From the NCBI GenBank assembly GCA_947475995.1, contig CANJNI010000009.1, positions 1-64,000 of the forward strand: a stretch of DNA of 64,000 nt. The letters are read 5' to 3'. Below are positions 1 to 64,000 of this stretch, one piece after another. The notes below the pieces were generated by a model. The model was not told the origin of the DNA. It was given only the letters and a program-made list of their open reading frames with translations, and did not search any database. The first letter of the stretch is position 1. The number at the start of each line of letters is the position of its first letter. The position numbers and the translations under genes are program-made. Source of the stretch: Beijerinckiaceae bacterium (GTDB lineage Bacteria > Pseudomonadota > Alphaproteobacteria > Rhizobiales > Beijerinckiaceae).

Positions 1-459
1 AGTCGCGTCCCCCGTTTGGCGGGGTTCGCCGGTTCGCTCCGGCTGTCGGCTTTTCTTGACGGTTAACCGGCCTCTTGTCCGGATCCCCGCCAACCGACAC
101 ACGACCACAGGCACGTGCGATTTGGGCAAGGCGGAAAATATGCAGAATCTCCCGCAATTCAAGCGGTATTTTCCCGATTTGGGGTTTTCCGACAAAAAAA
201 TTCAAAATGGTTAGAAATCGGCCGCCCGGAAGCGTGGGCTTGAGGTTCGCCGCCGCTCCGCAAGGGTCTTCGGCGGCTTCCGGCGCCTCCGCCGGCTGCC
301 CGGGCGGGCGAATCGGGTCGCGTTCCGGGCCGGCGCCGCTCAGCGCGGGGCGGATCATCTTGCGGCCTTCCAAAAAGCCGATTAGGCATTTGCTGCATCG
401 CTCTCGCCGGACCTCCGGCCGGGAGGCGGTTGCGGCCAAATTCAAGCGTGTGTCGAGCA
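1..459. other. Upstream region without a recognised gene
   Basis: No reading frame here has a plausible start, ribosome site or recognisable protein; the open frames on both strands look like GC-rich shadows. Two short inverted repeats occur near the left edge (CCCCG/CGGGG around 10-25 and CCGG/CCGG around 30-45), but neither is followed by a T-run. The region presumably carries the promoter and leader of the glucan gene starting at 460. No sigma-70, EcfG or FixK box was recognised. Confidence 0.5.
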
Positions 460-2073
460 ATGTCCGAGTTTACACGACGCGGTTTCATGTCGGCAGTCGC
501 CGCGACCGCAGCCTTTCCGGCGGTCGCCCAGTCCCCGCCCCAGCAACCCTCGGGGGGCGGAAGCCGCTTCACATATGACGATGTGATCAAGCGGGCGCGC
601 GATCTAGCCGCCGCGCCGTTCGACAATTCGGTTCCGGCGCTGCCGGAAAATCTGGCGCGGCTGGATTTCGACGCCTGGCGCGACATCCGCTTCCGGTCCG
701 ACAGGGCCATGCTGGGCAATACGGGCGGTCCGTTCCGCCTGCACATGTTCCACCTCGGCCATCTGTTCAAGCGTCCGGTGACGATCAACACCATGCGCGA
801 CGGCATCGCCACGCCGGTTCCCTATTCGGCGGCGCTTTTCGATTACGGCCGGACGAAGTTCGACAAGCAGCTCCCGGTGAACCTCGGATTCTCGGGTTTC
901 CGGATTCATTATCCCCTCAACAAGCCCGGCCAGTCGGACGAGCTCGTCTCCTTCGTCGGGTCGAGCTATTTCCGCTTTCTGGGACGCAACCAGCAATACG
1001 GACTCTCGGCGCGCGGCCTTTCGGTCAACACGGGCCTTTTGAACAATCAGGAAGAGTTCCCGTTCTTCCGCGAATTCTGGTTCGATACGCCCGGCCCCAA
1101 CGCCGACAAGATCACGATCTTCGCGTTGCTCGACAGCGAGTCCCTCGCGGGCGCCTACAAGTTCGACTTCTATCCGCGCAAGGATTCCTATGTCGATGTG
1201 ACCGCGACAGTCTGCGTGCGGACGCCGCAGTCGGGCGTCGGCGTGGCGCCGCTCACCTCGATGTATTTCATGGGCGAGAATGATCGCCACATGAACGACC
1301 GTAACAAATACGACGACTTCCGCCCGGAGATGCACGATTCCGACGGGTTGCAATTCCAGACCGGATCGGGCGAGTGGATGTGGCGTCCGCTGCGCAATCC
1401 CTTCATCCAGAAAGTCGCCTATTTCGACGCCACCGACGTGCGCGGCTTCGGGCTTATCCAGCGCGACCGCAATTTCGACCATTATCAGGATATCGAACTC
1501 GCCTATGAGGCGCGTCCCTCCTACTGGATCGAACCGAAGGGCAAGTGGGGCGAGGGCCGCCTCGAACTTATCGAACTCGCCACCAAGGACGAGACTTTCG
1601 ACAATGTGATCCTCGCCTGGCGGCCGAAGGAGCCGGTCACGCCCGATCATCCGCTGACCATCGCCTACCGGATCACGTCAACACTGGAGACCGAGAAGAT
1701 CGGCGCCGGCGGCTATGTGCTGAACACGTTCGAGGCGCCCGCCATCGCGCTGGGGTCTTCCGAAAGGGCCGAACTCGGCAAGCGCCGTTTCATGGTGGAG
1801 TTCATCGGCGGCGAAGTTCCGTATTACGTCAACGATCCGGGCGCAGTCGAAATCGTCGCCTCGGCCTCGAACGGAAAGATTTTCCGCTCGTTCCTCACGC
1901 CCAATCCGAGGATCAACGGGCTGCGCGCCCATATCGACGTGCAGATCGTGCCCGAGCAGTCGACCGACATGCGCTTGTTCCTGCGCGCCGGCGGAAAGCC
2001 GATCACCGAAACATGGGTTTATTCCTGGAACGACGAGCGGCCGGAGAATTTTCCGCCGCTGCCGTCGCCCTGA
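460..2073 (+). CDS. opgD: Periplasmic glucan biosynthesis protein, OpgD/OpgG (MdoG) family
   Basis: This 537-residue protein belongs to the MdoG/OpgG family, which shapes the backbone and branching of osmoregulated periplasmic glucans. The start at 460 gives a twin-arginine signal, TRRGFMSAVAATAAF, ending near AVAQS. Tat export is a trait of OpgD rather than Sec-exported OpgG, so OpgD is the better name. The mature part follows the family layout: the N-terminal FTYDDVIKRARDLA segment, then a beta-sandwich region with DYGRTKFD, YGLSARGLS and FPFFREFW, and a C-terminal Ig-like part near VNDPGAVEIVASASNGKI. An in-frame TTG at 430 would bury the signal peptide. No opgH glucosyltransferase lies next to it, so it stands alone; the next gene is an unrelated ABC importer. 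Confidence 0.9.
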   Translation: MSEFTRRGFMSAVAATAAFPAVAQSPPQQPSGGGSRFTYDDVIKRARDLAAAPFDNSVPALPENLARLDFDAWRDIRFRSDRAMLGNTGGPFRLHMFHLGHLFKRPVTINTMRDGIATPVPYSAALFDYGRTKFDKQLPVNLGFSGFRIHYPLNKPGQSDELVSFVGSSYFRFLGRNQQYGLSARGLSVNTGLLNNQEEFPFFREFWFDTPGPNADKITIFALLDSESLAGAYKFDFYPRKDSYVDVTATVCVRTPQSGVGVAPLTSMYFMGENDRHMNDRNKYDDFRPEMHDSDGLQFQTGSGEWMWRPLRNPFIQKVAYFDATDVRGFGLIQRDRNFDHYQDIELAYEARPSYWIEPKGKWGEGRLELIELATKDETFDNVILAWRPKEPVTPDHPLTIAYRITSTLETEKIGAGGYVLNTFEAPAIALGSSERAELGKRRFMVEFIGGEVPYYVNDPGAVEIVASASNGKIFRSFLTPNPRINGLRAHIDVQIVPEQSTDMRLFLRAGGKPITETWVYSWNDERPENFPPLPSP

Positions 2074-2164
2074 GACGCCGCGTCCGCCTTGAATCGCGAG
2101 CCCGCCACGCCACAAAGGCACAGGGCTTGCTTGAGCCTGCAAGCCTTGCGAACGGGAGATCGCG

Positions 2165-3166
2165 ATGAAAATTCATGCAACGTTGACGGCAGCCTTTCTG
2201 ACCCTGTGCGGCCTCAATACGGCCCGCGCGGCTGACTCCGTCACATTCGCCACCAACTGGCTCGCCGAAGCCGAACATGGCGGCTACTATCAGGCGCTCG
2301 TCGACGGCACCTACGCCAAATACGGCCTCGATGTGAAGATCATCCCCGGCGGCCCGCAGGCGAACAACCGCCTGCTGCTCATTTCCGGCAAGATAGACTT
2401 CTACATGGGCGGGAACATGATCCCGTCCTTCACATCCATCGAGCAGGGCGTTCCCACCAAGGTCGTCGCCGCCAGCTTCCAGAAGGACCCGCAGGTGTTC
2501 ATGTCGCATCCCGGCCAGGGCCGCGACAAGTTCGAGGATCTGAAGAAGGGCACGATCTTCGTGGCGAGCGAACTTCTCGCATCCGCCTATCAATGGATGA
2601 AGGTCGAATACGGCTTCAACGAAGCCAATGTGAAGCCATACACGTTCAACCCCGCGCCGTTCATCGCCGACAAGGGCTCTGCCCAGCAGGGCTATGTGAC
2701 CTCGGAGCCGTTCGCGGTGGAAAAGCAGGGCGGTTTCAAGCCGAACATCTTCCTGCTCGCCGATTATGGTTTCGACACCTATTCGACGCTGATCGAAACC
2801 CGCAACGAGATCATCGAGAAGAAGCCCGATCTCGTGCAGCGCTTCGTCGATGCCTCCGCGATCGGCTGGTACAATTACATGTACGGCGACAACAAGAAGG
2901 CCAACGACCTCATCAAGAAGGAAAACCCCGAGATGGACGATGCGCAGATCGCATTCTCCATCGCCAAGATGAAGGAATACGGCATTGTCGATTCCGGCGA
3001 CTCGCTCACGCTCGGCATGGGGGCCATGACGGACGAGCGGATGAAGAGCTTCTTCGACAAGATGGTGAAGGCCGGCGTCGTCAAGGCGAACCTCGACTAC
3101 AAGAAATCCTACACGCTGCAGTTCGTGAACAAGAAGGTCGGTCTCGATCTTCGCCCGAAGAACTGA
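2165..3166 (+). CDS. ABC transporter substrate-binding protein, NMT1/THI5 (SsuA/TauA) type
   Basis: This 333-residue secreted protein has a Sec signal (residues 1-22, cleavage after TARA). The mature part opens with VTFATNWLAEAEHGGYYQA, the usual start of NMT1/THI5-like periplasmic binding proteins that serve nitrate, sulfonate, pyrimidine-precursor or aromatic-acid importers. The conserved stretches KYGLDVKIIPGG and GKIDFYMGG match the family pattern. A ribosome site (GGGAG) lies about 7 bases before the ATG. It leads a compact operon with the ATPase (22-base gap) and permease that follow, so it is the recognition component of that importer. The substrate cannot be read from the sequence; the family members closest in style bind amino-pyrimidines or other small heterocycles, but this is inference. 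Confidence 0.85.
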   Translation: MKIHATLTAAFLTLCGLNTARAADSVTFATNWLAEAEHGGYYQALVDGTYAKYGLDVKIIPGGPQANNRLLLISGKIDFYMGGNMIPSFTSIEQGVPTKVVAASFQKDPQVFMSHPGQGRDKFEDLKKGTIFVASELLASAYQWMKVEYGFNEANVKPYTFNPAPFIADKGSAQQGYVTSEPFAVEKQGGFKPNIFLLADYGFDTYSTLIETRNEIIEKKPDLVQRFVDASAIGWYNYMYGDNKKANDLIKKENPEMDDAQIAFSIAKMKEYGIVDSGDSLTLGMGAMTDERMKSFFDKMVKAGVVKANLDYKKSYTLQFVNKKVGLDLRPKN

Positions 3167-3188
3167 CGCGGAGAGTCTGGCGCAGCCG

Positions 3189-3974
3189 ATGATGCAGCAA
3201 AGCCCGCAGGCCGGACTGAACGTGGTTCGCCTGCGCGGCATCGGCAAGACATTCTCCAATGGAACTGTCGCGCTGGCGGGCCTCGATCTGGATGTGCGGG
3301 CCGGTGAATTCCTGTCGCTGCTCGGCCCGTCCGGCTGCGGAAAATCCACCGTCCTGCGCATGATTGCCGGACTCACCAAACCCACGGGCGGCAGCATCGA
3401 CTGGGCTGGCGGCGCCGAACGCCCTGAACTCGGGTTCGTGTTCCAGGACGCGACCTTGATGCCCTGGACAAGCGTCTTCAACAATGTCTGGCTGCCATTG
3501 CGTGTGGCGGGCGTGTCGAAGGCGCAGGCCGCGCCGCGCATCGAGCAGGCTCTGTCCCTGGTGGGGCTTTCCAAATTCCGCAATTCCTACCCTCGCGAAC
3601 TTTCCGGCGGGATGAAGATGCGCGTCTCGATTGCGCGCGCGCTGGTGCTGCGTCCCTCCATCCTGCTGATGGACGAACCTTTCGCGGCGCTCGATGAAAT
3701 CACCCGCTTCAAGCTCAACAATGATCTCCTGCAGCTCAAGGCCGAACTCGGCACGACGGTCGTGTTCGTCACGCATTCGGTTTACGAGAGCGTCTATCTC
3801 TCGACCCGCATCGCGGTTTTCGCCGCGCGCCCCGGCCGCATCATTCAGACGATCGAGGTCCCCGCGCCCTATCCGCGCAACGATGAATTCCGCCATACGC
3901 CCCTTTATGCCGATTGCTGCCGCACGGCCTCGCACGCGCTGACGGGCGCGATGGCCACGGAGGATCATCTGTGA
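3189..3974 (+). CDS. ABC transporter ATP-binding protein, NitT/TauT type
   Basis: This is a 261-residue ATPase of the SsuB/TauB class. The Walker A motif GPSGCGKST is at about residues 46-54, the Q-loop is in LGFVFQDATLMPW, the ABC signature is LSGGMKMR, and Walker B is LLMDEPFAALDE followed by the switch histidine in VFVTHSVYE. It powers import of the ligand delivered by the binding protein just upstream. The permease gene starts inside its stop codon (GTGA overlap at 3971-3974), which implies translational coupling. Length and motifs are complete, so the gene should be functional. Confidence 0.93.
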   Translation: MMQQSPQAGLNVVRLRGIGKTFSNGTVALAGLDLDVRAGEFLSLLGPSGCGKSTVLRMIAGLTKPTGGSIDWAGGAERPELGFVFQDATLMPWTSVFNNVWLPLRVAGVSKAQAAPRIEQALSLVGLSKFRNSYPRELSGGMKMRVSIARALVLRPSILLMDEPFAALDEITRFKLNNDLLQLKAELGTTVVFVTHSVYESVYLSTRIAVFAARPGRIIQTIEVPAPYPRNDEFRHTPLYADCCRTASHALTGAMATEDHL

Positions 3975-4753
3975 ACGAGCGGGCGCTGAACATCCTGCTG
4001 CCTGCTGCGGTCTTTCTCGCCGCGCTGGGCGCGTGGGAAGCCATGGTGGCGATCAAGGCGATCCCGCCCTATATCCTGCCGGCCCCGAGCCGCATCGCCA
4101 CGACGCTCATTGCCGACTGGGACACGCTGTCCGCTTCGCTTTGGGTGACGCTGCGCATCACCTTCTCGGCACTGCTGGCGGCCGTAATCGGGGGCGTTGT
4201 TCTGGCCGTTCTGTTCGCGCAATGGAAATGGGTGGAGCGCTCGTTCTTTCCCTTTGCGGTGATCATGCAGGTGACGCCGATCGTCGCCATTGCGCCACTG
4301 CTGCTGGTCTATCTGGAAGGCAGTTCGGCCGTGCTGGTCTGCGCCTTTGTGGTGGCGTTCTTCCCGATCCTGTCGAACACCGCGCTCGGCCTTGCATCAG
4401 CCGATCACAATCTGGTCGATCTGATGGAGCTCTACCGCGCCTCGCGCTGGCAGCAGCTTCTCTATCTGCGGCTTCCCGCAGCGCTGCCGTATTTTCTGGG
4501 CGGCCTGCGCATCGGCGGCGGACTGGCGCTGATCGGCGCCATCGTGGCGGAGATCGCCGCCGGGTCCGCAGGACGCGGCGCGGGCCTCGCGTTTCGCATC
4601 GTCGAGTCCGGCTACCGTCTCAACATTCCGCGCATGTTTGCTGCGCTGGTGCTGATCTCGGTGACGGGAATCCTGATCTTCCTCACCTTCACGGTGCTGT
4701 CGCACGTGCTGCTGGGACGCTGGCACGACAGCGCGCGGACGCGGGAAAATTAG
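3971..4753 (+). CDS. ABC transporter permease, NitT/TauT type (BPD_transp_1)
   Basis: This 260-residue inner-membrane permease follows the SsuC/TauC pattern: about six membrane helices, an early PAPSRIATTLIADW segment, and the EAA-loop region around LMELYRASRWQQLLYLRLPAALPYFLGGLRI that docks on the ATPase. I place the start at the GTG overlapping the ATPase stop (GTGA), which gives NERALNILLPAAVFLAAL as a first membrane segment; upstream in-frame starts would overlap the ATPase by 60 bases and add an unlikely polar extension. It completes the binding protein-ATPase-permease operon. A long palindromic repeat follows directly and may end the transcript. Confidence 0.92.
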   Translation: MNERALNILLPAAVFLAALGAWEAMVAIKAIPPYILPAPSRIATTLIADWDTLSASLWVTLRITFSALLAAVIGGVVLAVLFAQWKWVERSFFPFAVIMQVTPIVAIAPLLLVYLEGSSAVLVCAFVVAFFPILSNTALGLASADHNLVDLMELYRASRWQQLLYLRLPAALPYFLGGLRIGGGLALIGAIVAEIAAGSAGRGAGLAFRIVESGYRLNIPRMFAALVLISVTGILIFLTFTVLSHVLLGRWHDSARTREN

Positions 4754-4755
4754 GC

Positions 4756-4830
4756 CCGTCATTGCGAGCGAAGCGAAGCAATCCATCTTATGACGCGCCC
4801 TGGATTGCTTCGCTTCGCTCGCGATGACGG
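4756..4830. repeat. Dispersed long palindromic repeat, family 1, copy A
   Basis: Two 30-base arms (4756-4785 and 4801-4830) are inverted repeats of each other with a single mismatch, separated by 15 bases. The core is GCGAGCGAAGCGAAGCAATCC. It fills the gap between two convergent genes and could act as a transcript end for both. A related, more diverged copy lies at 18767-18856. Elements of this kind are scattered between genes in many Bradyrhizobium/Rhodopseudomonas-type genomes. Confidence 0.85.
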
Positions 4831-4831
4831 T

Positions 4832-6184
4832 TTACACCGCCACGGAATGCCGTGCGGCCTGTTTCGGCAGATAGGCGTCGAAGGCCGCCGCCGCGAGGCG
4901 CACGAAGGGCTGGCCCTCGGGCGTCACCGTCACCACACGCCCCTTGTGCTTCACGACGCCGTCGCGCGCCAGTTCATCAAGAGCCGACGCAGCATCGTCG
5001 AGGGCTGACGCATCACCGGCGACCGCCTCCGCAAGCGCGCCGTAATCGACCCGGAAGTCGCACATCAGTCGCTCGATGACGAGCGCGCGCAGGCGGTCGT
5101 CATCCGAGATCGCAATGCCTCGGGTGGTGGCGAGCTTGCCGTCCCGCACGGCGCGCGCCCACCCGCCATTGTCGGTCGCATTCCCGATATAGCCCTGCGG
5201 CAATTGACCGATCGACGAGACGCCGAGCGGCAGCAAGGCGTCGGCCGTGTCGGTCGTGTAGCCCTGGAAGTTCCGGCGCAGTGATCCGTTGCGGGCTGCG
5301 ACGGCAAGATTGTCCTCCGGCAATGCAAAATGATCGAGCCCGATGGATTGGTAGCCATGCTGTTCGAGCACTTCCCGCGCGGCGGCGGCCTGTGCGATGC
5401 GTTCCTGCGCTCCCGGCAGGGCGGCGGCGTCGATCAGGCGCTGGTGCTTCTTCATCCACGGCACATGCGCATAGCCGAAGATCGCAAGCCGCGACGGCTT
5501 CATGCCTGCGGCTCGCGCGGCCGTGCGGCGCACGTCGTCCTCGCTCTGCGTCGGCAGTCCGTACATGAGGTCGATATTGATTGCCTCAATGCCTGCCTTG
5601 CGCAGATGCGCAACAGCCCGCTCCACCACCTCGACCGGTTGCACGCGCCCGATGGCGCGCTGCACGTGATCGTTGAAATCCTGCACCCCGAGGCTGACGC
5701 GCGTGACGTTGATCTTCGCCAGACCATCCGCCAGACGCTTCGTCACCGTGCGCGGATCGAGTTCGATCGCGTGTTCGACGATCCCCGAAAGATTGAAATG
5801 CGCGTCGATGGCGGCTTTCAGGCGCAGCAACCGCTCCGCTCCCAGCAGGCTCGGGGTTCCGCCGCCCCAATGGATATGGGCGACGCGCCGCGCGCGCGTG
5901 CGCTTCGCTAGAAGCGCAATCTCGGCTTCGAGCGTGTCGGTATAGTCGTCGATGGGCGCCGCGCGGCGCACCGCCTTGGTGTGGCAACCGCAATAGGTGC
6001 AGATCGCCGTGCAGAACGGCACATGAAGGTAGAGCGAGAGCGTCGCGTCCGGCGACAGTTCGGAGAGCCATGTCTCCGCCACATCGGCCGTCACCGCGGG
6101 TGAGAAATGCGGCGCGGTCGGATAGCTCGTGTAGCGGGGAACCGAGCGTTCGGCGAGGATCAGGGAAGCGGGAAGGTGGGCCAT
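4832..6184 (-). CDS. hemN: Oxygen-independent coproporphyrinogen III oxidase (radical SAM)
   Basis: HemN decarboxylates coproporphyrinogen III to protoporphyrinogen IX without oxygen, using S-adenosylmethionine and a 4Fe-4S cluster. The cluster motif is visible as CTAICTYCGC (C58, C62, C65, C67 from the chosen start), and the entry motif PRYTSYPTAPHF and the WGGGTPSLL segment are HemN hallmarks. The 450-residue length is normal. Two starts are possible: 6199 and 6184. Neither has a Shine-Dalgarno sequence. I prefer 6184 because it fits the family's N-terminus and because a FixK/FNR box at 6218-6231, if used at the standard position, would place the transcript start at this ATG. The gene lies just downstream of the amidase but has its own promoter. 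It is probably induced when oxygen is scarce. Confidence 0.93.
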   Translation of the reverse strand: MAHLPASLILAERSVPRYTSYPTAPHFSPAVTADVAETWLSELSPDATLSLYLHVPFCTAICTYCGCHTKAVRRAAPIDDYTDTLEAEIALLAKRTRARRVAHIHWGGGTPSLLGAERLLRLKAAIDAHFNLSGIVEHAIELDPRTVTKRLADGLAKINVTRVSLGVQDFNDHVQRAIGRVQPVEVVERAVAHLRKAGIEAINIDLMYGLPTQSEDDVRRTAARAAGMKPSRLAIFGYAHVPWMKKHQRLIDAAALPGAQERIAQAAAAREVLEQHGYQSIGLDHFALPEDNLAVAARNGSLRRNFQGYTTDTADALLPLGVSSIGQLPQGYIGNATDNGGWARAVRDGKLATTRGIAISDDDRLRALVIERLMCDFRVDYGALAEAVAGDASALDDAASALDELARDGVVKHKGRVVTVTPEGQPFVRLAAAAFDAYLPKQAARHSVAV

Positions 6185-6217
6185 TTGCGCATTTTTCATG
6201 CGCAAATGGATGCGGCC

Positions 6218-6231
6218 TTGATCGGCGTCAA
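6218..6231 (-). promoter_or_regulatory. FixK/FNR box in front of hemN
   Basis: The 14-mer TTGATCGGCGTCAA has the FixK/FNR half-sites TTGAT and GTCAA separated by four bases. It lies between the amidase stop and hemN, with its centre about 41 bases upstream of the A of the ATG at 6184. FixK/FNR control of hemN is well established in Bradyrhizobium, Rhodobacter and enteric bacteria. Use of this copy is inferred. Confidence 0.8.
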
Positions 6232-6243
6232 AAGCGGGCGGCT

Positions 6244-7719
6244 CTAGCCCAGCGGCGGCACGGTGGAGGGCGGCTTGCGATGATGGGTCGCCTGCTCGTA
6301 GGCATAGGCGAGTTCGAGCAGCACCGGCTCTGTCCACGGCCGCCCGACAAACTGCACGCCCGACGGCAGATCTTCGCCCGTGTAGCCCATCGGGACGACG
6401 GCGGATGGCCAGTGGAGGCCTGACGCCACCCATGTCAGCGCGCCCGCCGGAGTCGTATTGCGGTCGCCGTTGATCTTCGGCGGATAGGCCGCGACCGGCA
6501 GCAGCATGGCGTCGATCTTCGCATCGTCCATCGCCTTCAGATAGGCGAGCCGCATCCGGGCTTCGCTTTCTTCGAGCTTGTGAACCACCGGGTCTTCGCG
6601 TGGCGGCGGGGCCGGAACGGTGGCGCGCAGGCTGACCTCATGGACGGGATGGAACTTCTCTCGCCGCATCACCTCCGCCAGCGTCTTGGGGAAAGTCTCG
6701 CTGGTCTTCGCCAGATAACGCTCGATGGCGGCTTTCACCTCGCTGAGCGGATGCGACTGGGGTGGGAACTGATCGAATTCCGGCACGACGAACGGGTCAA
6801 TGATCTCCGCGCCAGCCTTGCGCAAATCCTCGGCGGCTTTCTCCAGAAGCCCCACCACGCCCGGGTCGGATGCATTCGGCGGAAACGCCTGGCGCAACAC
6901 TCCGATGCGCTTGCCGCGCGCGCCGTCCTTTTTCAGGAAGGCGTTGTAGGTGGGCGGAATCTTTCCCTCCGCGCCTGCTGTGGCGGGGTCTGCCGGATCG
7001 ACGCCCGCGATCACATCCAGCAGCTTGGCAAGATCGGTGACGCTGCGGCACATGGGGCCGGACGTGTCGCGGCCGTCATAAAGCCCGACCATTCCGGCGC
7101 GCGAGCACAAAGCCCAGCTCGGGCGCAGCCCGGCCAGCGCATTGTTGGAAGACGGATTGCGGATGGACCCGAACGTATCCGAGCCAAGTCCTACGACCCC
7201 GAAGCTCGCCGCAATGCCAGCGCCGGTTCCGCCCGAAGAGCCGCCCGTCGCATAGGCCGTATTATACGGGTTGCGGCAGAAGCCCGGCAGCACCGAGTTG
7301 ATGTTGTCGAAACCGCCGCGCGCCCATTCGGACATGGTGGTCTTGGCCAGAATGATCGCGCCCGCAGCTCGCAGCTTCGCCACCAGCGTTGAATCCCGGT
7401 CGGGAATCCAGCCAATCAGCGACGAGGAACCTCCGGTCGTCTGCAAACCTGCAACGTCGAAATTGTCCTTCACCAGCACCGGAATGCCGTGCAGCGGACC
7501 GGTCAGCTTTCCGTTCGCTTTGAACTTTGCATCCAGCGCATCGGCGTCATCGAGCGCCTTCTCATTCGTCACCACGATGGCCGCGAGCGCCGGGCCGCGC
7601 CGGTCATAGGCGGCTATGCGATCAAGACAGGCCAGCGTGACTTCGCGAGCGGTGGCGCCTCCCGCAAGGTAAGCAGCGTGAATGTCCGCGATGCTGGCTT
7701 CCACGATATTGATTGGCAT
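6244..7719 (-). CDS. Amidase, amidase-signature family
   Basis: This 491-residue enzyme carries the amidase-signature Ser-cisSer-Lys triad: Lys84 in PVLVKDNFD, the cis-serine in TGGSSGGTGAG (about 160-168) and the nucleophile Ser185 in GSDTFGSIR. These enzymes hydrolyse amides in the cytoplasm; GatA, fatty-acid amide hydrolases and nylon/peptide amidases are members. No gatB or gatC is nearby and the C-terminal part differs from GatA, so a catabolic or detoxifying amidase is more likely than tRNA amidation. It begins 14 bases downstream of a family 5 solute-binding protein gene and is likely co-transcribed with it, which suggests that the imported compound is an amide or peptide. The substrate is unknown. 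Confidence 0.9.
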   Translation of the reverse strand: MPINIVEASIADIHAAYLAGGATAREVTLACLDRIAAYDRRGPALAAIVVTNEKALDDADALDAKFKANGKLTGPLHGIPVLVKDNFDVAGLQTTGGSSSLIGWIPDRDSTLVAKLRAAGAIILAKTTMSEWARGGFDNINSVLPGFCRNPYNTAYATGGSSGGTGAGIAASFGVVGLGSDTFGSIRNPSSNNALAGLRPSWALCSRAGMVGLYDGRDTSGPMCRSVTDLAKLLDVIAGVDPADPATAGAEGKIPPTYNAFLKKDGARGKRIGVLRQAFPPNASDPGVVGLLEKAAEDLRKAGAEIIDPFVVPEFDQFPPQSHPLSEVKAAIERYLAKTSETFPKTLAEVMRREKFHPVHEVSLRATVPAPPPREDPVVHKLEESEARMRLAYLKAMDDAKIDAMLLPVAAYPPKINGDRNTTPAGALTWVASGLHWPSAVVPMGYTGEDLPSGVQFVGRPWTEPVLLELAYAYEQATHHRKPPSTVPPLG

Positions 7720-7733
7720 GACGGCTCCGACGC

Positions 7734-9347
7734 TTACGGCAAAACTTCGATGGTGGTGAAATCCTGATACCAGTTGCGGGCCTGTACGAAGCCCTTGAGC
7801 TTCGGCGACAGGGCGCGCGGGCTGGTGTCGTGGACAACCATGATGGCGGCGGCGTCCTCGGTGAGAATTTCATTCACCTTTGCCATCGCGGCTTCCTGCC
7901 TGTCGGTCTCGAATTCGAGCATCGCGGCTTTCCATGCCTCGTCGAAGGCCGGATTATTATAGAAGCCCCAGTTGCCGCCGGCTGGCGGCGCGAAGATGGA
8001 TCGGTACGACGACACGATGCCGGAGCCCGGGTCCTGCATGGTCATGGCGATGTTGATGCCGTCGGCCTGCGCGACCTTCGCGCCGTTTCGCAGCATTGTG
8101 ATCATGGCGGTGAAGTCGCGCACGTCATAGGTCACGTTGACGCCGACGGCGCGCAGGTTTTCCTGGATCGCCTCGTTCATCGCGATCGGCACCATCTGGC
8201 CGCCGCCTGACGGGGCGATGATCACCTTGAGATTGACGGGCTTTGACGGTCCATATCCGGCTTCCGCCAGCAGTTTTTTGGCGCCTTCCGGATCATACTT
8301 GACGTCGAATTTCGGCTTGCCGAACCAGGGCGCATCCGGGGGCGCAAAGCCTTTGGCCGGAATGCCGGTTCCGCTGAGCATTTCGGCAATATCCTCGCGA
8401 TTGATCGCGAGATTTACCGCGCGGCGCACACGCACATCCTTGAAGGCGGAGTCCTCCGTGAACGAAATGCGCCAGATCCAGGTGTGCGGATAGACATTCG
8501 AAACGATGTTGAAGCCAGCAGCCTTCAAGGGCGCAATGGCGTCGGCGGCCAACGTGTCGATGAGATCGATCTGGCCGGAGCGGAGCGCGGCGACGCGGGT
8601 GTTGGCGTCCGGAACCGGCGTCAGCACAAGCCGGTCATGCTTCGGCACACGAGCCTTGTTCCAGTAATCCTTGTTGGCGTCGAGAACGAGTTCCTGTCCC
8701 TGTCGCAGCGAGTTGAACTTGTAAGGTCCGGTGCCGACCGGATTGACGGCGAATTTCTGCCAGTCGCCGCCCATCTTTTCGAACTGCGTCGGGCTGACGA
8801 AGAACAGCGTCGAAAGCTCGTAGGTCAGGAAAGAGTTCGGCTCTTTCGTATCGATATAGATCGTGCGGTCGTCGATCTTGCCGAAACCTGCGATGGAAAT
8901 GGTGCGAGAGCGCGCTGTCGCCGAACGCGTCGCGTTGAAGGCCGGCGATTTCGAATTTGTGAAGGCGTCGAGATTCCACAGCGCCGCATCGGCGTTCCAC
9001 GGCGTACCATCATGGAACTTCGCCTCGCGCAGCTTGAAGGTCCAGCGAGTCTTGTTCGGATCGACCGTCCAGGATTCAGCGAGGCTCGGAATGAGCCGCG
9101 ACGGCTTGTCGGTCGATGTCAGGTCCCATGCGATGAGGGAATCGAACACCGTATAGCCGCCGAAGCGCACGCCCTCGAAGCCCGCGTCCGGCGCGCCCCA
9201 CAGGAGCGGAAAGTCGCTCAATGAAATTGCGATGCGCAGCGATGAGGCAGCCTGTGCCTGCTGGGGCAGCGCCGTGATGGCTGGTGCGGCGAGCATTCCG
9301 AGAGCGAGGCCTGCGGCCTTCAACGATAGAAACGGGGCATAGCGCAT
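7734..9347 (-). CDS. ABC transporter substrate-binding protein, family 5 (peptide/opine type)
   Basis: This 537-residue exported protein has a Sec signal ending near QQAQA (about residue 33). It shows the SBP_bac_5 pattern: early LRIAISLSDFPLLWG, the conserved YTVFDSLIAWD and LIPSLAESW segments, and WTFKLREAKFHDGTPWNADA, typical of DppA/OppA-like proteins. A GGAGG ribosome site precedes the ATG by 8 bases. No permease or ATPase genes of the Dpp/Opp type lie nearby, so it must borrow a transporter encoded elsewhere or be an orphan. The amidase gene follows within 14 bases on the same strand. Such pairs are common in soil alphaproteobacteria; the ligand is unknown. Confidence 0.9.
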   Translation of the reverse strand: MRYAPFLSLKAAGLALGMLAAPAITALPQQAQAASSLRIAISLSDFPLLWGAPDAGFEGVRFGGYTVFDSLIAWDLTSTDKPSRLIPSLAESWTVDPNKTRWTFKLREAKFHDGTPWNADAALWNLDAFTNSKSPAFNATRSATARSRTISIAGFGKIDDRTIYIDTKEPNSFLTYELSTLFFVSPTQFEKMGGDWQKFAVNPVGTGPYKFNSLRQGQELVLDANKDYWNKARVPKHDRLVLTPVPDANTRVAALRSGQIDLIDTLAADAIAPLKAAGFNIVSNVYPHTWIWRISFTEDSAFKDVRVRRAVNLAINREDIAEMLSGTGIPAKGFAPPDAPWFGKPKFDVKYDPEGAKKLLAEAGYGPSKPVNLKVIIAPSGGGQMVPIAMNEAIQENLRAVGVNVTYDVRDFTAMITMLRNGAKVAQADGINIAMTMQDPGSGIVSSYRSIFAPPAGGNWGFYNNPAFDEAWKAAMLEFETDRQEAAMAKVNEILTEDAAAIMVVHDTSPRALSPKLKGFVQARNWYQDFTTIEVLP

Positions 9348-9453
9348 GGGCGGGGACCTCCGGCAGGGTTCCTGGCGGCCCGCCGTTCGGCGGGGCTGAG
9401 ATCAGGAAAGCAACTGCCGCGCCAGTCCCGGCCAAGCTTGCGGCCGAACATGC

Positions 9454-9484
9454 AAAAAGGCCGTAGTTCGCGCGAACTACGGCC
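9454..9484 (-). terminator. Rho-independent terminator downstream of ligB
   Basis: A perfect inverted repeat (arms GGCCGTAGTTCG and CGAACTACGGCC with a two-base centre, 9459-9484) is followed on the minus strand by TTTTT at 9458-9454. It sits about 30 bases past the ligB stop codon and separates the lig genes from the next minus-strand operon. Confidence 0.9.
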
Positions 9485-9516
9485 AGAAGTGCGGGAGGAA
9501 ACGGGTACGCTGCGAA

Positions 9517-10383
9517 CTACTCGGCCGCGATCGCGCGCGGAACAGGGTGGTTCTCCAGCAGCATCACAGCGCCGCCCGTGTTGGAAATCGGCACGTGATA
9601 CGTTGAGCTGATCTGCGTGACCCGGCCCTGCATAGCGCCGCGCATGGCGATCCACGTCATAAGTTCAACGCCCTGAGACCCCGCTTTTTCGACAATCTCA
9701 TGGTTTGACAGTCGCGCCAGAGCTTCCGGGTCGTTGAGCATCTTGTCCATGCACCACAGATCGAACGGCTTGTTGATGAAGCCCGCCCGCTCGCCGTCGA
9801 GCTGGTGAGAAAGACCGCCGGTGCCCAGCAGCACGACCTTGATGTCTTCCGGATAGGATTCGATGGCCTTGCCGATCGCCTGACCCAGCTTGTAGCAGCG
9901 ACGCGGATTTGGAAGCGGATGCTGCACGGAATTCATCATCACCGGCACGGTCCGCACCGGCCAGTCCTGCCCGCCCGGATACATGAGGGCCATCGGCAGC
10001 GTGAAGGCGTGGTCCACCAGCACTTCCTGGCACATGGTAATGTCGAATTCGTCCGCCACCAGATTTTCGATGATGTGCCACGAGAGCTTCGCATCACCCT
10101 TGAAGGGCTTTTGCACCGGAATGCCCCAGCCTTCGTCGGCGTTGTGATATTCGTGCGCCGCGCCGATTGCGAAGGTCGGCATCTTGTCGAGGAAGTTGTT
10201 GAGCCCGTGATCGTTGTAGATCACCACGGCCACATCGGGCTTCTCGCGCGCCAGCCAGTCATGGACGGGGTGGAAGGCGTCGAAGAACGGCTTCCAGTAA
10301 GGGTCCTGCTGCTGCTTCTGCGCGATGGCCTTGCCGATGGACGGAACGTGCGAGGTCGTGAGACCGCCGATGATGCGCGCCAT
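9517..10383 (-). CDS. ligB: Protocatechuate 4,5-dioxygenase beta (catalytic) subunit
   Basis: LigB is the Fe(II) subunit of the extradiol dioxygenase that cleaves protocatechuate to 4-carboxy-2-hydroxymuconate semialdehyde. The 288-residue length, the opening GGLTTSHVPSIG with metal ligand His12, the second ligand His59 in YNDHGLNNF, the catalytic-histidine region GGLSHQLDGERAG and the ligand glutamate in GVELMTW all match LigB. It starts two bases after the ligA stop, so the two subunits are translated together. Gallate and related catechols are alternative substrates of close relatives. A strong terminator follows. The perfect FNR/FixK palindrome upstream of ligA hints at oxygen-linked control. 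Confidence 0.92.
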   Translation of the reverse strand: MARIIGGLTTSHVPSIGKAIAQKQQQDPYWKPFFDAFHPVHDWLAREKPDVAVVIYNDHGLNNFLDKMPTFAIGAAHEYHNADEGWGIPVQKPFKGDAKLSWHIIENLVADEFDITMCQEVLVDHAFTLPMALMYPGGQDWPVRTVPVMMNSVQHPLPNPRRCYKLGQAIGKAIESYPEDIKVVLLGTGGLSHQLDGERAGFINKPFDLWCMDKMLNDPEALARLSNHEIVEKAGSQGVELMTWIAMRGAMQGRVTQISSTYHVPISNTGGAVMLLENHPVPRAIAAE

Positions 10384-10385
10384 GT

Positions 10386-10730
10386 TCAGGCTCCCTGCGA
10401 GGCCAGATAGGCCTTGAAGTCTTCCAGCGTTCTGCCGGTCTGCTGCGCGCCGATGTCCTGCACGCTGAGGCCGAAGATGCCGGCGAATTTGGCGAGGTAA
10501 TAGACGTTGCCGCCCGCCGCGATCAGCTTGAGAACATTACGGCTCTTGATCGCCGCCACATGTTCGGGCGACAGGCCATACCGGGCGCAATAGGCGTCCT
10601 CGTCGGCCAGAAAGGCGTCGCGATTTTCCTTCGAATTGAATGAAAAGCACATCTTGTTCAGCGCATAGCCTTTGGCGGCGGCGCTGCCGTCGAACACCGG
10701 CGTGCCCGGAATTGGCGCTCCGAAAGTCAT
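10386..10730 (-). CDS. ligA: Protocatechuate 4,5-dioxygenase alpha subunit
   Basis: This 114-residue protein matches LigA, the small all-helical subunit that caps the LigB active site. Typical stretches are GYALNKMCFSFNSKENRDAF (about residues 20-40), DAYCARYGLSPEH and AAGGNVYYLAKFAGIFG. A ribosome site, AAGGAAG, sits 5 bases before the ATG. It lies directly ahead of ligB. The intergenic region to the divergent lactonase gene holds the palindrome TTGATCCGGATCAA at 10796-10809, about 66 bases upstream of this start, so both directions may share a regulator. Confidence 0.93.
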   Translation of the reverse strand: MTFGAPIPGTPVFDGSAAAKGYALNKMCFSFNSKENRDAFLADEDAYCARYGLSPEHVAAIKSRNVLKLIAAGGNVYYLAKFAGIFGLSVQDIGAQQTGRTLEDFKAYLASQGA

Positions 10731-10795
10731 CTGGGCTTCCTTTGCAATGGGAATTTCAGCCTGCTAAACAGCTAGCGATCCCCCGCCACGGCGCC

Positions 10796-10809
10796 TTGAT
10801 CCGGATCAA
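10796..10809. promoter_or_regulatory. Perfect FNR/FixK palindrome between ligAB and the lactonase gene
   Basis: TTGATCCGGATCAA is an exact inverted repeat and an exact match to the TTGAT-N4-ATCAA consensus of FNR/FixK/Anr proteins. It lies in the 127-base region between divergent genes. A class II promoter from this box would start transcription near 10844 toward the lactonase (14 bases before its ATG) or near 10761 toward ligA (31 bases before its ATG). Direction and activation versus repression cannot be told from sequence. Confidence 0.75.
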
Positions 10810-10857
10810 ACCGGTTGAAATCGCGCCGATTTGTCACAAACGCGAGACGATAGCTTC

Positions 10858-11727
10858 ATGCGCGCGCCCACCATCCTCCCGCCCGATCCGAACCCCAAGA
10901 CCCCGGCTTTCAAGGCGCCGCCGAAGTCCTGCGACGCCCACACCCATATTTTCGGGCCGGGCGCGCAGTATCCCTATGCGCCTGACGCCAGCTACATTCC
11001 GCACGACGCCGGCCTCGACGATTTCCGCGAACTGCACCGCCGCATCGGGATCGAGCGCGCCGTCATCGTGAACGCAAGCTGCCACGGGCTCGACAATACG
11101 GTTGTGACCGACGCCATTGCGGCGTCAAACGGCGCCTACAAGGGCGTCGGCAATGTGGATGACAGCTTCACCGAAAAGCAGATCGAGGCGCTCGACAAGG
11201 GCGGCATCCACGGCTGCCGGTTCACCTTCCTGAAGCGCCTCGGCCGCACGCCCGACATGAGCTCGTTCCACCGCGTCGTGGACAAGATCAAGTCATTCAA
11301 GTGGCATGTGGTGGTCTATCTCGATCCCGAGACGGTGGCGGATTTCGCCCCCATCCTGTCGGCCCTGCCGGTCGATTACGTGATCGACCACATGGGCACC
11401 GTGAAGGCCGAGAAGGGACTGGATCAGCCCAACTTCAACGCCCTGCTCGATCTCGCCCGGCGCGACCAGAAGTGCTGGGTCAAGGTGTGCGGCTTCGAGC
11501 GCGCGTCCGCCGCCGGGGCTCCGTTCCACGACGCCGTGCCGTTCGGCCGCAAGCTGGTCGAGACGATCCCGGACCGCGTCCTGTGGGGCACCGACTGGCC
11601 GCACCCGAACGTGACCGTGATGCCGAATGACGGCGAACTCGTCGATCTGATCCCGCTGGTCGCCCCCGACGCCGCCCAGCAGCAGAAGCTTCTGGTCGAC
11701 AATCCGGCCCGCCTCTATCGTTTCTGA
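10858..11727 (+). CDS. ligI: Amidohydrolase resembling 2-pyrone-4,6-dicarboxylate lactonase (LigI)
   Basis: This 289-residue TIM-barrel hydrolase follows LigI closely in pattern: an early CDAHTHIFGPGAQYPYAP with the HxH motif, then VIVNASCHGLDNTV, GIHGCRFTFLKRL, VVYLDPETVADF, VDYVIDHMGTV and a late WGTDWPHPNV with the active-site aspartate. LigI hydrolyses 2-pyrone-4,6-dicarboxylate to 4-oxalomesaconate in the protocatechuate 4,5-cleavage route, which fits the divergent ligAB neighbours. I use the ATG at 10858; a TTG at 10831 would also be in frame. Tricarballylate/aconitate-type hydrolases of the same superfamily are an alternative. The intermediate enzyme LigC and the later LigJ and LigK are not in this window. 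Confidence 0.85.
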   Translation: MRAPTILPPDPNPKTPAFKAPPKSCDAHTHIFGPGAQYPYAPDASYIPHDAGLDDFRELHRRIGIERAVIVNASCHGLDNTVVTDAIAASNGAYKGVGNVDDSFTEKQIEALDKGGIHGCRFTFLKRLGRTPDMSSFHRVVDKIKSFKWHVVVYLDPETVADFAPILSALPVDYVIDHMGTVKAEKGLDQPNFNALLDLARRDQKCWVKVCGFERASAAGAPFHDAVPFGRKLVETIPDRVLWGTDWPHPNVTVMPNDGELVDLIPLVAPDAAQQQKLLVDNPARLYRF

Positions 11728-11833
11728 GACCGAAACTCCGCATCGAGGCGTGGCTTTGGCCCGCCCGATGCATTGATTTTTTGAAGCCGGGACCGATGTC
11801 GGGTTACCGGTTCGTGAGTAACCGCCGAAACCG

Positions 11834-11945
11834 CCCCCGTGCTTCGAGACGTGAGCTCCGCTCGCTCCTCAGCATGAGGGCTAGACGCGTCGCTGACCCC
11901 CTCATGCTGAGGAGCCCGCTTGCGGGCGTCTCGAAGCACGAGGGG
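11834..11945. repeat. Dispersed long palindromic repeat, family 2
   Basis: Arms rich in CGTGCTTCGAGACG and CTCCTCAGCATGAGG (left, about 11838-11880) are inverted at 11900-11941 as CCTCATGCTGAGGAG and CGTCTCGAAGCACG. The element fills most of the gap between the lactonase and the molybdopterin enzyme and can form a long hairpin. Repeats with this core occur in many copies between genes in Bradyrhizobiaceae-like genomes. Confidence 0.85.
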
Positions 11946-11968
11946 ATCATCTTCACAGGAAGCCCAGC

Positions 11969-14317
11969 ATGAACGTGCATGTCGATGAAGAGCGCATGGC
12001 CATCGAAAAGTTCGGCGTGGGCCAGCCGGTGCTCCGCACCGAAGATCCCACGCTCGTTCAGGGACAGGGGTCCTATACGGACGACGTGAGCCTGCCCGGT
12101 CAGGTCTATGCCGCCATGGTGCGCAGCCCCTTGGCGCACGGCTACCTCAAGGCGATCGACGCGGACGCCGCCCGCGCCATGCCGGGCGTACTGGCTGTCT
12201 ATACGGCGGCCGATCTGGCCGATTACGGCCCGTTTCCGTTCCGGGTGGCGCTGACCAGTCGCGACGGCTCCCCGGTCGCCAAGCCGAAGCGTTTCGCCCT
12301 GGCCTCCAAAAAGGTCAGCTTCGTCGGCGACCCCGTTGCGTGCGTGATTGCCGAGACGCCCGAACAGGCGCAGGAAGCCGCCGAGGCCGTGGGGCTGGAT
12401 ATCGATGAGCTTCCGGCTGTGGTGGAAGCCCGCGACGCCGACAAGCCCGGCGCGCCGCAGGTGCTGGAAGATGTGCCGAACAATGTCGCGCTCGACTACC
12501 ATTTTGGCGACACCGAAAAGGTGAACGAGGCCTTTGCACAAGCCGCTCATGTCGTGAGCATGCAGATCGCGATTCCGCGCCTCGCCATCGCCCCGATGGA
12601 GCCGCGCGCCTGTCTGGCGGCCTATGACAAGGACACCGAACGCTTCACGCTTTGGGCGCCCACGCAGGGCGTCACCGGCTCGCGCGGCGGCGCGGCCGAG
12701 ATGATGAAGGTCCCGCAGGAGAAAATCCGTTTCATCGCCACCAACGTCGGCGGTTCCTTCGGCATGAAGGGTTCGATGTTCGCCGAATATATCTGCGCCA
12801 TGCACGGCGCACGCGCGCTCGGTCGCCCGGTGAAATGGACGGACTCGCGCTCGGGCAGTTTCCTGTCGGATCATCATGGCCGCGATCAGGAGCATCTGTG
12901 CGAACTGGCGCTCGACAAGGACGGGCATTTTCTCGCCATCCGCTGCACTGGCTACGGCAATCTGGGCGGCTACATGACCCAGATCGGGCCGCTGTTCTCG
13001 TCGTTCAATATCGTCAAGCACGTCAATGGCGCGTATCGCACGCCGCTGATCGAGGTGAGCACGAAGGCCGTCTTTACCAACACCGCGCCCATCACGGCTT
13101 ATCGCGGCGCGGGCCGCCCCGAAGGCAATTATTACATGGAGCGGCTGATAGATAATGCCGCCGTCGAGATGGGCATCGACCCGGTGGAGCTTCGGCGTCG
13201 CAACCACATTCAGCCCAATGAAATGCCCCGCAAGGTGCCGTCCGGTTCGACCTACGATTCCGGCGACTTTCCGGCCATGCTCACCAAGGCCCTGAACCTT
13301 GCGGACTTTGATGGATACAAGACCCGCAAGGCGCAGAGCGAAGCAAACGGCAAACTGCGCGGTCTCGGCATCGGCCAGTTCGTCGAAGTGACCGCGCCGG
13401 TCAACGGCGAACTCGGCAAGATCACGTTCGACGCCGATGGCGGCGTCACGCTTTTCACCGGTTCACACGATCACGGACAGGGACACGGCACGACGTTTGC
13501 GCAGGTTCTCTCGACGCAACTCGGCGTTCCGTTCGACAAGATCCGCCTGATGCAGGTGGATTCGGATCAGCTTCGCGCCGGCACCGGCACGGGCGGTTCA
13601 AAATCCCTCATGTGTTCCGGCACTGCCATCGTGGAAGCCAGCGAGAAGGTGATCGAGAAGGGCAAGGTCGTCGCGTCGCACCTTCTGGAAGCAGCGCCAG
13701 CCGACATCGAATTCGAAGTGGGCCGCTTCTCCATCGCAGGTACGGATCGCTCGATTTCCATCATGGACATGGCGGCGAAACTTCGCTCCGGCGTTGCGCT
13801 TCCGGACGATGCGCAAACTTCGCTCGACGTCGACCACCTGTCGAGCGCCAAGCCCGCCACCTATCCGAACGGCTGCCATATCTGCGAGGTCGAGGTTGAT
13901 CCTGACACCGGCATGGTGGAGATCGCCAGATATTCGATGGTGGGCGATTTCGGCGTCGTGGTGAATCCGATTGTGGTGCAGGGCCAGTTGCACGGCGGCG
14001 TCGTGCAGGGCATCGGCGAATGCATCATGGAGCGCACGGTCTACGGCTCGGACGGACAGCTCGCGACCGGCTCGTTCATGGACTATGCGATGCCGCGCGC
14101 CTCCGACGTTCCGAGCTTCGCCTATGCGGAAAGCCCGACGCGGGCGACCACCAATGCGCTCGGCGTGAAGGGCTGCGGCGAGGCCGGTTGCGCGGGTTCG
14201 CTCACTTCGGTGATGAACGCCATCGTGGATGCGCTGCGCCCGCTCGGCGTGAAGCACATCGACATGCCGGCGACGCCGCTGTCTGTGTGGAAGGCCATTC
14301 AGGCCGCGAAGGCGTAG
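11969..14317 (+). CDS. Molybdenum hydroxylase large subunit, CoxL-like form II (xanthine dehydrogenase family)
   Basis: This 782-residue protein is a molybdopterin-cytosine-dinucleotide-binding large subunit. The N-terminal hammerhead domain (GQGSYTDDVSLPGQVYAAMVRS) and the Moco-binding segments around NVGGSFGMKG and GSHDHGQGHGTTFAQ are clear. The loop AYRGAGRPEG marks form II enzymes rather than true CO dehydrogenase (AYRCSFR). The catalytic glutamate lies in GVKGCGEAGCAGS near the C-terminus. Such enzymes hydroxylate aldehydes, purines or N-heteroaromatics. The medium (FAD) and small (2Fe-2S) subunit genes that normally flank it are absent, so it is an orphan here. It may act on an aromatic or heterocyclic precursor related to the ligAB pathway; that is inference. 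Confidence 0.88.
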   Translation: MNVHVDEERMAIEKFGVGQPVLRTEDPTLVQGQGSYTDDVSLPGQVYAAMVRSPLAHGYLKAIDADAARAMPGVLAVYTAADLADYGPFPFRVALTSRDGSPVAKPKRFALASKKVSFVGDPVACVIAETPEQAQEAAEAVGLDIDELPAVVEARDADKPGAPQVLEDVPNNVALDYHFGDTEKVNEAFAQAAHVVSMQIAIPRLAIAPMEPRACLAAYDKDTERFTLWAPTQGVTGSRGGAAEMMKVPQEKIRFIATNVGGSFGMKGSMFAEYICAMHGARALGRPVKWTDSRSGSFLSDHHGRDQEHLCELALDKDGHFLAIRCTGYGNLGGYMTQIGPLFSSFNIVKHVNGAYRTPLIEVSTKAVFTNTAPITAYRGAGRPEGNYYMERLIDNAAVEMGIDPVELRRRNHIQPNEMPRKVPSGSTYDSGDFPAMLTKALNLADFDGYKTRKAQSEANGKLRGLGIGQFVEVTAPVNGELGKITFDADGGVTLFTGSHDHGQGHGTTFAQVLSTQLGVPFDKIRLMQVDSDQLRAGTGTGGSKSLMCSGTAIVEASEKVIEKGKVVASHLLEAAPADIEFEVGRFSIAGTDRSISIMDMAAKLRSGVALPDDAQTSLDVDHLSSAKPATYPNGCHICEVEVDPDTGMVEIARYSMVGDFGVVVNPIVVQGQLHGGVVQGIGECIMERTVYGSDGQLATGSFMDYAMPRASDVPSFAYAESPTRATTNALGVKGCGEAGCAGSLTSVMNAIVDALRPLGVKHIDMPATPLSVWKAIQAAKA

Positions 14318-14396
14318 ATTGTTCCGTGAAGTAAAAGCCTAAAAGAAACTGTTGTGCTATGTTTGTTCTTCAAAATCATGATTCGAGGACGAATAC

Positions 14397-14606
14397 ATGT
14401 CAAAAATGCCTGTAAAAAATGAGGGAAAAATACTGCCTGCCCTCGGTGTCGAGAGCCGACCGCAGAGCTTGGGCATAGCAAAGAACAGTTTTACCACATC
14501 CCATTTGACGCATCCTACAACCACATCTGGAGGAAGCGGTGGCAATGGAGGCTCGCAGTCACAGCCAACGCAGTCAAACACTAATGGATCTAATTCTGAA
14601 AAATGA
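14397..14606 (+). CDS. Small protein of unknown function with low-complexity C-terminus (AT-rich cassette, gene 1)
   Basis: This 69-residue frame is preceded by a good ribosome site (GAGGAC, 7 bases before the ATG) and a visibly AT-rich leader. The first half (MSKMPVKNEGKILPALGVES) is ordinary. The second half is rich in Ser, Thr, Gly, Asn and Gln with GGSGGNGGS and is likely disordered. Its stop codon overlaps the next start (ATGA at 14603-14606), so the two genes are coupled. Base composition is much poorer in GC than the neighbours, which suggests acquisition from outside. No family is recognised. An accessory or antitoxin-like partner for the following membrane protein is conceivable but not shown. 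Confidence 0.6.
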   Translation: MSKMPVKNEGKILPALGVESRPQSLGIAKNSFTTSHLTHPTTTSGGSGGNGGSQSQPTQSNTNGSNSEK

Positions 14607-15034
14607 ACAGCGACCATTTGACGATTGCAGGGTTATTCGTTGCAATCGCTTCGTTATTATTTGCGGGGTGGCAGTTACGATGTTCGAGACTTGCTGCTTC
14701 AAGTTCCACGTTGGTAAGTCTGTATGAAAGTTTTAGGCAAACGTGGCTAGGTTACGTCTCGGCCTCAGACACTGCAAAAAAGCAGCACACATTTGCGGAC
14801 GTTATGAATCTTCTTGAAGCAAGCTGCGCCATATACTTCGACGATGTCTTCTCGGGCCGATCGAGAAAACTTTTTGAACAATACATCTGCGATGTCTTGA
14901 AATTTATCGACAGTGACGAACATACGCGGAATCTAACAACAAATTTAATGCAATCTCCCGATACATTTACAAATATTTCCAAATTCATTTCTAAGCATGG
15001 ACAAAAGACAAAGGCGTCAAAAATTATTGGGTGA
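14603..15034 (+). CDS. Membrane-anchored protein of unknown function (AT-rich cassette, gene 2)
   Basis: This 143-residue protein has one N-terminal membrane helix (about residues 6-24, LTIAGLFVAIASLLFAGWQL) followed by a helical cytoplasmic domain with two cysteines (EASCAIYFDD, QYICDVLKF) and a Lys-rich tail. The topology resembles small membrane-anchored proteins of the DUF4760 kind often seen in mobile regions, but I cannot assign a family. It is translationally coupled to the preceding small gene. Its 3' end overlaps the convergent membrane-protein gene by 11 bases (15024-15034). Codon use is AT-rich, unlike the rest of the window, consistent with horizontal transfer. Confidence 0.7.
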   Translation: MNSDHLTIAGLFVAIASLLFAGWQLRCSRLAASSSTLVSLYESFRQTWLGYVSASDTAKKQHTFADVMNLLEASCAIYFDDVFSGRSRKLFEQYICDVLKFIDSDEHTRNLTTNLMQSPDTFTNISKFISKHGQKTKASKIIG

Positions 15035-15506
15035 ACGGCACGTAGCGGCCGAGAATCACCACCGCGATCCACAGCGCCAGCGAGATCGCGCCTGCGATCT
15101 TCGCGCGGGCCGGAACGCTTTCGGCATCCCACTCCGCGATCCTGCGCCATGGGCCTGCGTGGAAGGCCAGCATGTTGAGGCCCGCCAAAACCAGCGCCAG
15201 CATCTTCCACTGGAATGCCGAATTGCCCGCATAACGGACGGCGGCAGGCGCGAACATCAGCGCGCCGCTGACCGCCGCAACGATGAACGCCGCCCATGCG
15301 ACCGTCAGGATGCGCAGGTGCCCGCGCATCGTCTCGCGCATGCCGGCTAATCCCATCAGCCGCAGATCGACGAAGATCATCGACCCGACCAGAATGGTCA
15401 GCGCACCGACATGCAGCGTTTCCAGGGCCGGAAACCAGAAAGGCTCGTCCACCATCTGCTGGCTGAAAGACCAGTCTTCCAGCGCGGTCCAGACGGACTT
15501 CAGCAT
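15024..15506 (-). CDS. Four-helix inner-membrane protein, DUF6644-like (second of a tandem pair)
   Basis: This 160-residue protein has four predicted membrane helices. The segment FWFPALETLHVGALTILVGS followed by MIFVDLRLMGLAG is the kind of signature seen in DUF6644-like proteins; the family name is from memory and uncertain. The histidine in the first helix could bind heme, as in related four-helix cytochrome-like proteins. The start ATG at 15506 shares its A with the stop of the upstream paralogue (TGATG), so the two are translated together. In-frame sequence upstream of 15506 belongs to another frame of that gene. The function is unknown; a two-subunit membrane complex is plausible. Confidence 0.75.
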   Translation of the reverse strand: MLKSVWTALEDWSFSQQMVDEPFWFPALETLHVGALTILVGSMIFVDLRLMGLAGMRETMRGHLRILTVAWAAFIVAAVSGALMFAPAAVRYAGNSAFQWKMLALVLAGLNMLAFHAGPWRRIAEWDAESVPARAKIAGAISLALWIAVVILGRYVPFTQ

Positions 15507-15988
15507 CAGACCGCCCGGATGTAGGAGATGAGACGGCCCGCCAGAACGACGCCGATCCAGGCCGCTGCGGCGAAGGCGCCGATCAGAGAAGGGTCGCGCC
15601 CTTCGGCCTTCACCCTGCGGGCGAGCAGCAGCATCAAGGCGACGCCGCATGCGATCAGCATCATCTTGTAGGGAAACATCAGGCTTCCAAACGCGCGCGT
15701 GGGCCGATGCACGACCATGAAAGCGCCGGTGGCGAGTTGCACTGCAAGCGCGCCCCATATCCACGGCAGGAGCCTGCGGGCGGCGTCTTGCAGCAATGAA
15801 GCGCTGTCGCCCCTCAGCGCCCGGAAGCCAAGTCCGCCAGCAGCGCCGACGATCGCGCAGGCTGCCAGAATATGCACGCCCTGCAAGATAGGAATGAGCC
15901 ACGGCCATCCGTTCGCGAGGCCGCGCGCCCATGCGTTGATCTGGCCCGGCGCAAGCCACAGCCCGAACTGATTCAGCGCCGCGTGCAC
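15506..15988 (-). CDS. Four-helix inner-membrane protein, DUF6644-like (first of a tandem pair)
   Basis: This 160-residue protein has the same length and topology as the gene that follows it: helix 1 with WLIPILQGVHILAACAIVGA (a histidine at the matching place), then helices around LLPWIWGALAVQLATGAFMV, YKMMLIACGVALMLLLA and IGAFAAAAWIGVVLAG. The shared length, histidine position and helix spacing suggest an ancient tandem duplication. Stop and next start overlap as TGATG. Nothing shows the substrate. An electron-transfer or gas-handling role is a guess based only on the helix histidines. Confidence 0.75.
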   Translation of the reverse strand: MHAALNQFGLWLAPGQINAWARGLANGWPWLIPILQGVHILAACAIVGAAGGLGFRALRGDSASLLQDAARRLLPWIWGALAVQLATGAFMVVHRPTRAFGSLMFPYKMMLIACGVALMLLLARRVKAEGRDPSLIGAFAAAAWIGVVLAGRLISYIRAV

Positions 15989-16005
15989 GGCCCCTCCCTC
16001 GATTT

Positions 16006-16218
16006 ATGGAGGCCAGCTTAGCCCAAACAGGGCGTTTGCAAAGCCTCGAACCGCGCGCCCCGGAACAGACGGGAGAAACACCGGGCCAGTCCGAATTCGC
16101 CTCGGGCCAGCAGAACCGCACGAATTCCACTTCGCCGGGAGCCACCCGGTTTGCGCCCGGGCAGCAGAACAATACGAACAGCCAGAACGGCCACATGACC
16201 AACACGACGAAAAAGTAA
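16006..16218 (+). CDS. Possible Gln/Asn-rich short protein (uncertain)
   Basis: This 70-residue frame contains two related blocks (SEFASGQQNRTNS and TRFAPGQQNNTNS), which is more regular than expected from a shadow frame, and ends with a polar NGHMTNTTKK tail. There is no clear ribosome site, and the start lies close to the divergent membrane protein gene. FAPGQQ-type repeats occur in tails of longer proteins in this order, so it could be a remnant. Treat as tentative. Confidence 0.3.
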   Translation: MEASLAQTGRLQSLEPRAPEQTGETPGQSEFASGQQNRTNSTSPGATRFAPGQQNNTNSQNGHMTNTTKK

Positions 16219-16227
16219 TTTCGTGAG

Positions 16228-16257
16228 GTAGCCGCGCGCCGCAATGCGCGCGGCTAC
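16228..16257. other. GC-rich hairpin over the end of the DUF1850 gene
   Basis: Arms GTAGCCGCGCG (16228-16238) and CGCGCGGCTAC (16247-16257) are exact inverted repeats with an 8-base loop. The right arm covers the TAG stop of the DUF1850 gene. No T-run follows on either strand, so it may stabilise the 3' end rather than act as a classical terminator. Confidence 0.5.
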
Positions 16258-16619
16258 TCGCAGGCTTTCATCGCCACCACGTCGGCATTCTCGCTCGAAT
16301 CCGCGACAGCGCGGCAAGCGCTTCCCGTACACAGTCTCCAGCCCTGCGGCTGCGAATCCGAGCGCCGCAGAAGCACTTCGGGCAGTGGCCCTATCGGGGG
16401 CTTCCAGCGCCACCAGACTCCATCGAACCTGGCGTCCGCGGGCATTTCCATCCCGGCTCCCATATGTTCGATGCGCGCCTCGACAATGCGCAGACGCTCG
16501 CCTTCGACGAGCCAGTCTTCCTCCCAGCGGGTCTTTTCAATCGAATGAATCCACATCAGCGTGAAGCTCGCCGCCGCAATGCGCGTCACGGCGGCGCCGG
16601 CGATGAGGCACAGGCTCAC
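16254..16619 (-). CDS. DUF1850 domain protein, TRAP transporter accessory
   Basis: This 121-residue protein matches DUF1850, a small family found next to TAXI-type TRAP transporters. Diagnostic stretches are MWIHSIEKTRWEEDW, IVEARIEHMGAGMEMP and the late WRLCTGSACR. A short N-terminal hydrophobic segment (LIAGAAVTRIAAASFTL) suggests export or a membrane anchor. The start is a GTG that overlaps the stop of the permease gene (GTGA), so it is the last gene of the TRAP operon. Its biochemical role is not known. The constant linkage implies it helps the permease or binding protein. Confidence 0.85.
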   Translation of the reverse strand: MSLCLIAGAAVTRIAAASFTLMWIHSIEKTRWEEDWLVEGERLRIVEARIEHMGAGMEMPADARFDGVWWRWKPPIGPLPEVLLRRSDSQPQGWRLCTGSACRAVADSSENADVVAMKACE

Positions 16620-18733
16620 GGCGCTGCTCTGCGCTGGGAATCAAGCCAGTTCCAGACCGTCACGATCACGCAGGCCGCGAAAGCCATATGGTCGCTCCAG
16701 TCGAAAGGCGCGATGAAGAAGATGATTCCCGCGACCGCCAGCAGCCGTTGAATTGCATTCGTCCGAGTGAAGAGGTAGCCGATCGCCGCGATGCCGGTGA
16801 TGTAGATCGTCGTCGAGGCCTTGAAGAAAACCCAGATGACTTCGACCCAGTAGCCATAGGCCCGCGCAATCGCGCCGCCCGCCTGCAGCATCAGCGAAGG
16901 GTCGTAAACGCCCATGAAGGGGATCAGGAACCCCGCAAGCGCAATCCGAGAGGCCTGCCAGCCGATCTCGTCGGGCGAAGCCTTGGCGATGGGCGCGGCC
17001 GCGAGCGCCGCCAGCGCGACAGGCGGAGTGAGGTCGGCGATGATGCCGTAATAGAATACGAACATGTGGCTGACGATCAGCGGCACGCCGAGCTTCAGCA
17101 AAGCCGGAGCGGCGAGCGACGCCGTGATGATGTAGGTCGGAATGGTCGGCAGCCCGGTGCCCAGAACCAGCGACGTCAGCATCACCAGCAGCAGGCAGAA
17201 GAACAGCGAATCCTGCCCGAAGGACACGATGTAGTTTCCGAAGATGGTCGCCGTGCCGGTGAGCGACAATACGCCGATCACCGTGCCGACGATTGCGCAG
17301 GCAAGGCCCACCGGCAGGGCCTGCCGCGCGCCCTCGGCCAGCACGTCGCGGCAGATCGCAAGCGTTTCGCGCCCGCCGCGCGTCAGTGCGCAGAGAAGGA
17401 TCAGCACGCCGATGAGCCCGATCAGCACCTGCACGCCGAACTTCAGCAGGGAGCCTGCAATCAATCCGGTGACGACCCAGAAGACGATGCGCATTGCGCC
17501 CGGCGACAGGTTGAGAGCGACGGCGGCGCCCAGAATCATCACGACCGTCAGGCCGAGGCCCACGGACCCGGAGAACAGCGGTGTAAAGCCGTCCATCAGA
17601 AGAACGATCAGCACCGCCAGCGGCAGGGCCAGATGCCATTGGCGCTTGATGGCTGCGAGCGAGGACGGCAGTTGCGCGCGCGGAATGCCGAGCAGATTAT
17701 GTTTGCCCGCCTCCAGATGAACCATCCAGAACGCCGAACCGAAATACAGGATCGCCGGAATGATCGCTGCCTTCACGATGGTCGCGTAGGGCACGCCGAT
17801 GTTTTCCGCCATGATGAACGCCACCGCGCCCATCACGGGCGGCATGATCTGTCCGCCCATCGAGGCCGTGGCTTCCACGCCCCCCGCAAAGGCCGGCTTG
17901 TAGCCGAACTTCTTCATCAGCGGGATCGTGAATTGTCCGACCGTCACCACATTGGCGACGCCCGATCCTGAAATCGTCCCCATGAGTGCGGACGAGATCA
18001 CCGCGACTTTCGCCGCCCCGCCGCGCGCCCAGCCCACAAGGCCCAGCGCCACATCGTTGAACAGGGAAATCATCCCGGCGCGTTCCAGAAACGCACCGAA
18101 CAGGATGAAGAGGAAAATATAAGTCGCCGAAATTCCGGTCGGGGTCGAGTAGATGCCTTCGGTGCCGAACGACAATTGCTCGACGATCTGGTCGAAACCG
18201 TATCCGCGATGATCGAGCTGGCGCGGCAGATAATTGCCGAACAGGCCGTAAGCCACGAAGCCGAGGCAGATCAGCGGCAGCGACGGACCCATGAGCCGCC
18301 ACGACACTCCGAACAGGATCGCCATTCCGCCAACGCCCAGCGTCATGTCGAGCGCCGTCAGATCGCCCGCGCGATTGACGAGGTCGAAATAGAAAATCCA
18401 GTGATAGAGGCCGACCGCGAATCCCGCCAATCCCAGCGACCAGCCGATGAGCCGCATGTAAGCAGAGGCGAACAGATGGTTCGCAATCAGCGCGCAGGAC
18501 ACCAGCACCAGAAAGCCGACATGCACGGCCCGCAACGCCTGTGCAGGCAGAAAGGCATAGACGGACGTCACAAGCTGAAATGAGGAAAACACAAAGGCGA
18601 CCACGAACAAAGCCTTGCCCCACAGGCCCGGACCCCATCCGGGCGGCAGGCCGTGCTCAAGATCGTCCATCGCTGCGGCCGGGGCCGCATGGGCGAGCGT
18701 GTGTGCGTCGTCGGTTTGTGTCTGGGCGGTCAT
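16616..18733 (-). CDS. TRAP transporter fused permease (DctQ-DctM type, TAXI family)
   Basis: This roughly 705-residue inner-membrane protein fuses the small DctQ-like and large DctM-like TRAP subunits, the usual layout of TAXI systems. After a polar N-terminus come about four helices (GKALFVVAFVFSSFQLVTS onward), then the long DctM part with GAFLERAGMISLFNDVALGL, SGSGVANVVTVGQFTIPLMK, EATASMGGQIMPPVMGAVAF and the second-half repeat LGTGLPTIPTYIITASLAAP. It imports an organic acid using an ion gradient together with the binding protein encoded upstream at 18908-19864. I start at the ATG at 18733; an in-frame GTG-type extension to 18805 would run into the palindromic repeat. It overlaps the DUF1850 gene. 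Confidence 0.9.
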   Translation of the reverse strand: MTAQTQTDDAHTLAHAAPAAAMDDLEHGLPPGWGPGLWGKALFVVAFVFSSFQLVTSVYAFLPAQALRAVHVGFLVLVSCALIANHLFASAYMRLIGWSLGLAGFAVGLYHWIFYFDLVNRAGDLTALDMTLGVGGMAILFGVSWRLMGPSLPLICLGFVAYGLFGNYLPRQLDHRGYGFDQIVEQLSFGTEGIYSTPTGISATYIFLFILFGAFLERAGMISLFNDVALGLVGWARGGAAKVAVISSALMGTISGSGVANVVTVGQFTIPLMKKFGYKPAFAGGVEATASMGGQIMPPVMGAVAFIMAENIGVPYATIVKAAIIPAILYFGSAFWMVHLEAGKHNLLGIPRAQLPSSLAAIKRQWHLALPLAVLIVLLMDGFTPLFSGSVGLGLTVVMILGAAVALNLSPGAMRIVFWVVTGLIAGSLLKFGVQVLIGLIGVLILLCALTRGGRETLAICRDVLAEGARQALPVGLACAIVGTVIGVLSLTGTATIFGNYIVSFGQDSLFFCLLLVMLTSLVLGTGLPTIPTYIITASLAAPALLKLGVPLIVSHMFVFYYGIIADLTPPVALAALAAAPIAKASPDEIGWQASRIALAGFLIPFMGVYDPSLMLQAGGAIARAYGYWVEVIWVFFKASTTIYITGIAAIGYLFTRTNAIQRLLAVAGIIFFIAPFDWSDHMAFAACVIVTVWNWLDSQRRAAP

Positions 18734-18766
18734 GGGGATCAGATTCAAATTGCCGCGCGAGGCAGG

Positions 18767-18856
18767 CGTCATGGCGAGGAGCGCAGCGACGAAGCAATCC
18801 GGCACACATCATGTGGATTGCTTCGCGGGGCCCCGGGCCCCGCTCGCAACAACGGC
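18767..18856. repeat. Dispersed long palindromic repeat, family 1, copy B (diverged)
   Basis: The left arm (18767-18800, CGTCATGGCGAGGAGCGCAG then CGACGAAGCAATCC) and the right arm (from 18815, GGATTGCTTCGCGGGG to about 18856) share the core of the copy at 4756-4830. The right arm is interrupted by a GGGGCCCCGGGCCCC block. It lies between the TRAP binding protein gene and the permease gene, so transcription of the operon would pass through a large hairpin, which may lower permease expression relative to the binding protein. Confidence 0.75.
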
Positions 18857-18907
18857 ATTCAGGAAGCTCGTTCCGCACCGCCACCGGCGGCCGGGATGAC
18901 GCGGCCT

Positions 18908-19864
18908 CTATTTCATGACGCCCTTCTCGCGGAAATACTTCTCCGCGCCCGGATGCATCGGCACCGGCATTCCGTCGAGCGCCTTCCTGACGTCGATGTC
19001 CTTGGCGGCAGAATGCGCTGCGACGAGGTCGGCGGTCGACTCGTAGGTCAGCTTCGTCATCTGGTAGGCCAGATTGTCTGACAGGTCCGAGCACGTCACG
19101 AGGTAGTTCACCACCGCCGCAGTCTGGATATCAGCCGTCTGGCCGCCATAAGTGTTCTTCGGAATGACGCCCTTGACGTATGGCGCGCCGATCTTGTCGA
19201 CGATGGAAGCGGGGATTTCAACGACCACGATCTTCACCGAGCTTGCCAGATCGCGGATCGCCGCGACCCCGAGCCCTGCCGACTGCAGCGTGGCGTCGAG
19301 CTGACGATTTTTCATCAGGTCCACCGACTCCGCGAAGGGCAGATATTCGACCTTGCCGAGATCCTTGTAGGTCATGCCCGCTGCTTGCAGGATCGCGCGG
19401 GTGTTGAGTTCCGTCCCGGACTTCGGCGCGCCGACCGAAAGGCTCTTGCCCTTCAGGTCCGCCAGCGTCTTGATGCCGCTCGCCTTTGTGGCGACCACCT
19501 GGATGTAGTTCGGATAAATCGCCCCGATGCCGCGCAGCTTCGTCTGCTTGCCCTTGAAGCCGGCTTCCTCATCGCCCGCCCATGCGAAAGCCAGGCTGTC
19601 GCCGAGCGTGAAGGCGAGTTCGCCCTTGCCCTGCTGGAGCAGCGTCAGGTTTTCCACGGAAGCTTTGGTGGCCTGCACATTGGGGCGCGCCCCCGGAATC
19701 TTCGCGCTGAAGATGTTCGAAAGCGCCACACCCATCGGATAATAGACGCCCGACGTCCCGCCGGTGAGGACGCCGATGAAGTCATCCGCCCGGGCCGCAG
19801 GGCCAGCCGCGAATGACAAAGACAATGTGACGGCCACAACGGCGCCGCGAAATCCAATAGCCAT
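18908..19864 (-). CDS. TAXI family TRAP transporter solute-binding protein
   Basis: This 318-residue periplasmic protein has a Sec signal (residues 1-26, ending GPAARA) and the TAXI hallmarks: DFIGVLTGGTSGVYYPMG at the mature N-terminus, VQATKASVENLTLLQQGKGE, LSVGAPKSGTELNTRAIL and a late MPVPMHPGAEKYFREKG. The ribosome site GGGAGAG lies 5-6 bases before the ATG at 19864. The frame stays open far upstream, but that extension is the antisense of the amine oxidase gene and is not real. It feeds the fused permease downstream. TAXI systems carry C4- and C5-dicarboxylates, glutamate and similar acids; the ligand here is unknown. Confidence 0.92.
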   Translation of the reverse strand: MAIGFRGAVVAVTLSLSFAAGPAARADDFIGVLTGGTSGVYYPMGVALSNIFSAKIPGARPNVQATKASVENLTLLQQGKGELAFTLGDSLAFAWAGDEEAGFKGKQTKLRGIGAIYPNYIQVVATKASGIKTLADLKGKSLSVGAPKSGTELNTRAILQAAGMTYKDLGKVEYLPFAESVDLMKNRQLDATLQSAGLGVAAIRDLASSVKIVVVEIPASIVDKIGAPYVKGVIPKNTYGGQTADIQTAAVVNYLVTCSDLSDNLAYQMTKLTYESTADLVAAHSAAKDIDVRKALDGMPVPMHPGAEKYFREKGVMK

Positions 19865-20008
19865 GTTTCTCTCCCTCAGCGCCTCGGGCGCGCAGGCAGT
19901 CATATTGTTAAGGAATGAACCATTCCACAAGCGAAAAGTCCGGTCCCTTGAGGTGGGCCCCCGGAACGGCGGCTGGACGAGGGCGCGCGCCCTGCCTATG
20001 TCGGTTGC

Positions 20009-21241
20009 ATGACAGATCTCTTGTTCGACGTTCTGGTGATCGGCGCTGGCGCGGCCGGGCTCGGGGCGGCGCGCACGCTGCGCGACGGCGGGGCGCGGGT
20101 CGCGATTGTGGAGGCTCGAAGCCGCGTGGGCGGGCGCGCCTTTACGGCGCAGCACGGCTGGCCGCTCGACATGGGCGCGGGTTGGCTGCATTCGGCGGAT
20201 CGCAACCCCCTGGTCGAGGTGGCGCAGGGACTCGGCTTCAAGATCGACCGGTCGACGCCACCCTGGCAGAAGGCCAATGATCAGCCGGATTTTCCGCGCT
20301 CCGAACAGCGCGAGTTTCGCAAGGCCATGGACGCTTTTTTTGAGCGGGTCGAAGCGGCGGCGCGCGATCCGCAGGACCGGGCGGCCTCGACGCTGCTTGA
20401 ACCGGGAAACCGCTGGAACCCGATGATCGACGCGGTCTCCGCCTATGTGAACGGCACGGAGCTCGACGGCCTCTCCGTGAAGGATTTCGACAATTATCAC
20501 GACACGGAAGTGAACTGGCGCGTCGAACGCGGTTACGGCGCGCTGATGGAAAAGATCTCCGAAGGGCTGTCGGTTTTTCTTGATCATCCGGTCATTCGAA
20601 TCGACCATTCGGGCGCGCAAGTGCGGGTCGAAACCACGAAAGGCCCATTCGCCGCCGACACCGTCATCGTGACCGTGCCGACGAATGTGATCGCGTCCGG
20701 AATGATCGAATTTGATCCTGCGCTGCCGGACAAGCTCAACGCTGCAGCTCATCTGCCGCTGGGGCATGACAACAAGCTGTTCCTCTCGCTCGATGGCGCC
20801 GAAGAGTTTGAAGCCGACAGCCGCCTCTACGGCAGGCGCGAAACGTCCGCGACCGCAAGCTATCACATACGTCCATTCGGACGGCCGCTGATCGAAGCCT
20901 ATTTCGGCGGGCGACTGGCGCGCGAGCTTGAAGCGCAGGGTCTCGAAGGGTTCGGGCGTTTCGCCATCGACCAACTGGCCGCAACGCTCGGCGACCGGAT
21001 TTGCAATCGCCTGAAGCCGCTTGCGGTGAGCATGTGGTCCTCCGATCCCTTCGCGGGCGGCTCCTATTCGCACGCGCTGCCCGGACACTGGGACAAGCGC
21101 GCGGTGCTGGCCGCGCCTGCGGGAGACAGATTGTTCTTCGCTGGCGAGGCCTGTTCGGCGCACGATTTTTCCACCGTCCACGGAGCATGGATCACTGGCG
21201 TCGAGGCTGCGAAGAAAATTCTCGCGGCGCAAAATCGATAA
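20009..21241 (+). CDS. FAD-dependent amine oxidase (flavin monoamine oxidase family)
   Basis: This 410-residue flavoprotein begins with a Rossmann FAD-binding motif, VLVIGAGAAGLGAARTL (about residues 8-24), followed by IVEARSRVGGRAFT and GAGWLHS, as in monoamine, polyamine and tryptophan oxidases. The C-terminal FAD contact is FFAGEACSAHDFSTVHGAW. It oxidises an amine or amino acid using oxygen or another acceptor. No signal peptide is visible, so it is cytoplasmic. It is divergent from the TRAP binding protein gene and followed by a methyltransferase on the same strand about 105 bases on. The substrate is unknown. Confidence 0.88.
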   Translation: MTDLLFDVLVIGAGAAGLGAARTLRDGGARVAIVEARSRVGGRAFTAQHGWPLDMGAGWLHSADRNPLVEVAQGLGFKIDRSTPPWQKANDQPDFPRSEQREFRKAMDAFFERVEAAARDPQDRAASTLLEPGNRWNPMIDAVSAYVNGTELDGLSVKDFDNYHDTEVNWRVERGYGALMEKISEGLSVFLDHPVIRIDHSGAQVRVETTKGPFAADTVIVTVPTNVIASGMIEFDPALPDKLNAAAHLPLGHDNKLFLSLDGAEEFEADSRLYGRRETSATASYHIRPFGRPLIEAYFGGRLARELEAQGLEGFGRFAIDQLAATLGDRICNRLKPLAVSMWSSDPFAGGSYSHALPGHWDKRAVLAAPAGDRLFFAGEACSAHDFSTVHGAWITGVEAAKKILAAQNR

Positions 21242-21346
21242 AATTTGAATCAAATGCTCCGCGTCGTTTAACCACGCACGTTAAAAGTCTTTGAACCACA
21301 ACGATTTTAGGCGCATGCAATCGCCTCCGCCACCGGAGCGACCGCA

Positions 21347-22132
21347 ATGCGCCGCGAGACCTTCGATCTGACAGACCATAACGCGCGCATTTTCTTCAGC
21401 GCTGAACTAGCAGACTGGTACAGCGTGCAGACGCTGGGCGCCGTCGAGGCGATCATCCTGCTGCGCCATCGCGACGCCTTCATGAACAGGCGCGTGCTCG
21501 ACATCGGGGTCGGCTCCGGCCGCACGACAAAGTTCCTGCTCCCGTTTGCCGGCCATTATACCGGCATCGACCTTTCCCCGCAGATGATCGCCATGGCGCG
21601 CCAGACCTATCCGGCCGCCCGCATGCTGGAACTCGACATGCGCGAACTGGGAAAGCTCTCGGACGAGCGGTTCGATTTCATTTTCGCAGCGTGGGGCGTG
21701 CTGGATGCGCTGTCGCCGCAGGATCGTCTGAAGACGCTCGCCCGCATCGCGCAATTGTGCGAGCCGGGCGCGACCTTTGTGTTGTCCGCCCATAACAGGC
21801 GCGCGGGCTTCGCCGGCAAGCCGCCAGAACTGGTGCGCCGGAAGCGACCCGACCGTGCGCTGGCGGAACTGTTTCATTTCATGCGAGCGCGCCGCAATTA
21901 CCGCCGCATGGAACACCTTCGGGTCGAGGAAGAGTCCTACGCGCTTTACAACGACATGGCGCATAACTGGCAGGGCGTCTTCTACTACATCGACCGCGCA
22001 GCCCAGGTAGATCAGCTTGCGCAGGCGGGCTTCCGGGTGATCGAAGTGCTCGGCGAAGACGGCCGCAACGTTGGACCATCGGACGATGCGTCGCGCGACG
22101 GCTGCCTGCATTATGTGGCCTTGCGCCTGTAG
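21347..22132 (+). CDS. Class I SAM-dependent methyltransferase
   Basis: This 261-residue protein carries the SAM-binding motif RVLDIGVGSGRTTKFLLPF (about residues 48-66), the acidic post-I segment YTGIDLSPQMIAMAR, and motif II-III regions FDFIFAAWGVLDAL and LCEPGATFVLSAHNR. It resembles type 11/25 methyltransferases acting on small molecules. The latter half (RARRNYRRMEHLRVEEESY) probably forms the substrate cap. The substrate is unknown. It converges on the histidine kinase gene with only 6 bases between the stop codons, without a visible terminator. Confidence 0.85.
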   Translation: MRRETFDLTDHNARIFFSAELADWYSVQTLGAVEAIILLRHRDAFMNRRVLDIGVGSGRTTKFLLPFAGHYTGIDLSPQMIAMARQTYPAARMLELDMRELGKLSDERFDFIFAAWGVLDALSPQDRLKTLARIAQLCEPGATFVLSAHNRRAGFAGKPPELVRRKRPDRALAELFHFMRARRNYRRMEHLRVEEESYALYNDMAHNWQGVFYYIDRAAQVDQLAQAGFRVIEVLGEDGRNVGPSDDASRDGCLHYVALRL

Positions 22133-22138
22133 GGAAAT

Positions 22139-23542
22139 TCACTTCACCAGACGGATCGTGGCCCTCAGCCCTCCATCAGGCCGGTTCGCCAGCGTCAGCT
22201 CGCCGCCATGCGCCTGCACCGCCGATCGGGCGATGGCGAGGCCGAGGCCGACGCCGCCGGTCTCCTGATTGCGCGAAGCTTCAAGCCGATAGAACGGCTC
22301 GAACACTTTCTGCAATTCCGCCTCCGGAATGCCGGGGCCATCGTCATCGACCTGAATTTCCACATGGGACGGTGTCTGCGTCACCGCGATGCGCGCTCGC
22401 GCCCCATACTTGATGGCGTTTTCCACCAGATTGGTCAGCGCGCGCTTCAGCGCCTGCGGGCGCGCGTCACAGACCACGGAGCCATTGGCGGTCATTGCGA
22501 CCTCCATGCCGGCGTCGCTCATGTCATCCGCGATGCTTTGCGCCAGCGCCGCAATGTCGGTGGGCTTGCGGGCTTCGCTCACCGCCTCGTCGCGGGCGAA
22601 GTTGAGCGTCGCCCCGACCATGGCGTCCATTTCGGCGATGGTGGCCAGCATGCGCTCGCGCTCCTGCGCATTTTCGACTCCCTCCGCCCGCAGGCGCAGG
22701 AGCGTCAGCGGCGTGCGCAGATCGTGCGAAACGGCGGCCAGCAGGCGCGTGCGATTCTCGATGAGATTGCGCAGGCGCACCTGCATCTCGTTGAAGGCGC
22801 GGGAGGCCAGCCGGGTCTCGGTCGAACCTGTCTCCGGCAATGGCGGAGCATTCACGTCGCGGCCGAGCCGCTCGGCCGCGCCCGCGAGAGTCGCCAGCGG
22901 CGCAGTGACGCGCCGGACCGCCCAGGCGGAGACCGCGAAGATCGTCAGCGCCATCAGGACCATCGACAGCATGAACTGCCGCGAAAACGACAGGCCCGCC
23001 TCGGGCAGCGAGGTCGCGAAGGTGAGCCATTGCCCGTCCGGCAGCGGAACCGAGGCGCGCAGGCTGCGGAACGCGCCGGGCGCACCGAAGCGGTCGCGCT
23101 CACGTTCGCGATCCGGCGGGCCGCGATGCATCATTTGCGGTCCGAACCCGAAGGGACCGTAGCCTCCGCCGGATGCGGCGACGCGCGGTTGCGGCCCGGA
23201 GGTCAATCCGAGCTCGTCCACAATGTAATTGCGGATCGCCACAGAGACGCCCGACTCGTCGTCGTCGCGCTCGCTCGCGAGCGGACGCGGCGAAAGCCGC
23301 ACGGTGAAACTGCGGTCGCTCAATCCGGCCACGATCCGAGACCGAAGGTCCGCAGGCGCGTCGCGCACCAGATGCGACAGATTGGCGATGCGTTCGGCCG
23401 CCGCAAAACCGCCCACGGCCCGCACGGCCTGTTCGCGGTCGGCCGAATAGATCCACGAACCTGCGATCATGGAGATCATCAGTCCGGCGATGAGCACCAG
23501 CACGGTCTGGCCGAACAGGCTTTGCGGCAGAAAGCGTTTCAT
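22139..23542 (-). CDS. Sensor histidine kinase (HAMP, HisKA, HATPase)
   Basis: This 467-residue inner-membrane kinase has two membrane helices (about residues 8-30 and 190-215) around a periplasmic sensor, then HAMP (RRVTAPLATLAGAAERLG), the H-box AVSHDLRTPLTLLRL, the N-box NLVENAIKYGAR, and the ATP lid motifs DDDGPGIPEAE and GGVGLGLAIAR. The periplasmic part contains an unusual Gly/Met/Arg stretch, GGGYGPFGFGPQMMHRG, which could bind a metal. Its ATG overlaps the response regulator stop (ATGA at 23539-23542). Together they form an EnvZ-OmpR-like pair, divergent from a Met/His-rich LTXXQ-like periplasmic protein that is their most likely target. Confidence 0.92.
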   Translation of the reverse strand: MKRFLPQSLFGQTVLVLIAGLMISMIAGSWIYSADREQAVRAVGGFAAAERIANLSHLVRDAPADLRSRIVAGLSDRSFTVRLSPRPLASERDDDESGVSVAIRNYIVDELGLTSGPQPRVAASGGGYGPFGFGPQMMHRGPPDRERERDRFGAPGAFRSLRASVPLPDGQWLTFATSLPEAGLSFSRQFMLSMVLMALTIFAVSAWAVRRVTAPLATLAGAAERLGRDVNAPPLPETGSTETRLASRAFNEMQVRLRNLIENRTRLLAAVSHDLRTPLTLLRLRAEGVENAQERERMLATIAEMDAMVGATLNFARDEAVSEARKPTDIAALAQSIADDMSDAGMEVAMTANGSVVCDARPQALKRALTNLVENAIKYGARARIAVTQTPSHVEIQVDDDGPGIPEAELQKVFEPFYRLEASRNQETGGVGLGLAIARSAVQAHGGELTLANRPDGGLRATIRLVK

Positions 23543-24261
23543 TCGCGCGTCACCGCCGGCGTGAACGTGTAGCCGCCGCCCCACACGGTCTTGATGATCT
23601 TCGGATCGGACGGGTCCGCCTCCAGCTTCTTGCGCAAGCGGCTGATCTGCGTGTCGATGCTGCGGTCGAAGGTGGTGGCGGCGCGGCCGCGCGCCAGATC
23701 CAGCAATTGATCGCGATTGAGCACACGCTGCGGGCGCTCCACCAGCGCGATCAGCAGGTCATATTCGCCCGTTGATAGCGGCAGCGTGACGCCGTCGCTG
23801 CGCAGTAGTTCGCGGGCGCCGACATCCAGAAGCCATTGATCGAAACGATAGCGCTTCGGCTTTTCGGCTTGCGCGGGCGCGGACGGCGCATCCTGCGTGC
23901 GACGCAGGACCGCCCGGATGCGCGCCACGAGTTCGCGGCTGCCGAAGGGCTTGGGCATATAATCCTCGGCCCCCATTTCGAGGCCGATGACGCGGTCCAC
24001 CTCGTCGCCCTTGGCGGTGAGCATGATGATCGGAATGTTCGAGTCCGCCCTCAGGCCCCGGCAAAGCGAAAGGCCGTCCTCGCCGGGCATCATCAGGTCG
24101 AGCAGCACGAGGTCGATCTTGCTGTCGGCCATCACGGCCCGCATCGTTCGCCCGTCCTGCGCCTGGCTGACCCGGAACCCTTCTTTCACGAGAGCGCGCG
24201 ACACAAGTTCGCGGATTTCGCGGTGGTCGTCGACAATCAGGATATGCGCGCCGTTTTGCAT
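23539..24261 (-). CDS. Response regulator, OmpR/PhoB family
   Basis: This 240-residue regulator has a receiver domain with the acidic pocket (ILIVDDHRE), the phosphoacceptor aspartate in VLLDLMMPGEDG, the threonine in IIMLTAKGDE and the lysine in YMPKPFG. A linker leads to a winged-helix DNA-binding domain with LSTGEYDLLIALVERPQRVL and the recognition region FDRSIDTQISRLRKKLE. It is the first gene of a two-gene operon with the histidine kinase. The promoter region of about 180 bases is shared with the divergent LTXXQ-like gene. Confidence 0.94.
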   Translation of the reverse strand: MQNGAHILIVDDHREIRELVSRALVKEGFRVSQAQDGRTMRAVMADSKIDLVLLDLMMPGEDGLSLCRGLRADSNIPIIMLTAKGDEVDRVIGLEMGAEDYMPKPFGSRELVARIRAVLRRTQDAPSAPAQAEKPKRYRFDQWLLDVGARELLRSDGVTLPLSTGEYDLLIALVERPQRVLNRDQLLDLARGRAATTFDRSIDTQISRLRKKLEADPSDPKIIKTVWGGGYTFTPAVTRE

Positions 24262-24444
24262 GAAGCGACCATACCGAAAATTCGCCGGAGCGAGGGCGGA
24301 AAATTGTCACCGGATGTGTCAACCGGGCCCTGCGCCACACTTTGTTACAAACTTGCCGATGCTTGAAAAACTTGCGTGACGCGGCGCCCCCCAGATGCGT
24401 CTCAGCAACGAACGCACAGTTGCTTCGGAAATCTGGAGATGGTC

Positions 24445-25296
24445 ATGAAAAACAAGGCTTGGTTGTTCGGCGGCGCGGCTGCCCTGGCTCTTCTGGCGGG
24501 CGGTTATGCGCTGGCCCAGACGCAGGGTCGCGGCCCCGAGGGCATGCGCGGCATGGATATGCAGGGCATGCACCAGAAGTCCGGAGGAGAAAATTCGGAT
24601 CACCGCATGGGCGGCCGTGGCGGCGAAGGCCGGATGGGCGGCATGAACCATGAGGGCCGTGGCGAGCAAGGCGCTCGCGGCGGCGAGGGCCGGGGCCAGC
24701 AGGGTCATGGCGAACACGCCGGTCGTGGCGGCGAAGGTCATCAGGGAATGATGCAGGAAGGCCGGGGCCAGCACATGAACGGCATGGGCGGTCAGGAAGG
24801 CCGCGGGATGCAGGGCCGTGGCGAAGGTCAGGGACGCGGCCCGGACGGGCGCGGGCAGGGCCGTGGCGGCATGGATCATGAGGGCGACCGCTCTCGCGGC
24901 AATGCCGGCGCGGACCAGTGCCGCATGGGCCAGGACGGACCGGGGATCGACCCCGCCCGTCTCGATGACCTGAAGACCCGCATCGGCGTCAAGCCCGAGC
25001 AGGAAGCTGCCTGGTCGAAATATACGGCGGCCGTGAAGGAAGCGAATGAATTCCGGGCCGGTCACGAAAAGATGGACAAACAGGCTGTTCGCCAGTTGCC
25101 GCAGGCTGAGCGTCAGGCTTTCATGACGTCCCAGCGCGATCAGGCTCGTGAACAGTTCACGAAGGTGAATGCGGCCGCGAAGGACTTGGCCGCCGCGCTT
25201 GACGACGCCCAGAAGGCGAAGGCGCGCGATCTGCCGGGGCTGAACGGCCCGGGCGCAGGCCAGCGCGCCGGTCTTGAGGGGCAGCACAACCACTAA
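24445..25296 (+). CDS. Met/His/Gly-rich periplasmic protein with C-terminal Spy/LTXXQ-like domain
   Basis: This 283-residue exported protein has a Sec signal (residues 1-25, ending GYALAQ). The central region, about residues 26-155, is very rich in Gly, Arg, His, Met and Glu with repeated GRGGEG and GMGGQEGRGMQGRGEGQGRG blocks. The C-terminal 100 residues look like the LTXXQ/Spy/CpxP helical domain (LDDLKTRIGVKPEQEAAW, later RQLPQAERQAFM). CpxP/Spy proteins are chaperones or feedback sensors of envelope stress, and Met/His-rich repeats often bind copper or other metals. GGAG sits 7 bases before the ATG at 24445; an ATG two codons earlier is too close to it. The gene is divergent from a two-component system, so target or feedback partner status is likely (inference). 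Confidence 0.82.
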   Translation: MKNKAWLFGGAAALALLAGGYALAQTQGRGPEGMRGMDMQGMHQKSGGENSDHRMGGRGGEGRMGGMNHEGRGEQGARGGEGRGQQGHGEHAGRGGEGHQGMMQEGRGQHMNGMGGQEGRGMQGRGEGQGRGPDGRGQGRGGMDHEGDRSRGNAGADQCRMGQDGPGIDPARLDDLKTRIGVKPEQEAAWSKYTAAVKEANEFRAGHEKMDKQAVRQLPQAERQAFMTSQRDQAREQFTKVNAAAKDLAAALDDAQKAKARDLPGLNGPGAGQRAGLEGQHNH

Positions 25297-25665
25297 GCAT
25301 TAACCGAAAACAAAATGCCGCAGCGCTCACCGGCGCTGCGGCATTCTCGTTCGGAACATCGGGCCTGCCCTGCGCTTAACGCACCACTGGCGTATGTGCA
25401 GCGAGACGGTCCTTGAAAGCATTTCTGGTCATTGCAACGATCGCTTGCGCCGTGGCGGTTTGCGCCATGGCGAGCCGTGACCGCACAACCTTCAGGCCGG
25501 TCTTCGAAAGAAGCGCAACAACTTCCGAAGCGGCCGGACCGCGCGCCCTGCGCCCGGTCAAACTGAAGGCCCGCACCGCAAGGGCTGCGCGTAGCCGGGA
25601 GCATCGGCAGCTTCAGCGCCGCCGGGTGGCGGGGCGCGATTCGTCCATCCAGTAGGTCTGCATCT
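25297..25665. other. Intergenic stretch with two weak coding candidates
   Basis: No convincing gene is seen. On the minus strand, 25376-25576 (GTG start, 66 residues) contains a helical stretch, SEVVALLSKTGLKVVRSRLA, reminiscent of short phasin-like or antifreeze-labelled proteins of this order, but it has no ribosome site. On the plus strand, 25413-25655 (TTG start, 80 residues) begins like a signal peptide, MKAFLVIATIACAVAVCAMA, but continues as Arg-rich shadow sequence. The shared hairpin at 25314-25345 would suit a minus-strand gene ending at 25376. Confidence 0.35.
25314..25345. terminator. Hairpin terminator after the LTXXQ-like gene, possibly bidirectional
   Basis: A 13-base perfect stem (AATGCCGCAGCGC / GCGCTGCGGCATT) with a 6-base loop starts 18 bases after the stop codon. 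On the plus strand the tail is only moderately T-rich (CTCGTTC); on the minus strand it is followed by TTGTTTTC, a better U-tract. Confidence 0.75.
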
Positions 25666-25899
25666 TCAGTGCGCCGTAAAGGCGTCCTTGACCCAGAAGG
25701 TCAGGATCAGCTGCCCTCTTTCGTCATAGATATCGACGCTGTCGGCGGGGATTTCGCGCCCGTCGTCGCTCATGCACCGCAGCGTTTCCCAATTGCCGTA
25801 GAGAGCCGCCTGATAGGCCTCGAGAAGATCCACGTAATAATCCGCCCGCATATCGATCACGAGACCTTCGCCCATCAGATTCAATACGTAGCGCGGCAT
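25666..25899 (-). CDS. DUF6894-like small protein
   Basis: This 77-residue protein starts with MPRYVLNLMGEGLVIDM and ends with DSVDIYDERGQLILTFWV. That is the arrangement of the DUF6894 family (MPRYFF near the start, a central helix with alternating acidic and Ala residues, and a final I-x-D-E-x-G-x-x-L strand), common in Rhizobiales in many copies and of unknown function. The frame is open upstream to 26013, but the MPRY start fits the family. No ribosome site stands out. The upstream lipoprotein gene ends at 25944 on the same strand, so they may be co-transcribed. Confidence 0.7.
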   Translation of the reverse strand: MPRYVLNLMGEGLVIDMRADYYVDLLEAYQAALYGNWETLRCMSDDGREIPADSVDIYDERGQLILTFWVKDAFTAH

Positions 25900-25943
25900 G
25901 GCAGAAAAATCCGGAACGCACGATCCGTGGCGCAGGCGTATCC

Positions 25944-26459
25944 TCAGGAAGACGCATCGCTCCACAAACTCTTGATGGCGCGCCCGCAGGAGGAGAAGGA
26001 CGGACGCCAGCACGGCTCCAGCCGCGCCATCAGCACGTTTCGAACCGTATATCTTCTATATTCGCTGAAGAAATTATAGTGAAGCTCGCCCTTGATCATG
26101 TAGATGGATTCATCCCCGTAGCCCCGGTCCTCGCAATTCCAGTTCTGCGCATCTGAAAACTGGCAATCGTCGATATTGAGGACGGGCTTGATTTTCGGCC
26201 GGGCGGCACCGGCTTCACCCGGCAATTGCAATTCGGTGAAACTGATCTGCTTCCTGCCCAGATCGAGGCGGTATTGCAGCACGAAGCCGGCGCCGTCCTC
26301 CTCCCGCTGCCAGAAATATTCCGTTTCCACAGGCGAGCACCCGGCCAGAACCGTGCAGGCGGCTGCAACCGACGCAAGGCGCAGAACCCGCGCCGCGAAG
26401 GACCCTGGAATCAAAAAAGCTGAGGACATCCGGGACAAGTTCATCTGGGCTATCGGCAT
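25944..26459 (-). CDS. Putative lipoprotein of unknown function
   Basis: This protein of about 171 residues has a signal peptide with a lipobox, TVLAGC, at Cys41 from the chosen start. The mature part (VETEYFWQREEDGAGFVLQY, then KISFTELQLP-like strands and a C-terminal Cys-containing WRPSFSSCGRAIKSLW) matches no family I recognise. AAGG lies 4 bases before the ATG at 26459; ATGs at 26444 and 26429 are also in frame and would give a shorter, more typical signal sequence. It is likely anchored in the inner or outer membrane facing the periplasm. It precedes the DUF6894-like gene by 44 bases. Confidence 0.6.
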   Translation of the reverse strand: MPIAQMNLSRMSSAFLIPGSFAARVLRLASVAAACTVLAGCSPVETEYFWQREEDGAGFVLQYRLDLGRKQISFTELQLPGEAGAARPKIKPVLNIDDCQFSDAQNWNCEDRGYGDESIYMIKGELHYNFFSEYRRYTVRNVLMARLEPCWRPSFSSCGRAIKSLWSDASS

Positions 26460-26675
26460 GGACCTTGGTGCAGCCGGCCCTCGAACGCAAGCGCCCCGAA
26501 AGCGGCTGATCCTCGCCTGAGGCCGCACAGTTTTCGTGACCGGCTGAGCAATATACTTGAGCTGAACAGGAATTATGGCTGCGTAGCCGCAAAATAATTA
26601 GCTTGGCAGGACTTGTTTCAATTGCAGATGGCAAACAATAGCGTACAAAAAGGCAATCCTTTGGCGGAGGAACTC

Positions 26676-27215
26676 ATGAATAGAAAAGCTATGCTTGCCA
26701 TTATGCTTGGTGTCGGGGGACTGCTGTGCTTGCCGCAAGCTCCGCTGTTCTCACAATCGGGCCTCGCGATGGCTCAGGCGCGGCAGCCCACCGCCGGCGC
26801 CATCACTGCTCGGATTCGGCAGTTGGTGAATCTGAACCGGAACAATCCAACGGCGCTGCAGACAGAGTTGGCGGCTTTCCTGACCGCGAACCCGACGTAT
26901 GCCCAATTTCTCGATGAAGCGATTGCGCCGCTGAATCTTCAGCCGGTCGCACTTCAGGCGATTGGCGGAGCGCTGGCGCTGGCCCGGAACAACCTGCTTG
27001 CCGCCGGCAATCAGGCGGGTGCAGCACTCATCGCGGCCGAAATTGCGCTGTTGCCGCTCGCCGCGCAGACGCAATACGCGCAGGGTCCCATCGTGGTCAT
27101 CATCCCGGTGGGAGATAACGGCGAGGGCGGCGCTGGCGGTCCGCCGCCAAGCTATGCGAGCTTCCCGGGAAGCCTGAGCGCAGGCAGCGGCAGTTCCGGC
27201 AACAGCCCCAACTGA
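26676..27215 (+). CDS. Secreted Ala/Leu-rich protein of unknown function
   Basis: This 179-residue protein is preceded by a strong ribosome site (GGAGG, 6 bases before the ATG at 26676) and has a long Sec signal ending around GLAMAQA. The mature part is helical and Ala/Leu/Asn-rich (RIRQLVNLNRNNPTALQTEL, AIGGALALARNNLLAAGNQA), with a C-terminal Gly/Ser-rich tail (EGGAGGPPPSYASFPGSLSA). The DNA upstream is unusually AT-rich. No domain is recognised. A clear Rho-independent terminator follows, so it is a single-gene unit. An upstream in-frame start at 26613 would spoil the signal peptide. Confidence 0.75.
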   Translation: MNRKAMLAIMLGVGGLLCLPQAPLFSQSGLAMAQARQPTAGAITARIRQLVNLNRNNPTALQTELAAFLTANPTYAQFLDEAIAPLNLQPVALQAIGGALALARNNLLAAGNQAGAALIAAEIALLPLAAQTQYAQGPIVVIIPVGDNGEGGAGGPPPSYASFPGSLSAGSGSSGNSPN

Positions 27216-27223
27216 TCAACCCA

Positions 27224-27247
27224 GACCCGGCCTCGGCCGGGTCTTTT
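27224..27247 (+). terminator. Rho-independent terminator
   Basis: The stem GACCCGGC / GCCGGGTC (8 bp, loop CTCG) is followed by TTTT. It lies 9 bases after the stop codon of the secreted protein gene. Confidence 0.92.
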
Positions 27248-27275
27248 CATTTCAGTACCGAATCTTTTGCTGCGG

Positions 27276-27300
27276 GGAACTTCGCACCTGTCGCTACGTT
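27276..27300 (+). promoter_or_regulatory. EcfG (general stress sigma) promoter ahead of the phytochrome operon
   Basis: GGAAC at 27276-27280 and CGTT at 27297-27300 are separated by exactly 16 bases, which matches the GGAAC-N16/17-CGTT promoter of the alphaproteobacterial general-stress sigma factor EcfG. The predicted transcript start is near 27307, about 95 bases before the heme oxygenase ATG. It sits just after a terminator and before a coupled four-gene operon. Confidence 0.7.
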
Positions 27301-27401
27301 AAACCGGTCAGCACTCATCTGCTGAGGTGACGCTTGGGAACAAGCGTCGGCATGTTGGTTTGAGCCGGATGCGTATGGTCCGGCGCAGCGCATCTGGGAC
27401 T

Positions 27402-28022
27402 ATGCATTCTTTCACCACGACTTCCGGAACTGTGTCTGTCCCTGCTGCGGGACGAGCCTCCATCCGCAATTTCCTCCGCCGGGAAACAGGCGCGATCCAC
27501 CGGGATCTCCATCGGGCCGAACCCTTCGGGGCGTTGCTCGATGGAACGATGACGCTGCGGCAATATTGCAATCTGTTGAGCGTGCTGGCTGCGTTCCATT
27601 CGAGCATGGCTTTGCTGGTGCAATCGGGCGCAGATGCTCTGGACCTTCGTCGGCTGTCGGAAATGCACCGGCGGCGTCTGGCGCGTTTGCAGGAGGATCT
27701 CGCCTCTCTCCGGATCGAACCCCAAAAGACTGCTGCACTGGGATCCGTAAGGGGCGAAGCTTTCGCCATCGGATGCGCCTATACGGTGCAGGGCTCGACG
27801 CTTGGCGGACGGGTCATTGATCGGGCCCTGCACTCCCTGCTGCCGACCGGGCAGGGGCGCAGTTTCTTTCACGGGGATGATTCCGACCAAGCCCTCTGGA
27901 GCGAGTTCTGCGCGGCGCTCGAAGCGCGCCGCTACACGCCCGACGAACTCCACGCCCTGGGAGCAGGCGCTGACTTTGCGTTTCAGGTCTTCAGTAACGG
28001 ACTTGAGCGATGCCCGAAATAA
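27402..28022 (+). CDS. bphO: Heme oxygenase of a bacteriophytochrome operon
   Basis: This 206-residue protein resembles bacterial heme oxygenases (BphO/HmuO) that open heme to biliverdin IX-alpha, the chromophore of bacteriophytochromes. The N-terminal helix carries the likely proximal heme histidine in FLRRETGAIHRDLHRAEPF. A distal-helix-like segment is AIGCAYTVQGSTLGGRVI, matching the family's Y-x-x-G-x-x-x-G-G pattern. The gene overlaps the phytochrome start by 13 bases, which links chromophore and apoprotein supply. The start at 27402 is my choice; in-frame ATGs at 27369 and 27375 are possible and no start has a strong ribosome site. The EcfG-type promoter upstream suggests induction under general stress. 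Confidence 0.87.
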   Translation: MHSFTTTSGTVSVPAAGRASIRNFLRRETGAIHRDLHRAEPFGALLDGTMTLRQYCNLLSVLAAFHSSMALLVQSGADALDLRRLSEMHRRRLARLQEDLASLRIEPQKTAALGSVRGEAFAIGCAYTVQGSTLGGRVIDRALHSLLPTGQGRSFFHGDDSDQALWSEFCAALEARRYTPDELHALGAGADFAFQVFSNGLERCPK

Positions 28023-30244
28023 CGGCCGCTCTCCTTGATCTCGCGGAAGACGCTTGCGCGCGCGAACCCATCAGGGTTCCGGGCGCGATCCAGCCGCATG
28101 GCGCGCTGTTTGTAATTGATCCGGCGACCGGCAGGATTCTGCAAGCTGCGATTGGCGATGAAACCCTTGCTCACCTGCGCCCGCCCGACGTGCAGCGGCT
28201 GCCCGATCTGCTTCCCCCGGAGTTCGGCCATCTCTTCAACAATTTACCCGAGAGGCTGAAGTCCGATCTGCCCGTTTATCTCGGCCATGCGGGAATCAGC
28301 CCCTATCATCATCACGTCCACGCGCATCGCTCCGGCGACGCATGGATTGTCGAGTTCGAGGCCGCGCACAACGACGATGGAGCAGATTTCTCCGCGATCT
28401 ATCCGAATATCCGCGAATTCATCGACGCGCTCGAAGGATTCGTGACGATCGAGCAATGCACAGCGCTCACTGCGCGGCACGTTCGCCGGATCGCGAAGCT
28501 TGACCGTGTTATGGTTTATCGGTTCGACAAGGACTGGAACGGCGAGGTGGTCGCCGAGGACCGCAACGAACGGCTGCCGTCCTATCTGGGTCTGCGATTT
28601 CCAGCCTCCGACTTACCCCCGCAAGCCCGCGAACTTTATCGCCGCAACCGTCTGCGCCTGATTGTCGACGCCAATTACAAGCCTGCGCTGCTGGAACCCG
28701 AACTCAACCCCTTGACCGGCGAGCCGGTGGATCTGGGCTTTGCAACTCTTCGCAGCGTGTCCCCGGTGCATCTCCAGTACATGCGCAACATGGGCACGAT
28801 GGCGTCCATGTCCATTTCCCTCGTGGTGGATGGACGTTTGTGGGGGCTTGTCTCCTGCCACAACAGCTCGCCCGTCAACGTGCCGTATCATGTGAGGACG
28901 GCGTGCGACTTCATCGGCCAGATCCTGTCGATGCAGATCGACGCGCGCGAAACCACGCGGATGGCTGAGCGCCGCAACGGACTGCGGAAAATCCAGACGC
29001 GCCTGCTCGCCAGCATGGCGGCTGCGGATCATTTCATTCTCGGCCTCATCGAAAATGCGTCCGATCTGATGGCGCTGACGAATGCGACCGGAGTCGCCGT
29101 CGTGGCGGCCGGGTCTTGCACGTTGCGCGGCGTGACGCCGGCCGAGGACGATGTGATGCGGATCGTCGCCTGGCTCGCAAGGTCCGGCTGCGACGTCCTC
29201 CACACCCATCACCTTGCCGACCAGATGCCGCAGGCGGATTCTTTCAAGAATGAGGCCAGCGGCCTTCTGGCGATTTCGATCTCGCAGATCCACGAAAGTT
29301 TCGTTCTGTGGTTCAGGCGTGAGGTCATCCATACCGTCGAATGGGGCGGCGAACCGCGCAAGCAGCCGGTTATGGTTGACGGCGCTCCAAAGCTGAACCC
29401 GCGCGCGTCTTTCAATAGTTGGCAGGAGACCGTGCGGTTGACCTCCGAGCCCTGGCATCGCGCTGAAATTGACGCGGCCGCCGATCTGCGCACCGCGATT
29501 GTCGACATCGTGCTGCGCAAGGCCGAGGAACTCGCGGTCCTCTCGGAGCGGCTGATGCGCACCAACAAGGAGCTTGAGGCCTTCTCCTACTCGGTCAGCC
29601 ACGATCTGCGTGCGCCGTTCCGGCATATCGTCGGATATGCGCAGCTTCTGAAGAAATATGAAGGCGAAAAGCTGTCCGACCGCGGGCTGCGTTACCTTGC
29701 GACGATCATCGAATCCGCCCTGTCCGCCGGCACCCTGGTGGACGATCTCTTGTCCTTTTCGCAGATCGGCCGCACCGCCCTCACGCCCGTCACGGTCGAC
29801 ATGAATGTTCTGGTGCGCGAAGTCATCGCAAGTCTGACGGTGGAACAGGACGCCCACAAGGTCGATTGGCGCATCGAAGAGCTGACGAGCATTCGGGCCG
29901 ATCCGGTGATGATCAGGCTCGTCATGCAGAACCTGATCGAGAACGCCCTGAAGTTTTCGCGCCAGCGCGAGCCCGCCGTGATCGAGATCGGGTGCCGTAA
30001 GTCGCCCGAGGAAATTCAGTTCAGCGTCGGCGATAACGGGGTGGGATTCGACATGGCCTATGTGGGCAAGTTGTTCGGCGTGTTTCAACGCCTGCACCGG
30101 GTCGAGGAATTCGAGGGAACAGGAATTGGGCTGGCCAATGTGAAACGCATTGTCGACCGGCACGGCGGGCGCATCTGGGCGGAATCAGCGCCCGGGGAGG
30201 GCGCAACATTCTTCTTCACCCTGCCGGCGTCATGCGCGGCCTGA
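28010..30244 (+). CDS. bphP: Bacteriophytochrome histidine kinase (PAS-GAF-PHY-HisKA-HATPase)
   Basis: This 744-residue red/far-red photoreceptor has the full domain order. Cys16, in EDACAREPIRVPGAIQPHG, is the biliverdin attachment cysteine of BphPs. The GAF domain holds the PASDIP-type motif FPASDLPPQARELYRRN and the chromophore histidine region SPVHLQYMRNMG. The PHY tongue carries the conserved PRASFNSW. The kinase part has the H-box FSYSVSHDLRAPFRHIVGY, N-box NLIENALKFSR and the lid FEGTGIGLANV. It is coupled to the heme oxygenase upstream and followed 13 bases on by a receiver protein, its likely partner. It is probably soluble. The complete motifs suggest a functional light sensor. Confidence 0.96.
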   Translation: MPEITAALLDLAEDACAREPIRVPGAIQPHGALFVIDPATGRILQAAIGDETLAHLRPPDVQRLPDLLPPEFGHLFNNLPERLKSDLPVYLGHAGISPYHHHVHAHRSGDAWIVEFEAAHNDDGADFSAIYPNIREFIDALEGFVTIEQCTALTARHVRRIAKLDRVMVYRFDKDWNGEVVAEDRNERLPSYLGLRFPASDLPPQARELYRRNRLRLIVDANYKPALLEPELNPLTGEPVDLGFATLRSVSPVHLQYMRNMGTMASMSISLVVDGRLWGLVSCHNSSPVNVPYHVRTACDFIGQILSMQIDARETTRMAERRNGLRKIQTRLLASMAAADHFILGLIENASDLMALTNATGVAVVAAGSCTLRGVTPAEDDVMRIVAWLARSGCDVLHTHHLADQMPQADSFKNEASGLLAISISQIHESFVLWFRREVIHTVEWGGEPRKQPVMVDGAPKLNPRASFNSWQETVRLTSEPWHRAEIDAAADLRTAIVDIVLRKAEELAVLSERLMRTNKELEAFSYSVSHDLRAPFRHIVGYAQLLKKYEGEKLSDRGLRYLATIIESALSAGTLVDDLLSFSQIGRTALTPVTVDMNVLVREVIASLTVEQDAHKVDWRIEELTSIRADPVMIRLVMQNLIENALKFSRQREPAVIEIGCRKSPEEIQFSVGDNGVGFDMAYVGKLFGVFQRLHRVEEFEGTGIGLANVKRIVDRHGGRIWAESAPGEGATFFFTLPASCAA

Positions 30245-30257
30245 TTGCGAGGACACA

Positions 30258-30716
30258 ATGGCTGATCTCAAACCCATCTTGCTCGTGGAGGACAGTCCGA
30301 AGGATATCGAGCTTACGCTGGCCGCGCTGGAGCAATGCCAGCTGGCCAACGCCGTGGTGATCGCGCGCGACGGGGCGGAGGCTCTCGACTTTCTCCATGC
30401 GCGCGGTCGATTCGAAGGACGCCCGAGCGGCGATCCGGCCGTGGTCCTGCTCGATCTCAAATTGCCGAAGGTGGATGGTCTGGAAGTGCTGGAGCACATC
30501 AAGGGCGATCCGTCCCTGCGCCAGACGCCCGTCGTCATGCTGACGTCGTCGCGCGAGGAACAGGACCTCGTGCGAAGCTACAGCCTGGGCGTCAATGCCT
30601 TTGTGGTGAAGCCCGTCGGCTTCGAACAGTTTTTCGAGGCCATTCGTGATCTCGGCATGTTCTGGGCCGTGCTCAACGAACCGCCGCCCCGGATATTCCA
30701 GAAAGTGGTTCAGTGA
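30258..30716 (+). CDS. Single-domain response regulator (Rcp1-like) of the phytochrome operon
   Basis: This 152-residue CheY-type receiver has no output domain. The acidic pocket is in ILLVEDSPKDIELT, the phosphoacceptor aspartate in VVLLDLKLPKVDGLEVL, and the conserved Ser/Thr and Lys in VVMLTSSREE and FVVKPVGFEQF. Such Rcp1-type regulators sit downstream of phytochromes and are phosphorylated by them. GAGG precedes the ATG by 6 bases. The stop overlaps the GTG of the hybrid kinase (GTGA at 30713-30716). A phosphorelay from phytochrome through this protein to the hybrid kinase, or the reverse, is plausible. Confidence 0.93.
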   Translation: MADLKPILLVEDSPKDIELTLAALEQCQLANAVVIARDGAEALDFLHARGRFEGRPSGDPAVVLLDLKLPKVDGLEVLEHIKGDPSLRQTPVVMLTSSREEQDLVRSYSLGVNAFVVKPVGFEQFFEAIRDLGMFWAVLNEPPPRIFQKVVQ

Positions 30717-32725
30717 ACGCCGAACGCTCCTCGTTTGCGCAGACGCGCATTCTTCATCTCGAGGATAGCGTACTCGACGGAGAACTGGTCCGTGAAGTTC
30801 TGCTGGGCGACGGCATCCTCGCATTGGTGGATCGCGTCTGGACCGAAGAAGCTTTCTTCGATGCCGTGCGGTCCGGCCACTACGACATGATCCTCGCCGA
30901 CCATCAATTGCCGAATTTCGACGGAGAACGGGCGTTGGAGATCGCGTCGTCAGTTGCGCCGCAAACGCCGTTCATTTTCGTCTCCGGCACTCTCGGTGAA
31001 GAGGTTGCTGTCGAGGCGCTCAAGCGCGGGGCGACGGATTATGTGGTCAAGCAGCGCCTGCATCGTTTGCCCGATGTGGTGCGCCGCGCAATGGCTGAAG
31101 CGTTCGAGCGCCGCGATCTCCGCCGGGCCGAACGCGCCCTGCAGGAAAGCGAGCAGAACTTTTCCACCGTCGTCAATGCAATCCCCCAGCTTTGCTGGAT
31201 GACCGATGCGGAAGGACGCCCTGTCTGGTTCAATCAGCGATGGTATGACTACACCGGCATGAAGCCCGATGCGATTGACCGGGAATTGTTCGACAGGCTT
31301 CAAGATCCGCGCACGATGGGCGAGGTGCGCGAGCGCTGGCGGCATTCCGTCGAAAATGCTCTTCCGTTCGAAATGATTTTTCCCTTGAAGGGAGCAGATG
31401 GCGGTTTCCGGACGTTCCTCACGCGGGCATTGCCGGTGAAGAGCGACGCGGGCGAGGTGGTCCGGTGGTTCGGCACCAGCACCGACGTGTCCGCGCAGCA
31501 CGACGCCGAGGAAGCCTTGCGACGTTTGAATGAAACGCTCGAGCAGAGAATTGTTGACGTCATTGCGGAGCGCGAACAGATTCTCGGCAAGCTCCACGAG
31601 GCGCAGCGGCTCGAGACAATCGGCCAGCTCACCGGCGGCTTCGCGCATGACTTCAACAACCTGCTGACGCCGATTGTGGGCAGTCTCGATCTGCTGAACC
31701 GTCGCTACGGTTCGGACCCTTCTGCCGAACGTCTCATCCGCGCCGCGCTGCAGGGCGCGGAGCGCGCCAAGACATTGGTGTTGCGCCTGCTCGCCTTCGC
31801 GCGGCGTCAGGTGCTTGAGCCACGCGCGGTGGATACGCCGGCTCTGGTTCACGGAATGCGGGATTTCATCCTGCAATCCCTGGGTCCCCAGATTTCGCTC
31901 GACATCAGGAAGGATGGCGATCTGTCGCCGGCGCGCGTCGATCCCAACCAGTTCGAGCACGCCATATTGAACCTCGTCGTGAATGCGCGCGACGCGATGC
32001 CGGACGGCGGAACCCTCACGATCAAGTTTGACGAAAAGGTCGTCGGCCCCGACCACAGCGGCCAGTTCAGGCACGGCAGCTATGTGCGCGTCATGGTCTG
32101 CGACACCGGAACCGGAATGGACGCCGAGACTCTCGCACATGCCGTCGAGCCGTTTTACACGCTGAAAGGGATCGGCAAGGGGACGGGCCTTGGTCTGAGC
32201 ATGGTGCATGGATTCGCGGCGCAATCAGGCGGCGGACTTGTGCTCACGAGTGCGCCCGGGCAGGGAACCTGTGCGGAAATCTGGCTGCCGGTAGCCAGCG
32301 AGCAGAGTGGCCTGCGACCCATGACGGACGGCGACACGACGTCGTTTGCCCGTCCGGTGACGGTTCTGGTCGTCGACGATGATCCGATCGTGCGTTTTGC
32401 GACCTCCGACATGTTGTCCGACATGGGGCATGAGGTGATCGAAGCCGGTTCGGGACAGCAGGCGCTGGACATTCTGGGCGGCGGCGCAAGGCCGGACGTG
32501 ATGATCAGCGACTATCTGATGCCGGCCATGGACGGTGTGGAGCTCGCGCATCGTGTCCGCGCCGGCTGGCCGGATGTCAGGATCATGCTGGCGACCGGCT
32601 ATGCGGGCCTGGCGGGAAACAAAATGGCGGACTTGCCGCTTTTGCCGAAGCCTTTTCTTCAATCCGAACTCGCCGCCATGATCGAGCGCATCCTCAATGA
32701 GCCCGCATCACAATCCGCGCACTGA
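30713..32725 (+). CDS. Hybrid sensor histidine kinase (REC-PAS-HisKA-HATPase-REC)
   Basis: This 670-residue soluble protein begins with a receiver domain (ILHLEDSVLDGELV; likely phosphoacceptor Asp63 in ILADHQLPNFDG), then a PAS domain (about 140-265; LCWMTDAEGRPVWFNQRWYD), a coiled linker, a kinase core with the H-box GQLTGGFAHDFNNLLTPIVG, N-box NLVVNARDAMPDGG and lid GTGLGLSMVHGFA, and a C-terminal receiver (VLVVDDDPIVRF; Asp in MISDYLMPAMDG). The kinase core is of the FixL/hybrid HDFNN type. It starts with a GTG overlapping the preceding response regulator. As the last gene of the phytochrome operon it is a natural node in a light-controlled phosphorelay. Its final target is not encoded here. 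Confidence 0.93.
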   Translation: MNAERSSFAQTRILHLEDSVLDGELVREVLLGDGILALVDRVWTEEAFFDAVRSGHYDMILADHQLPNFDGERALEIASSVAPQTPFIFVSGTLGEEVAVEALKRGATDYVVKQRLHRLPDVVRRAMAEAFERRDLRRAERALQESEQNFSTVVNAIPQLCWMTDAEGRPVWFNQRWYDYTGMKPDAIDRELFDRLQDPRTMGEVRERWRHSVENALPFEMIFPLKGADGGFRTFLTRALPVKSDAGEVVRWFGTSTDVSAQHDAEEALRRLNETLEQRIVDVIAEREQILGKLHEAQRLETIGQLTGGFAHDFNNLLTPIVGSLDLLNRRYGSDPSAERLIRAALQGAERAKTLVLRLLAFARRQVLEPRAVDTPALVHGMRDFILQSLGPQISLDIRKDGDLSPARVDPNQFEHAILNLVVNARDAMPDGGTLTIKFDEKVVGPDHSGQFRHGSYVRVMVCDTGTGMDAETLAHAVEPFYTLKGIGKGTGLGLSMVHGFAAQSGGGLVLTSAPGQGTCAEIWLPVASEQSGLRPMTDGDTTSFARPVTVLVVDDDPIVRFATSDMLSDMGHEVIEAGSGQQALDILGGGARPDVMISDYLMPAMDGVELAHRVRAGWPDVRIMLATGYAGLAGNKMADLPLLPKPFLQSELAAMIERILNEPASQSAH

Positions 32726-32874
32726 TTTGTGTTCATTGGCCCCGATATGCGAAATTCGCATCGTGGTTGGCGCGAGTCGTCGCGCGTGCTAACCCACGGA
32801 CCAGTCGCCGTCAGGATATTCCCATTGCTTATTGATCCGTGGAACGCAATTGATTCAGCCGCGAGGCGGCCCGG

Positions 32875-34251
32875 ATGAACACCCGCAAGCCACCGCAGCG
32901 CCGCTTCGGCAGCAAGGATCCTCGCGTGGAACAGCCCGAGGTTGTCCCGGGACTGGCGGCGCGTCTCGTGGCTTCGAGCGCCCTTGCAGATGTGATGTCC
33001 GGGGCCAATGCGCTGGATGATCGCTTTGCGCCCGATGGCGCGCTCAGCAAGGCTGTGGACCTCGACGCCCGCGACAAGGCGCTGGCGCGTTCCATCGCCA
33101 CGGTTTCGCTGCGTCGTCTCGGCACCATCCGGTCAGCGCTGGGCAAATTGCTCGAAAACGGAATGCCCAAGAAGGCCGGCGCGCTGGAATGGATTCTGGT
33201 GACCGGCGCGGCGCAGATCCTGTTTCTCGACGCCCCGGATCATGCGGCCGTCGATCTGGCCGTCCGTTCGGTGCGGCGCGATCCCAAGACCGCTGCTTTT
33301 GCGGCGCTCACCAATGCTGTGCTGCGAAATCTCGCGCGCCGCGTCGAGGAGTTTCGGGACAACGACGATCCCTTTATCGACACGCCGCCCTGGCTGGCGA
33401 CGCGCTGGCGCAGGACCTACGGCGAAGAGGCTGCTCGCGCCATCGCGGCTGCGCATCAGACAGAGCCGACCCTCGACATCACCGCGCGCGACGATGTGCC
33501 GGGCTGGGCCGACAAGCTTGGCGGCAAGGTTTTGTCGACAGGCTCGATCCGCATTTCATCCCATGCGCCGGTGACGGAATTGCCGGGCTTCGATGAAGGG
33601 CAATGGTGGGTGCAGGACGTGTCCGCCGCCATCCCGGCGCGGCTGCTCCACGCCCGATCGGGCGAACGCATTGTGGATCTATGCGCCGCTCCGGGCGGAA
33701 AGGCCGCCCAGCTCGCGGCTGCGGGCGCGCAGGTTGTGGCGCTCGACCGTTCGGCAGAACGTTTGAAGCGGCTTTCGGCCAATCTGGCTCGCCTCGGGCT
33801 CGACGCCGAAATGCAGGTCGGCGACGCCACCACCTATGGGGGCGGGCCTTTTGACGCGGTGCTGCTCGACGCGCCTTGCTCATCCACCGGCACGATCCGC
33901 CGCCATCCCGACGTCGCCTGGTCGAAAAAGACCACGGATCTCACGGCGCTTTCCTCGATGCAGTCCAAAATGCTGGACCGCGCGACGCGACTGCTCGTTC
34001 CCGGCGGCAGGCTCGTTTATTGCGTCTGTTCGCTGGAGCCGGAGGAGGGCGAACAGCAGATCGCCGCACTGCTGCGCCGGAACCCCGATGTCGAGCGCTG
34101 GCCTATCGAGGCGGGCGAGGCGGGCGTGCAGCCCGAATGGATCAATCCGGCCGGGGAGCTCCGCACCTTGCCGTCGCACCTGCCGGACCCCGATCCGCGC
34201 AGCGCAGGAATGGACGGCTTTTTCGCCGCCCGGCTGCGCCGCCGGGGCTGA
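32875..34251 (+). CDS. rsmB: RsmB/Fmu-type RNA (cytosine-5) methyltransferase
   Basis: This 458-residue protein has an N-terminal NusB-like RNA-binding domain (about residues 30-165; AKALDARDKALARSIATVSL-like helices) and a C-terminal methyltransferase of the RsmB/NOP class. The SAM motif is VDLCAAPGGKAAQL. The two catalytic cysteines are in LLDAPCSSTGTIRRHPD and VYCVCSLEPEEGE. It most likely makes m5C967 in 16S rRNA. It is followed after about 85 bases by the heparinase-like gene, an order common in Rhizobiales, where purH usually comes next; here that third gene is replaced by a transport gene. Confidence 0.92.
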   Translation: MNTRKPPQRRFGSKDPRVEQPEVVPGLAARLVASSALADVMSGANALDDRFAPDGALSKAVDLDARDKALARSIATVSLRRLGTIRSALGKLLENGMPKKAGALEWILVTGAAQILFLDAPDHAAVDLAVRSVRRDPKTAAFAALTNAVLRNLARRVEEFRDNDDPFIDTPPWLATRWRRTYGEEAARAIAAAHQTEPTLDITARDDVPGWADKLGGKVLSTGSIRISSHAPVTELPGFDEGQWWVQDVSAAIPARLLHARSGERIVDLCAAPGGKAAQLAAAGAQVVALDRSAERLKRLSANLARLGLDAEMQVGDATTYGGGPFDAVLLDAPCSSTGTIRRHPDVAWSKKTTDLTALSSMQSKMLDRATRLLVPGGRLVYCVCSLEPEEGEQQIAALLRRNPDVERWPIEAGEAGVQPEWINPAGELRTLPSHLPDPDPRSAGMDGFFAARLRRRG

Positions 34252-34336
34252 TTGCCCCGGGCCGGTCGCGGGACGCATAATTCACGGTTAATAAAGTCTA
34301 AACGGATCAGGCGGATACTCGACCTGCTGCCAATTT

Positions 34337-36121
34337 GTGCCACACTGTTCCGAAGCCGAAGCGGAAGCCAGCGGCGCTAGCAAGAGACGTGGGGAGACCG
34401 GCCTTTTGGCTGCCAGTGGTGTTGCGGACCGTTTGCGAGTCACCGGCTTTCTGGCCGGCGGCGCCTTGCGCAGACTGCGCGGCGTCGCCACCGGACCCGT
34501 CGGGCTTTTGTCCCGCTGGCGTTTTGCATCGCCCGACCGCCTGCTGATCGCCCCGCAGGACATACGCACCACCGACCCTACCATCGCGGAAGACATCTAT
34601 TCGGGTTATTTCAATTTCGCCTCCCGCATCGTCAATGCGCATGGTTCGTCGCCGTTCGAACTGGCGGCCCCCTCGCCCGAATGGGAAGCGGCCCTGCACG
34701 GGTTCGGCTGGCTGCGGCATCTGCGCGCCGCCGACACGCCGCTGGCGCGCGCCAATGCGAAGGCGCTGGTGGTCGAATGGATTGCGGCGCGCGGGCGGAT
34801 CGAGAGCGGACCCGCATGGGCCCCGGCCGTGGCGGCGCGGCGTATTCTCTCCTGGCTCAGCCAGTCGCCGCTGATCCTCGAAAACGCGGATCGCGCCTTT
34901 TATCGCCGCTTCATGAAAAGCCTCGGCTGGCACGCGCGCGTGTTGCAGCGCAGCCTGCCCCGGCTGGCGAGTCCGGAAGACCGGCTGACGGTCGCGATGG
35001 CGCTGACGCAACTGGGCCTGTGCGCCAATGGTTTCGAGAAATTGCAGCGCCGGGCCGTGCGTCTGCTGGTCGAGGAACTCGGTCGTCAGATACTTCCCGA
35101 TGGCGGGCATATCGGACGATGTCCGCAGGCCATCGTCGAACTGCTGCTCGATCTGCTGCCACTGCGTCAGGCTTTTGTGGCGCGCAGCGTCGCCGCACCC
35201 CCGCAGCTCGTGACGGCGATTGACCGCATGATGCCCATGCTGCGTCTCTTCCGCCATCAGGATGGCGCGCTGGCTTTGTTCAACGGAATGGGCGTCACGG
35301 CGCCCGATCGCATAGCGACTGCGCTAGCCTATGACGACGCCCGCGCGCAGCCGCTGACCAATGCGCCACTTTCGGGCTACCAGCGCGTCGAGGGCGACGA
35401 TGCGGTGCTGATCGTGGATGCCGGAAAGCCGCCGCCGCTCGCATGGTCGGGTGAGGCCCATGCGGGATGTCTGTCATTTGAAGTTTCAGCCGGGGGCCAC
35501 AGGTTATTCGTCAATTGCGGCGCGCCGCCGGCCGGGCGAGGCGCATTTAGGCTCGCCTCGCGCGCCACCGCCGCGCACAATACGCTCGTCGTGCTGGACA
35601 CAAATTCCGCCCGCATTGCACCCAGCCGCACAGGCGCGCGCACGCTGGCGGGTCTCATCGTTTCAGGACCAACCGACGTTCGCGTCGACCGCGCGGAAGA
35701 CTCCGGCGCCACGACGCTGCGGATGTCGCACAACGGCTATGAAAATCGTTTCGGCTTGCTCCATCACCGGTGTCTGACGCTGACGCAGGACGGGCGTCGC
35801 CTGGCTGGCGAAGATGTTCTCAAGCCCTCGGGCCGGCGGGGCGTGGGGACCAATGCGGAATTCGCGATCCGTTTCCATGTTCATCCTCAGGTGCGCCTGT
35901 CGCGCCTGCAGGGCGGCGGCATCCTGATGGAGCCGCCATCCGGCGATCCGTGGATTTTTGAAGCGGGCGATCTGGTCATCGATGTCGAGGAGAGCATTTT
36001 CTTTGCTGCTCCTGACGGCGCGCGCGCCGCCCAACAGCTGGTCGTCCACGGACGCGCGCAGCTGACGCCCGACGTGCATTGGTCGCTGACCCGGTATTCC
36101 GCGTCTCGGGAGAACGGATGA
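34337..36121 (+). CDS. Heparinase II/III family protein
   Basis: This 594-residue protein matches the heparinase II/III-like proteins conserved next to rsmB in Rhizobiales. The N-terminal alpha-barrel half includes DIYSGYFNFASRIV, FGWLRHLRAA and AWAPAVAARRILSWL. The C-terminal beta-sandwich half includes DAGKPPPLAWSGEAHAGCLS, ATAAHNTLVVLDTNSARI and HHRCLTLTQDGRRLAGEDVL; the His in TAAHNT is at the family's conserved metal or catalytic site. No signal peptide is obvious, so its location is unclear. The role may be in trimming an envelope or extracellular polysaccharide. A GTG start at 34337 is assumed; downstream starts are possible because the first 40 residues are poorly conserved in style. 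Confidence 0.88.
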   Translation: MPHCSEAEAEASGASKRRGETGLLAASGVADRLRVTGFLAGGALRRLRGVATGPVGLLSRWRFASPDRLLIAPQDIRTTDPTIAEDIYSGYFNFASRIVNAHGSSPFELAAPSPEWEAALHGFGWLRHLRAADTPLARANAKALVVEWIAARGRIESGPAWAPAVAARRILSWLSQSPLILENADRAFYRRFMKSLGWHARVLQRSLPRLASPEDRLTVAMALTQLGLCANGFEKLQRRAVRLLVEELGRQILPDGGHIGRCPQAIVELLLDLLPLRQAFVARSVAAPPQLVTAIDRMMPMLRLFRHQDGALALFNGMGVTAPDRIATALAYDDARAQPLTNAPLSGYQRVEGDDAVLIVDAGKPPPLAWSGEAHAGCLSFEVSAGGHRLFVNCGAPPAGRGAFRLASRATAAHNTLVVLDTNSARIAPSRTGARTLAGLIVSGPTDVRVDRAEDSGATTLRMSHNGYENRFGLLHHRCLTLTQDGRRLAGEDVLKPSGRRGVGTNAEFAIRFHVHPQVRLSRLQGGGILMEPPSGDPWIFEAGDLVIDVEESIFFAAPDGARAAQQLVVHGRAQLTPDVHWSLTRYSASRENG

Positions 36122-36204
36122 GGCGTGCAGCCCTTGCGGGAGGGCTTTGTTCGCGCCACATTCCGGCCATCGCCCGGCAGACGGCGTACAAAGAGGATGG
36201 ACCG

Positions 36205-37203
36205 ATGACCGCTGACCAGAAGACTTCGAAGGGCCTCACTCGCCGCGCCGCCACGGGCTTGCTGGCCGCAGCGCCGTTCGGTTTTTCAGGCCTTGCGCGC
36301 GCCCAGACCTGGCCGACAGTGCCGGTGAAACTCGTACTTCCCTTCGCGGCGGGCGGCGTGGCGGACGTGACCGCACGTCTGGTGGCCGAAAGGCTCGGGG
36401 CGAAGCTTGGCCAGCGCTTTGTAATCGAAAATACGCCGGGCGCCGGCGGCGTGGCTGCGGCCCGCGCCGTGTTGCAGGCCGCGCCGGACGGTCAGACCCT
36501 GGCGCTCTTCTCGAACGGCACAGCGATCAGCGTCCCGCTGTTCAAGAACCTTCGCTTCGATCCGGTGAACGAATTCGTGCCGGTTTCGACGCTCGGCGCG
36601 TTCGACTTCCTGTTCGCAACGGCTGCCGACAGCCAGTTCAAGACCTTCGGGGACGTGCTGACATTCGCCCGCGAGAAGCCCGGCGTGTTGAACGTCGGCA
36701 CCGTGACGGCGGGCAGCTCGCAGAATCTCACGGGCGAATTGCTGAAGTCGAGCGCCAAGATCGATTTCCGCATCGTGCCGTTCCGGGCGACTCCCGAAAT
36801 CCTGCTGGCCGTGATGAACAAGGACGTCCACATCGTGGTCGATTCCTTCGCCGCCATGCAGTCGCTCATCGCGGACAACAAGCTGCGGGCGCTTGCCAGC
36901 TCCGGCCCCTCGCGCGGCGAGACGACGCCGAACCTGCCCACCGTGGCCGAGTCCGGCGTGCCGGGCTTTGATGTGACGTCCTGGAACGCCATCTTCGCCC
37001 CCAAGGGCGTGCCGGCTCCGGTGCTGGCGACGCTCAACAAGGCGATCGGCGAAGTATTGCAGGAGCCCGATCTGCGCGCAGCCTTCCTCAAGCTCGGCAT
37101 CACCCCGGTCGCTTCGACTCCGGAAGCACTTTCGGCGCGCCTGACGGGCGATATCGCCAAATGGGGCGCGGTCATCAAGGCCGCCAATATCGAGCAGCAA
37201 TAG
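36205..37203 (+). CDS. Tripartite tricarboxylate transporter (Bug/TctC) substrate-binding protein
   Basis: This 332-residue exported protein belongs to the Bug/TctC family. The N-terminus carries a Tat-like signal, GLTRRAATGLLAAAPFGFSG, ending ARA-QTWP. The mature part shows WPTVPVKLVLPFAAGGVADV, RFVIENTPGAGGVAAARAV and VPFRATPEILLAVMNKDVH, all diagnostic. GAGGA precedes the ATG at 36205. No tctA or tctB membrane genes are nearby, so it is one of the orphan Bug proteins typical of soil bacteria. It is two bases from the next gene, a D-2-hydroxyacid dehydrogenase, which suggests the ligand could be a hydroxy- or keto-acid that this enzyme handles (inference). Confidence 0.9.
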   Translation: MTADQKTSKGLTRRAATGLLAAAPFGFSGLARAQTWPTVPVKLVLPFAAGGVADVTARLVAERLGAKLGQRFVIENTPGAGGVAAARAVLQAAPDGQTLALFSNGTAISVPLFKNLRFDPVNEFVPVSTLGAFDFLFATAADSQFKTFGDVLTFAREKPGVLNVGTVTAGSSQNLTGELLKSSAKIDFRIVPFRATPEILLAVMNKDVHIVVDSFAAMQSLIADNKLRALASSGPSRGETTPNLPTVAESGVPGFDVTSWNAIFAPKGVPAPVLATLNKAIGEVLQEPDLRAAFLKLGITPVASTPEALSARLTGDIAKWGAVIKAANIEQQ

Positions 37204-37205
37204 GC

Positions 37206-38192
37206 ATGGATGTCCTGATGGCCGTCAGGCTCCCGGCGCTTGCGCGCGCGGAGCTTGACCGGCGCTTCACGGTTCATTCCCTTGCTGATGCGACGGATGC
37301 GGAGCGCATGCTTGAAGCTGTTGCGCCGCATCTGCGGGCAATAGCGACCGGCGCGGCAATTCTTGCCGAGAGCCCGCATCTGCAACTCGACGTCGCTTTC
37401 CTGTCGCGATTTCCGAAACTCGAAATCATCGCGAACCTTGGCGTCGGTTATGACAATATCGACGCGCGCCATGCGGTCTCGCGCGGCATTGTGGTCACCA
37501 ACACCCCGGACGTTCTGACCGACGAGACGGCCGATACCGCCATGGGGCTTCTGCTCAATGCGGTGCGGGAGTTTCCCGCCGCGGAGCGCTATCTGCGCGA
37601 GGGAGGCTGGACCCGCAAACCCTTCCGGCTGACCGCCTCGCTGCGCGGTCGCACGATGGGCGTCATCGGACTTGGGCGGATCGGCAAGGCCATCGCGCGG
37701 CGCGCCGAAGGTTTTGGCGTAAAGATCGTCTACCACGGCCGCAGCAGACAAGCCGATGCTCCTTATCCGTGGTTCGCCTCCCTCGTCGAGATGGCGAAGG
37801 CGGTCGACATTCTGATGGTTGTGACGCCGGGCGGGCCGGAAACGCGCCATCTGGTCAATGCGCAGGTGCTCGACGCGCTCGGCCCCGACGGCGTTCTGGT
37901 CAACATTGCGCGCGGCAGCGTCGTGGACGAGGCGGCGTTGATCAAGGCGCTGAAAGAGCGTCGCATATTGGCGGCCGGCCTCGATGTCTTCGCCGCCGAA
38001 CCGCATGTGCCGCCGCAACTTCTGGCTCTCGACAATGCGGTCTTGCTGCCGCATGTGGGATCAGGATCACGCCATACTCGCGACATGATGAACCGGCTTG
38101 TGGTCGACAATCTGGTTTCATGGGCGTCCGGTGCGGGCCCCCTGACGCCTGTGGCCGAAACCCCTTGGCCGCCGGCCGAAAAACAGGGATGA
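37206..38192 (+). CDS. D-2-hydroxyacid dehydrogenase (glyoxylate/hydroxypyruvate reductase type)
   Basis: This 328-residue enzyme has the D-isomer-specific 2-hydroxyacid dehydrogenase layout. The NAD(P)-binding motif is MGVIGLGRIGKAIARRAEGF, and the HGRSR after the second strand suggests NADPH use. The catalytic triad is Arg in NIARGSVVDEAAL, Glu in FAAEPHVPP and His in LLPHVGSGSRHT. The N-terminal half shows EIIANLGVGYDNIDA and VTNTPDVLTDETADTAMGLL. It reduces glyoxylate, hydroxypyruvate or a related 2-keto acid. Its ATG follows the binding protein stop by two bases, so the pair is an operon. Confidence 0.92.
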   Translation: MDVLMAVRLPALARAELDRRFTVHSLADATDAERMLEAVAPHLRAIATGAAILAESPHLQLDVAFLSRFPKLEIIANLGVGYDNIDARHAVSRGIVVTNTPDVLTDETADTAMGLLLNAVREFPAAERYLREGGWTRKPFRLTASLRGRTMGVIGLGRIGKAIARRAEGFGVKIVYHGRSRQADAPYPWFASLVEMAKAVDILMVVTPGGPETRHLVNAQVLDALGPDGVLVNIARGSVVDEAALIKALKERRILAAGLDVFAAEPHVPPQLLALDNAVLLPHVGSGSRHTRDMMNRLVVDNLVSWASGAGPLTPVAETPWPPAEKQG

Positions 38193-38235
38193 TTCGCAAA
38201 GATTCGTTAGTCCATTTTTCACGGAGCTAGACCCG

Positions 38236-39126
38236 ATGTTTTCGCCCTTCGCCGCATCCACGCCAAGCCGCATCGCGGCGCGCGTCCTGTCGCTGGCGTT
38301 TTGCGCATGGATGGCGCCCTCCGCGATGGCTCTCGAGTCGTCCCGTGTTGCGGGCGGCTGGGACATGTCGCTCGACGACACCAACCGCAGATGTTCGCTC
38401 GTATTGCGCGATGAGCCCGCCGACCAGGGACTGGCGTTGGGCCTGCCGGCGGTTTGCCGGCGCGCCTTGCCGATCCTGACCAATGTGGATGCGTGGAAGA
38501 TCGAGGGCGAACAGGTCGGCTTCGCAGATCGGGACGGCGAAACCGTTTTGAGTTTCGCGGCTTCGCGCAGGGATCTCTTTGTGGCGCGCGGACCCGAGGG
38601 CGAGACCTATCAGCTCGCGCAGGCGCAGACCGATGGCGGTTTCCGCCAGAACCCGTCCGCCAACAGACCCGCCACGGCGGCCCCGAAGCCGCAGCCGCTT
38701 CCCGCAGCGCCGGCCACGACCGCGCAGGCTGCGCCGCTGACGCGCGGTCAAGCCCCGGCGGCGGCCCCGGCCGCAGCACAGCCCAACGCGCCCGTTATCG
38801 CCCCGGCCGTGAATACGCCGGTGAAGCAGGCCGACATGGTGGGGCGCTACGCGATCCTGCGCGACGGCAACAAGGACACGCTTTGCATGCTGACGCTCGA
38901 ATCCTCCGCACGCGGTCCGCGCGGCACCCTGAAGGCCCAGCTCGCGCCTGCCTGCCGCGATCAGGGGGTGGTTGTGTTCGAGCCCATGGGATGGCAATTG
39001 GAACGCAACAAACTGGTCCTCACCGCCCGCAAGGGCCACAAGGCCACGTTTGAGCTCACCGCCGATGGTTCCTGGCAGAAGGACCCGAAGGAGGGCGGCA
39101 AGCCGCTGGGCTTCCGCAAGATGTAA
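38236..39126 (+). CDS. AprI/Inh-type protease-inhibitor family protein with two copies of the domain
   Basis: This 296-residue exported protein has a Sec signal ending near SAMA (about residue 32). The first AprI/Inh-like domain (VAGGWDMSLDDTNRRCSLVL to about residue 130, with GLPAVCRRALPIL) and the second (MVGRYAILRDGNKDTLCMLT to the end, with LAPACRDQGVVVF) are joined by a Pro/Ala-rich linker (about 150-195). Each domain has the two cysteines that form the family disulfide. Classical Inh proteins block alkaline metalloproteases in the periplasm, but no such protease is here. In Rhizobiales these two-domain proteins are common and may simply be envelope beta-barrels. It is followed by an RlpA gene 13 bases downstream. 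Confidence 0.85.
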   Translation: MFSPFAASTPSRIAARVLSLAFCAWMAPSAMALESSRVAGGWDMSLDDTNRRCSLVLRDEPADQGLALGLPAVCRRALPILTNVDAWKIEGEQVGFADRDGETVLSFAASRRDLFVARGPEGETYQLAQAQTDGGFRQNPSANRPATAAPKPQPLPAAPATTAQAAPLTRGQAPAAAPAAAQPNAPVIAPAVNTPVKQADMVGRYAILRDGNKDTLCMLTLESSARGPRGTLKAQLAPACRDQGVVVFEPMGWQLERNKLVLTARKGHKATFELTADGSWQKDPKEGGKPLGFRKM

Positions 39127-39138
39127 CGGAGTTTGTGT

Positions 39139-39501
39139 ATGGCGTGCCGATTGACCCGCGAGGGGATGAAACTTCTCACGATCCTTGCGGTCTCGGCGAC
39201 GTCAACGGGCCTTCACGCAGCGACTGCGACCGGCAAGGCTTCCTACTATTCCCATGCGGGCCGAACCGCATCGGGGGCGATTTTCGACCGCAACGCCATG
39301 ACGGCGGCCCATCGCACGGCTCCGTTCGGGACGAAGCTGAAAGTCACGAATCTGACCAACCAGCGCACCACGGTCGTGACCGTGACCGATCGCGGCCCGT
39401 TCATCCGGGGACGCATCATCGACGTGTCCGCCAGAGCCGCCGATGTTCTGGGTTTCCGCCGGGCCGGCGTCGCCCAGGTGGCGGTCGAGGCAGCGGAATA
39501 A
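39139..39501 (+). CDS. RlpA-like double-psi beta-barrel protein (septal ring lytic transglycosylase family)
   Basis: This 120-residue secreted protein is a short RlpA. After a signal peptide (KLLTILAVSATSTGLHA) it contains GKASYYSHAGRTASGAIFD, AAHRTAPFGTKLKVTNL and VTVTDRGPFIRGRIIDVS, with the catalytic-type aspartate in TDRGPF. RlpA cleaves denuded peptidoglycan glycans at the septum or cell wall. No SPOR domain is present, so septal targeting is not assured. GGAG lies 8 bases before the ATG at 39139; the ATG at 39166 would remove a basic N-terminus and is also possible. It probably shares a transcript with the AprI/Inh-like gene. Confidence 0.87.
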   Translation: MACRLTREGMKLLTILAVSATSTGLHAATATGKASYYSHAGRTASGAIFDRNAMTAAHRTAPFGTKLKVTNLTNQRTTVVTVTDRGPFIRGRIIDVSARAADVLGFRRAGVAQVAVEAAE

Positions 39502-39621
39502 AGGCGCGGCCAAACGCCCGATCCGCTGCGACTTGATTGACGAAGCCGCACGCTCTGCTTAGCCTCATCTGACTGGAACGGCGCAAGATGACGCCGGCCA
39601 TCGAGAGGAAGCAAGCGCCCG

Positions 39622-40785
39622 ATGAATATCGCCTACAAGCCCGAGGATTATCGCGACTACGCCCATATCGGGCCCAACTCGCTTGCGGGAAAATTCCTGC
39701 GGCGTTTCTGGCAGCCGATCATCAAGTCCGACGCGCTCGTGGTTGGCCGGCCGAAGCGGGTGCAGATTCTCAATGAATATTTCACCGTCTACCGTGGCGA
39801 GGATCAGAAGGCCTATGTGGTGCAGGACGCCTGTCCGCACCGCATGACGCGCCTGTCGCTCGGCTGGGTCGAGAACGACGCAATCCGCTGCTTCTATCAC
39901 GGCTGGAAGTTCGCCGGCGCGACGGGCGAATGCGTGCACCAGCCTGCCGAGCCTGAAACCTACAAGAAGGCGATCCGCGCCGCCGCCTATCCGGTGCGCG
40001 AATATCTGGGCCTCGTGTTCGTCTATTTCGGCGGCGGCGAACCGCCCGAGTTTCCGCTTTATCCGGAAGTCGACGAGAAGCGCGATACGATCTTCTGCAA
40101 CGCCCATCCGGTGCCGTGCAATTTCTTCCAGCGCATCGAAAACGATCTGGACGAGGTGCATCTGCATTTCGTGCATCGCGTCTCGACGGCCAGCATCGGC
40201 CTCGATCAACTGCCGGAGATCAGCGTCGAGGAAAGCGATTACGGCATCCTGCGCAAGGGACGCCGCGCGGATGATTCCAACAACATCAGCCGGACCGGCC
40301 ACATCTTCATGCCCAACACCATGATGGTGTTCACCCCGGGCCGACCGGGCCGCTGGTCCTGGAACCTGCATCTGGCGTGGCGGGTGCCGGTGACGGACGA
40401 GTTGATGATGAGCTTCATCGTCAATGCGCATCTGGGCGAAGGCAAGGGCTTCCAGAAGCGGGAACGCCATCTCGACCCCGATCCGCAGGTCTATATCGAG
40501 AAGATCCTGAACTGCGAGATGCGCGTGCAGGACATCGACCCGGAATATCCCGGCCTGTTTCAGGTTCAGGACGGCGTCGCGCTTGCCGGTCAGGGCCAGA
40601 TCGTCGACCGCTCGCACGAGCGCCTCGGCCAGTCGGACCGCGGCATTGTGCTCCTGCGCCGGTTGTGGTCGCGCGAAATGCAGTCGCTTGCCGAAGGCCG
40701 CCCGATGAAGGCCTGGACGCGGCCGAAGGAATCGCTGCTCGACTTCAATTCGCGCGAGGTGCAGCTGGCGTCGGCGAACCATTAG
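39622..40785 (+). CDS. Rieske aromatic-ring oxygenase, alpha subunit
   Basis: This 387-residue protein has an N-terminal Rieske 2Fe-2S domain with CPHRMTRLSLGWVENDAIRC followed by FYHGWKF (C-x-H and C-x2-H ligands, about residues 71-95). The catalytic domain carries the mononuclear iron site in ENDLDEVHLHFVHR (D-x2-H-x4-H). It resembles phthalate-, vanillate- and phenoxybenzoate-type oxygenases that hydroxylate or demethylate aromatic acids using a separate reductase. No reductase gene lies nearby. The next genes encode an ABC binding protein and permease, so the cluster may import and oxidise the same aromatic compound. GAGGAAG precedes the ATG by 10 bases. Confidence 0.9.
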   Translation: MNIAYKPEDYRDYAHIGPNSLAGKFLRRFWQPIIKSDALVVGRPKRVQILNEYFTVYRGEDQKAYVVQDACPHRMTRLSLGWVENDAIRCFYHGWKFAGATGECVHQPAEPETYKKAIRAAAYPVREYLGLVFVYFGGGEPPEFPLYPEVDEKRDTIFCNAHPVPCNFFQRIENDLDEVHLHFVHRVSTASIGLDQLPEISVEESDYGILRKGRRADDSNNISRTGHIFMPNTMMVFTPGRPGRWSWNLHLAWRVPVTDELMMSFIVNAHLGEGKGFQKRERHLDPDPQVYIEKILNCEMRVQDIDPEYPGLFQVQDGVALAGQGQIVDRSHERLGQSDRGIVLLRRLWSREMQSLAEGRPMKAWTRPKESLLDFNSREVQLASANH

Positions 40786-40842
40786 GCATCCGCAGGCGAC
40801 AACCCATAAGGCCACAAGGCCATCTGAATCCGGGAGGGAATT

Positions 40843-41928
40843 TTGACCAGGACTTCGAACAAGCTGGCCGGCGCGATTGCCGCCGGTCTCTCCATCCTCG
40901 GCGCAACCGCCCTGTGCGCGCAGGAAATGACGCCCGCGCTCAAGGAGCTTGTGGCGGCCGCCAACAAGGAGCGCGAGGTCATCGTGACCTGGAGCTCCAA
41001 CACGCTCGGCGGCCCCGAAGGCGCAAAGCTGTTTGAAGAGCGGATGGCGAAGCTTTACGGCTCGACCGTCAAGGTGAAATGGGCGCCCGGCCGTTCGATG
41101 CCGGAAGTCGGCAACGAAATCGCCATGCGCTACACGAACGGCCTGCCGTCTCCGAGCGACGTCTATTACGGCTTTTCGCGCAACATGGCGGACCTGCTGC
41201 AATACGATCTCTTCCACAAGGTGAAGTGGAGCGACTACGCACCGGACCGTTTCACCAAGGACATCGTCGAGAAGGACTCTTTCGTCAAAATCCAGACCGC
41301 CTACACGGGCTTTGCGGTCAGCAACAAGTTTGCTCCGAACATTCCGAAGTCCCTTGAAGACTTCCTGAAGCCGGAATGGAAAGGCAAGGTCGCCACGACC
41401 TCCTACGGCGCCGGCTTTGAAATGCTGTCCTCGAAGGACATGTGGGGACCTGACAAGACGGTGGAATGGGCGAAGGCCTTTTCGGGTCAGGTCAGCGGCC
41501 TCCTGCGCTGCAGCGATATTGATCGCCTTCTCTCGGGCGAATTCGCCGCACTGGTGACCGATTGCGGCGGCACGTCCACCATGGAAGCCATCGCGGACGG
41601 CGCGCCGATGACGCATGTCATCACGCCCGAAACCGCCATTGTGAGCTTCTTCTATCTGGCGATTCCGAAGAACGCCGCCCGCCCCAACGCCGCCAAACTT
41701 CTGACCGTCTATCTGCTATCCGCCGAAGGTCAGGCGAATATCGGCAAGATGCGCGGCGGCATGGATGTGCACCTGCTGCCCGGCTCGAAAACCGGCGAAC
41801 GCATCAGCAAGCTTGAAGGCGAGTGGGGCAAAAAGTTCGTCAACGCCGACGTCGACTGGCAGATCAACAACGAAGTCGGCAACAAGACGCAGCGCATCGT
41901 GAAGGACATTCTCACGCGCGGCAAATAA
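40843..41928 (+). CDS. ABC transporter substrate-binding protein, iron(III)/FbpA-like (SBP family 1)
   Basis: This 361-residue periplasmic protein starts with TTG after a strong ribosome site (GGGAGGG). The signal peptide ends at TALCAQ. The mature part shows KELVAAANKEREVIVTWSSN, GNEIAMRYTNGLPSPSDVYY, FLKPEWKGKVATTSYGAGFE and a C-terminal half typical of FbpA/AfuA-like proteins. These bind Fe(III) or, in many soil relatives, organic acids and phosphonates. The tyrosines expected of true Fe-binding FbpA are not evident, so an organic ligand is possible, which would fit the adjacent Rieske oxygenase. A hairpin separates it from the permease, which would allow more binding protein than permease. 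Confidence 0.87.
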   Translation: MTRTSNKLAGAIAAGLSILGATALCAQEMTPALKELVAAANKEREVIVTWSSNTLGGPEGAKLFEERMAKLYGSTVKVKWAPGRSMPEVGNEIAMRYTNGLPSPSDVYYGFSRNMADLLQYDLFHKVKWSDYAPDRFTKDIVEKDSFVKIQTAYTGFAVSNKFAPNIPKSLEDFLKPEWKGKVATTSYGAGFEMLSSKDMWGPDKTVEWAKAFSGQVSGLLRCSDIDRLLSGEFAALVTDCGGTSTMEAIADGAPMTHVITPETAIVSFFYLAIPKNAARPNAAKLLTVYLLSAEGQANIGKMRGGMDVHLLPGSKTGERISKLEGEWGKKFVNADVDWQINNEVGNKTQRIVKDILTRGK

Positions 41929-41948
41929 GCCTCCAGCCGAATTCTCCG

Positions 41949-41974
41949 ACGACCGCCGCATCCCCGGCGGTCGT
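41949..41974 (+). terminator. Attenuating hairpin between binding protein and permease
   Basis: The stem ACGACCGCCG / CGGCGGTCGT (10 bp, 6-base loop) is followed by only TTGCTC. It lies 20 bases after the binding protein stop. The weak U-tract suggests partial read-through or 3' end protection rather than full termination. Confidence 0.7.
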
Positions 41975-42007
41975 TTGCTCATTGCGCACGGGACAAGCAC
42001 CCATTCC

Positions 42008-43762
42008 ATGACCGCCCGATTGACGTTGCCCCGCGCCCGCCGCTTCACGCTGATGCAAAGTTACGACGCCTCGGCGCTCGTGATGTTCGGCATCGTATTC
42101 GCGCTTAGCCTGCTGATTCTCTGTTTCCCCGTCATCATCTTCTGGCTCAGCTTTCGGGTGGGCCGCCCGATTGATCCCGCCGCCACCTATTCGCTTGTTC
42201 ATTACGTCAAGGTCTTTGGCGATCCTTTCGCTTACAGGGTGCTGCTCAATACGCTCGGTTTCGCGCTCACCACCCTGCTTGTCTCGCTGAGTTTCGGCCT
42301 GCCCTTCGCGTGGCTGGTGGAGCGCACCAATCTGCCCGCCAAGCCGCTGCTCTACACATTCATGACGATCGGCCTGCTGTTGCCCGGCTTCGCCACCGCG
42401 ATGGGCTGGCTCTTCCTGATGCATCCGCGCATCGGGGTCGTGAACTCCATGCTCAAGAGCGCGCTGGGCCTCGATTTTCCGGTCTTCAACATCACGTCCG
42501 TGATCGGCATGGGCTGGGTGGAGGGTCTGAGTCTCGCGCCGGTCGCGTTCATCATGACGGCTGCGGTGTTTCGAGCCATGGACCCGTCGCTGGAAGAATC
42601 CGCCGAAATGTCGGGCGCATCTTTCAGCACCTACATTCGGCGCGTCACCCTGCCGCTCGCATGGCCGGGAATTCTGGCGGCGGGGATCTATATCTTTACG
42701 ATCGGTTTCGCGGCCTTTGACGTTCCGGCGATCATCGGCTGGTCGAACCGCATCTTCACCTTCAGCACCTTCATGGTGACGCAACTGTCGCCCGATGACG
42801 GATTGCCCCAGTATGGTCCCGCCACCGCGCTCTCGACATTCGTGATCGCGCTCGCAGGTGGATTGAGCTGGTGGTACGGGCGTCTGCAATCGCGCGCGCA
42901 TCGCTATCAGATCGTCACCGGCAAGGCCTATCGTCCGCGCCTGCTGGACCTTGGCAAGTACAAGCTGTGGGCCTGGCTTTTTCTCGCGGCTTATTTTCTG
43001 CTCAGCAAGCTCGTCCCGCTGCTGATCGTCATATGGGCCTCCCTGCAACCCTACTTCCAGCCCCCCTCCATGGCGGCGCTCGGCATGGTGACGCTGAAAC
43101 ACTTCAACGCGCTGCCGTGGGAGCTTGTGCTGGAGGGACTGACCAACACGACGATTCTGGTCTTCCTGACCCCGACCGTGACGCTCGTCTGCGCCATGGC
43201 ATTTTCATGGGTGGTGCTGCGCTCGAAGCTTCCGGGACGCTCGCTCTTCGATTTCGTCGCGTTCCTGCCGCATGCCATTCCCAATATCGTGTTCGGAATC
43301 GGCGTACTGCTCTTTGCGCTCTATGTGATGCGCGGCGTCGCACCGATCTTCGGCACCATCTGGATCTTGCTGATCGTCTTCGTGGTCGGCCGTCTCAGCT
43401 ATGCGACGCGCATGACCAACAATTCGATGATCCAGATTCACAAGGACCTCGAAGAATCTGCACAGATGAGCGGGGCCTCCACCGGAACAGTGGTGCGGCG
43501 CATCATGGCGCCGCTGCTGGGACCGACGCTGATCTACGCATGGCTGTGGATTGCGCTCATCACGTTCCGCGAACTGACGCTGGCTGTGATCCTGACGACG
43601 CGCGACAACATGACTTTGCCGGTTGTGGTCTGGAGCTTGTGGGTGGCCAGCGGCTTTGGTCAGGCCGCGGCGCTGACCCTGATCCTGCTCGCCTTCATGA
43701 TTCCCATCGTTTGTCTCTACTGGTGGGTGGCCCGAAAGATGAGTTTCGGCGGCGAGCGCTGA
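42008..43762 (+). CDS. ABC transporter permease with two fused membrane domains (FbpB/ThiP type)
   Basis: This 584-residue inner-membrane protein holds two BPD_transp_1 domains, as in FbpB, AfuB and ThiP. About twelve helices are visible. The two EAA loops are near EESAEMSGASFSTYIRRVTL (first half) and EESAQMSGASTGTVVRRIMA (second half), each ready to contact an ATPase. It forms the channel for the substrate caught by the protein at 40843-41928. No ATP-binding gene follows, which is unusual because Fbp systems normally end with fbpC; the ATPase must come from elsewhere. The ATG at 42008 is chosen over an upstream in-frame start in the attenuator region. Confidence 0.9.
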   Translation: MTARLTLPRARRFTLMQSYDASALVMFGIVFALSLLILCFPVIIFWLSFRVGRPIDPAATYSLVHYVKVFGDPFAYRVLLNTLGFALTTLLVSLSFGLPFAWLVERTNLPAKPLLYTFMTIGLLLPGFATAMGWLFLMHPRIGVVNSMLKSALGLDFPVFNITSVIGMGWVEGLSLAPVAFIMTAAVFRAMDPSLEESAEMSGASFSTYIRRVTLPLAWPGILAAGIYIFTIGFAAFDVPAIIGWSNRIFTFSTFMVTQLSPDDGLPQYGPATALSTFVIALAGGLSWWYGRLQSRAHRYQIVTGKAYRPRLLDLGKYKLWAWLFLAAYFLLSKLVPLLIVIWASLQPYFQPPSMAALGMVTLKHFNALPWELVLEGLTNTTILVFLTPTVTLVCAMAFSWVVLRSKLPGRSLFDFVAFLPHAIPNIVFGIGVLLFALYVMRGVAPIFGTIWILLIVFVVGRLSYATRMTNNSMIQIHKDLEESAQMSGASTGTVVRRIMAPLLGPTLIYAWLWIALITFRELTLAVILTTRDNMTLPVVVWSLWVASGFGQAAALTLILLAFMIPIVCLYWWVARKMSFGGER

Positions 43763-43793
43763 GACAATCTGGTCGGAGCGCATTCTTGAAACA

Positions 43794-43826
43794 AAGCGCT
43801 CCCGCAGCTTTCGCCGGGGAGCGCTT
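43794..43826. terminator. Hairpin between convergent genes (bidirectional terminator)
   Basis: Arms AAGCGCTCCC (43794-43803) and GGGAGCGCTT (43817-43826) pair exactly. On the minus strand the stem is followed by TGTTTC, a partial U-tract suited to the small secreted protein gene. On the plus strand it follows the permease by about 30 bases. Confidence 0.75.
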
Positions 43827-43838
43827 CGTTGGCGCTGA

Positions 43839-44126
43839 CTAGCGGCAGACCCTAACGCGCTGCACGCGCCAGCCAAAGCGGGTCCGTTCGCGGATGGATT
43901 CGTAGTGGCAGCGCGGCGCGCGGCGGCGTTCCCAGCGGCGGTCACGCTCAAAACGGCCGCGCTCGACGCGACGATTGCGATCCGTTTCGATCCTCACTCC
44001 ATTCGGACCGATACGCATGTCGACCTGCGCAAGCTGGATCGGCTTTTCGGCAGACGCAGCGCTTGCGATTGACGGCCCCGCCAGAAGTCCGAAGCCGAGC
44101 AACGCAGCCGCGATAACGTTTTTCAT
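43839..44126 (-). CDS. Small secreted Arg-rich protein with EcfG-type promoter
   Basis: This 95-residue protein has a Sec signal (MKNVIAAALLGFGLLAG, ending ASAASA). The mature part contains QLAQVDMRIGPNGVRIETDR, a common opening of small stress-linked secreted proteins in Rhizobiales, then an Arg-rich stretch and a C-terminal CHYESIRERTRFGWRVQRV followed by RVCR. The two cysteines probably pair. The same C-terminal pattern appears in the protein at 59612-59899. An EcfG-type promoter lies 68-92 bases upstream, so it should be induced by general stress. Function unknown; periplasmic location inferred. Confidence 0.8.
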   Translation of the reverse strand: MKNVIAAALLGFGLLAGPSIASAASAEKPIQLAQVDMRIGPNGVRIETDRNRRVERGRFERDRRWERRRAPRCHYESIRERTRFGWRVQRVRVCR

Positions 44127-44193
44127 GGACCTATTCCCTTCAGGTTGAGCCTGAAGCACAAAGCCGAAGCTTCACGCTTCACACAGTATCGGC

Positions 44194-44218
44194 AACGTCG
44201 GGCCCCGCATAAGGTTCC
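44194..44218 (-). promoter_or_regulatory. EcfG (general stress sigma) promoter for the small secreted protein
   Basis: Read on the minus strand, GGAAC (44218-44214) and CGTT (44197-44194) are separated by exactly 16 bases, which fits the EcfG consensus. The predicted transcript start is near 44187, about 60 bases before the ATG at 44126. Confidence 0.7.
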
Positions 44219-44271
44219 GCTGCAGCCGACAAGGGAATGCTGATCCATCGCGCATGAAGCGATGCTGAATG

Positions 44272-44313
44272 CAAAACGCCCGGATTGTGGCGAACCGCAA
44301 TCCGGGCGTTTTG
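44272..44313. terminator. Strong bidirectional terminator after the 5'-nucleotidase gene
   Basis: A 16-base perfect stem (CAAAACGCCCGGATTG / CAATCCGGGCGTTTTG) with a 10-base loop lies 20 bases past the 5'-nucleotidase stop. The stem base supplies TTTT on both strands, so it can stop transcription in either direction and insulates the EcfG promoter. Confidence 0.9.
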
Positions 44314-44332
44314 AATGATCGGAAGAGCTAAA

Positions 44333-46285
44333 TCAGACAGCAAGCTTGTATTTGGCGAAACCATCCGGCGCATCGCCGGCGGGTGTCACCTTGACGCCTT
44401 TAGGCATCGCGGCTTTTGCGGCTGCGGGGCCGGACACGAACGTCACATTCGCCGTTTCGGGCCAGGGAACGAAGTTCCAGTTGGCGTCAGCCGACGGATT
44501 GATGACCTTCTGCTCGACGATGTAGCGCACAAGCACGTCGCGGTTTGTGTCCGGCGCCTCGATCACAATGGTCTTGCCGTCGCAACCGGGGAAGTTGCCG
44601 CCGCCGCCCGCACGATAATTGTTCGTGGCGACGATGAAGGCCTGCTTCTCGTCAATGGGTTGCCCCTTGTAGCGAAGGTCCACGATGCGATGAGCGTCGG
44701 GCGCGATGAGCTTGCCGTTGCCGTCGTAGCGCGAGGGCTTGGTGAGATCGATCTTGTAGGTGACGCCGTCGATCACGTCGTAATTGTACGACGGGAACGC
44801 CGGATTGATGAGTTCCTGCTCGGTCGTCTTTGCCGGATCGATCTGGTTGAACATGCCGGCCGAGCGCTCCAGCCATTCGCGCACCGTCGCGCCGTCGATC
44901 TTCACGGCCCGCACTGTGTTCGGATAGAGATAGAGGTCAGCCACATCCTTGATCGCGATGGGGCCTGCCTTCACGTCCGTATAATAATCCGGGCCGCTGC
45001 GCCCGCCCGCCTTGAAGGGCGCGGCGGCGGAGAGAACCGCAACGCCCTTGAGCTCGGGCATCGTGCCGGCGATCTGCTCCACATACCAGGTCTGCGCCTG
45101 CGAGACGATTTGCACGGATGGATCGTCAGCCACGAGCGCGAAATAGGAATTGATCGGCGCAGAACTCTCGCCGACCGGGGCGCGGACATAGGCGAGCGTC
45201 TCTTCATGGTCGGCCTTGACGGCGGCCAGAATCGCCGGATCGGCGTCCGCCTTCGAGACGATCTTGCGATCGGGCGTGCGGTCATAGATCGAGCGCGCCT
45301 CGACCTTGTGGCCTGTCACCTTCCACGCGCCATTGTCCTGTTCGAGCGTCAGGTCGATCACGCCGACATGGCTGCCCCAGAAGCCGGGCATGACGGCCGG
45401 AACGCCGTTGATCGTGCCCTTCTCGGCGTCGACGCCATCGATCCCCGCAAAGTCCTTGCCGGGGAACACGAGATGCTGATGGCCGAGGAAGATCGCGTCG
45501 ATGCCGGCGACTGTCGCGAGTCCGCGCGCGGCGTTCTCCTCGCCCTTTTCCGGGGCCGAACGCGCGATGCCGCCGTGGCAGAGGGCCACGACCACATCGA
45601 CTTTCTGGGCCTTCAGTTCGGGCAGATATCTGCGCGCGGCTTCCACCACATCGGTCGTCATTGCCTTGCCGGCCAGATGATCCTTGTCCCACTGCATGAT
45701 CTGCGGCGGAAGGAAGCCGATCACCCCGATACGCAGCTTGTGCGCGCCGCCGGCTTCATCAACCACATCTCTTTCGATCACCAGCCACGGCTTCACCAGC
45801 GGCGATCCGTCGGCCTTGAAGACATTGGCGCAGGTCGCCGGAAACTTCGCGCCGTGCAGCGCGAGATCGAGATATTCCAGACCGTAGTTGAATTCGTGGT
45901 TGCCGAGCGTGCAGCCGGCGTAATCCATGCCGTTCATGGCCGCGATGATCGGATGGACATTTCCCTTGAGGCCTTTCTTGTAGGCCATGTAATCGCCCAT
46001 CGGCGAACCCTGGATGATGTCGCCATTGTCGAACAGGATGGCGTTCTTCGCCTCGGCGCGCGCCTGCTTGATGAGCGTCGCGGTCTTGGCGAGGCCGAAT
46101 GTGTCGTCGCCGCCGTCCCGGTAATAATCATAAGGATAGACATTGACGTGCAGGTCGCTGGTCTCCAGCAGCCGCAATGAAAGTTTGGGTCCGGCCGCCT
46201 GCGCGGCGACGCCCGAGAGCGCCACAGCCGCAGCGGCTGCGCCGGTTGCGATGACTTCGCGCCTGTTCATGACTGCGTTCGACAT
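44333..46285 (-). CDS. cpdB: Periplasmic 5'-nucleotidase / 2',3'-cyclic phosphodiesterase (CpdB/UshA family)
   Basis: This 650-residue enzyme is exported with a Tat-like signal (MNRREVIATGAAAAAVALSG). The metallophosphatase domain has the metal motifs TSDLHVNVYPYDYY, FDNGDIIQGSP, LGNHEFNYGLEYL, ALCHGG and FLGHQHLVFPG. The C-terminal nucleotidase domain includes DLYLYPNTVRAVKIDGATV and the late ATNNYRAGGGGNFPG. CpdB-type enzymes release nucleosides from 2',3'-cyclic nucleotides and 3'-nucleotides in the periplasm; UshA-like activity is the alternative. GGGAGAGG precedes the start. The frame stays open another 580 codons upstream, but that stretch is antisense to the HWE kinase gene and lacks protein-like character. 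Confidence 0.93.
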   Translation of the reverse strand: MSNAVMNRREVIATGAAAAAVALSGVAAQAAGPKLSLRLLETSDLHVNVYPYDYYRDGGDDTFGLAKTATLIKQARAEAKNAILFDNGDIIQGSPMGDYMAYKKGLKGNVHPIIAAMNGMDYAGCTLGNHEFNYGLEYLDLALHGAKFPATCANVFKADGSPLVKPWLVIERDVVDEAGGAHKLRIGVIGFLPPQIMQWDKDHLAGKAMTTDVVEAARRYLPELKAQKVDVVVALCHGGIARSAPEKGEENAARGLATVAGIDAIFLGHQHLVFPGKDFAGIDGVDAEKGTINGVPAVMPGFWGSHVGVIDLTLEQDNGAWKVTGHKVEARSIYDRTPDRKIVSKADADPAILAAVKADHEETLAYVRAPVGESSAPINSYFALVADDPSVQIVSQAQTWYVEQIAGTMPELKGVAVLSAAAPFKAGGRSGPDYYTDVKAGPIAIKDVADLYLYPNTVRAVKIDGATVREWLERSAGMFNQIDPAKTTEQELINPAFPSYNYDVIDGVTYKIDLTKPSRYDGNGKLIAPDAHRIVDLRYKGQPIDEKQAFIVATNNYRAGGGGNFPGCDGKTIVIEAPDTNRDVLVRYIVEQKVINPSADANWNFVPWPETANVTFVSGPAAAKAAMPKGVKVTPAGDAPDGFAKYKLAV

Positions 46286-46445
46286 TTGCCTCTCCCTCGG
46301 GTTTGCCGGTTCAAAAAGTCTAGCTTCCCAACGCTCCGCGAGCCAGCATCCAAAATGTGCGATGCACGCCTTTTGATCGGGCGTTTTCCGAACCCGCCTG
46401 ATAGGCATTTTCCGGCCTCCCCGCAAAGATGAAACCAGGCCATTC

Positions 46446-46469
46446 GCCATTATATATTGAATTAATGGC
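46446..46469 (+). promoter_or_regulatory. AT-rich inverted repeat upstream of the HWE kinase (possible operator)
   Basis: GCCATTA and TAATGGC flank a 10-base AT-rich centre about 70 bases before the kinase ATG. The central TATATTG could overlap a -10 element. A transcription-factor site is plausible but no known consensus fits. Confidence 0.4.
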
Positions 46470-46537
46470 CAAGTTTTCGGAATACTCAAGTTCAGAAATT
46501 TCAGTGCGAACCGATAGACGGACAGAAAAATTATAGT

Positions 46538-48280
46538 ATGAAGCAACGTGCGTCTGTTCGCGGAAATTTTATGAAGCTGAAGCATGCGGCGTTGCAGTTG
46601 GGCTTGCGTGGACGGCTTTTTTTGCTCGTGCTCGTGGCGCTCGCTCCAGCCATCCTGATTCTCCTTTCCAATGTGATTTCCTTGCGGCAGAGCCGTGAGG
46701 CGGAAGTGCACGCCCGCGCGTTGCAGATCGGCAATCTGGCGGCGCTCGAAATTCAGCGGATCATGACCGGCGCCGAACGTCTCATGACGGCCGTCGCGCG
46801 CGTTCCGGCAGTCCGGAATTTCGAGGTCGATGAATGCATCGACTATCTGCGCGGACTTGGCGCCGACAACCCGCAGTTTGTGGCCATCTCGGTCATCGAC
46901 CGCGAGGGTGTGCTGCGCTGCCGCGCGCCGATGCCGGAAACGCCGCAACGCTACAGCGAGCGCGCCTATTTTGTCCGCGCTCTGGCCGGCGAACCGTTCA
47001 TTGTCGGAAACTACACAAAGACGCTCACCAGCGGCGCCGCCGTGCTTCAGCTCGCGGTGCCGATCCGCAACGACGCCGGAGACGTGACAGGCGTTCTGGC
47101 CGGCGGCCTGAATCTCGAATGGCTGCGTGACATTCTGCGTCAGCGCCAGTTTCCCAACAATGACGCTCTGACCATTGCTGACGTGAACGGCGTGATTCTG
47201 GCGCGCGAGCCACTTTCGGAGCGGTTTGTCGGCACCAAGATTCCTGCGGACTTTATGCGTCTTGTAGGCGCCGACCGTCCCGGCACCATGGAAGTCACAA
47301 GTCAGGATGGCACGCGGCGCATCATGGGATATTTTCCCCCGAAGGCGAATGGTTCGGGTCTTTATATCAGCGCCGGGCTTGGCCGGGACGATGCATTTGC
47401 GCCGATCAACGCCGCAACGCTCGACGGCGTCCTGATGGTCCTCGCAGGCGCGGTCGCCGCATTCCTGACCGCCGCTTTTGTGGGCCGTTCGCTGATTCGC
47501 GAACCTGTCCGGAAACTCAACGCCACCATTCAGGCCTGGCGTCGCGGCGATGATTCCTCGCGCACCGGCATGCAGGCCGAGAATGGCGAACTCGAAGCCG
47601 TAGGGGCGGCGATCGACAAGTTCATGGACGAACTGGCGCAGGGCAGGCTCGAGCGCGCGAAGGCCGAAGAAAGCCGCGAATTGCTGATGCACGAGATGGA
47701 GCATCGGGTGAAGAATGTGCTGGCGACCGTGCAGGCGATTGCGAGCCAGACGCTGCGCAAGGGCGCAGCCTCGCCCGAAGCGCTTGAAGGATTTTTCGGC
47801 CGTCTGCAGGCTCTGGCCTCGGCGCATCGCATTCTGCTGATGGGAAACTGGGAGGTCGCCGATTTGCGGCAGGTGGTCAGCGACGCCGTGCGGCCTTTCG
47901 ACCGTTCGCCGAGCCGTTTCGACATTGAGGGGCCGGATATTCGCATACGCGCCAAGGCCGCCTGGGCGCTCGCAATGGCCATCCACGAACTTTGCACCAA
48001 CGCGGCCAAATATGGCGCGCTTCACGATGAAAACGGCGCGGTCCGCATCCGCTGGCAGATCGGCGACGGCTCCGGCGACAATCTGTTTCGACTGTGCTGG
48101 GTGGAGCGGGACGGTCCCCGCGTGGCCGAACCGTCGTCATCCGGCTTCGGTTCGCGCATGATCGCCCGCGTTCTTGCCTCGGAAATACGCGGCGTGGTGA
48201 CGCTGGACTATCAGCCCAACGGCCTTGCTTGCCGGGTCCGCGCACCGATGGAGCATGTGCTCCTGTCAAATGCTGCGTGA
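46538..48280 (+). CDS. HWE-family sensor histidine kinase with periplasmic Cache sensor
   Basis: This 580-residue inner-membrane kinase has a first membrane helix at about residues 25-48, a large periplasmic Cache-type sensor (about 50-285; VAISVIDREGVLRCRAPMPE, RYSERAYFVRALAGEPFIVG, ISAGLGRDDAF), a second helix (about 290-315), HAMP, and an HWE/HisKA_2 core. The phosphoacceptor is in LLMHEMEHRVKNVLATVQAI, the N-box is IHELCTNAAKYGAL, and the defining W-x-E is in LCWVERDG. Many HWE kinases phosphorylate PhyR and so control the EcfG general stress response. No partner regulator is adjacent. No clear ribosome site precedes the ATG at 46538; the ATG at 46571 is an alternative. Confidence 0.93.
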   Translation: MKQRASVRGNFMKLKHAALQLGLRGRLFLLVLVALAPAILILLSNVISLRQSREAEVHARALQIGNLAALEIQRIMTGAERLMTAVARVPAVRNFEVDECIDYLRGLGADNPQFVAISVIDREGVLRCRAPMPETPQRYSERAYFVRALAGEPFIVGNYTKTLTSGAAVLQLAVPIRNDAGDVTGVLAGGLNLEWLRDILRQRQFPNNDALTIADVNGVILAREPLSERFVGTKIPADFMRLVGADRPGTMEVTSQDGTRRIMGYFPPKANGSGLYISAGLGRDDAFAPINAATLDGVLMVLAGAVAAFLTAAFVGRSLIREPVRKLNATIQAWRRGDDSSRTGMQAENGELEAVGAAIDKFMDELAQGRLERAKAEESRELLMHEMEHRVKNVLATVQAIASQTLRKGAASPEALEGFFGRLQALASAHRILLMGNWEVADLRQVVSDAVRPFDRSPSRFDIEGPDIRIRAKAAWALAMAIHELCTNAAKYGALHDENGAVRIRWQIGDGSGDNLFRLCWVERDGPRVAEPSSSGFGSRMIARVLASEIRGVVTLDYQPNGLACRVRAPMEHVLLSNAA

Positions 48281-48339
48281 AGCGGTCGCGCGTTCGGGTT
48301 TCCATTCCTATATTCGACGTCGGATATAGGGAGTTTGCC

Positions 48340-49071
48340 TTGCGTTGGATCGTACTGGGTTTCGTTCTGCTGGTTTTTGCGCCCATCGCAACGTCAGCAA
48401 CTTTATACGCCTGGAACAGGAGCGGTTTCGACTGGCGGGCTGCTGATCGCTCCAGCGCCGGTCTCCTGCCTCCGGCCGCGCAACACCGTCAGGCCGTCGT
48501 GCGGATCTATTCCGCCCCGACGGTCAGCTGGCGCGGCGTCGTCGCCAGTCATAGCTGGATCGTCACCAAGAAGGCCGGCGATTCCTCCTACCGCCGTTAC
48601 GATTACACCGCCTGGGGCAGCCCGATCTGGGTCGACCGCTTTGCGCCTGACGGACGCTGGTTCGGCAAGACGCCCGACACGGTCTTCGCCGCCGACGGGG
48701 AAGCCGCCGAGGCCATGATTCCCGCCATCGAAGCTGCGGTCGAAGGCTACACTTTCCGTCATCATGGCGACTATCGCGCCTGGCCGGGTCCGAACTCCAA
48801 CACGTTTGTGGCGACCGTGATGAGCGCCGTTCCGGCGATCGACGCGGTTCTGCCGCCGACCGCGATCGGCAAGGATTTTCCGGCTGACGGAAGCTGGATC
48901 TCGCCGGCTGCGGGCGGACTCGGAGCGAAGCTCAATCTGGGAGGCTACGCGGGCCTGACCCTGGGCTGGATCGAGGGCCTCGAGATCAACATTCTCGGCG
49001 CTGTGGTGGGTTTCGACATCCGGCGGCCCGCGCTGAAGATCCCGGCTTTCGGGCGCATCGGCGTTCCGTAA
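48340..49071 (+). CDS. DUF3750 domain protein, membrane-anchored
   Basis: This 243-residue protein begins with TTG after the ribosome site AGGGAG (about 6 bases). The N-terminus is one membrane helix (LRWIVLGFVLLVFAPIATSA). The rest matches DUF3750: RIYSAPTVSWRGVVASHSWI, then DYRAWPGPNSNTFVATVM, and the signature LPPTAIGKDFPADGSW. The family occurs in envelope-associated contexts and has no known activity; the His and Ser in the domain have suggested a hydrolase-like fold, but that is speculation. It follows the HWE kinase by 59 bases and may be in the same transcript. Confidence 0.88.
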   Translation: MRWIVLGFVLLVFAPIATSATLYAWNRSGFDWRAADRSSAGLLPPAAQHRQAVVRIYSAPTVSWRGVVASHSWIVTKKAGDSSYRRYDYTAWGSPIWVDRFAPDGRWFGKTPDTVFAADGEAAEAMIPAIEAAVEGYTFRHHGDYRAWPGPNSNTFVATVMSAVPAIDAVLPPTAIGKDFPADGSWISPAAGGLGAKLNLGGYAGLTLGWIEGLEINILGAVVGFDIRRPALKIPAFGRIGVP

Positions 49072-49088
49072 AGACCCGACGGTATTTC

Positions 49089-50390
49089 TCAGCCGTCTTC
49101 CTCGTCGGTGGGCTTGGGCGCAGGCGTAATGCGCAGGGCGGTAATGCGGTTGCGAAACTTGCGAAGAATTTCGAACCGGAAGCCGTGGAACGTGAACATC
49201 TGCCCGGCTTCCGGGATCATGCGCGCCTCGTGGATGACGAGACCCGCAATCGTGGTGGCTTCCTCGTCCGGCAGGCGCCAGTCCATCGCGCGGTTGAGGT
49301 CGCGCACGGGCGCGGCGCCGTCCACCGTGATGGAGCCGTCCTGATTGCGCCGCAGGCCCTGCACGGCGATGTCGTGTTCATCGCGAATGTCGCCGACGAT
49401 TTCTTCCAGAATGTCTTCCAGCGTCACGAGGCCCATCACCTCGCCATATTCGTCAACCACGAGCGCGAAGTGCTCCTTGCGCTGCAGGAACGACTGCAAC
49501 TGGCCCCGAAGGGTCGTCGTATCCGGCACAAACCATGCGGGCCGCATGATAGCGTCGAGCTTGACGTTTGCGGCTGTGCCGGCCGTGTCTAGCGCCCGCA
49601 GAAGATCCTTAGCGTGCAGCACGCCGACGATGTTTTCCGGCTGGCCGCGCCAGAACGGAATGCGCGTATAGGGCGAGGCCAGAACTTCGCGCACGATCTC
49701 TGCCTGAGGCAGATCGGCGTCGATGGTGCGCATCTTCGTGCGGTGGACCATCACGTCCGTCACGGTGAGTTCGGTGAGTTCCAGCAGTCCGCCGAACATG
49801 TCGCGGTCGACGCGCTCGACGCTTCCCTCCCGGTGCAGAAAATCGACCTGCCCGCGCAATTCCTCGTGCGCTGACACCATGTCGCCCGCCTCGTCGAAGC
49901 GGAACCCCATGAGGCGCAGGATTTTTCGCACAAGCCAGTTGGCGGTGGACGACAACGGTCCGAGGATTTTCATCACCAGCGTGATGAAGCCGGCCAGCAG
50001 CAGCGAGGTGCGGTCAGCAGCCACGATCGCGATGGTCTTCGGCAGAACTTCGGCGAAGATGATCACCATCAGCGACATGGTGACGGTGGCGTAGATCACC
50101 CCTTCCTGTCCGAACAGGCCGACCAGCACGCTTGTGGCGAAGGCCGATGCGCCTATGTTCACCACATTGTTGCCGATCAGCATGGTGCTGATGAGCTTCT
50201 CGCGGTTTTCCAGCAGCTTGTTGACGCGCCCCGCATTGGCGTCGCCGGCGCTGTCGAGCGCCTGCATGCGGGCGCGCGATGCGCCTGTCATGGCGGTTTC
50301 GCCCGCGGAGAATATGGCCGAGAGGGCGATGCAAAAAATGACAATGCCCAGCGCAAGCCAGGGATCGGTGTGGATCTCGAGATTTTCCAT
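49089..50390 (-). CDS. CNNM/CorC-HlyC family membrane protein (DUF21, CBS pair, CorC domain)
   Basis: This 433-residue inner-membrane protein has an N-terminal DUF21/CNNM domain with three to four helices (LALGIVIFCIALSAIFSAGE, GEVLPKTIA-like VIIFAEVLPKTIAIVAADR), then two CBS domains (ELTVTDVMVHRTKM and ALVVDEYGEVMGLVTLEDIL) and a C-terminal CorC/HlyC transporter-associated domain (TTIAGLVIHEARMIPEAGQM). Relatives act in Mg2+/Co2+ export or tolerance, with ATP/Mg binding at the CBS pair. The label hemolysin is historical. It follows aroKB by 9 bases and is probably co-transcribed, as in many Rhizobiales. Confidence 0.93.
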   Translation of the reverse strand: MENLEIHTDPWLALGIVIFCIALSAIFSAGETAMTGASRARMQALDSAGDANAGRVNKLLENREKLISTMLIGNNVVNIGASAFATSVLVGLFGQEGVIYATVTMSLMVIIFAEVLPKTIAIVAADRTSLLLAGFITLVMKILGPLSSTANWLVRKILRLMGFRFDEAGDMVSAHEELRGQVDFLHREGSVERVDRDMFGGLLELTELTVTDVMVHRTKMRTIDADLPQAEIVREVLASPYTRIPFWRGQPENIVGVLHAKDLLRALDTAGTAANVKLDAIMRPAWFVPDTTTLRGQLQSFLQRKEHFALVVDEYGEVMGLVTLEDILEEIVGDIRDEHDIAVQGLRRNQDGSITVDGAAPVRDLNRAMDWRLPDEEATTIAGLVIHEARMIPEAGQMFTFHGFRFEILRKFRNRITALRITPAPKPTDEEDG

Positions 50391-50399
50391 GGGTCCTAA

Positions 50400-52148
50400 C
50401 TAGGTGCTCGAAAGCTCGGCCGCCAGAAACGCCCGCACGTCCTCGACCGGGACGCCCTTGGCGATGAAGCTCTGGCCGATGCCGCGCGCCAGAATGAAGG
50501 TCAGCGCGCCGCGCGACACCTTCTTGTCCTGGAACATGGCATCGAGAATTTGTTCGGCGCTCGCCTCAAGGCCCGGCACTTGCCGGATGCGGGTGGGCAG
50601 ACCGACATCGGCCAGATGCGCCTCGACCCGCGCCGCATCGCCAGCGCTGGCGTGGCCGAGCCGCGCCGAGAACCGGAACGCGCAGGCCATCCCGATGGCG
50701 ACGCCCTCGCCGTGCACGAGCCGCGACGTGTCGAAATTGTTCAGCGCCTCAAGCGCATGTCCGAATGTGTGGCCGAGATTAAGCAGCGCGCGGTCGCCCT
50801 GCTCGGTTTCGTCGCGCGCCACCACCGCCGCCTTGGAACGACAGGAGACGCGGATCGCTTCGGCGAGTTCCGGCCCGAAGGCGAAGATCGACCGCCAGTT
50901 CTGTTCGAGCCAGCCGAAGAAAGCCGCATCGTCGATCAGGCCATATTTGGCGATCTCGGCGTAACCGGCGCGGAATTCGCGCGGATCGAGCGTTTGCAGG
51001 ACGCCCGTATCGGCCAGGACCAGCGAGGGCTGATGAAACGCCCCGACCAGATTCTTGCCGTGCGGGGAATTGATCGCCGTCTTGCCGCCGACGGAGGAGT
51101 CCACCTGGGCCAGAACGCTGGTGGGAATCTGCACGAAACGCATGCCGCGCCGGATGCAGGACGCCACGAAACCCGCAAGGTCGCCCACGACGCCGCCGCC
51201 CAGCGCAATGATGAGATCGCCGCGCTCCATGCGGGCTTCGATCACCGCGTCGCAGACCTGTGCGAACACATCGTAGGACTTCGACGCTTCGCCGGGCTCG
51301 ATCACGTAATGCGAATAGCGGATCTGGGACTCCGTGAGGCTTGTTTCCAGCGCCCGCAGATGCAGGTCCGCCAGATGCCGGTCTGTGATGATGAAGCAAT
51401 TGGCGCGCGGATCGAGCGTGCGAATGAACTCGCCGGCCCGGCTCAGGAGATTGTGGCCGATGTGAATGTCGTAGCGCCGCTCGGCGAGTTCCACCGGGAC
51501 AATCGTGTCGGGCGCAATGTCGTGGCCGACCGACAGCAGGCGGTCGAGTTCGTCGAGAATCGCATCCACGACCGCTTCATGCGGACCGTCGCGCGAGATG
51601 ACCGTCACGTCCGCCAGCGCATAGATCGGGTAGCGCTCGGCCATCAGGCGCTTCAGCGTATCCTCGGGATCAGGCGTATTGAGCATCGGCCGGTTGCTGC
51701 GCTTGCGGACCCGGCGCAGCAGCACGTCGGCGTCGGCCTTCAGCCAGACGGAGATGCTCGTCTCGGCGATTCGCTCCCGCGTCGCCTTGTTCATGAAGGC
51801 GCCGCCGCCGGTCGCCAGGACGCGCTGGCGCTCCCCGAGCAGGCGGGAAATGACGCGGCGTTCGCCGTCGCGAAAATGCGGCTCGCCATGACGGGCGAAG
51901 ATTTCCGGGATGGTGAGGCCTGCGGCGGCTTCAATCGCCGCATCGGCGTCGATGAAATCGAGACCCAGACGCACCGAAAGCCGCTTGCCCACGGAGGTCT
52001 TGCCCGCGCCCATCATGCCGACCAGCACCACCGACCGGCCCGCGAGCTTGCGCACCACGGCCCGCTCCAGGGCTTCGCCGCGCGGGACGGAAGCCTCCAG
52101 CGGCGCGCCGGAGGCCTCGGTTAGTGTGGGATCGACCGTCTCGTTCAT
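50400..52148 (-). CDS. aroKB: Fused shikimate kinase / 3-dehydroquinate synthase (AroK-AroB)
   Basis: This 582-residue protein fuses two shikimate-pathway enzymes in one frame. Residues about 35-205 are AroK: the P-loop LVGMMGAGKTSVGKRL (44-51), shikimate-binding DADAAIE and FRDGERRV, and the lid RKRSNRPML. Residues about 215-580 are AroB: GEASKSYDVFAQVCDAV, ALGGGVVGDLAGFVASCIRR, the NAD/metal segment QVDSSVGGKTAINSPHGKN, and the zinc ligands in NLGHTFGHALE and VHGEGVAIGMA. AroB cyclises DAHP to 3-dehydroquinate and AroK phosphorylates shikimate. In most Rhizobiales the two genes are adjacent but separate. No stop or frame change is seen between them. The ATG at 52148 is chosen over one five codons earlier. 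Confidence 0.93.
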   Translation of the reverse strand: MNETVDPTLTEASGAPLEASVPRGEALERAVVRKLAGRSVVLVGMMGAGKTSVGKRLSVRLGLDFIDADAAIEAAAGLTIPEIFARHGEPHFRDGERRVISRLLGERQRVLATGGGAFMNKATRERIAETSISVWLKADADVLLRRVRKRSNRPMLNTPDPEDTLKRLMAERYPIYALADVTVISRDGPHEAVVDAILDELDRLLSVGHDIAPDTIVPVELAERRYDIHIGHNLLSRAGEFIRTLDPRANCFIITDRHLADLHLRALETSLTESQIRYSHYVIEPGEASKSYDVFAQVCDAVIEARMERGDLIIALGGGVVGDLAGFVASCIRRGMRFVQIPTSVLAQVDSSVGGKTAINSPHGKNLVGAFHQPSLVLADTGVLQTLDPREFRAGYAEIAKYGLIDDAAFFGWLEQNWRSIFAFGPELAEAIRVSCRSKAAVVARDETEQGDRALLNLGHTFGHALEALNNFDTSRLVHGEGVAIGMACAFRFSARLGHASAGDAARVEAHLADVGLPTRIRQVPGLEASAEQILDAMFQDKKVSRGALTFILARGIGQSFIAKGVPVEDVRAFLAAELSST

Positions 52149-52268
52149 GCCCCCTGATAACACGGGGCCGCGCCGAAATTAAACGCCGCTGCTTCACCGG
52201 AGCCGCATCCGGTTGCAAAGTCGCCTGCGGCGTGATCGAACAGACGCTCCGTGGCGGCGGAGAGGTCA

Positions 52269-52418
52269 TTGCCAAGTCTTTTTCGATTCCTTCTTGTTGT
52301 CGGGGTCCTGGCCGGTCTCGTCTGGGGCGGCATGTTCGCGCTCGTGACATTTGTCGAGCCGACGCCGCGCGAGATGACCCAGACCATTCCGGCCCAAAAG
52401 CTGAACCAGAACCGCTGA
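52269..52418 (+). CDS. Conserved 49-residue membrane protein directly upstream of xerD
   Basis: This short gene starts with TTG after GGAGAGG (about 4 bases) and its stop is immediately followed by the xerD ATG. The product is one membrane helix (LPSLFRFLLVVGVLAGLVWG) followed by a conserved-looking tail, FVEPTPREMTQTIPAQKLN. A similar small protein with the phrase FVEPTPREMT sits at this place in many Rhizobiales, often labelled histidine kinase by mistake. It is likely an inner-membrane protein with the tail in the periplasm. Function unknown. It is divergent from aroKB. Confidence 0.8.
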   Translation: MPSLFRFLLVVGVLAGLVWGGMFALVTFVEPTPREMTQTIPAQKLNQNR

Positions 52419-53369
52419 ATGGCCCGCGTCGCGCAGGGCACGGGCCGCCTGATCGAGGATTTCCTCGACATGATGGCTGCCGAGCGGGGAGCGGCGAAAA
52501 ACACGCTCGACGCCTACCGTCGCGACCTGTCTGATTATGCGGAATTTCTCGCCGGGCAGGGCGCCCAAGCCGCAGGTGCCGATACTGCGACCGTTCAGGC
52601 TTTCCTGATCGACCTGCAGGGCAGGGGAATCGCGGCCTCCTCGGCGGCCCGGAAACTCTCCAGCGTCCGCCAGTTCCACAAGTTTCTGCTGGCCGACGGC
52701 CTCGCTGCCCGCGACCCGACGGACGTGATCGAAGGGCCCCGGAAGGGACGTTCCCTGCCCAAGGTTCTCGGCGTCGAGGAGGTCGACCGGCTGCTGTCGG
52801 TCGCCCAGGAGGGGATTGGGGACGTCACGCGCCCCTATCCCGAGCGACTGCGCGCTGCCCGGACCTTTTGCCTCCTGGAGGTGCTTTACGCGACCGGCCT
52901 GCGCGTCTCCGAGCTCGTCAGCCTGCCCCTGTCGGCGGCCCGCACCGGCGATCCGCTCCTGATGATTCGCGGCAAGGGCGGTCGCGAACGGCTGACGCCC
53001 CTGTCGGAACCGGCCCGCCGCGCCATGCGGGCCTACCGGGACCTGCTGGAAGAACGCCACCCGGATCTGGCGGCAGGCCCCTGGCTCTTCCCCGCCGATA
53101 GTGAGAGCGGCCATCTGACCCGTCAGGCCTTCGCGCGCGACCTGAAACTCGTCGCCGCAATGGCGGGCATTTCGTCGCAGCGCATCAGTCCGCATGTGCT
53201 GCGTCACGCCTTCGCGAGCCATCTGCTGCAAAACGGCGCGGATCTGCGCGTCGTGCAGGAATTGCTGGGCCACGCGGATATTTCGACCACGCAGATCTAT
53301 ACGCACGTTCTCGACGAGCGCCTGAAAAACATGGTGCGCGATCTGCACCCGCTGGGCGACAAGGACTAA
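52419..53369 (+). CDS. xerD: Tyrosine recombinase XerD
   Basis: This 316-residue recombinase has an N-terminal core-binding domain (about residues 10-95) and a catalytic domain with the full active site: Arg162 in [13 protein letters not shown], Lys186 in [13 protein letters not shown], His259 and Arg262 in [14 protein letters not shown], His285 in [13 protein letters not shown], and the nucleophile Tyr294. With XerC it resolves chromosome dimers at dif near the terminus, under FtsK control. It has no phage-type neighbours and follows the small membrane-protein gene without a gap, so it is the housekeeping XerD rather than an integrase. Confidence 0.92.
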
Positions 53370-53404
53370 GCGAACCGCGCTCAAACGCCGCAGCCGCGCT
53401 TGAA

Positions 53405-53418
53405 TTGATTTACGTCAA
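53405..53418 (+). promoter_or_regulatory. FixK/FNR box ahead of a 32-residue membrane protein
   Basis: TTGATTTACGTCAA carries the half-sites TTGAT and GTCAA with a 4-base gap, a full FixK/FNR match. It lies 36 bases after xerD and about 60 bases before the ATG of the small gene at 53479. A class II start from it would be near 53453. Confidence 0.78.
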
Positions 53419-53478
53419 TGAACGCAGCCCTTCCTGGTTGTTCCCTTGCTGCATTAAGTTTTGCAAACGGGGGACGCT

Positions 53479-53577
53479 ATGGGACCGATCGAAACGCTTT
53501 TGATGATGACTGCGATTGCGGCATTCGCCATCTTCGCCGCGACTGTCGTCTATGTGGATCGCAAGACGAACGCCTGA
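53479..53577 (+). CDS. 32-residue single-helix membrane protein under a FixK/FNR box
   Basis: This tiny gene has an excellent ribosome site (GGGGGAC, about 4 bases before the ATG) and encodes a protein with one membrane helix (LLMMTAIAAFAIFAATVVYV, about residues 7-26) and a short basic tail ending DRKTNA. Size and topology recall small subunits or assembly aids of cytochrome oxidases, such as CydX or CcoQ/CcoS-like peptides, but no sequence match is claimed. The FixK/FNR box upstream suggests expression under low oxygen. No oxidase genes are nearby. The reading frame is too short for routine gene calling and was found by reading the DNA. Confidence 0.65.
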   Translation: MGPIETLLMMTAIAAFAIFAATVVYVDRKTNA

Positions 53578-53614
53578 AAGCTGTTTGTCGAGCGCTTTCC
53601 AATAAACAAGATCA

Positions 53615-53649
53615 TTCATTTCAGGCCTGTTCGGCAGGCCTGAAATGAA
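53615..53649. other. Perfect 15-bp palindrome covering the end of the methyltransferase gene
   Basis: TTCATTTCAGGCCTG and CAGGCCTGAAATGAA are exact inverted repeats around TTCGG. On the minus strand the element contains the stop codon of the methyltransferase gene. No U-tract follows, so it may be a 3' stabilising hairpin or mark the convergent end of the small membrane-protein transcript. Confidence 0.7.
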
Positions 53650-54268
53650 AAACGCCTGCAGTGCGTTGCGCAGAGGCGCTGTCGCCGACATCGTGGACGG
53701 CGTAACGCGCGATTTCGCATAATCCCTCTGTCGGAAGATAGGCGCGTCCGATATCTCCGACTAAAACGGCCGCCCCCCGCGCCGCGCAGGCGCGCAGGAA
53801 TGGCAGCGACGACGTCGCGACAGCCGCATCGTAAAAGACATCGCCCGCCAGCACGAGATCGACGCTCCTGAATGCCGGATCGTCCGGATCGCTGCTTGTG
53901 GCGATCGACACGTCATTGAGCTGCGCATTCAGCCGGGCCGCCGCCAACGCAATCTCTTCAATATCGTAACAAATTACCATGCGCGCGCCGTGACGTCTTG
54001 CGGCGATGCCCGCCAGCCCGCATCCGCAGCCGAAATCAAGGACGCTTTTCCCGGCGACCAGCAAGGGATTGCCGGCGAGGTACTCGATCAAGGCAGCGCC
54101 GCCTGGCCACAGATGGGCCCAGTAGGGCGGCGCATCCGAGCCCGTGAGTTCCGCAAGACGCGCAAGGCCGCTGCCGGGCTGCGCGGCGTAATACCTCAGG
54201 GCCTCGTCCTGCGCGGCGGACGCAAGTCGGAAATGCGCGCTGAAATAGGCTTCAATCCCGTCTTTCAT
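53621..54268 (-). CDS. Class I methyltransferase resembling ETF-beta lysine methyltransferase (Nnmt1-like)
   Basis: This 215-residue protein has the layout of METTL20/EtfB-KMT and similar protein lysine methyltransferases: PPYWAHLWPGGAALIEYLAG before the SAM motif, SVLDFGCGCGLAGIAARRHG, the acidic CYDIEEIALAAA, and the post-motif VLAGDVFYDAAVA. In alphaproteobacteria such enzymes methylate the beta subunit of electron-transfer flavoprotein. The substrate here is inferred only from pattern. It is transcribed toward the small membrane-protein gene and away from pal. Confidence 0.8.
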   Translation of the reverse strand: MKDGIEAYFSAHFRLASAAQDEALRYYAAQPGSGLARLAELTGSDAPPYWAHLWPGGAALIEYLAGNPLLVAGKSVLDFGCGCGLAGIAARRHGARMVICYDIEEIALAAARLNAQLNDVSIATSSDPDDPAFRSVDLVLAGDVFYDAAVATSSLPFLRACAARGAAVLVGDIGRAYLPTEGLCEIARYAVHDVGDSASAQRTAGVFHFRPAEQA

Positions 54269-54327
54269 GCGCCATGACTATCACCCGGCAGCCGCGCACA
54301 AAACGGGATTGCGCCATACTCCTGTCA

Positions 54328-54346
54328 TTAACCTGCCGCTAACCAT
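54328..54346 (+). promoter_or_regulatory. CtrA-like box upstream of pal (weak)
   Basis: TTAA-N7-CTAACCAT differs by one base from the CtrA site TTAA-N7-TTAA and ends in the extended CCAT. It lies about 130 bases before pal. CtrA controls many envelope and division genes in alphaproteobacteria. A near-match of this length can occur by chance. Confidence 0.3.
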
Positions 54347-54472
54347 GCGCTCCTTTAGGGCGAAGTTGAGTGAACGGATTCACTCACGATCAAGGTTTAC
54401 GGAACCTTCCATTAAGGATCGCGGCGCTACTTCTGGCGCACCGGCTGGGTTGAGTATGTAAGGAGTTCCGGT

Positions 54473-54988
54473 ATGTCGTTTTTCACCAGTGCGCGCGTTG
54501 TCAGGTTCGCCGCAGTTCTGTGCGTCGGCTTTGCGATGGCGGCCTGCTCGAAGAACCCCGATGACGCCAACGGCGCCAATGGCGCGGGCCTCGCCGGAAC
54601 CGGCGCGGGCGCCGCCACGCCCGGCAGCGCGCAGGATTTCGTCGTCAATGTCGGCGATCGCGTCTTCTTCGAGACCGATTCGACCGAGCTGACTTCGACC
54701 GCGCAGGCGACGCTCGACAAGCAGGCGCGCTGGCTGCAGCAGTACAGCCGCTATTCGTTCACCGTCGAAGGCCACGCCGACGAGCGCGGCACACGCGAAT
54801 ACAATTTCGCCCTCGGCGCCCGCCGCGCCGAAGTCACCAAGGAATATCTAGCGGCGCGCGGCATTTCCGCAGCCCGCATGAAGACCATCTCGTTTGGCAA
54901 GGAACGTCCGGTTGCGGTCTGCAACGATATCTCGTGCTGGTCGCAAAACCGTCGTGCTGTGACCGTCCTGTCGGGCGGCACATCGTAA
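54473..54988 (+). CDS. pal: Peptidoglycan-associated lipoprotein Pal
   Basis: This 171-residue outer-membrane lipoprotein has a signal peptide with lipobox AMAAC (Cys25), a Gly/Ala-rich linker (about 30-52) and an OmpA-like peptidoglycan-binding domain: DRVFFETDSTELTSTAQATL, FTVEGHADERGTREYNFALG and RRAEVTKEYLAARG, with the conserved peptidoglycan contacts Asp and Arg in ADERGTREYN. It anchors the outer membrane to the wall as part of Tol-Pal. AAGGAG precedes the ATG by 7 bases. The usual upstream tolQRAB genes are missing; the neighbour is a divergent methyltransferase. Confidence 0.95.
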   Translation: MSFFTSARVVRFAAVLCVGFAMAACSKNPDDANGANGAGLAGTGAGAATPGSAQDFVVNVGDRVFFETDSTELTSTAQATLDKQARWLQQYSRYSFTVEGHADERGTREYNFALGARRAEVTKEYLAARGISAARMKTISFGKERPVAVCNDISCWSQNRRAVTVLSGGTS

Positions 54989-55037
54989 ACCCGGCGGGCG
55001 CGCCCGCTTTCTTCGTGATGTAAGACCCTAAACTCAG

Positions 55038-55065
55038 CCCGGCGCCTCACGGCGCCGGCTTTTTC
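55038..55065 (+). terminator. Rho-independent terminator after pal
   Basis: The stem CCGGCGCC / GGCGCCGG (8 bp, loop TCAC) is followed by CTTTTTCTT. It lies about 50 bases past the pal stop and separates pal from cpoB. Confidence 0.88.
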
Positions 55066-55173
55066 TTGGGGACGCCGCCGCGCTCGCGCCACAAGCTCAC
55101 CAAACTTTGGCCGAATGCGGCGCAATATGGTACGAGGCCATAATCGTATCGGCATGCGGGACTGGGCTTGCAG

Positions 55174-56358
55174 ATGATCAGCTTTAAATTCGGCGCGGCG
55201 CTCGCGCTCGGCCTCATGTGGCTTGGCGCGCCGGCGCAGGCGCAATTGTTCAATCGGCCCCCGGCCGTTGTGCCCGGAGATGGCACATTCCAGCAGGCGC
55301 AGGGCGTCGACAGCGCGGGGCTTCTGGTCCGCATCGACCGGCTGGAGAATCAGGTGCGCAATCTGAACGGCCAGATCGAGCAGATGCAGTTCCAGATGCG
55401 CCGTATGGAGGACCAGTTCCGCAAGTTCCAGCAGGATGTCGACTTCCGTTTTCAGGAACTGTCCGGCAAGCCCGCGCCGCGCCCGGCCGCCACGCCTCCG
55501 CAGCAGCGTCGCGGCGATGTGATCGAGGCGCCGGCCGCCAACCCGTCTGCGCCGCCGCTTCGCACCGCCCGCCGGGGCGACGCCTTCGACCCCGAGCTTG
55601 AGCCCGCCGCGCCGGGCGCTCCCCGCCGGCTGGGAACGCTTGATGTTCCCGGGCAGGGTCAGTCCGCCGGAATCAACGTCCTGCCGGGCGGCGCCTTGCC
55701 GCCTGCCGGAGACATTCTGATCGACGAGGAAGTGCCGCTCGAGAGCGATGGTCCGCTGGATCTCAGCCCTCGCGCGCCGCGCGGCTCCGTCGCGATGCAG
55801 CCGCCGGCCCAACCCTCGCGGCAGGTCGCCGCCGCTCCCCCGTCGTCGGTCGATCCGGGTTTCCCGACGCTTCCGCGCCTGCTCCCTTCCAGTCCGCAGC
55901 AACGCCCGCAGGCGACCCCGCAGGGCCCGATCGCGAACGACCCGCCTGCCGTGGTCGCCGCTCTGCCGCCGCCCACCGGGCCGGCGGGGGACTATGAAGC
56001 TGCTCTGGCCTCCTACCGGGCGGGCCAGTACGAGGCGGCCGGGTCAGGCTTCGAGGATTTTCTGCGCAAATATCCGAAGGACCGCCGGGTTTCGGAGGCT
56101 GTCTTTTATCTGGGCGAGTCATTCGCCCGACGCGGGCGCCACCGCGAGGCAGCCGAGCAATTTCTGAAAGTCTCGACCGACTATTCGAAAGCCTCCCGGG
56201 CCGCGGAGGCGATGGTCAAGCTGGCGCTCTCGCTCGACAAGCTCGGCCTCAAGGAACAGGCCTGCGCCACCTATGCGGAAGCGCCCCGCAAATATCCGAA
56301 CCTGTCCGCCTCCCTGCGCACCACGGTCGAACGCGAGCAGAAGCGCGGGCAATGCTGA
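55174..56358 (+). CDS. cpoB: Tol-Pal associated periplasmic protein CpoB (YbgF)
   Basis: This 394-residue secreted protein has a Sec signal ending APAQAQ. A coiled-coil trimerisation segment follows (about 47-95; LLVRIDRLENQVRNLNGQIE), then a long Pro/Ala-rich linker (about 100-265), longer than in E. coli but usual for Rhizobiales, and C-terminal TPR repeats (YEAALASYRAGQYEAAGSGF, VFYLGESFARRGRHREAAEQ, MVKLALSLDKLGLKEQACAT). CpoB coordinates peptidoglycan synthesis with outer-membrane constriction by Tol-Pal. It follows pal after a terminator and overlaps tilS by 7 bases. The start at 55174 is preferred over a TTG two codons earlier. Confidence 0.92.
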   Translation: MISFKFGAALALGLMWLGAPAQAQLFNRPPAVVPGDGTFQQAQGVDSAGLLVRIDRLENQVRNLNGQIEQMQFQMRRMEDQFRKFQQDVDFRFQELSGKPAPRPAATPPQQRRGDVIEAPAANPSAPPLRTARRGDAFDPELEPAAPGAPRRLGTLDVPGQGQSAGINVLPGGALPPAGDILIDEEVPLESDGPLDLSPRAPRGSVAMQPPAQPSRQVAAAPPSSVDPGFPTLPRLLPSSPQQRPQATPQGPIANDPPAVVAALPPPTGPAGDYEAALASYRAGQYEAAGSGFEDFLRKYPKDRRVSEAVFYLGESFARRGRHREAAEQFLKVSTDYSKASRAAEAMVKLALSLDKLGLKEQACATYAEAPRKYPNLSASLRTTVEREQKRGQC

Positions 56359-57368
56359 TCCCGGAGGTCTTTTTCCAGCGAGCGGAAAAAGACCTGGGGG
56401 CTTTCTCCGACGCCAGGGCGATCCTGATCGCCGTATCGGGCGGTCCCGATTCCATGGCCCTGCTGCGTCTGGCGCACGAATGGTCGAAATCCCGCATCCG
56501 TCCCCGCATCGTGGCGGCGACCGTCGATCATCGATTGAGGCCGGAATCTGCCGACGAGGCGCACCAGGTCGGCAACTGGTGTGCGCAACTCGATGTCCCG
56601 CACGCGGTTCTCGACTGGGCTGGTGAAAAGCCCGAGGCCCGGCTGCAGGAGCGCGCGCGCGACGCCCGCTACGGTCTGCTCGAGGATTATGCCCGCACAG
56701 CCGGTTGCGACACGCTCTTCACCGCCCACCATGCGGGCGATCAGGCCGAAACGGTCCTGTTCCGGCTGACACGGGGTTCGGGCCTGCGCGGCCTTGCCGG
56801 CATGGCCAAATCCGGCCTTCGGGGAGAGCTTCGCCACGGCCGTCCCTTTCTCGACTGGAGCAAGGAGGAACTGGTGACGGTCTGCGAGGCGCTCGGGCAA
56901 CCGTTCTTCCGCGATCCGTCCAACGACAATCCCCGGTTTGCCCGCATCCGTGTTCGTCAGATGCTGGTCGAACTGGAGCCGCGCGGACTGGGGCCCGCCA
57001 CTTTCCTGCGGCTGTCGGAGCGCGCCCGTCGAGCCGACGAGGCCCTGGAGGCGATCGCCAGGGCGGCCGCCGCTCGCCACCGGCTCCCTTCGTCGCCGGA
57101 TCGGATCATGCTCGATGCACGCGGGCTGGCCGGCGAGCCCGAAGAGATCGTGCTTCGCGTTCTGGGCAAGGAAATCGCATCCCTGTCGTCGAAATCGGAT
57201 CATTTGCGCTACGAAAGACTCGAAAGATTGACGGCGCGGTTCCTGGCGGCGCAGCACGCCGTCGAGCCCTTTGCGGCAACGCTGGCGGATGTGATGGTGG
57301 CCGCCAGTCCCGGAAGGGCGGTCGTGTTGCGCCTCGCCCCCGGGCGCAAATCCCCGCAAGGAAATTAA
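56352..57368 (+). CDS. tilS: tRNA(Ile)-lysidine synthetase TilS
   Basis: This 338-residue enzyme attaches lysine to C34 of tRNA-Ile(CAU), making it read AUA. The PP-loop SGGPDS (residues 29-34) binds ATP. VDHRLRPESADEAHQVGNWC, RLQERARDARYGLLEDYA and TAHHAGDQAETVLFRLTRGS are family hallmarks, as is the following GLRGLAGM. The C-terminal domains are shorter than in E. coli, as usual for alphaproteobacteria. It overlaps the end of cpoB by 7 bases and precedes ftsH, the conserved order in this group. Confidence 0.94.
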   Translation: MLIPEVFFQRAEKDLGAFSDARAILIAVSGGPDSMALLRLAHEWSKSRIRPRIVAATVDHRLRPESADEAHQVGNWCAQLDVPHAVLDWAGEKPEARLQERARDARYGLLEDYARTAGCDTLFTAHHAGDQAETVLFRLTRGSGLRGLAGMAKSGLRGELRHGRPFLDWSKEELVTVCEALGQPFFRDPSNDNPRFARIRVRQMLVELEPRGLGPATFLRLSERARRADEALEAIARAAAARHRLPSSPDRIMLDARGLAGEPEEIVLRVLGKEIASLSSKSDHLRYERLERLTARFLAAQHAVEPFAATLADVMVAASPGRAVVLRLAPGRKSPQGN

Positions 57369-57535
57369 CACTTTTTCGCCTAGGTTGCTCCTGCATGGTG
57401 TTTCATATCCTGCAACCGGTAACGATCCTTGGCCCGTTCCCTTGGCAAAGGCTGATGCGACGCCTAGATTGACGGTTGCAGGGATAGACTCCGGCGCAAG
57501 TTCCGCTTCGCCCCAAACCCTGGTCAGGGATAAAA

Positions 57536-59452
<1,917 letters not shown>

Positions 59453-59470
59453 GCGCCTGAAGCAATCAAA

Positions 59471-59498
59471 AGCCCGGCCAGTTTGGCCGGGCTTTTTT
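59471..59498 (+). terminator. Rho-independent terminator after ftsH
   Basis: The stem AGCCCGGCC / GGCCGGGCT (9 bp, loop AGTTT) is followed by TTTTT, 18 bases past the ftsH stop. Confidence 0.95.
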
Positions 59499-59515
59499 CT
59501 GGCCTTGCGCCAAAC

Positions 59516-59548
59516 GAAAACCCTCCGGACGGGGGCACGTCCGGAGGG
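59516..59548 (-). terminator. Terminator for the small secreted protein gene on the minus strand
   Basis: The stem CCCTCCGGACG / CGTCCGGAGGG (11 bp) is followed on the minus strand by TTTTCG. It lies about 60 bases past the stop of the gene at 59612-59899. Confidence 0.85.
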
Positions 59549-59611
59549 CTCTCAATGCAACCGGGGGGAGAGACCCCGGCTACAGAAGAGCCGGAGGATC
59601 TCTGGAGAGGG

Positions 59612-59899
59612 TCAGCCGCAGACCCGGATGCGGCGGGAGCCGACCACGTCGCCCCAGCGGTTCAGGGTGGCGCGGCGCTCGTACCAGCAATTCGTGTAGA
59701 CCCGGCGCGGCGCATAGTAGCGCGGCTGGGCGTTGGCGGCCCCGGCCGCCATGGCCCCGAGAGCCAGACCGCCGATGATCCCTGCCGCAATGGCGCCCTC
59801 GCCGCGCGCCGCAGCCGGCGTGCTGGTGCTGGCGAAAGTGGCCGCAAGGGTGACGGCGGCCAGCGTGGCGGTGAGGGACTTCTTGATCATGGCGTTCAT
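59612..59899 (-). CDS. Small secreted protein with glycine-zipper-like helix and Cys-containing tail
   Basis: This 95-residue protein has a Sec signal ([20 protein letters not shown]) ending near AAA-RG. It continues with a Gly/Ala helix, [20 protein letters not shown], resembling a glycine zipper, and a tail [19 protein letters not shown] followed by RRIRVCG. The two cysteines likely form a disulfide. The tail shares the pattern C-x-Y-E...W-G-x-x-V...R-x-R-V-C with the protein at 43839-44126, so both belong to one loose family of small exported Rhizobiales proteins. AGGAGAGAG precedes the ATG. Function unknown. Confidence 0.8.
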
Positions 59900-60165
59900 G
59901 GGCTCTCTCCTGTTCGGTCGCCGTCTCGTTCGGCGATGAGAGGACCCTACGCCCCGGCCTGGCCGACCGATGTGCGCCCGCGCACATGCCGTGGGAATTG
60001 CGCCATCCCGCTGTTTTTCGACTCTTTTTCGACAGGACCCGGGAGGCTCGCTGGACAGGCCCATACGATTCTGTTAATTGCCCGCTCCACGGTGTGGCGC
60101 GCCGCAAGCGTCATGGAATGTTTTTATCCGAACCGGCCGCAGGGCCGTCAAGACAGGATCACCGA

Positions 60166-60411
60166 GTGCAAGTTCTCGTCCGCGACAACAACGTCGATCA
60201 GGCCCTCAAGGCCCTCAAGAAGAAGATGCAGCGCGAGGGCATTTTCCGCGAGATGAAGCTCCGCGGCCATTATGAGAAGCCGTCCGAGAAGAAGGCCCGC
60301 GAGCGCGCGGAAGCCATTCGCCGGGCGCGCAAGCTGGCCCGCAAGAAGCTGCAGCGCGAAGGCCTGCTGCCGATGAAGCCGAAGCCCGTCATGGGCGCCC
60401 CGGCTCGCTAA
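60166..60411 (+). CDS. rpsU: 30S ribosomal protein bS21
   Basis: This 81-residue basic protein is S21: [20 protein letters not shown] at the N-terminus and a Lys/Arg-rich helical tail ([20 protein letters not shown]) ending [13 protein letters not shown]21 helps initiation by supporting the anti-Shine-Dalgarno region. The start is a GTG with AGGA 10 bases upstream. The frame is open further upstream, but the S21 N-terminus is fixed by the family. A terminator with a long U-tract follows. Many alphaproteobacteria have more than one S21 copy; others would lie outside the window. Confidence 0.94.
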
Positions 60412-60453
60412 AACAGTTTACTGGACCCCTTACGGTTCAGATCATAAAATAAG

Positions 60454-60492
60454 GGCGCCCCGGATTTTTCCGTGCGGGCGCCATTGTTTTTT
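60454..60492 (+). terminator. Rho-independent terminator after rpsU
   Basis: GGCGCCC (60454-60460) and GGGCGCC (60476-60482) pair around an inner CGGA/TCCG stem, followed by ATTGTTTTTT. It lies about 43 bases past the rpsU stop. Confidence 0.85.
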
Positions 60493-60622
60493 GGAAAAGT
60501 CGGCGGAAATGTTGGCCGCAGGCTTATCGTTAATCGAACACTAATGACTGGCCCTTAGAGGTCGGACGCCTGTTGTAGTGAGGACGCGGCCCGGTCGGCG
60601 GCGTCAAACCAGGACGATGTCG

Positions 60623-61486
60623 ATGACCGAGTTCCCGGCCCGTAGGCCACTTCGTTTTGCGTCTGCCCTGACCGGCGTGTCGCTCGCGGCGCTCGCTCTG
60701 GCGGGTTGCGACGGCGGAACCGCCGTCGGATCGCTGCGTGGCCCCGCAGTGGCCGAAGTCGAGGCGCCGGACGCCAACGCCAGCGTCAACATCCAGTCTC
60801 TTTCCGAAGTCGTGCAGCGCAACCCGGGCGATTCAGGCGCCCTGAACACGCGCGGCGCCGCTTATGCGCGCATCGGCCGCTATCAGGAAGCCATCGCGGA
60901 TTTCACCAAGGCGATCCAGATCGATCCGGGCTCCGTTTCGGCCCTGACCAACCGGGCGCTGGCCTACCGGCAGATCAACCGCAACGACGCCGCGCTGGCG
61001 GACTTCAACCGCGCCATCGAGGCGAATCCGAACCACGCCCCGGCCTGGCTCGGCCGGGCCAACCTGCTGCGCGCGCAGGGCAATCTGCAACAGGCCATGA
61101 CCGATCTCGACCGCGCGATTCGCCTGAACCCGGAAAACGCGCAGGCCTTCCATTCTCGCGGCCTGATCCGCCAGCGCGAGGGCGATCATGCCCGCGCAGT
61201 GTCGGATTTCGACAATGCGATCGATCGCGATCCTTTCGCCTCCGCCCCCTATCTGGCCCGCGCCCAGAGCCTGACCGAACTCGGCAAGTACGATGCGGCC
61301 ATCGAGGACTTCAACGCCGCCCTGAACGTGGATAACCGCAATCCGGACGGCTGGGCGGGCCTCGGCCTCGCCTATGAGCGCAAGGGCGACCGGCAGAAGG
61401 CGGCCGAAAACTACAACCGCGCCAATGTGCTCGATCCCGGCAACACGGTCGCCCGGGCCGGCCTTGGCCGCGTCGGGCGTGGCTAG
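60623..61486 (+). CDS. TPR-repeat lipoprotein (NlpI-like)
   Basis: This 287-residue protein has a signal peptide with lipobox LALAGC (Cys29). A linker leads into about six tetratricopeptide repeats: ALNTRGAAYARIGRYQEAIA, ALTNRALAYRQINRNDAALA, APAWLGRANLLRAQGNLQQA, AFHSRGLIRQREGDHARAVS, APYLARAQSLTELGKYDAAI and GWAGLGLAYERKGDRQKAAE. It resembles NlpI-type adaptors that bring hydrolases or proteases to the envelope. AGGA sits 8 bases before the ATG at 60623; an ATG two codons earlier is too close. Its stop overlaps the ubiG stop on the other strand (CTAG at 61483-61486). Confidence 0.87.
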   Translation: MTEFPARRPLRFASALTGVSLAALALAGCDGGTAVGSLRGPAVAEVEAPDANASVNIQSLSEVVQRNPGDSGALNTRGAAYARIGRYQEAIADFTKAIQIDPGSVSALTNRALAYRQINRNDAALADFNRAIEANPNHAPAWLGRANLLRAQGNLQQAMTDLDRAIRLNPENAQAFHSRGLIRQREGDHARAVSDFDNAIDRDPFASAPYLARAQSLTELGKYDAAIEDFNAALNVDNRNPDGWAGLGLAYERKGDRQKAAENYNRANVLDPGNTVARAGLGRVGRG

Positions 61487-62265
61487 AAGGCCTGATCGGC
61501 CATCAGGACCGGCTTTTCCGCCGCCAGCATGTAGTTCACATCCATGTCCCGGCTGGCGCGCCAGGCATTCGCCAGCGGGTTGAAGACGACGCCGCTGCGA
61601 TCCGTCACGTCCAGCCCGGCAGTTTCGATGGCCTCCGCCAGTTCGGCGGGCGTGACGAACTGCTCCCAGCGGTGCGTGCCCTTCGGAACCCAGCGCAGCA
61701 CATATTCTGCGCCGACGATCGCAAGCGCGAAGCTCTTGAGCGTGCGATTGAGAGTGGCGGCGAAGAACAATCCGCCCGGCTTCACCATCTCGCAGGCGGT
61801 GCCCACGAAAGCCTTCACATCCGTGACGTGCTCGACGACCTCCATGGCCATGACGACGTCGAAGCGCGCGCCCGTCGCGGCCAGTTCTTCCGCAGTCGTT
61901 GCCCGGTAGTCGATCTCTACGCCGCTTTGTTCCGCATGGGTGCTGGCGACGCCGATATTGTCGGCTCCCGGATCGATGCCGGTGACGGCTGCGCCGAGCC
62001 GGGCGATCGGCTCGCTCAGGATGCCGCCGCCGCAACCGATGTCCAGAACAGACAGGCCCGCAAGCGGCTTCCCGCGCCTCACGTCGCGCGGCGACCCGTC
62101 CGGGCCGGGAAAATGCGCCAGGATGCGGTCGCGGATAAAAGCGATCCTCACGGGATTGAGTTTATGCAACGGGGCCATAGAACCTGTAAGGTTCCACCAC
62201 TCGTTCCCCAGACGGGTGAACCGGGCGACGTCGGCGGGATCGACTGTCGAGGCTGACTTGGGCAT
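61483..62265 (-). CDS. ubiG: Ubiquinone biosynthesis O-methyltransferase UbiG
   Basis: This 260-residue enzyme performs both O-methylations of ubiquinone synthesis. Family marks are RFTRLGNEWWNLTGSMAPLH near the N-terminus, LNPVRIAFIRDRI, the SAM motif LSVLDIGCGGGILSEPIARL, TGIDPGADNIGVA, MEVVEHVTDVKAFV and KPGGLFFAATLNRTLKSF. The ATG at 62265 gives the standard length; open frame further upstream is antisense to the protease gene. In many Rhizobiales ubiG and lysC are divergent neighbours; here a protease gene lies between them. Confidence 0.95.
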   Translation of the reverse strand: MPKSASTVDPADVARFTRLGNEWWNLTGSMAPLHKLNPVRIAFIRDRILAHFPGPDGSPRDVRRGKPLAGLSVLDIGCGGGILSEPIARLGAAVTGIDPGADNIGVASTHAEQSGVEIDYRATTAEELAATGARFDVVMAMEVVEHVTDVKAFVGTACEMVKPGGLFFAATLNRTLKSFALAIVGAEYVLRWVPKGTHRWEQFVTPAELAEAIETAGLDVTDRSGVVFNPLANAWRASRDMDVNYMLAAEKPVLMADQAF

Positions 62266-62307
62266 GATGGTTGCTACTCCTGCTCGAATCGGGCGCAAGG
62301 AGCGCGG

Positions 62308-63195
62308 ATGAGACGCGAGCTGTTGTTTACTGCCCTGACGGCCGCCCTGCTGGCAACAGGACTGGCGTCGAATGCGGCTGTGGCGGAACCGGTCGTTGTG
62401 GCTAAACTTCGCCCGTGGACCGGCGTCATAGGCGTCGAAAAGCGGCTCCAGCTGGCGGATTTCGCCGCAGGCCTTCCGTCCCTCGCGCCCGACGCCGTGA
62501 AGAAACGCTTGTCCGGCGTGCAGGTTCTCGAATGCCGCAACATTCGCATCACTGCGCTGATCGTAGGCGCGCCCGATATTGTGGTGACCGCCGCACATGC
62601 GTGGTTTGACCGCTCGGGCTATCGCAAGCCCACCACCGCCTGCGGCATTGTGGTGCATCAGGACGGCTACACCCGGATTCACCCGATCAAGATCAATTCG
62701 GTCGTCACGGGGGACTTTCGATACGGGCCCATCGAGATCAACAGTCCGCAGGACTGGGCTGTCATGCGCCTGCAGACGCCCGTGCAGGGAATCGAGCCCT
62801 TTGCGCTGCCGCCGGAAGACTGGGCGGGACTGAAGGATGATGAGGCTGTGGTCCTCGCCACCGGACCGCAGATCAATTTCCCTGTTCAGACCAACGCCAC
62901 GCGCCTTGCGGAAACCTGTGCGATCCGCCGCGTCATCGATCACGGCCGCGGTCCGGCCCTGATCAAGACCGATTGCGATACCGGCATCGGGGCATCGGGC
63001 GGCGCCTATCTGGCCAATCTGGCGACCGGCAAGCCTGTGCTGGTCGGCCTGCAATCCGCCAACCGGGGCGAGACCGGCTGCGAGGGCTATGACGAGAAGC
63101 TTTGTTTTGCGCTGGGGGTGCCGATCGCCGGCAAATTGCGCGAAGCCATCGCCCAGAGGATTGCCGAAACCTACACAACCTCGGCCGAGCGTTGA
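62308..63195 (+). CDS. Secreted trypsin-like serine protease (S1 family)
   Basis: This 295-residue protein has a Sec signal ending AVA-EP (residue 26). The catalytic triad is readable: His97 in VVTAAHAWF, Asp149 in QDWAVMRL and Ser230 in DTGIGASGGAYL, the last an S-G-G variant of the GDSGG motif. Cys pairs (Cys76, Cys112; Cys204, Cys223) suggest disulfides. Similar short trypsin-like proteins are periplasmic in Rhizobiales and of unknown target. It is divergent from ubiG with 42 bases between starts, so the promoters overlap. Confidence 0.85.
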   Translation: MRRELLFTALTAALLATGLASNAAVAEPVVVAKLRPWTGVIGVEKRLQLADFAAGLPSLAPDAVKKRLSGVQVLECRNIRITALIVGAPDIVVTAAHAWFDRSGYRKPTTACGIVVHQDGYTRIHPIKINSVVTGDFRYGPIEINSPQDWAVMRLQTPVQGIEPFALPPEDWAGLKDDEAVVLATGPQINFPVQTNATRLAETCAIRRVIDHGRGPALIKTDCDTGIGASGGAYLANLATGKPVLVGLQSANRGETGCEGYDEKLCFALGVPIAGKLREAIAQRIAETYTTSAER

Positions 63196-63302
63196 CAGCA
63201 GCGGGCCTCGCGGTCATTTAGGGGCGCCCTCGCCCGAGGGCGGTGGTTTTCCGCCTGCGCCCGCTCCGGGCTCAACCCTCAGATCTGGACGTTCCGCGCC
63301 CC

Positions 63303-64000
63303 ATGGCCCGTCTTGTGTTGAAATTCGGCGGCACGTCCGTCGCCAATATGGATCGCATCCGCAACGTCGCGCAGCATGTGCGCCGCGAGGTGGAGGCCGG
63401 CCATGAAGTCGCCGTCGTGGTCTCCGCCATGTCGGGCAAGACCAACGAGCTGGTCGCCTGGTGCAAGGACGCCTCGATCCTTTACGACATGAAGGAATAT
63501 GACGCGGTTGTCGCCTCGGGCGAGCTGGTCACGGCCGGCCTGCTGGCCATCGCGCTTCAGAATATCGGCATTCCGGCCCGCTCCTGGCAGGGCTGGCAAT
63601 TGCCGGTCACGACCGATGACGCGCACGGCTCTGCCCGCATTCTGGGCATCGACGGCTCGAAGCTGATCGAAGGCTTCGAAAAGCGGAAAGAAGTCGCCGT
63701 CATGGCGGGCTTTCAGGGCATTCATCCCGAGAGCGGTCGCGTGACCACGCTCGGGCGCGGCGGCTCCGACACCAGCGCGGTTGCGCTCGCGGCCGCCATC
63801 AAGGCCGACCGCTGCGACATCTACACGGACGTCGACGGCGTCTACACGACAGATCCGCGCATCGTGAAGCAGGCGCGCCGCATGGATCGCGTCGCCTTTG
63901 AAGAAATGCTGGAGATGGCCTCGCTCGGCGCAAAAGTGCTGCAGGTGCGCTCCGTCGAACTCGCCATGGTGCACAAGGTCAAGACATTCGTGCGGTCGTC
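63303..64000 (+). CDS. lysC: Aspartate kinase LysC (5' part; cut by the window edge)
   Basis: The first 232 codons of aspartokinase are present. [13 protein letters not shown] (residues 7-19) is the ATP-binding opening, [14 protein letters not shown] follows, [13 protein letters not shown] and [20 protein letters not shown] mark the kinase domain, and [13 protein letters not shown] binds aspartate/ATP. It phosphorylates aspartate, the first step to lysine, threonine, methionine and diaminopimelate. The regulatory ACT domains lie beyond position 64000. The frame is intact to the edge. Confidence 0.95.

Follow-up and report, generated by a model that had tools for sequence, protein, structure and literature searches.

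How a gene for a membrane protein of only 32 residues comes to stand behind a site for an FNR-type regulator, with no oxidase beside it, and what such a protein might do, are the questions raised by one locus in the 64,000-nucleotide stretch of a Beijerinckiaceae genome that we analyzed (contig CANJNI010000009.1; hereafter, the window). The initial annotation described a 32-residue frame at 53479 with a ribosome site, behind a box at 53405-53418, and all of these can be read in the sequence. The features of the locus are as follows.

53405..53418, plus strand: FNR/FixK-type box TTGATTTACGTCAA, with one mismatch to TTGATNNNNATCAA; the box is kept in the family.
53441..53446, plus strand: predicted -10 hexamer TTCCCT, placed from 87 box-aligned family promoters; weak in the window copy.
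53453, plus strand: predicted transcription start, by arithmetic from the family promoter alignment, with the box centre at -41.5.
53469..53474, plus strand: ribosome-binding site GGGGGA, read directly; the family has a purine-rich block at the same place.
53479..53577, plus strand: gene for a 32-aa single-helix membrane protein, recognised by its frame, its homologues, its protein-like evolution and a predicted helix over residues 3-31.
53615..53649, no strand assigned: perfect 15-bp inverted repeat between the small gene and a convergent methyltransferase-like gene; may mark where the transcript ends.

The frame extends from the ATG at 53479 to the TGA at 53577 and translates into MGPIETLLMMTAIAAFAIFAATVVYVDRKTNA (32 aa); the start codon lies 60 nt from the end of the box and 4 nt from GGGGGA. 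The earlier description of the box as full, or textbook, was slightly too strong in view of the one mismatch to TTGATNNNNATCAA, though the box itself stands and the G found at that position occurs in 24% of 87 family boxes. The small gene is flanked by a XerD-type tyrosine recombinase gene (52419-53369) and by the convergent methyltransferase-like gene (53621-54268), and the wider surroundings are housekeeping genes (aroKB, pal, ybgF and ftsH). No oxidase or cyd gene was seen adjoining the window copy, which bears out the earlier remark that no oxidase is nearby; the genome does have a cbb3 oxidase elsewhere (FixO at G000:C13:7261). There is one copy of the small gene in its own genome, and a search for plasmid copies gave no match. 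Between aroKB and xerD, at 52251-52418, a further frame of 55 aa has a single hydrophobic stretch and may likewise encode a small membrane protein.

We calculated pN/pS over codons 2-25 from 24 close pairs of family members, 15 of which are independent. The ratio in the proposed frame was 0.29 for the 24 pairs and 0.30 for the 15 independent pairs, whereas the other two frames gave values of 1.5-1.9, and the changes in all pairs were distributed over the three codon positions as 103/68/237. Selecting the pairs by protein identity biases pN downward, but the third-position excess is large all the same. Over the whole length, pN/pS was 0.47, partly because the tails of unequal proteins are compared. 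By these patterns of substitution, the frame is one that evolves as a protein. The alternative would be that the frame is untranslated and that the box drives a small RNA or is a chance site; in that case, a short RNA would be expected, with a possible end at the 53615-53649 hairpin, which has a terminator-like score on the minus strand only. However, the codon-wise conservation is found in the proposed frame only, the region of the ribosome-binding site and the helix are conserved, and a search of Rfam gave no match at the locus. This explanation is scarcely credible.

AlphaFold2 predicts that the window protein forms one helix over residues 3-31 (mean pLDDT 95.5, pTM 0.53). Family members range from 29 to 67 aa in length, and the 70 found by protein similarity (see below) have a mean of 0.04 basic (K+R) and 1.0 acidic residues at positions 2-8 and of 2.9 basic residues after residue 24. 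These results confirm the earlier reading of one membrane helix with a short basic tail, to which an acidic N-terminal end can be added. Given this charge distribution and the positive-inside rule, an N-out, C-in topology is predicted.

To what extent do the box and the frame occur together in relatives? We searched for the protein without using the box, with single sequences in 51 genus and 199 family genomes and with profiles in 51 genus, 247 order and 290 class genomes. Matches at E <=1e-4 were found in 29 of the 51 genus genomes (30 matches in all). An FNR-type box with at most two mismatches lies upstream of 30/30 genus, 26/29 order-level and 24/29 class-level loci found by protein similarity. 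These counts keep as misses L067, L074 and L084 in the order and L168, L172, L178, L189 and L190 in the class; L084 and L190 are likely chance matches, and L067, L168, L172, L178 and L189 look like true members without a recognisable box. Left out as not belonging to the family were L017, L018, L020, L024-L027 (frames of at least 262 aa) and L056. Among the 70 distinct members found by similarity, 65 carry a box with at most two mismatches and five have no recognisable box, compared with 1/70 in an equal-sized interval further upstream, and in 62 of the 65 the box starts 64-88 nt before the start codon. When all 92 distinct members are considered, the best box has zero, one or two mismatches in 43, 34 and 10 members, respectively (87/92, compared with 1/91 in the control interval). 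Of the 92, 22 came solely from a pattern requiring the box together with E5, F16, F19 and A20, and are biased accordingly; we therefore recounted the box and the conservation on the 70 similarity-found members, and the result stands.

We also scanned the DNA of genome_contigs (84,980 species) with a pattern consisting of the box, 45-75 nt, ATG, E5, F16, F19 and A20. The scan returned 60 stretches, 48 of which are family members by their frame; the 12 dropped as not belonging to the family include six that represent one Paenibacillus locus. Alphaproteobacterial names are attached to 44 of the 48 members, and the other four are named only ‘Proteobacteria bacterium’. The named carriers include Beijerinckiaceae, Hyphomicrobium, Methyloceanibacter, Caulobacter, Reyranellaceae and Inquilinus, and further Ferrovibrio, Telmatospirillum, Tagaea, Aquibaculum and Enhydrobacter. 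As far as the record names tell, the variant caught by the box-plus-frame pattern was found only in Alphaproteobacteria. In these comparisons, the box and the frame are one conserved unit. Their joint conservation in relatives, and the fact that no known family fits, support the initial proposal that the frame encodes a small, so far undescribed membrane protein belonging to the low-oxygen regulon.

Some members differ from the window copy in number, form or setting. Genome G021 has two family copies (L004 and L019), each with a box. In Hyphomicrobium and related organisms (L112, L115, L118, L142 and L148), the helix is followed by SWK or SWG in a longer tail; at L112, L118 and L142, the small gene follows a gene that is LysR-like by eye. 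In the genomes of two box-less members, L168 (G553) and L172 (G521), FixO and a strong CydA match were likewise not found, as if the box and the oxidases had gone together.

Next, we consider the promoter. When the 87 family promoters are aligned on the box, they show the extended motif TTGATCTRGATCAAKGC and a -10 element 37-42 nt from the box start, with A at the second base (box position 38) in 57% and T at the sixth base (box position 42) in 67%. The position of this element predicts a transcription start at box position 49, and hence a box centre at -41.5, which is the class II position of FNR promoters. At the family level, these promoters can therefore be read as class II FNR/FixK promoters, having both the -41.5 spacing and the -10 element. 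The window hexamer TTCCCT keeps the family T and is without the A, a poor match, and a plain sigma-70 promoter scan at the window copy found nothing.

Could the box be a chance occurrence, and is there a regulon to which it can belong? Sites with at most two mismatches to TTGATNNNNATCAA show no excess in the window (17 found vs 14.6 expected). Those with zero or one mismatch are only three in number (6218, 10796 and 53405), so that, by our own arithmetic, a particular 100-bp interval would contain one with a chance of about 0.5%. In the whole genome, the pattern TTGAYNNNNRTCAA has 23 sites, compared with four for the reversed control pattern. We examined 15 of these sites; several lie inside genes, and the examined boxes include sites at ccoN (COX1 family), near the start of hemN (identified by TIGR00538, over its cut-off) and before a gene for an FNR-type regulator. 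This regulator gene (G000:C13), with its own box upstream, encodes cNMP-binding and Crp helix-turn-helix domains and a cysteine cluster near the N-terminus, and the best model for its product is FnrL, at 173 bits, under that model's cut-off of 300. Given the boxes at ccoN, at hemN and at the regulator gene, there is an FNR-type regulon in this genome, and the box at 53405-53418 can be part of it.

The two other near-perfect sites in the window have settings of their own. The FNR-type box at 6218-6231, TTGATCGGCGTCAA, lies near the start of a minus-strand hemN. The site at 10796-10809 is a perfect palindrome, TTGATCCGGATCAA, between minus-strand ring-opening dioxygenase genes (an aromatic ring-opening dioxygenase of the LigB family, 288 aa, and an adjoining 114-aa frame) and a plus-strand gene that is amidohydrolase-like by eye. 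A low-oxygen box before an oxygen-consuming dioxygenase would be odd. A homologue of the 288-aa LigB-family protein is encoded convergently to the small gene at loci L116 and L130.

We propose that the box and the frame together form a self-contained unit of one gene within the low-oxygen (FNR/FnrN/FixK) regulon. As oxygen falls, an FNR-type regulator would bind the box at -41.5 and recruit RNA polymerase, and a short transcript would be made and give the 32-residue protein. From the box, the family promoters and the regulon of this genome, we regard this regulatory half of the account as highly probable. The protein would then insert into the membrane as one helix, with its acidic N-terminus outside and its basic C-terminus in the cytoplasm.

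The pattern of conservation gives some indication of what the helix may do. Among the 70 similarity-found members, F19 is present in 69, F16 in 62, L9 in 53, E5 in 52 and A20 in 43, with Y or F at position 8 in 57 and L or V at position 23 in 65. The periodicity of conservation has its maximum at 102 degrees per residue (permutation p=0.018 for the 70 members and 0.027 for all 92), which places the conserved residues on one helix face, although this signal is modest and the register was set by the match to our own consensus, a possible bias. We suggest that the conserved face (E5, Y8, L9, V12, F16, F19, A20 and L23) would dock on a larger membrane protein, and that the docked helix would stabilise or tune this partner for low-oxygen work. 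Docking via the conserved face is moderately supported by these alignments; a conserved face could also mean self-association.

If there is a partner, its identity might be reflected in the gene neighbourhood. The small gene immediately follows xerD in the window, L002, L006 and L007, and in L120 one gene separates it from xerD. The earlier expectation that the place downstream of xerD would be conserved therefore holds for these four genus members and L120, but other contexts are found elsewhere. No recurring neighbour or partner was found in the 48 box-selected loci and 60 larger regions (<=20 kb). Genes of the cco or FNR type are present in 6/60 neighbourhoods (L207, L217, L218, L236, L246 and L252) and in 0/40 control regions (Fisher p=0.08, two-sided), which is at most a mild tendency. 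In Caulobacter (L128 and L132), the small gene has ompW and CydC/CydD-like genes as neighbours, and in L132 cydA follows at a greater distance. Matches of CydC/CydD in tblastn at 28-37% identity (L216, L217, L218, L221 and L223, and the controls L298 and L305) were taken as generic ABC transporters and rejected.

In two Bradyrhizobium-like genomes (L217 and L218), a CRP-family gene and an FNR-type gene flank the small gene, which also has a small cytochrome c gene beside it; the FNR-type neighbour resembles fixK1. This context bears on the possibility that the protein is a signalling peptide, whose helix, induced by low oxygen, would exert feedback on a membrane sensor kinase, a protease or a regulator pathway. 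Such a peptide would be MgrB-like. A single helix with one conserved face would fit such a role, and FNR-type genes also lie near L246 and L252. In Caulobacter, FixT is described as a feedback inhibitor of the Fix system in the accessible text of one report (PMC3751524). The order of the cyclase and CRP/FNR regulator genes at L217 and L218 fits that of blr6059 and bll6060 in a table for B. diazoefficiens in the accessible part of another report (PMC6515984). However, no sensor kinase recurs among the neighbour clusters, and we consider a signalling role distinctly unlikely.

We also analyzed the co-occurrence of the gene with the two high-affinity oxidases. Within the genus, FixO is present in 22/29 genomes with the gene and in 17/22 without it (p=1), and CydA in 8/29 and 9/22, respectively (p=0.38). 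There is no CydA match in the window's genome or in 21 of the 29 carriers. In one genus genome with the gene (G002; 99% complete, 9 contigs), CydA has two matches and FixO none.

In the class sample, the search gave 40 matches, of which we discarded G606, G673, G701 and G744 as chance or doubtful and kept 36, including seven without a sequence-level reading. FixO is found in 27/36 genomes with the gene and in 112/254 others (Fisher p=0.0006), a comparison in which absences of the gene are unreliable because at most 25 candidates were scored per genome. A strong CydA match is found in 17/36 and 114/254 genomes, respectively (p=0.86). Partial matches to PF01654 (E of 1e-14 or weaker), nine in number, are over the family cut-off but were counted as not CydA; five of them are among the 36 carriers (G502, G553, G593, G655 and G703), and with partial matches included the numbers become 22/36 and 118/254 (p=0.11). 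Neither FixO nor a strong CydA match was found in five class carriers (G490, G521, G553, G613 and G691), or in four if partial PF01654 matches count. Among these, G613 is a single contig, rated 100% complete, which has the gene with a perfect box and no FixO or CydA match. Genes can be missing from draft assemblies, which makes any single oxidase absence weak evidence; G002 and G613 are the strongest cases.

The association with FixO in the class is real evidence that the protein could be an accessory subunit of the cbb3 cytochrome oxidase, CcoM- or CcoQ-like and encoded away from the cco operon. The shared regulon, the presence of cbb3 in the window's genome and the cco genes in three neighbourhoods (L207, L246 and L252) point in the same direction. 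However, the association may reflect genome size, lineage or lifestyle, and it is not seen in the genus, where seven of the 29 carriers, G002 among them, have no FixO match; the same is true of nine of the 36 class carriers, including the one-contig G613. In addition, the FixQ model matches only 1/71 members of the family alignment, at E 0.16. We therefore treat a cbb3 subunit as an unlikely explanation, but one that carries appreciable weight.

A subunit of the bd oxidase, like CydX or CydH/YnhF, would match in size and in the low-oxygen link of CydH, and the Caulobacter contexts described above would suit it. This idea does not agree with the missing CydA matches in the window's genome and in most genus carriers or with the lack of a class association, and neither profile nor protein matched anything in a PDB set that holds CydH and CydX. 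If the absences are real, an obligate bd-subunit role is already refuted, and the bd reading in general is very improbable. Since carriers exist in which FixO, CydA or both were not found, the small protein would not be an obligate subunit of either oxidase, and the oxidase-subunit role at which the initial annotation hinted is not established.

Genomes with the gene and without FixO and a strong CydA match introduce another possibility, namely a stress peptide whose target is the membrane as such. The precedent is YohP (27 aa), for which, according to the accessible portion of one report, such action lowers membrane fluidity and membrane potential (PMC12719787). In G613, another perfect box lies before a gene named by eye as Hsp20-like, which keeps this explanation alive. 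A gene in the same genome had been taken by eye for a universal stress protein, but has no match in Pfam and was set aside. The class-wide aromatic face and E5, on the other hand, argue for a specific partner, and action on the membrane itself seems quite improbable.

We therefore return to a low-oxygen helix that docks on a membrane partner. The partner would most likely be respiratory or other energy-conserving membrane machinery, and not exclusively the cbb3 or the bd oxidase. With no tie to either high-affinity oxidase, it is the regulation that points to a respiratory partner, and since the nature of the partner is read from the regulon, we give the account as a whole, with a probably respiratory partner, no better than an even chance. 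A more specific form of the proposal, which we put forward tentatively and with somewhat more doubt than belief, is that a one-gene unit, consisting of a class II FNR promoter and a single docking helix, roams the class and encodes no subunit of either known high-affinity oxidase; its product would bind and retune a membrane complex that is kept at all oxygen levels, such as the aa3/bo3 oxidase, bc1 or another energy-coupling complex. If this is true, then low oxygen is answered by reshaping existing complexes, besides making new oxidases. FNR/FixK regulons are well studied in alphaproteobacteria, and a frame of about 30 residues is easily missed by annotation; the conservation described here suggests an undescribed part of alphaproteobacterial low-oxygen adaptation. 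The conserved gene and promoter in Caulobacter, Hyphomicrobium, Inquilinus and others offer several cultured groups in which the partner and the role can be sought.

Finally, we compared the protein with known families and named systems. The window protein has no match in Pfam and only a sub-cut-off match in NCBIfam (E 0.39), and in the 71-member alignment no Pfam or NCBIfam family is common to more than four members. Against the PDB, the family profile found one unrelated chain (E 0.66) and the single sequence none, whereas the E. coli CydH and CydX sequences, used as controls, found 6rko_H and 6rko_X, so that both chains are in the set. Small membrane proteins of the low-oxygen oxidase, CcoQ/FixQ (PF05545) and CcoS/FixS (PF03597), are encoded in cco operons; the small gene differs in lying outside a cco operon, in the single weak FixQ match mentioned above and in that FixS is not among the best 25 of 28 Pfam families for the 71 members. 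CydX (PF08173; 37 aa) consists of one helix and resembles our protein as a small single helix, but its family is likewise not among the best 25 of 28, the genome has no CydA match and no cyd gene stands beside the window copy. CcoM also has one helix.

The accessible part of the open-licence literature yielded no description of the small protein. In the accessible part of a study based on orthologous gene sets of 87 genomes, a table of the core FNR/FixK/DNR regulon contains cbb3 genes, coproporphyrinogen oxidase, OmpW, Usp, others and four unnamed hypothetical proteins, and nothing in it is recognisable as the small protein (PMC2908626). Comparisons with three described proteins draw on the accessible parts of the respective reports. 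YohP of E. coli is a tiny membrane protein made under stress (PMC12719787), and the likeness is by description only. CcoM, a cbb3 subunit of Pseudomonas stutzeri with 36 aa and a low-oxygen role (PMC10433244), is similar in size and in the low-oxygen link; it differs in that the profile found no PDB match (the CcoM chain is unconfirmed in the set) and in that our gene is present where FixO was not found. CydH/CydY (YnhF), a subunit of the E. coli bd-I oxidase, is made at low oxygen from a gene away from the oxidase operon (PMC6853902). With 29 aa, it would share with our protein the single helix, the length of about 30 aa, the low-oxygen link and a gene apart from the oxidase operon, but it is set apart by the PDB and CydA results given above. 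A single-helix protein of low oxygen is thus a known kind, but, as far as our analysis shows, the family itself is new, and so are its self-contained promoter unit and its independence of both high-affinity oxidases. By membership, the small protein would be none of CydH, CcoM, CcoQ/CcoS and CydX, and by analogy it appears to be a protein like CydH/YnhF.
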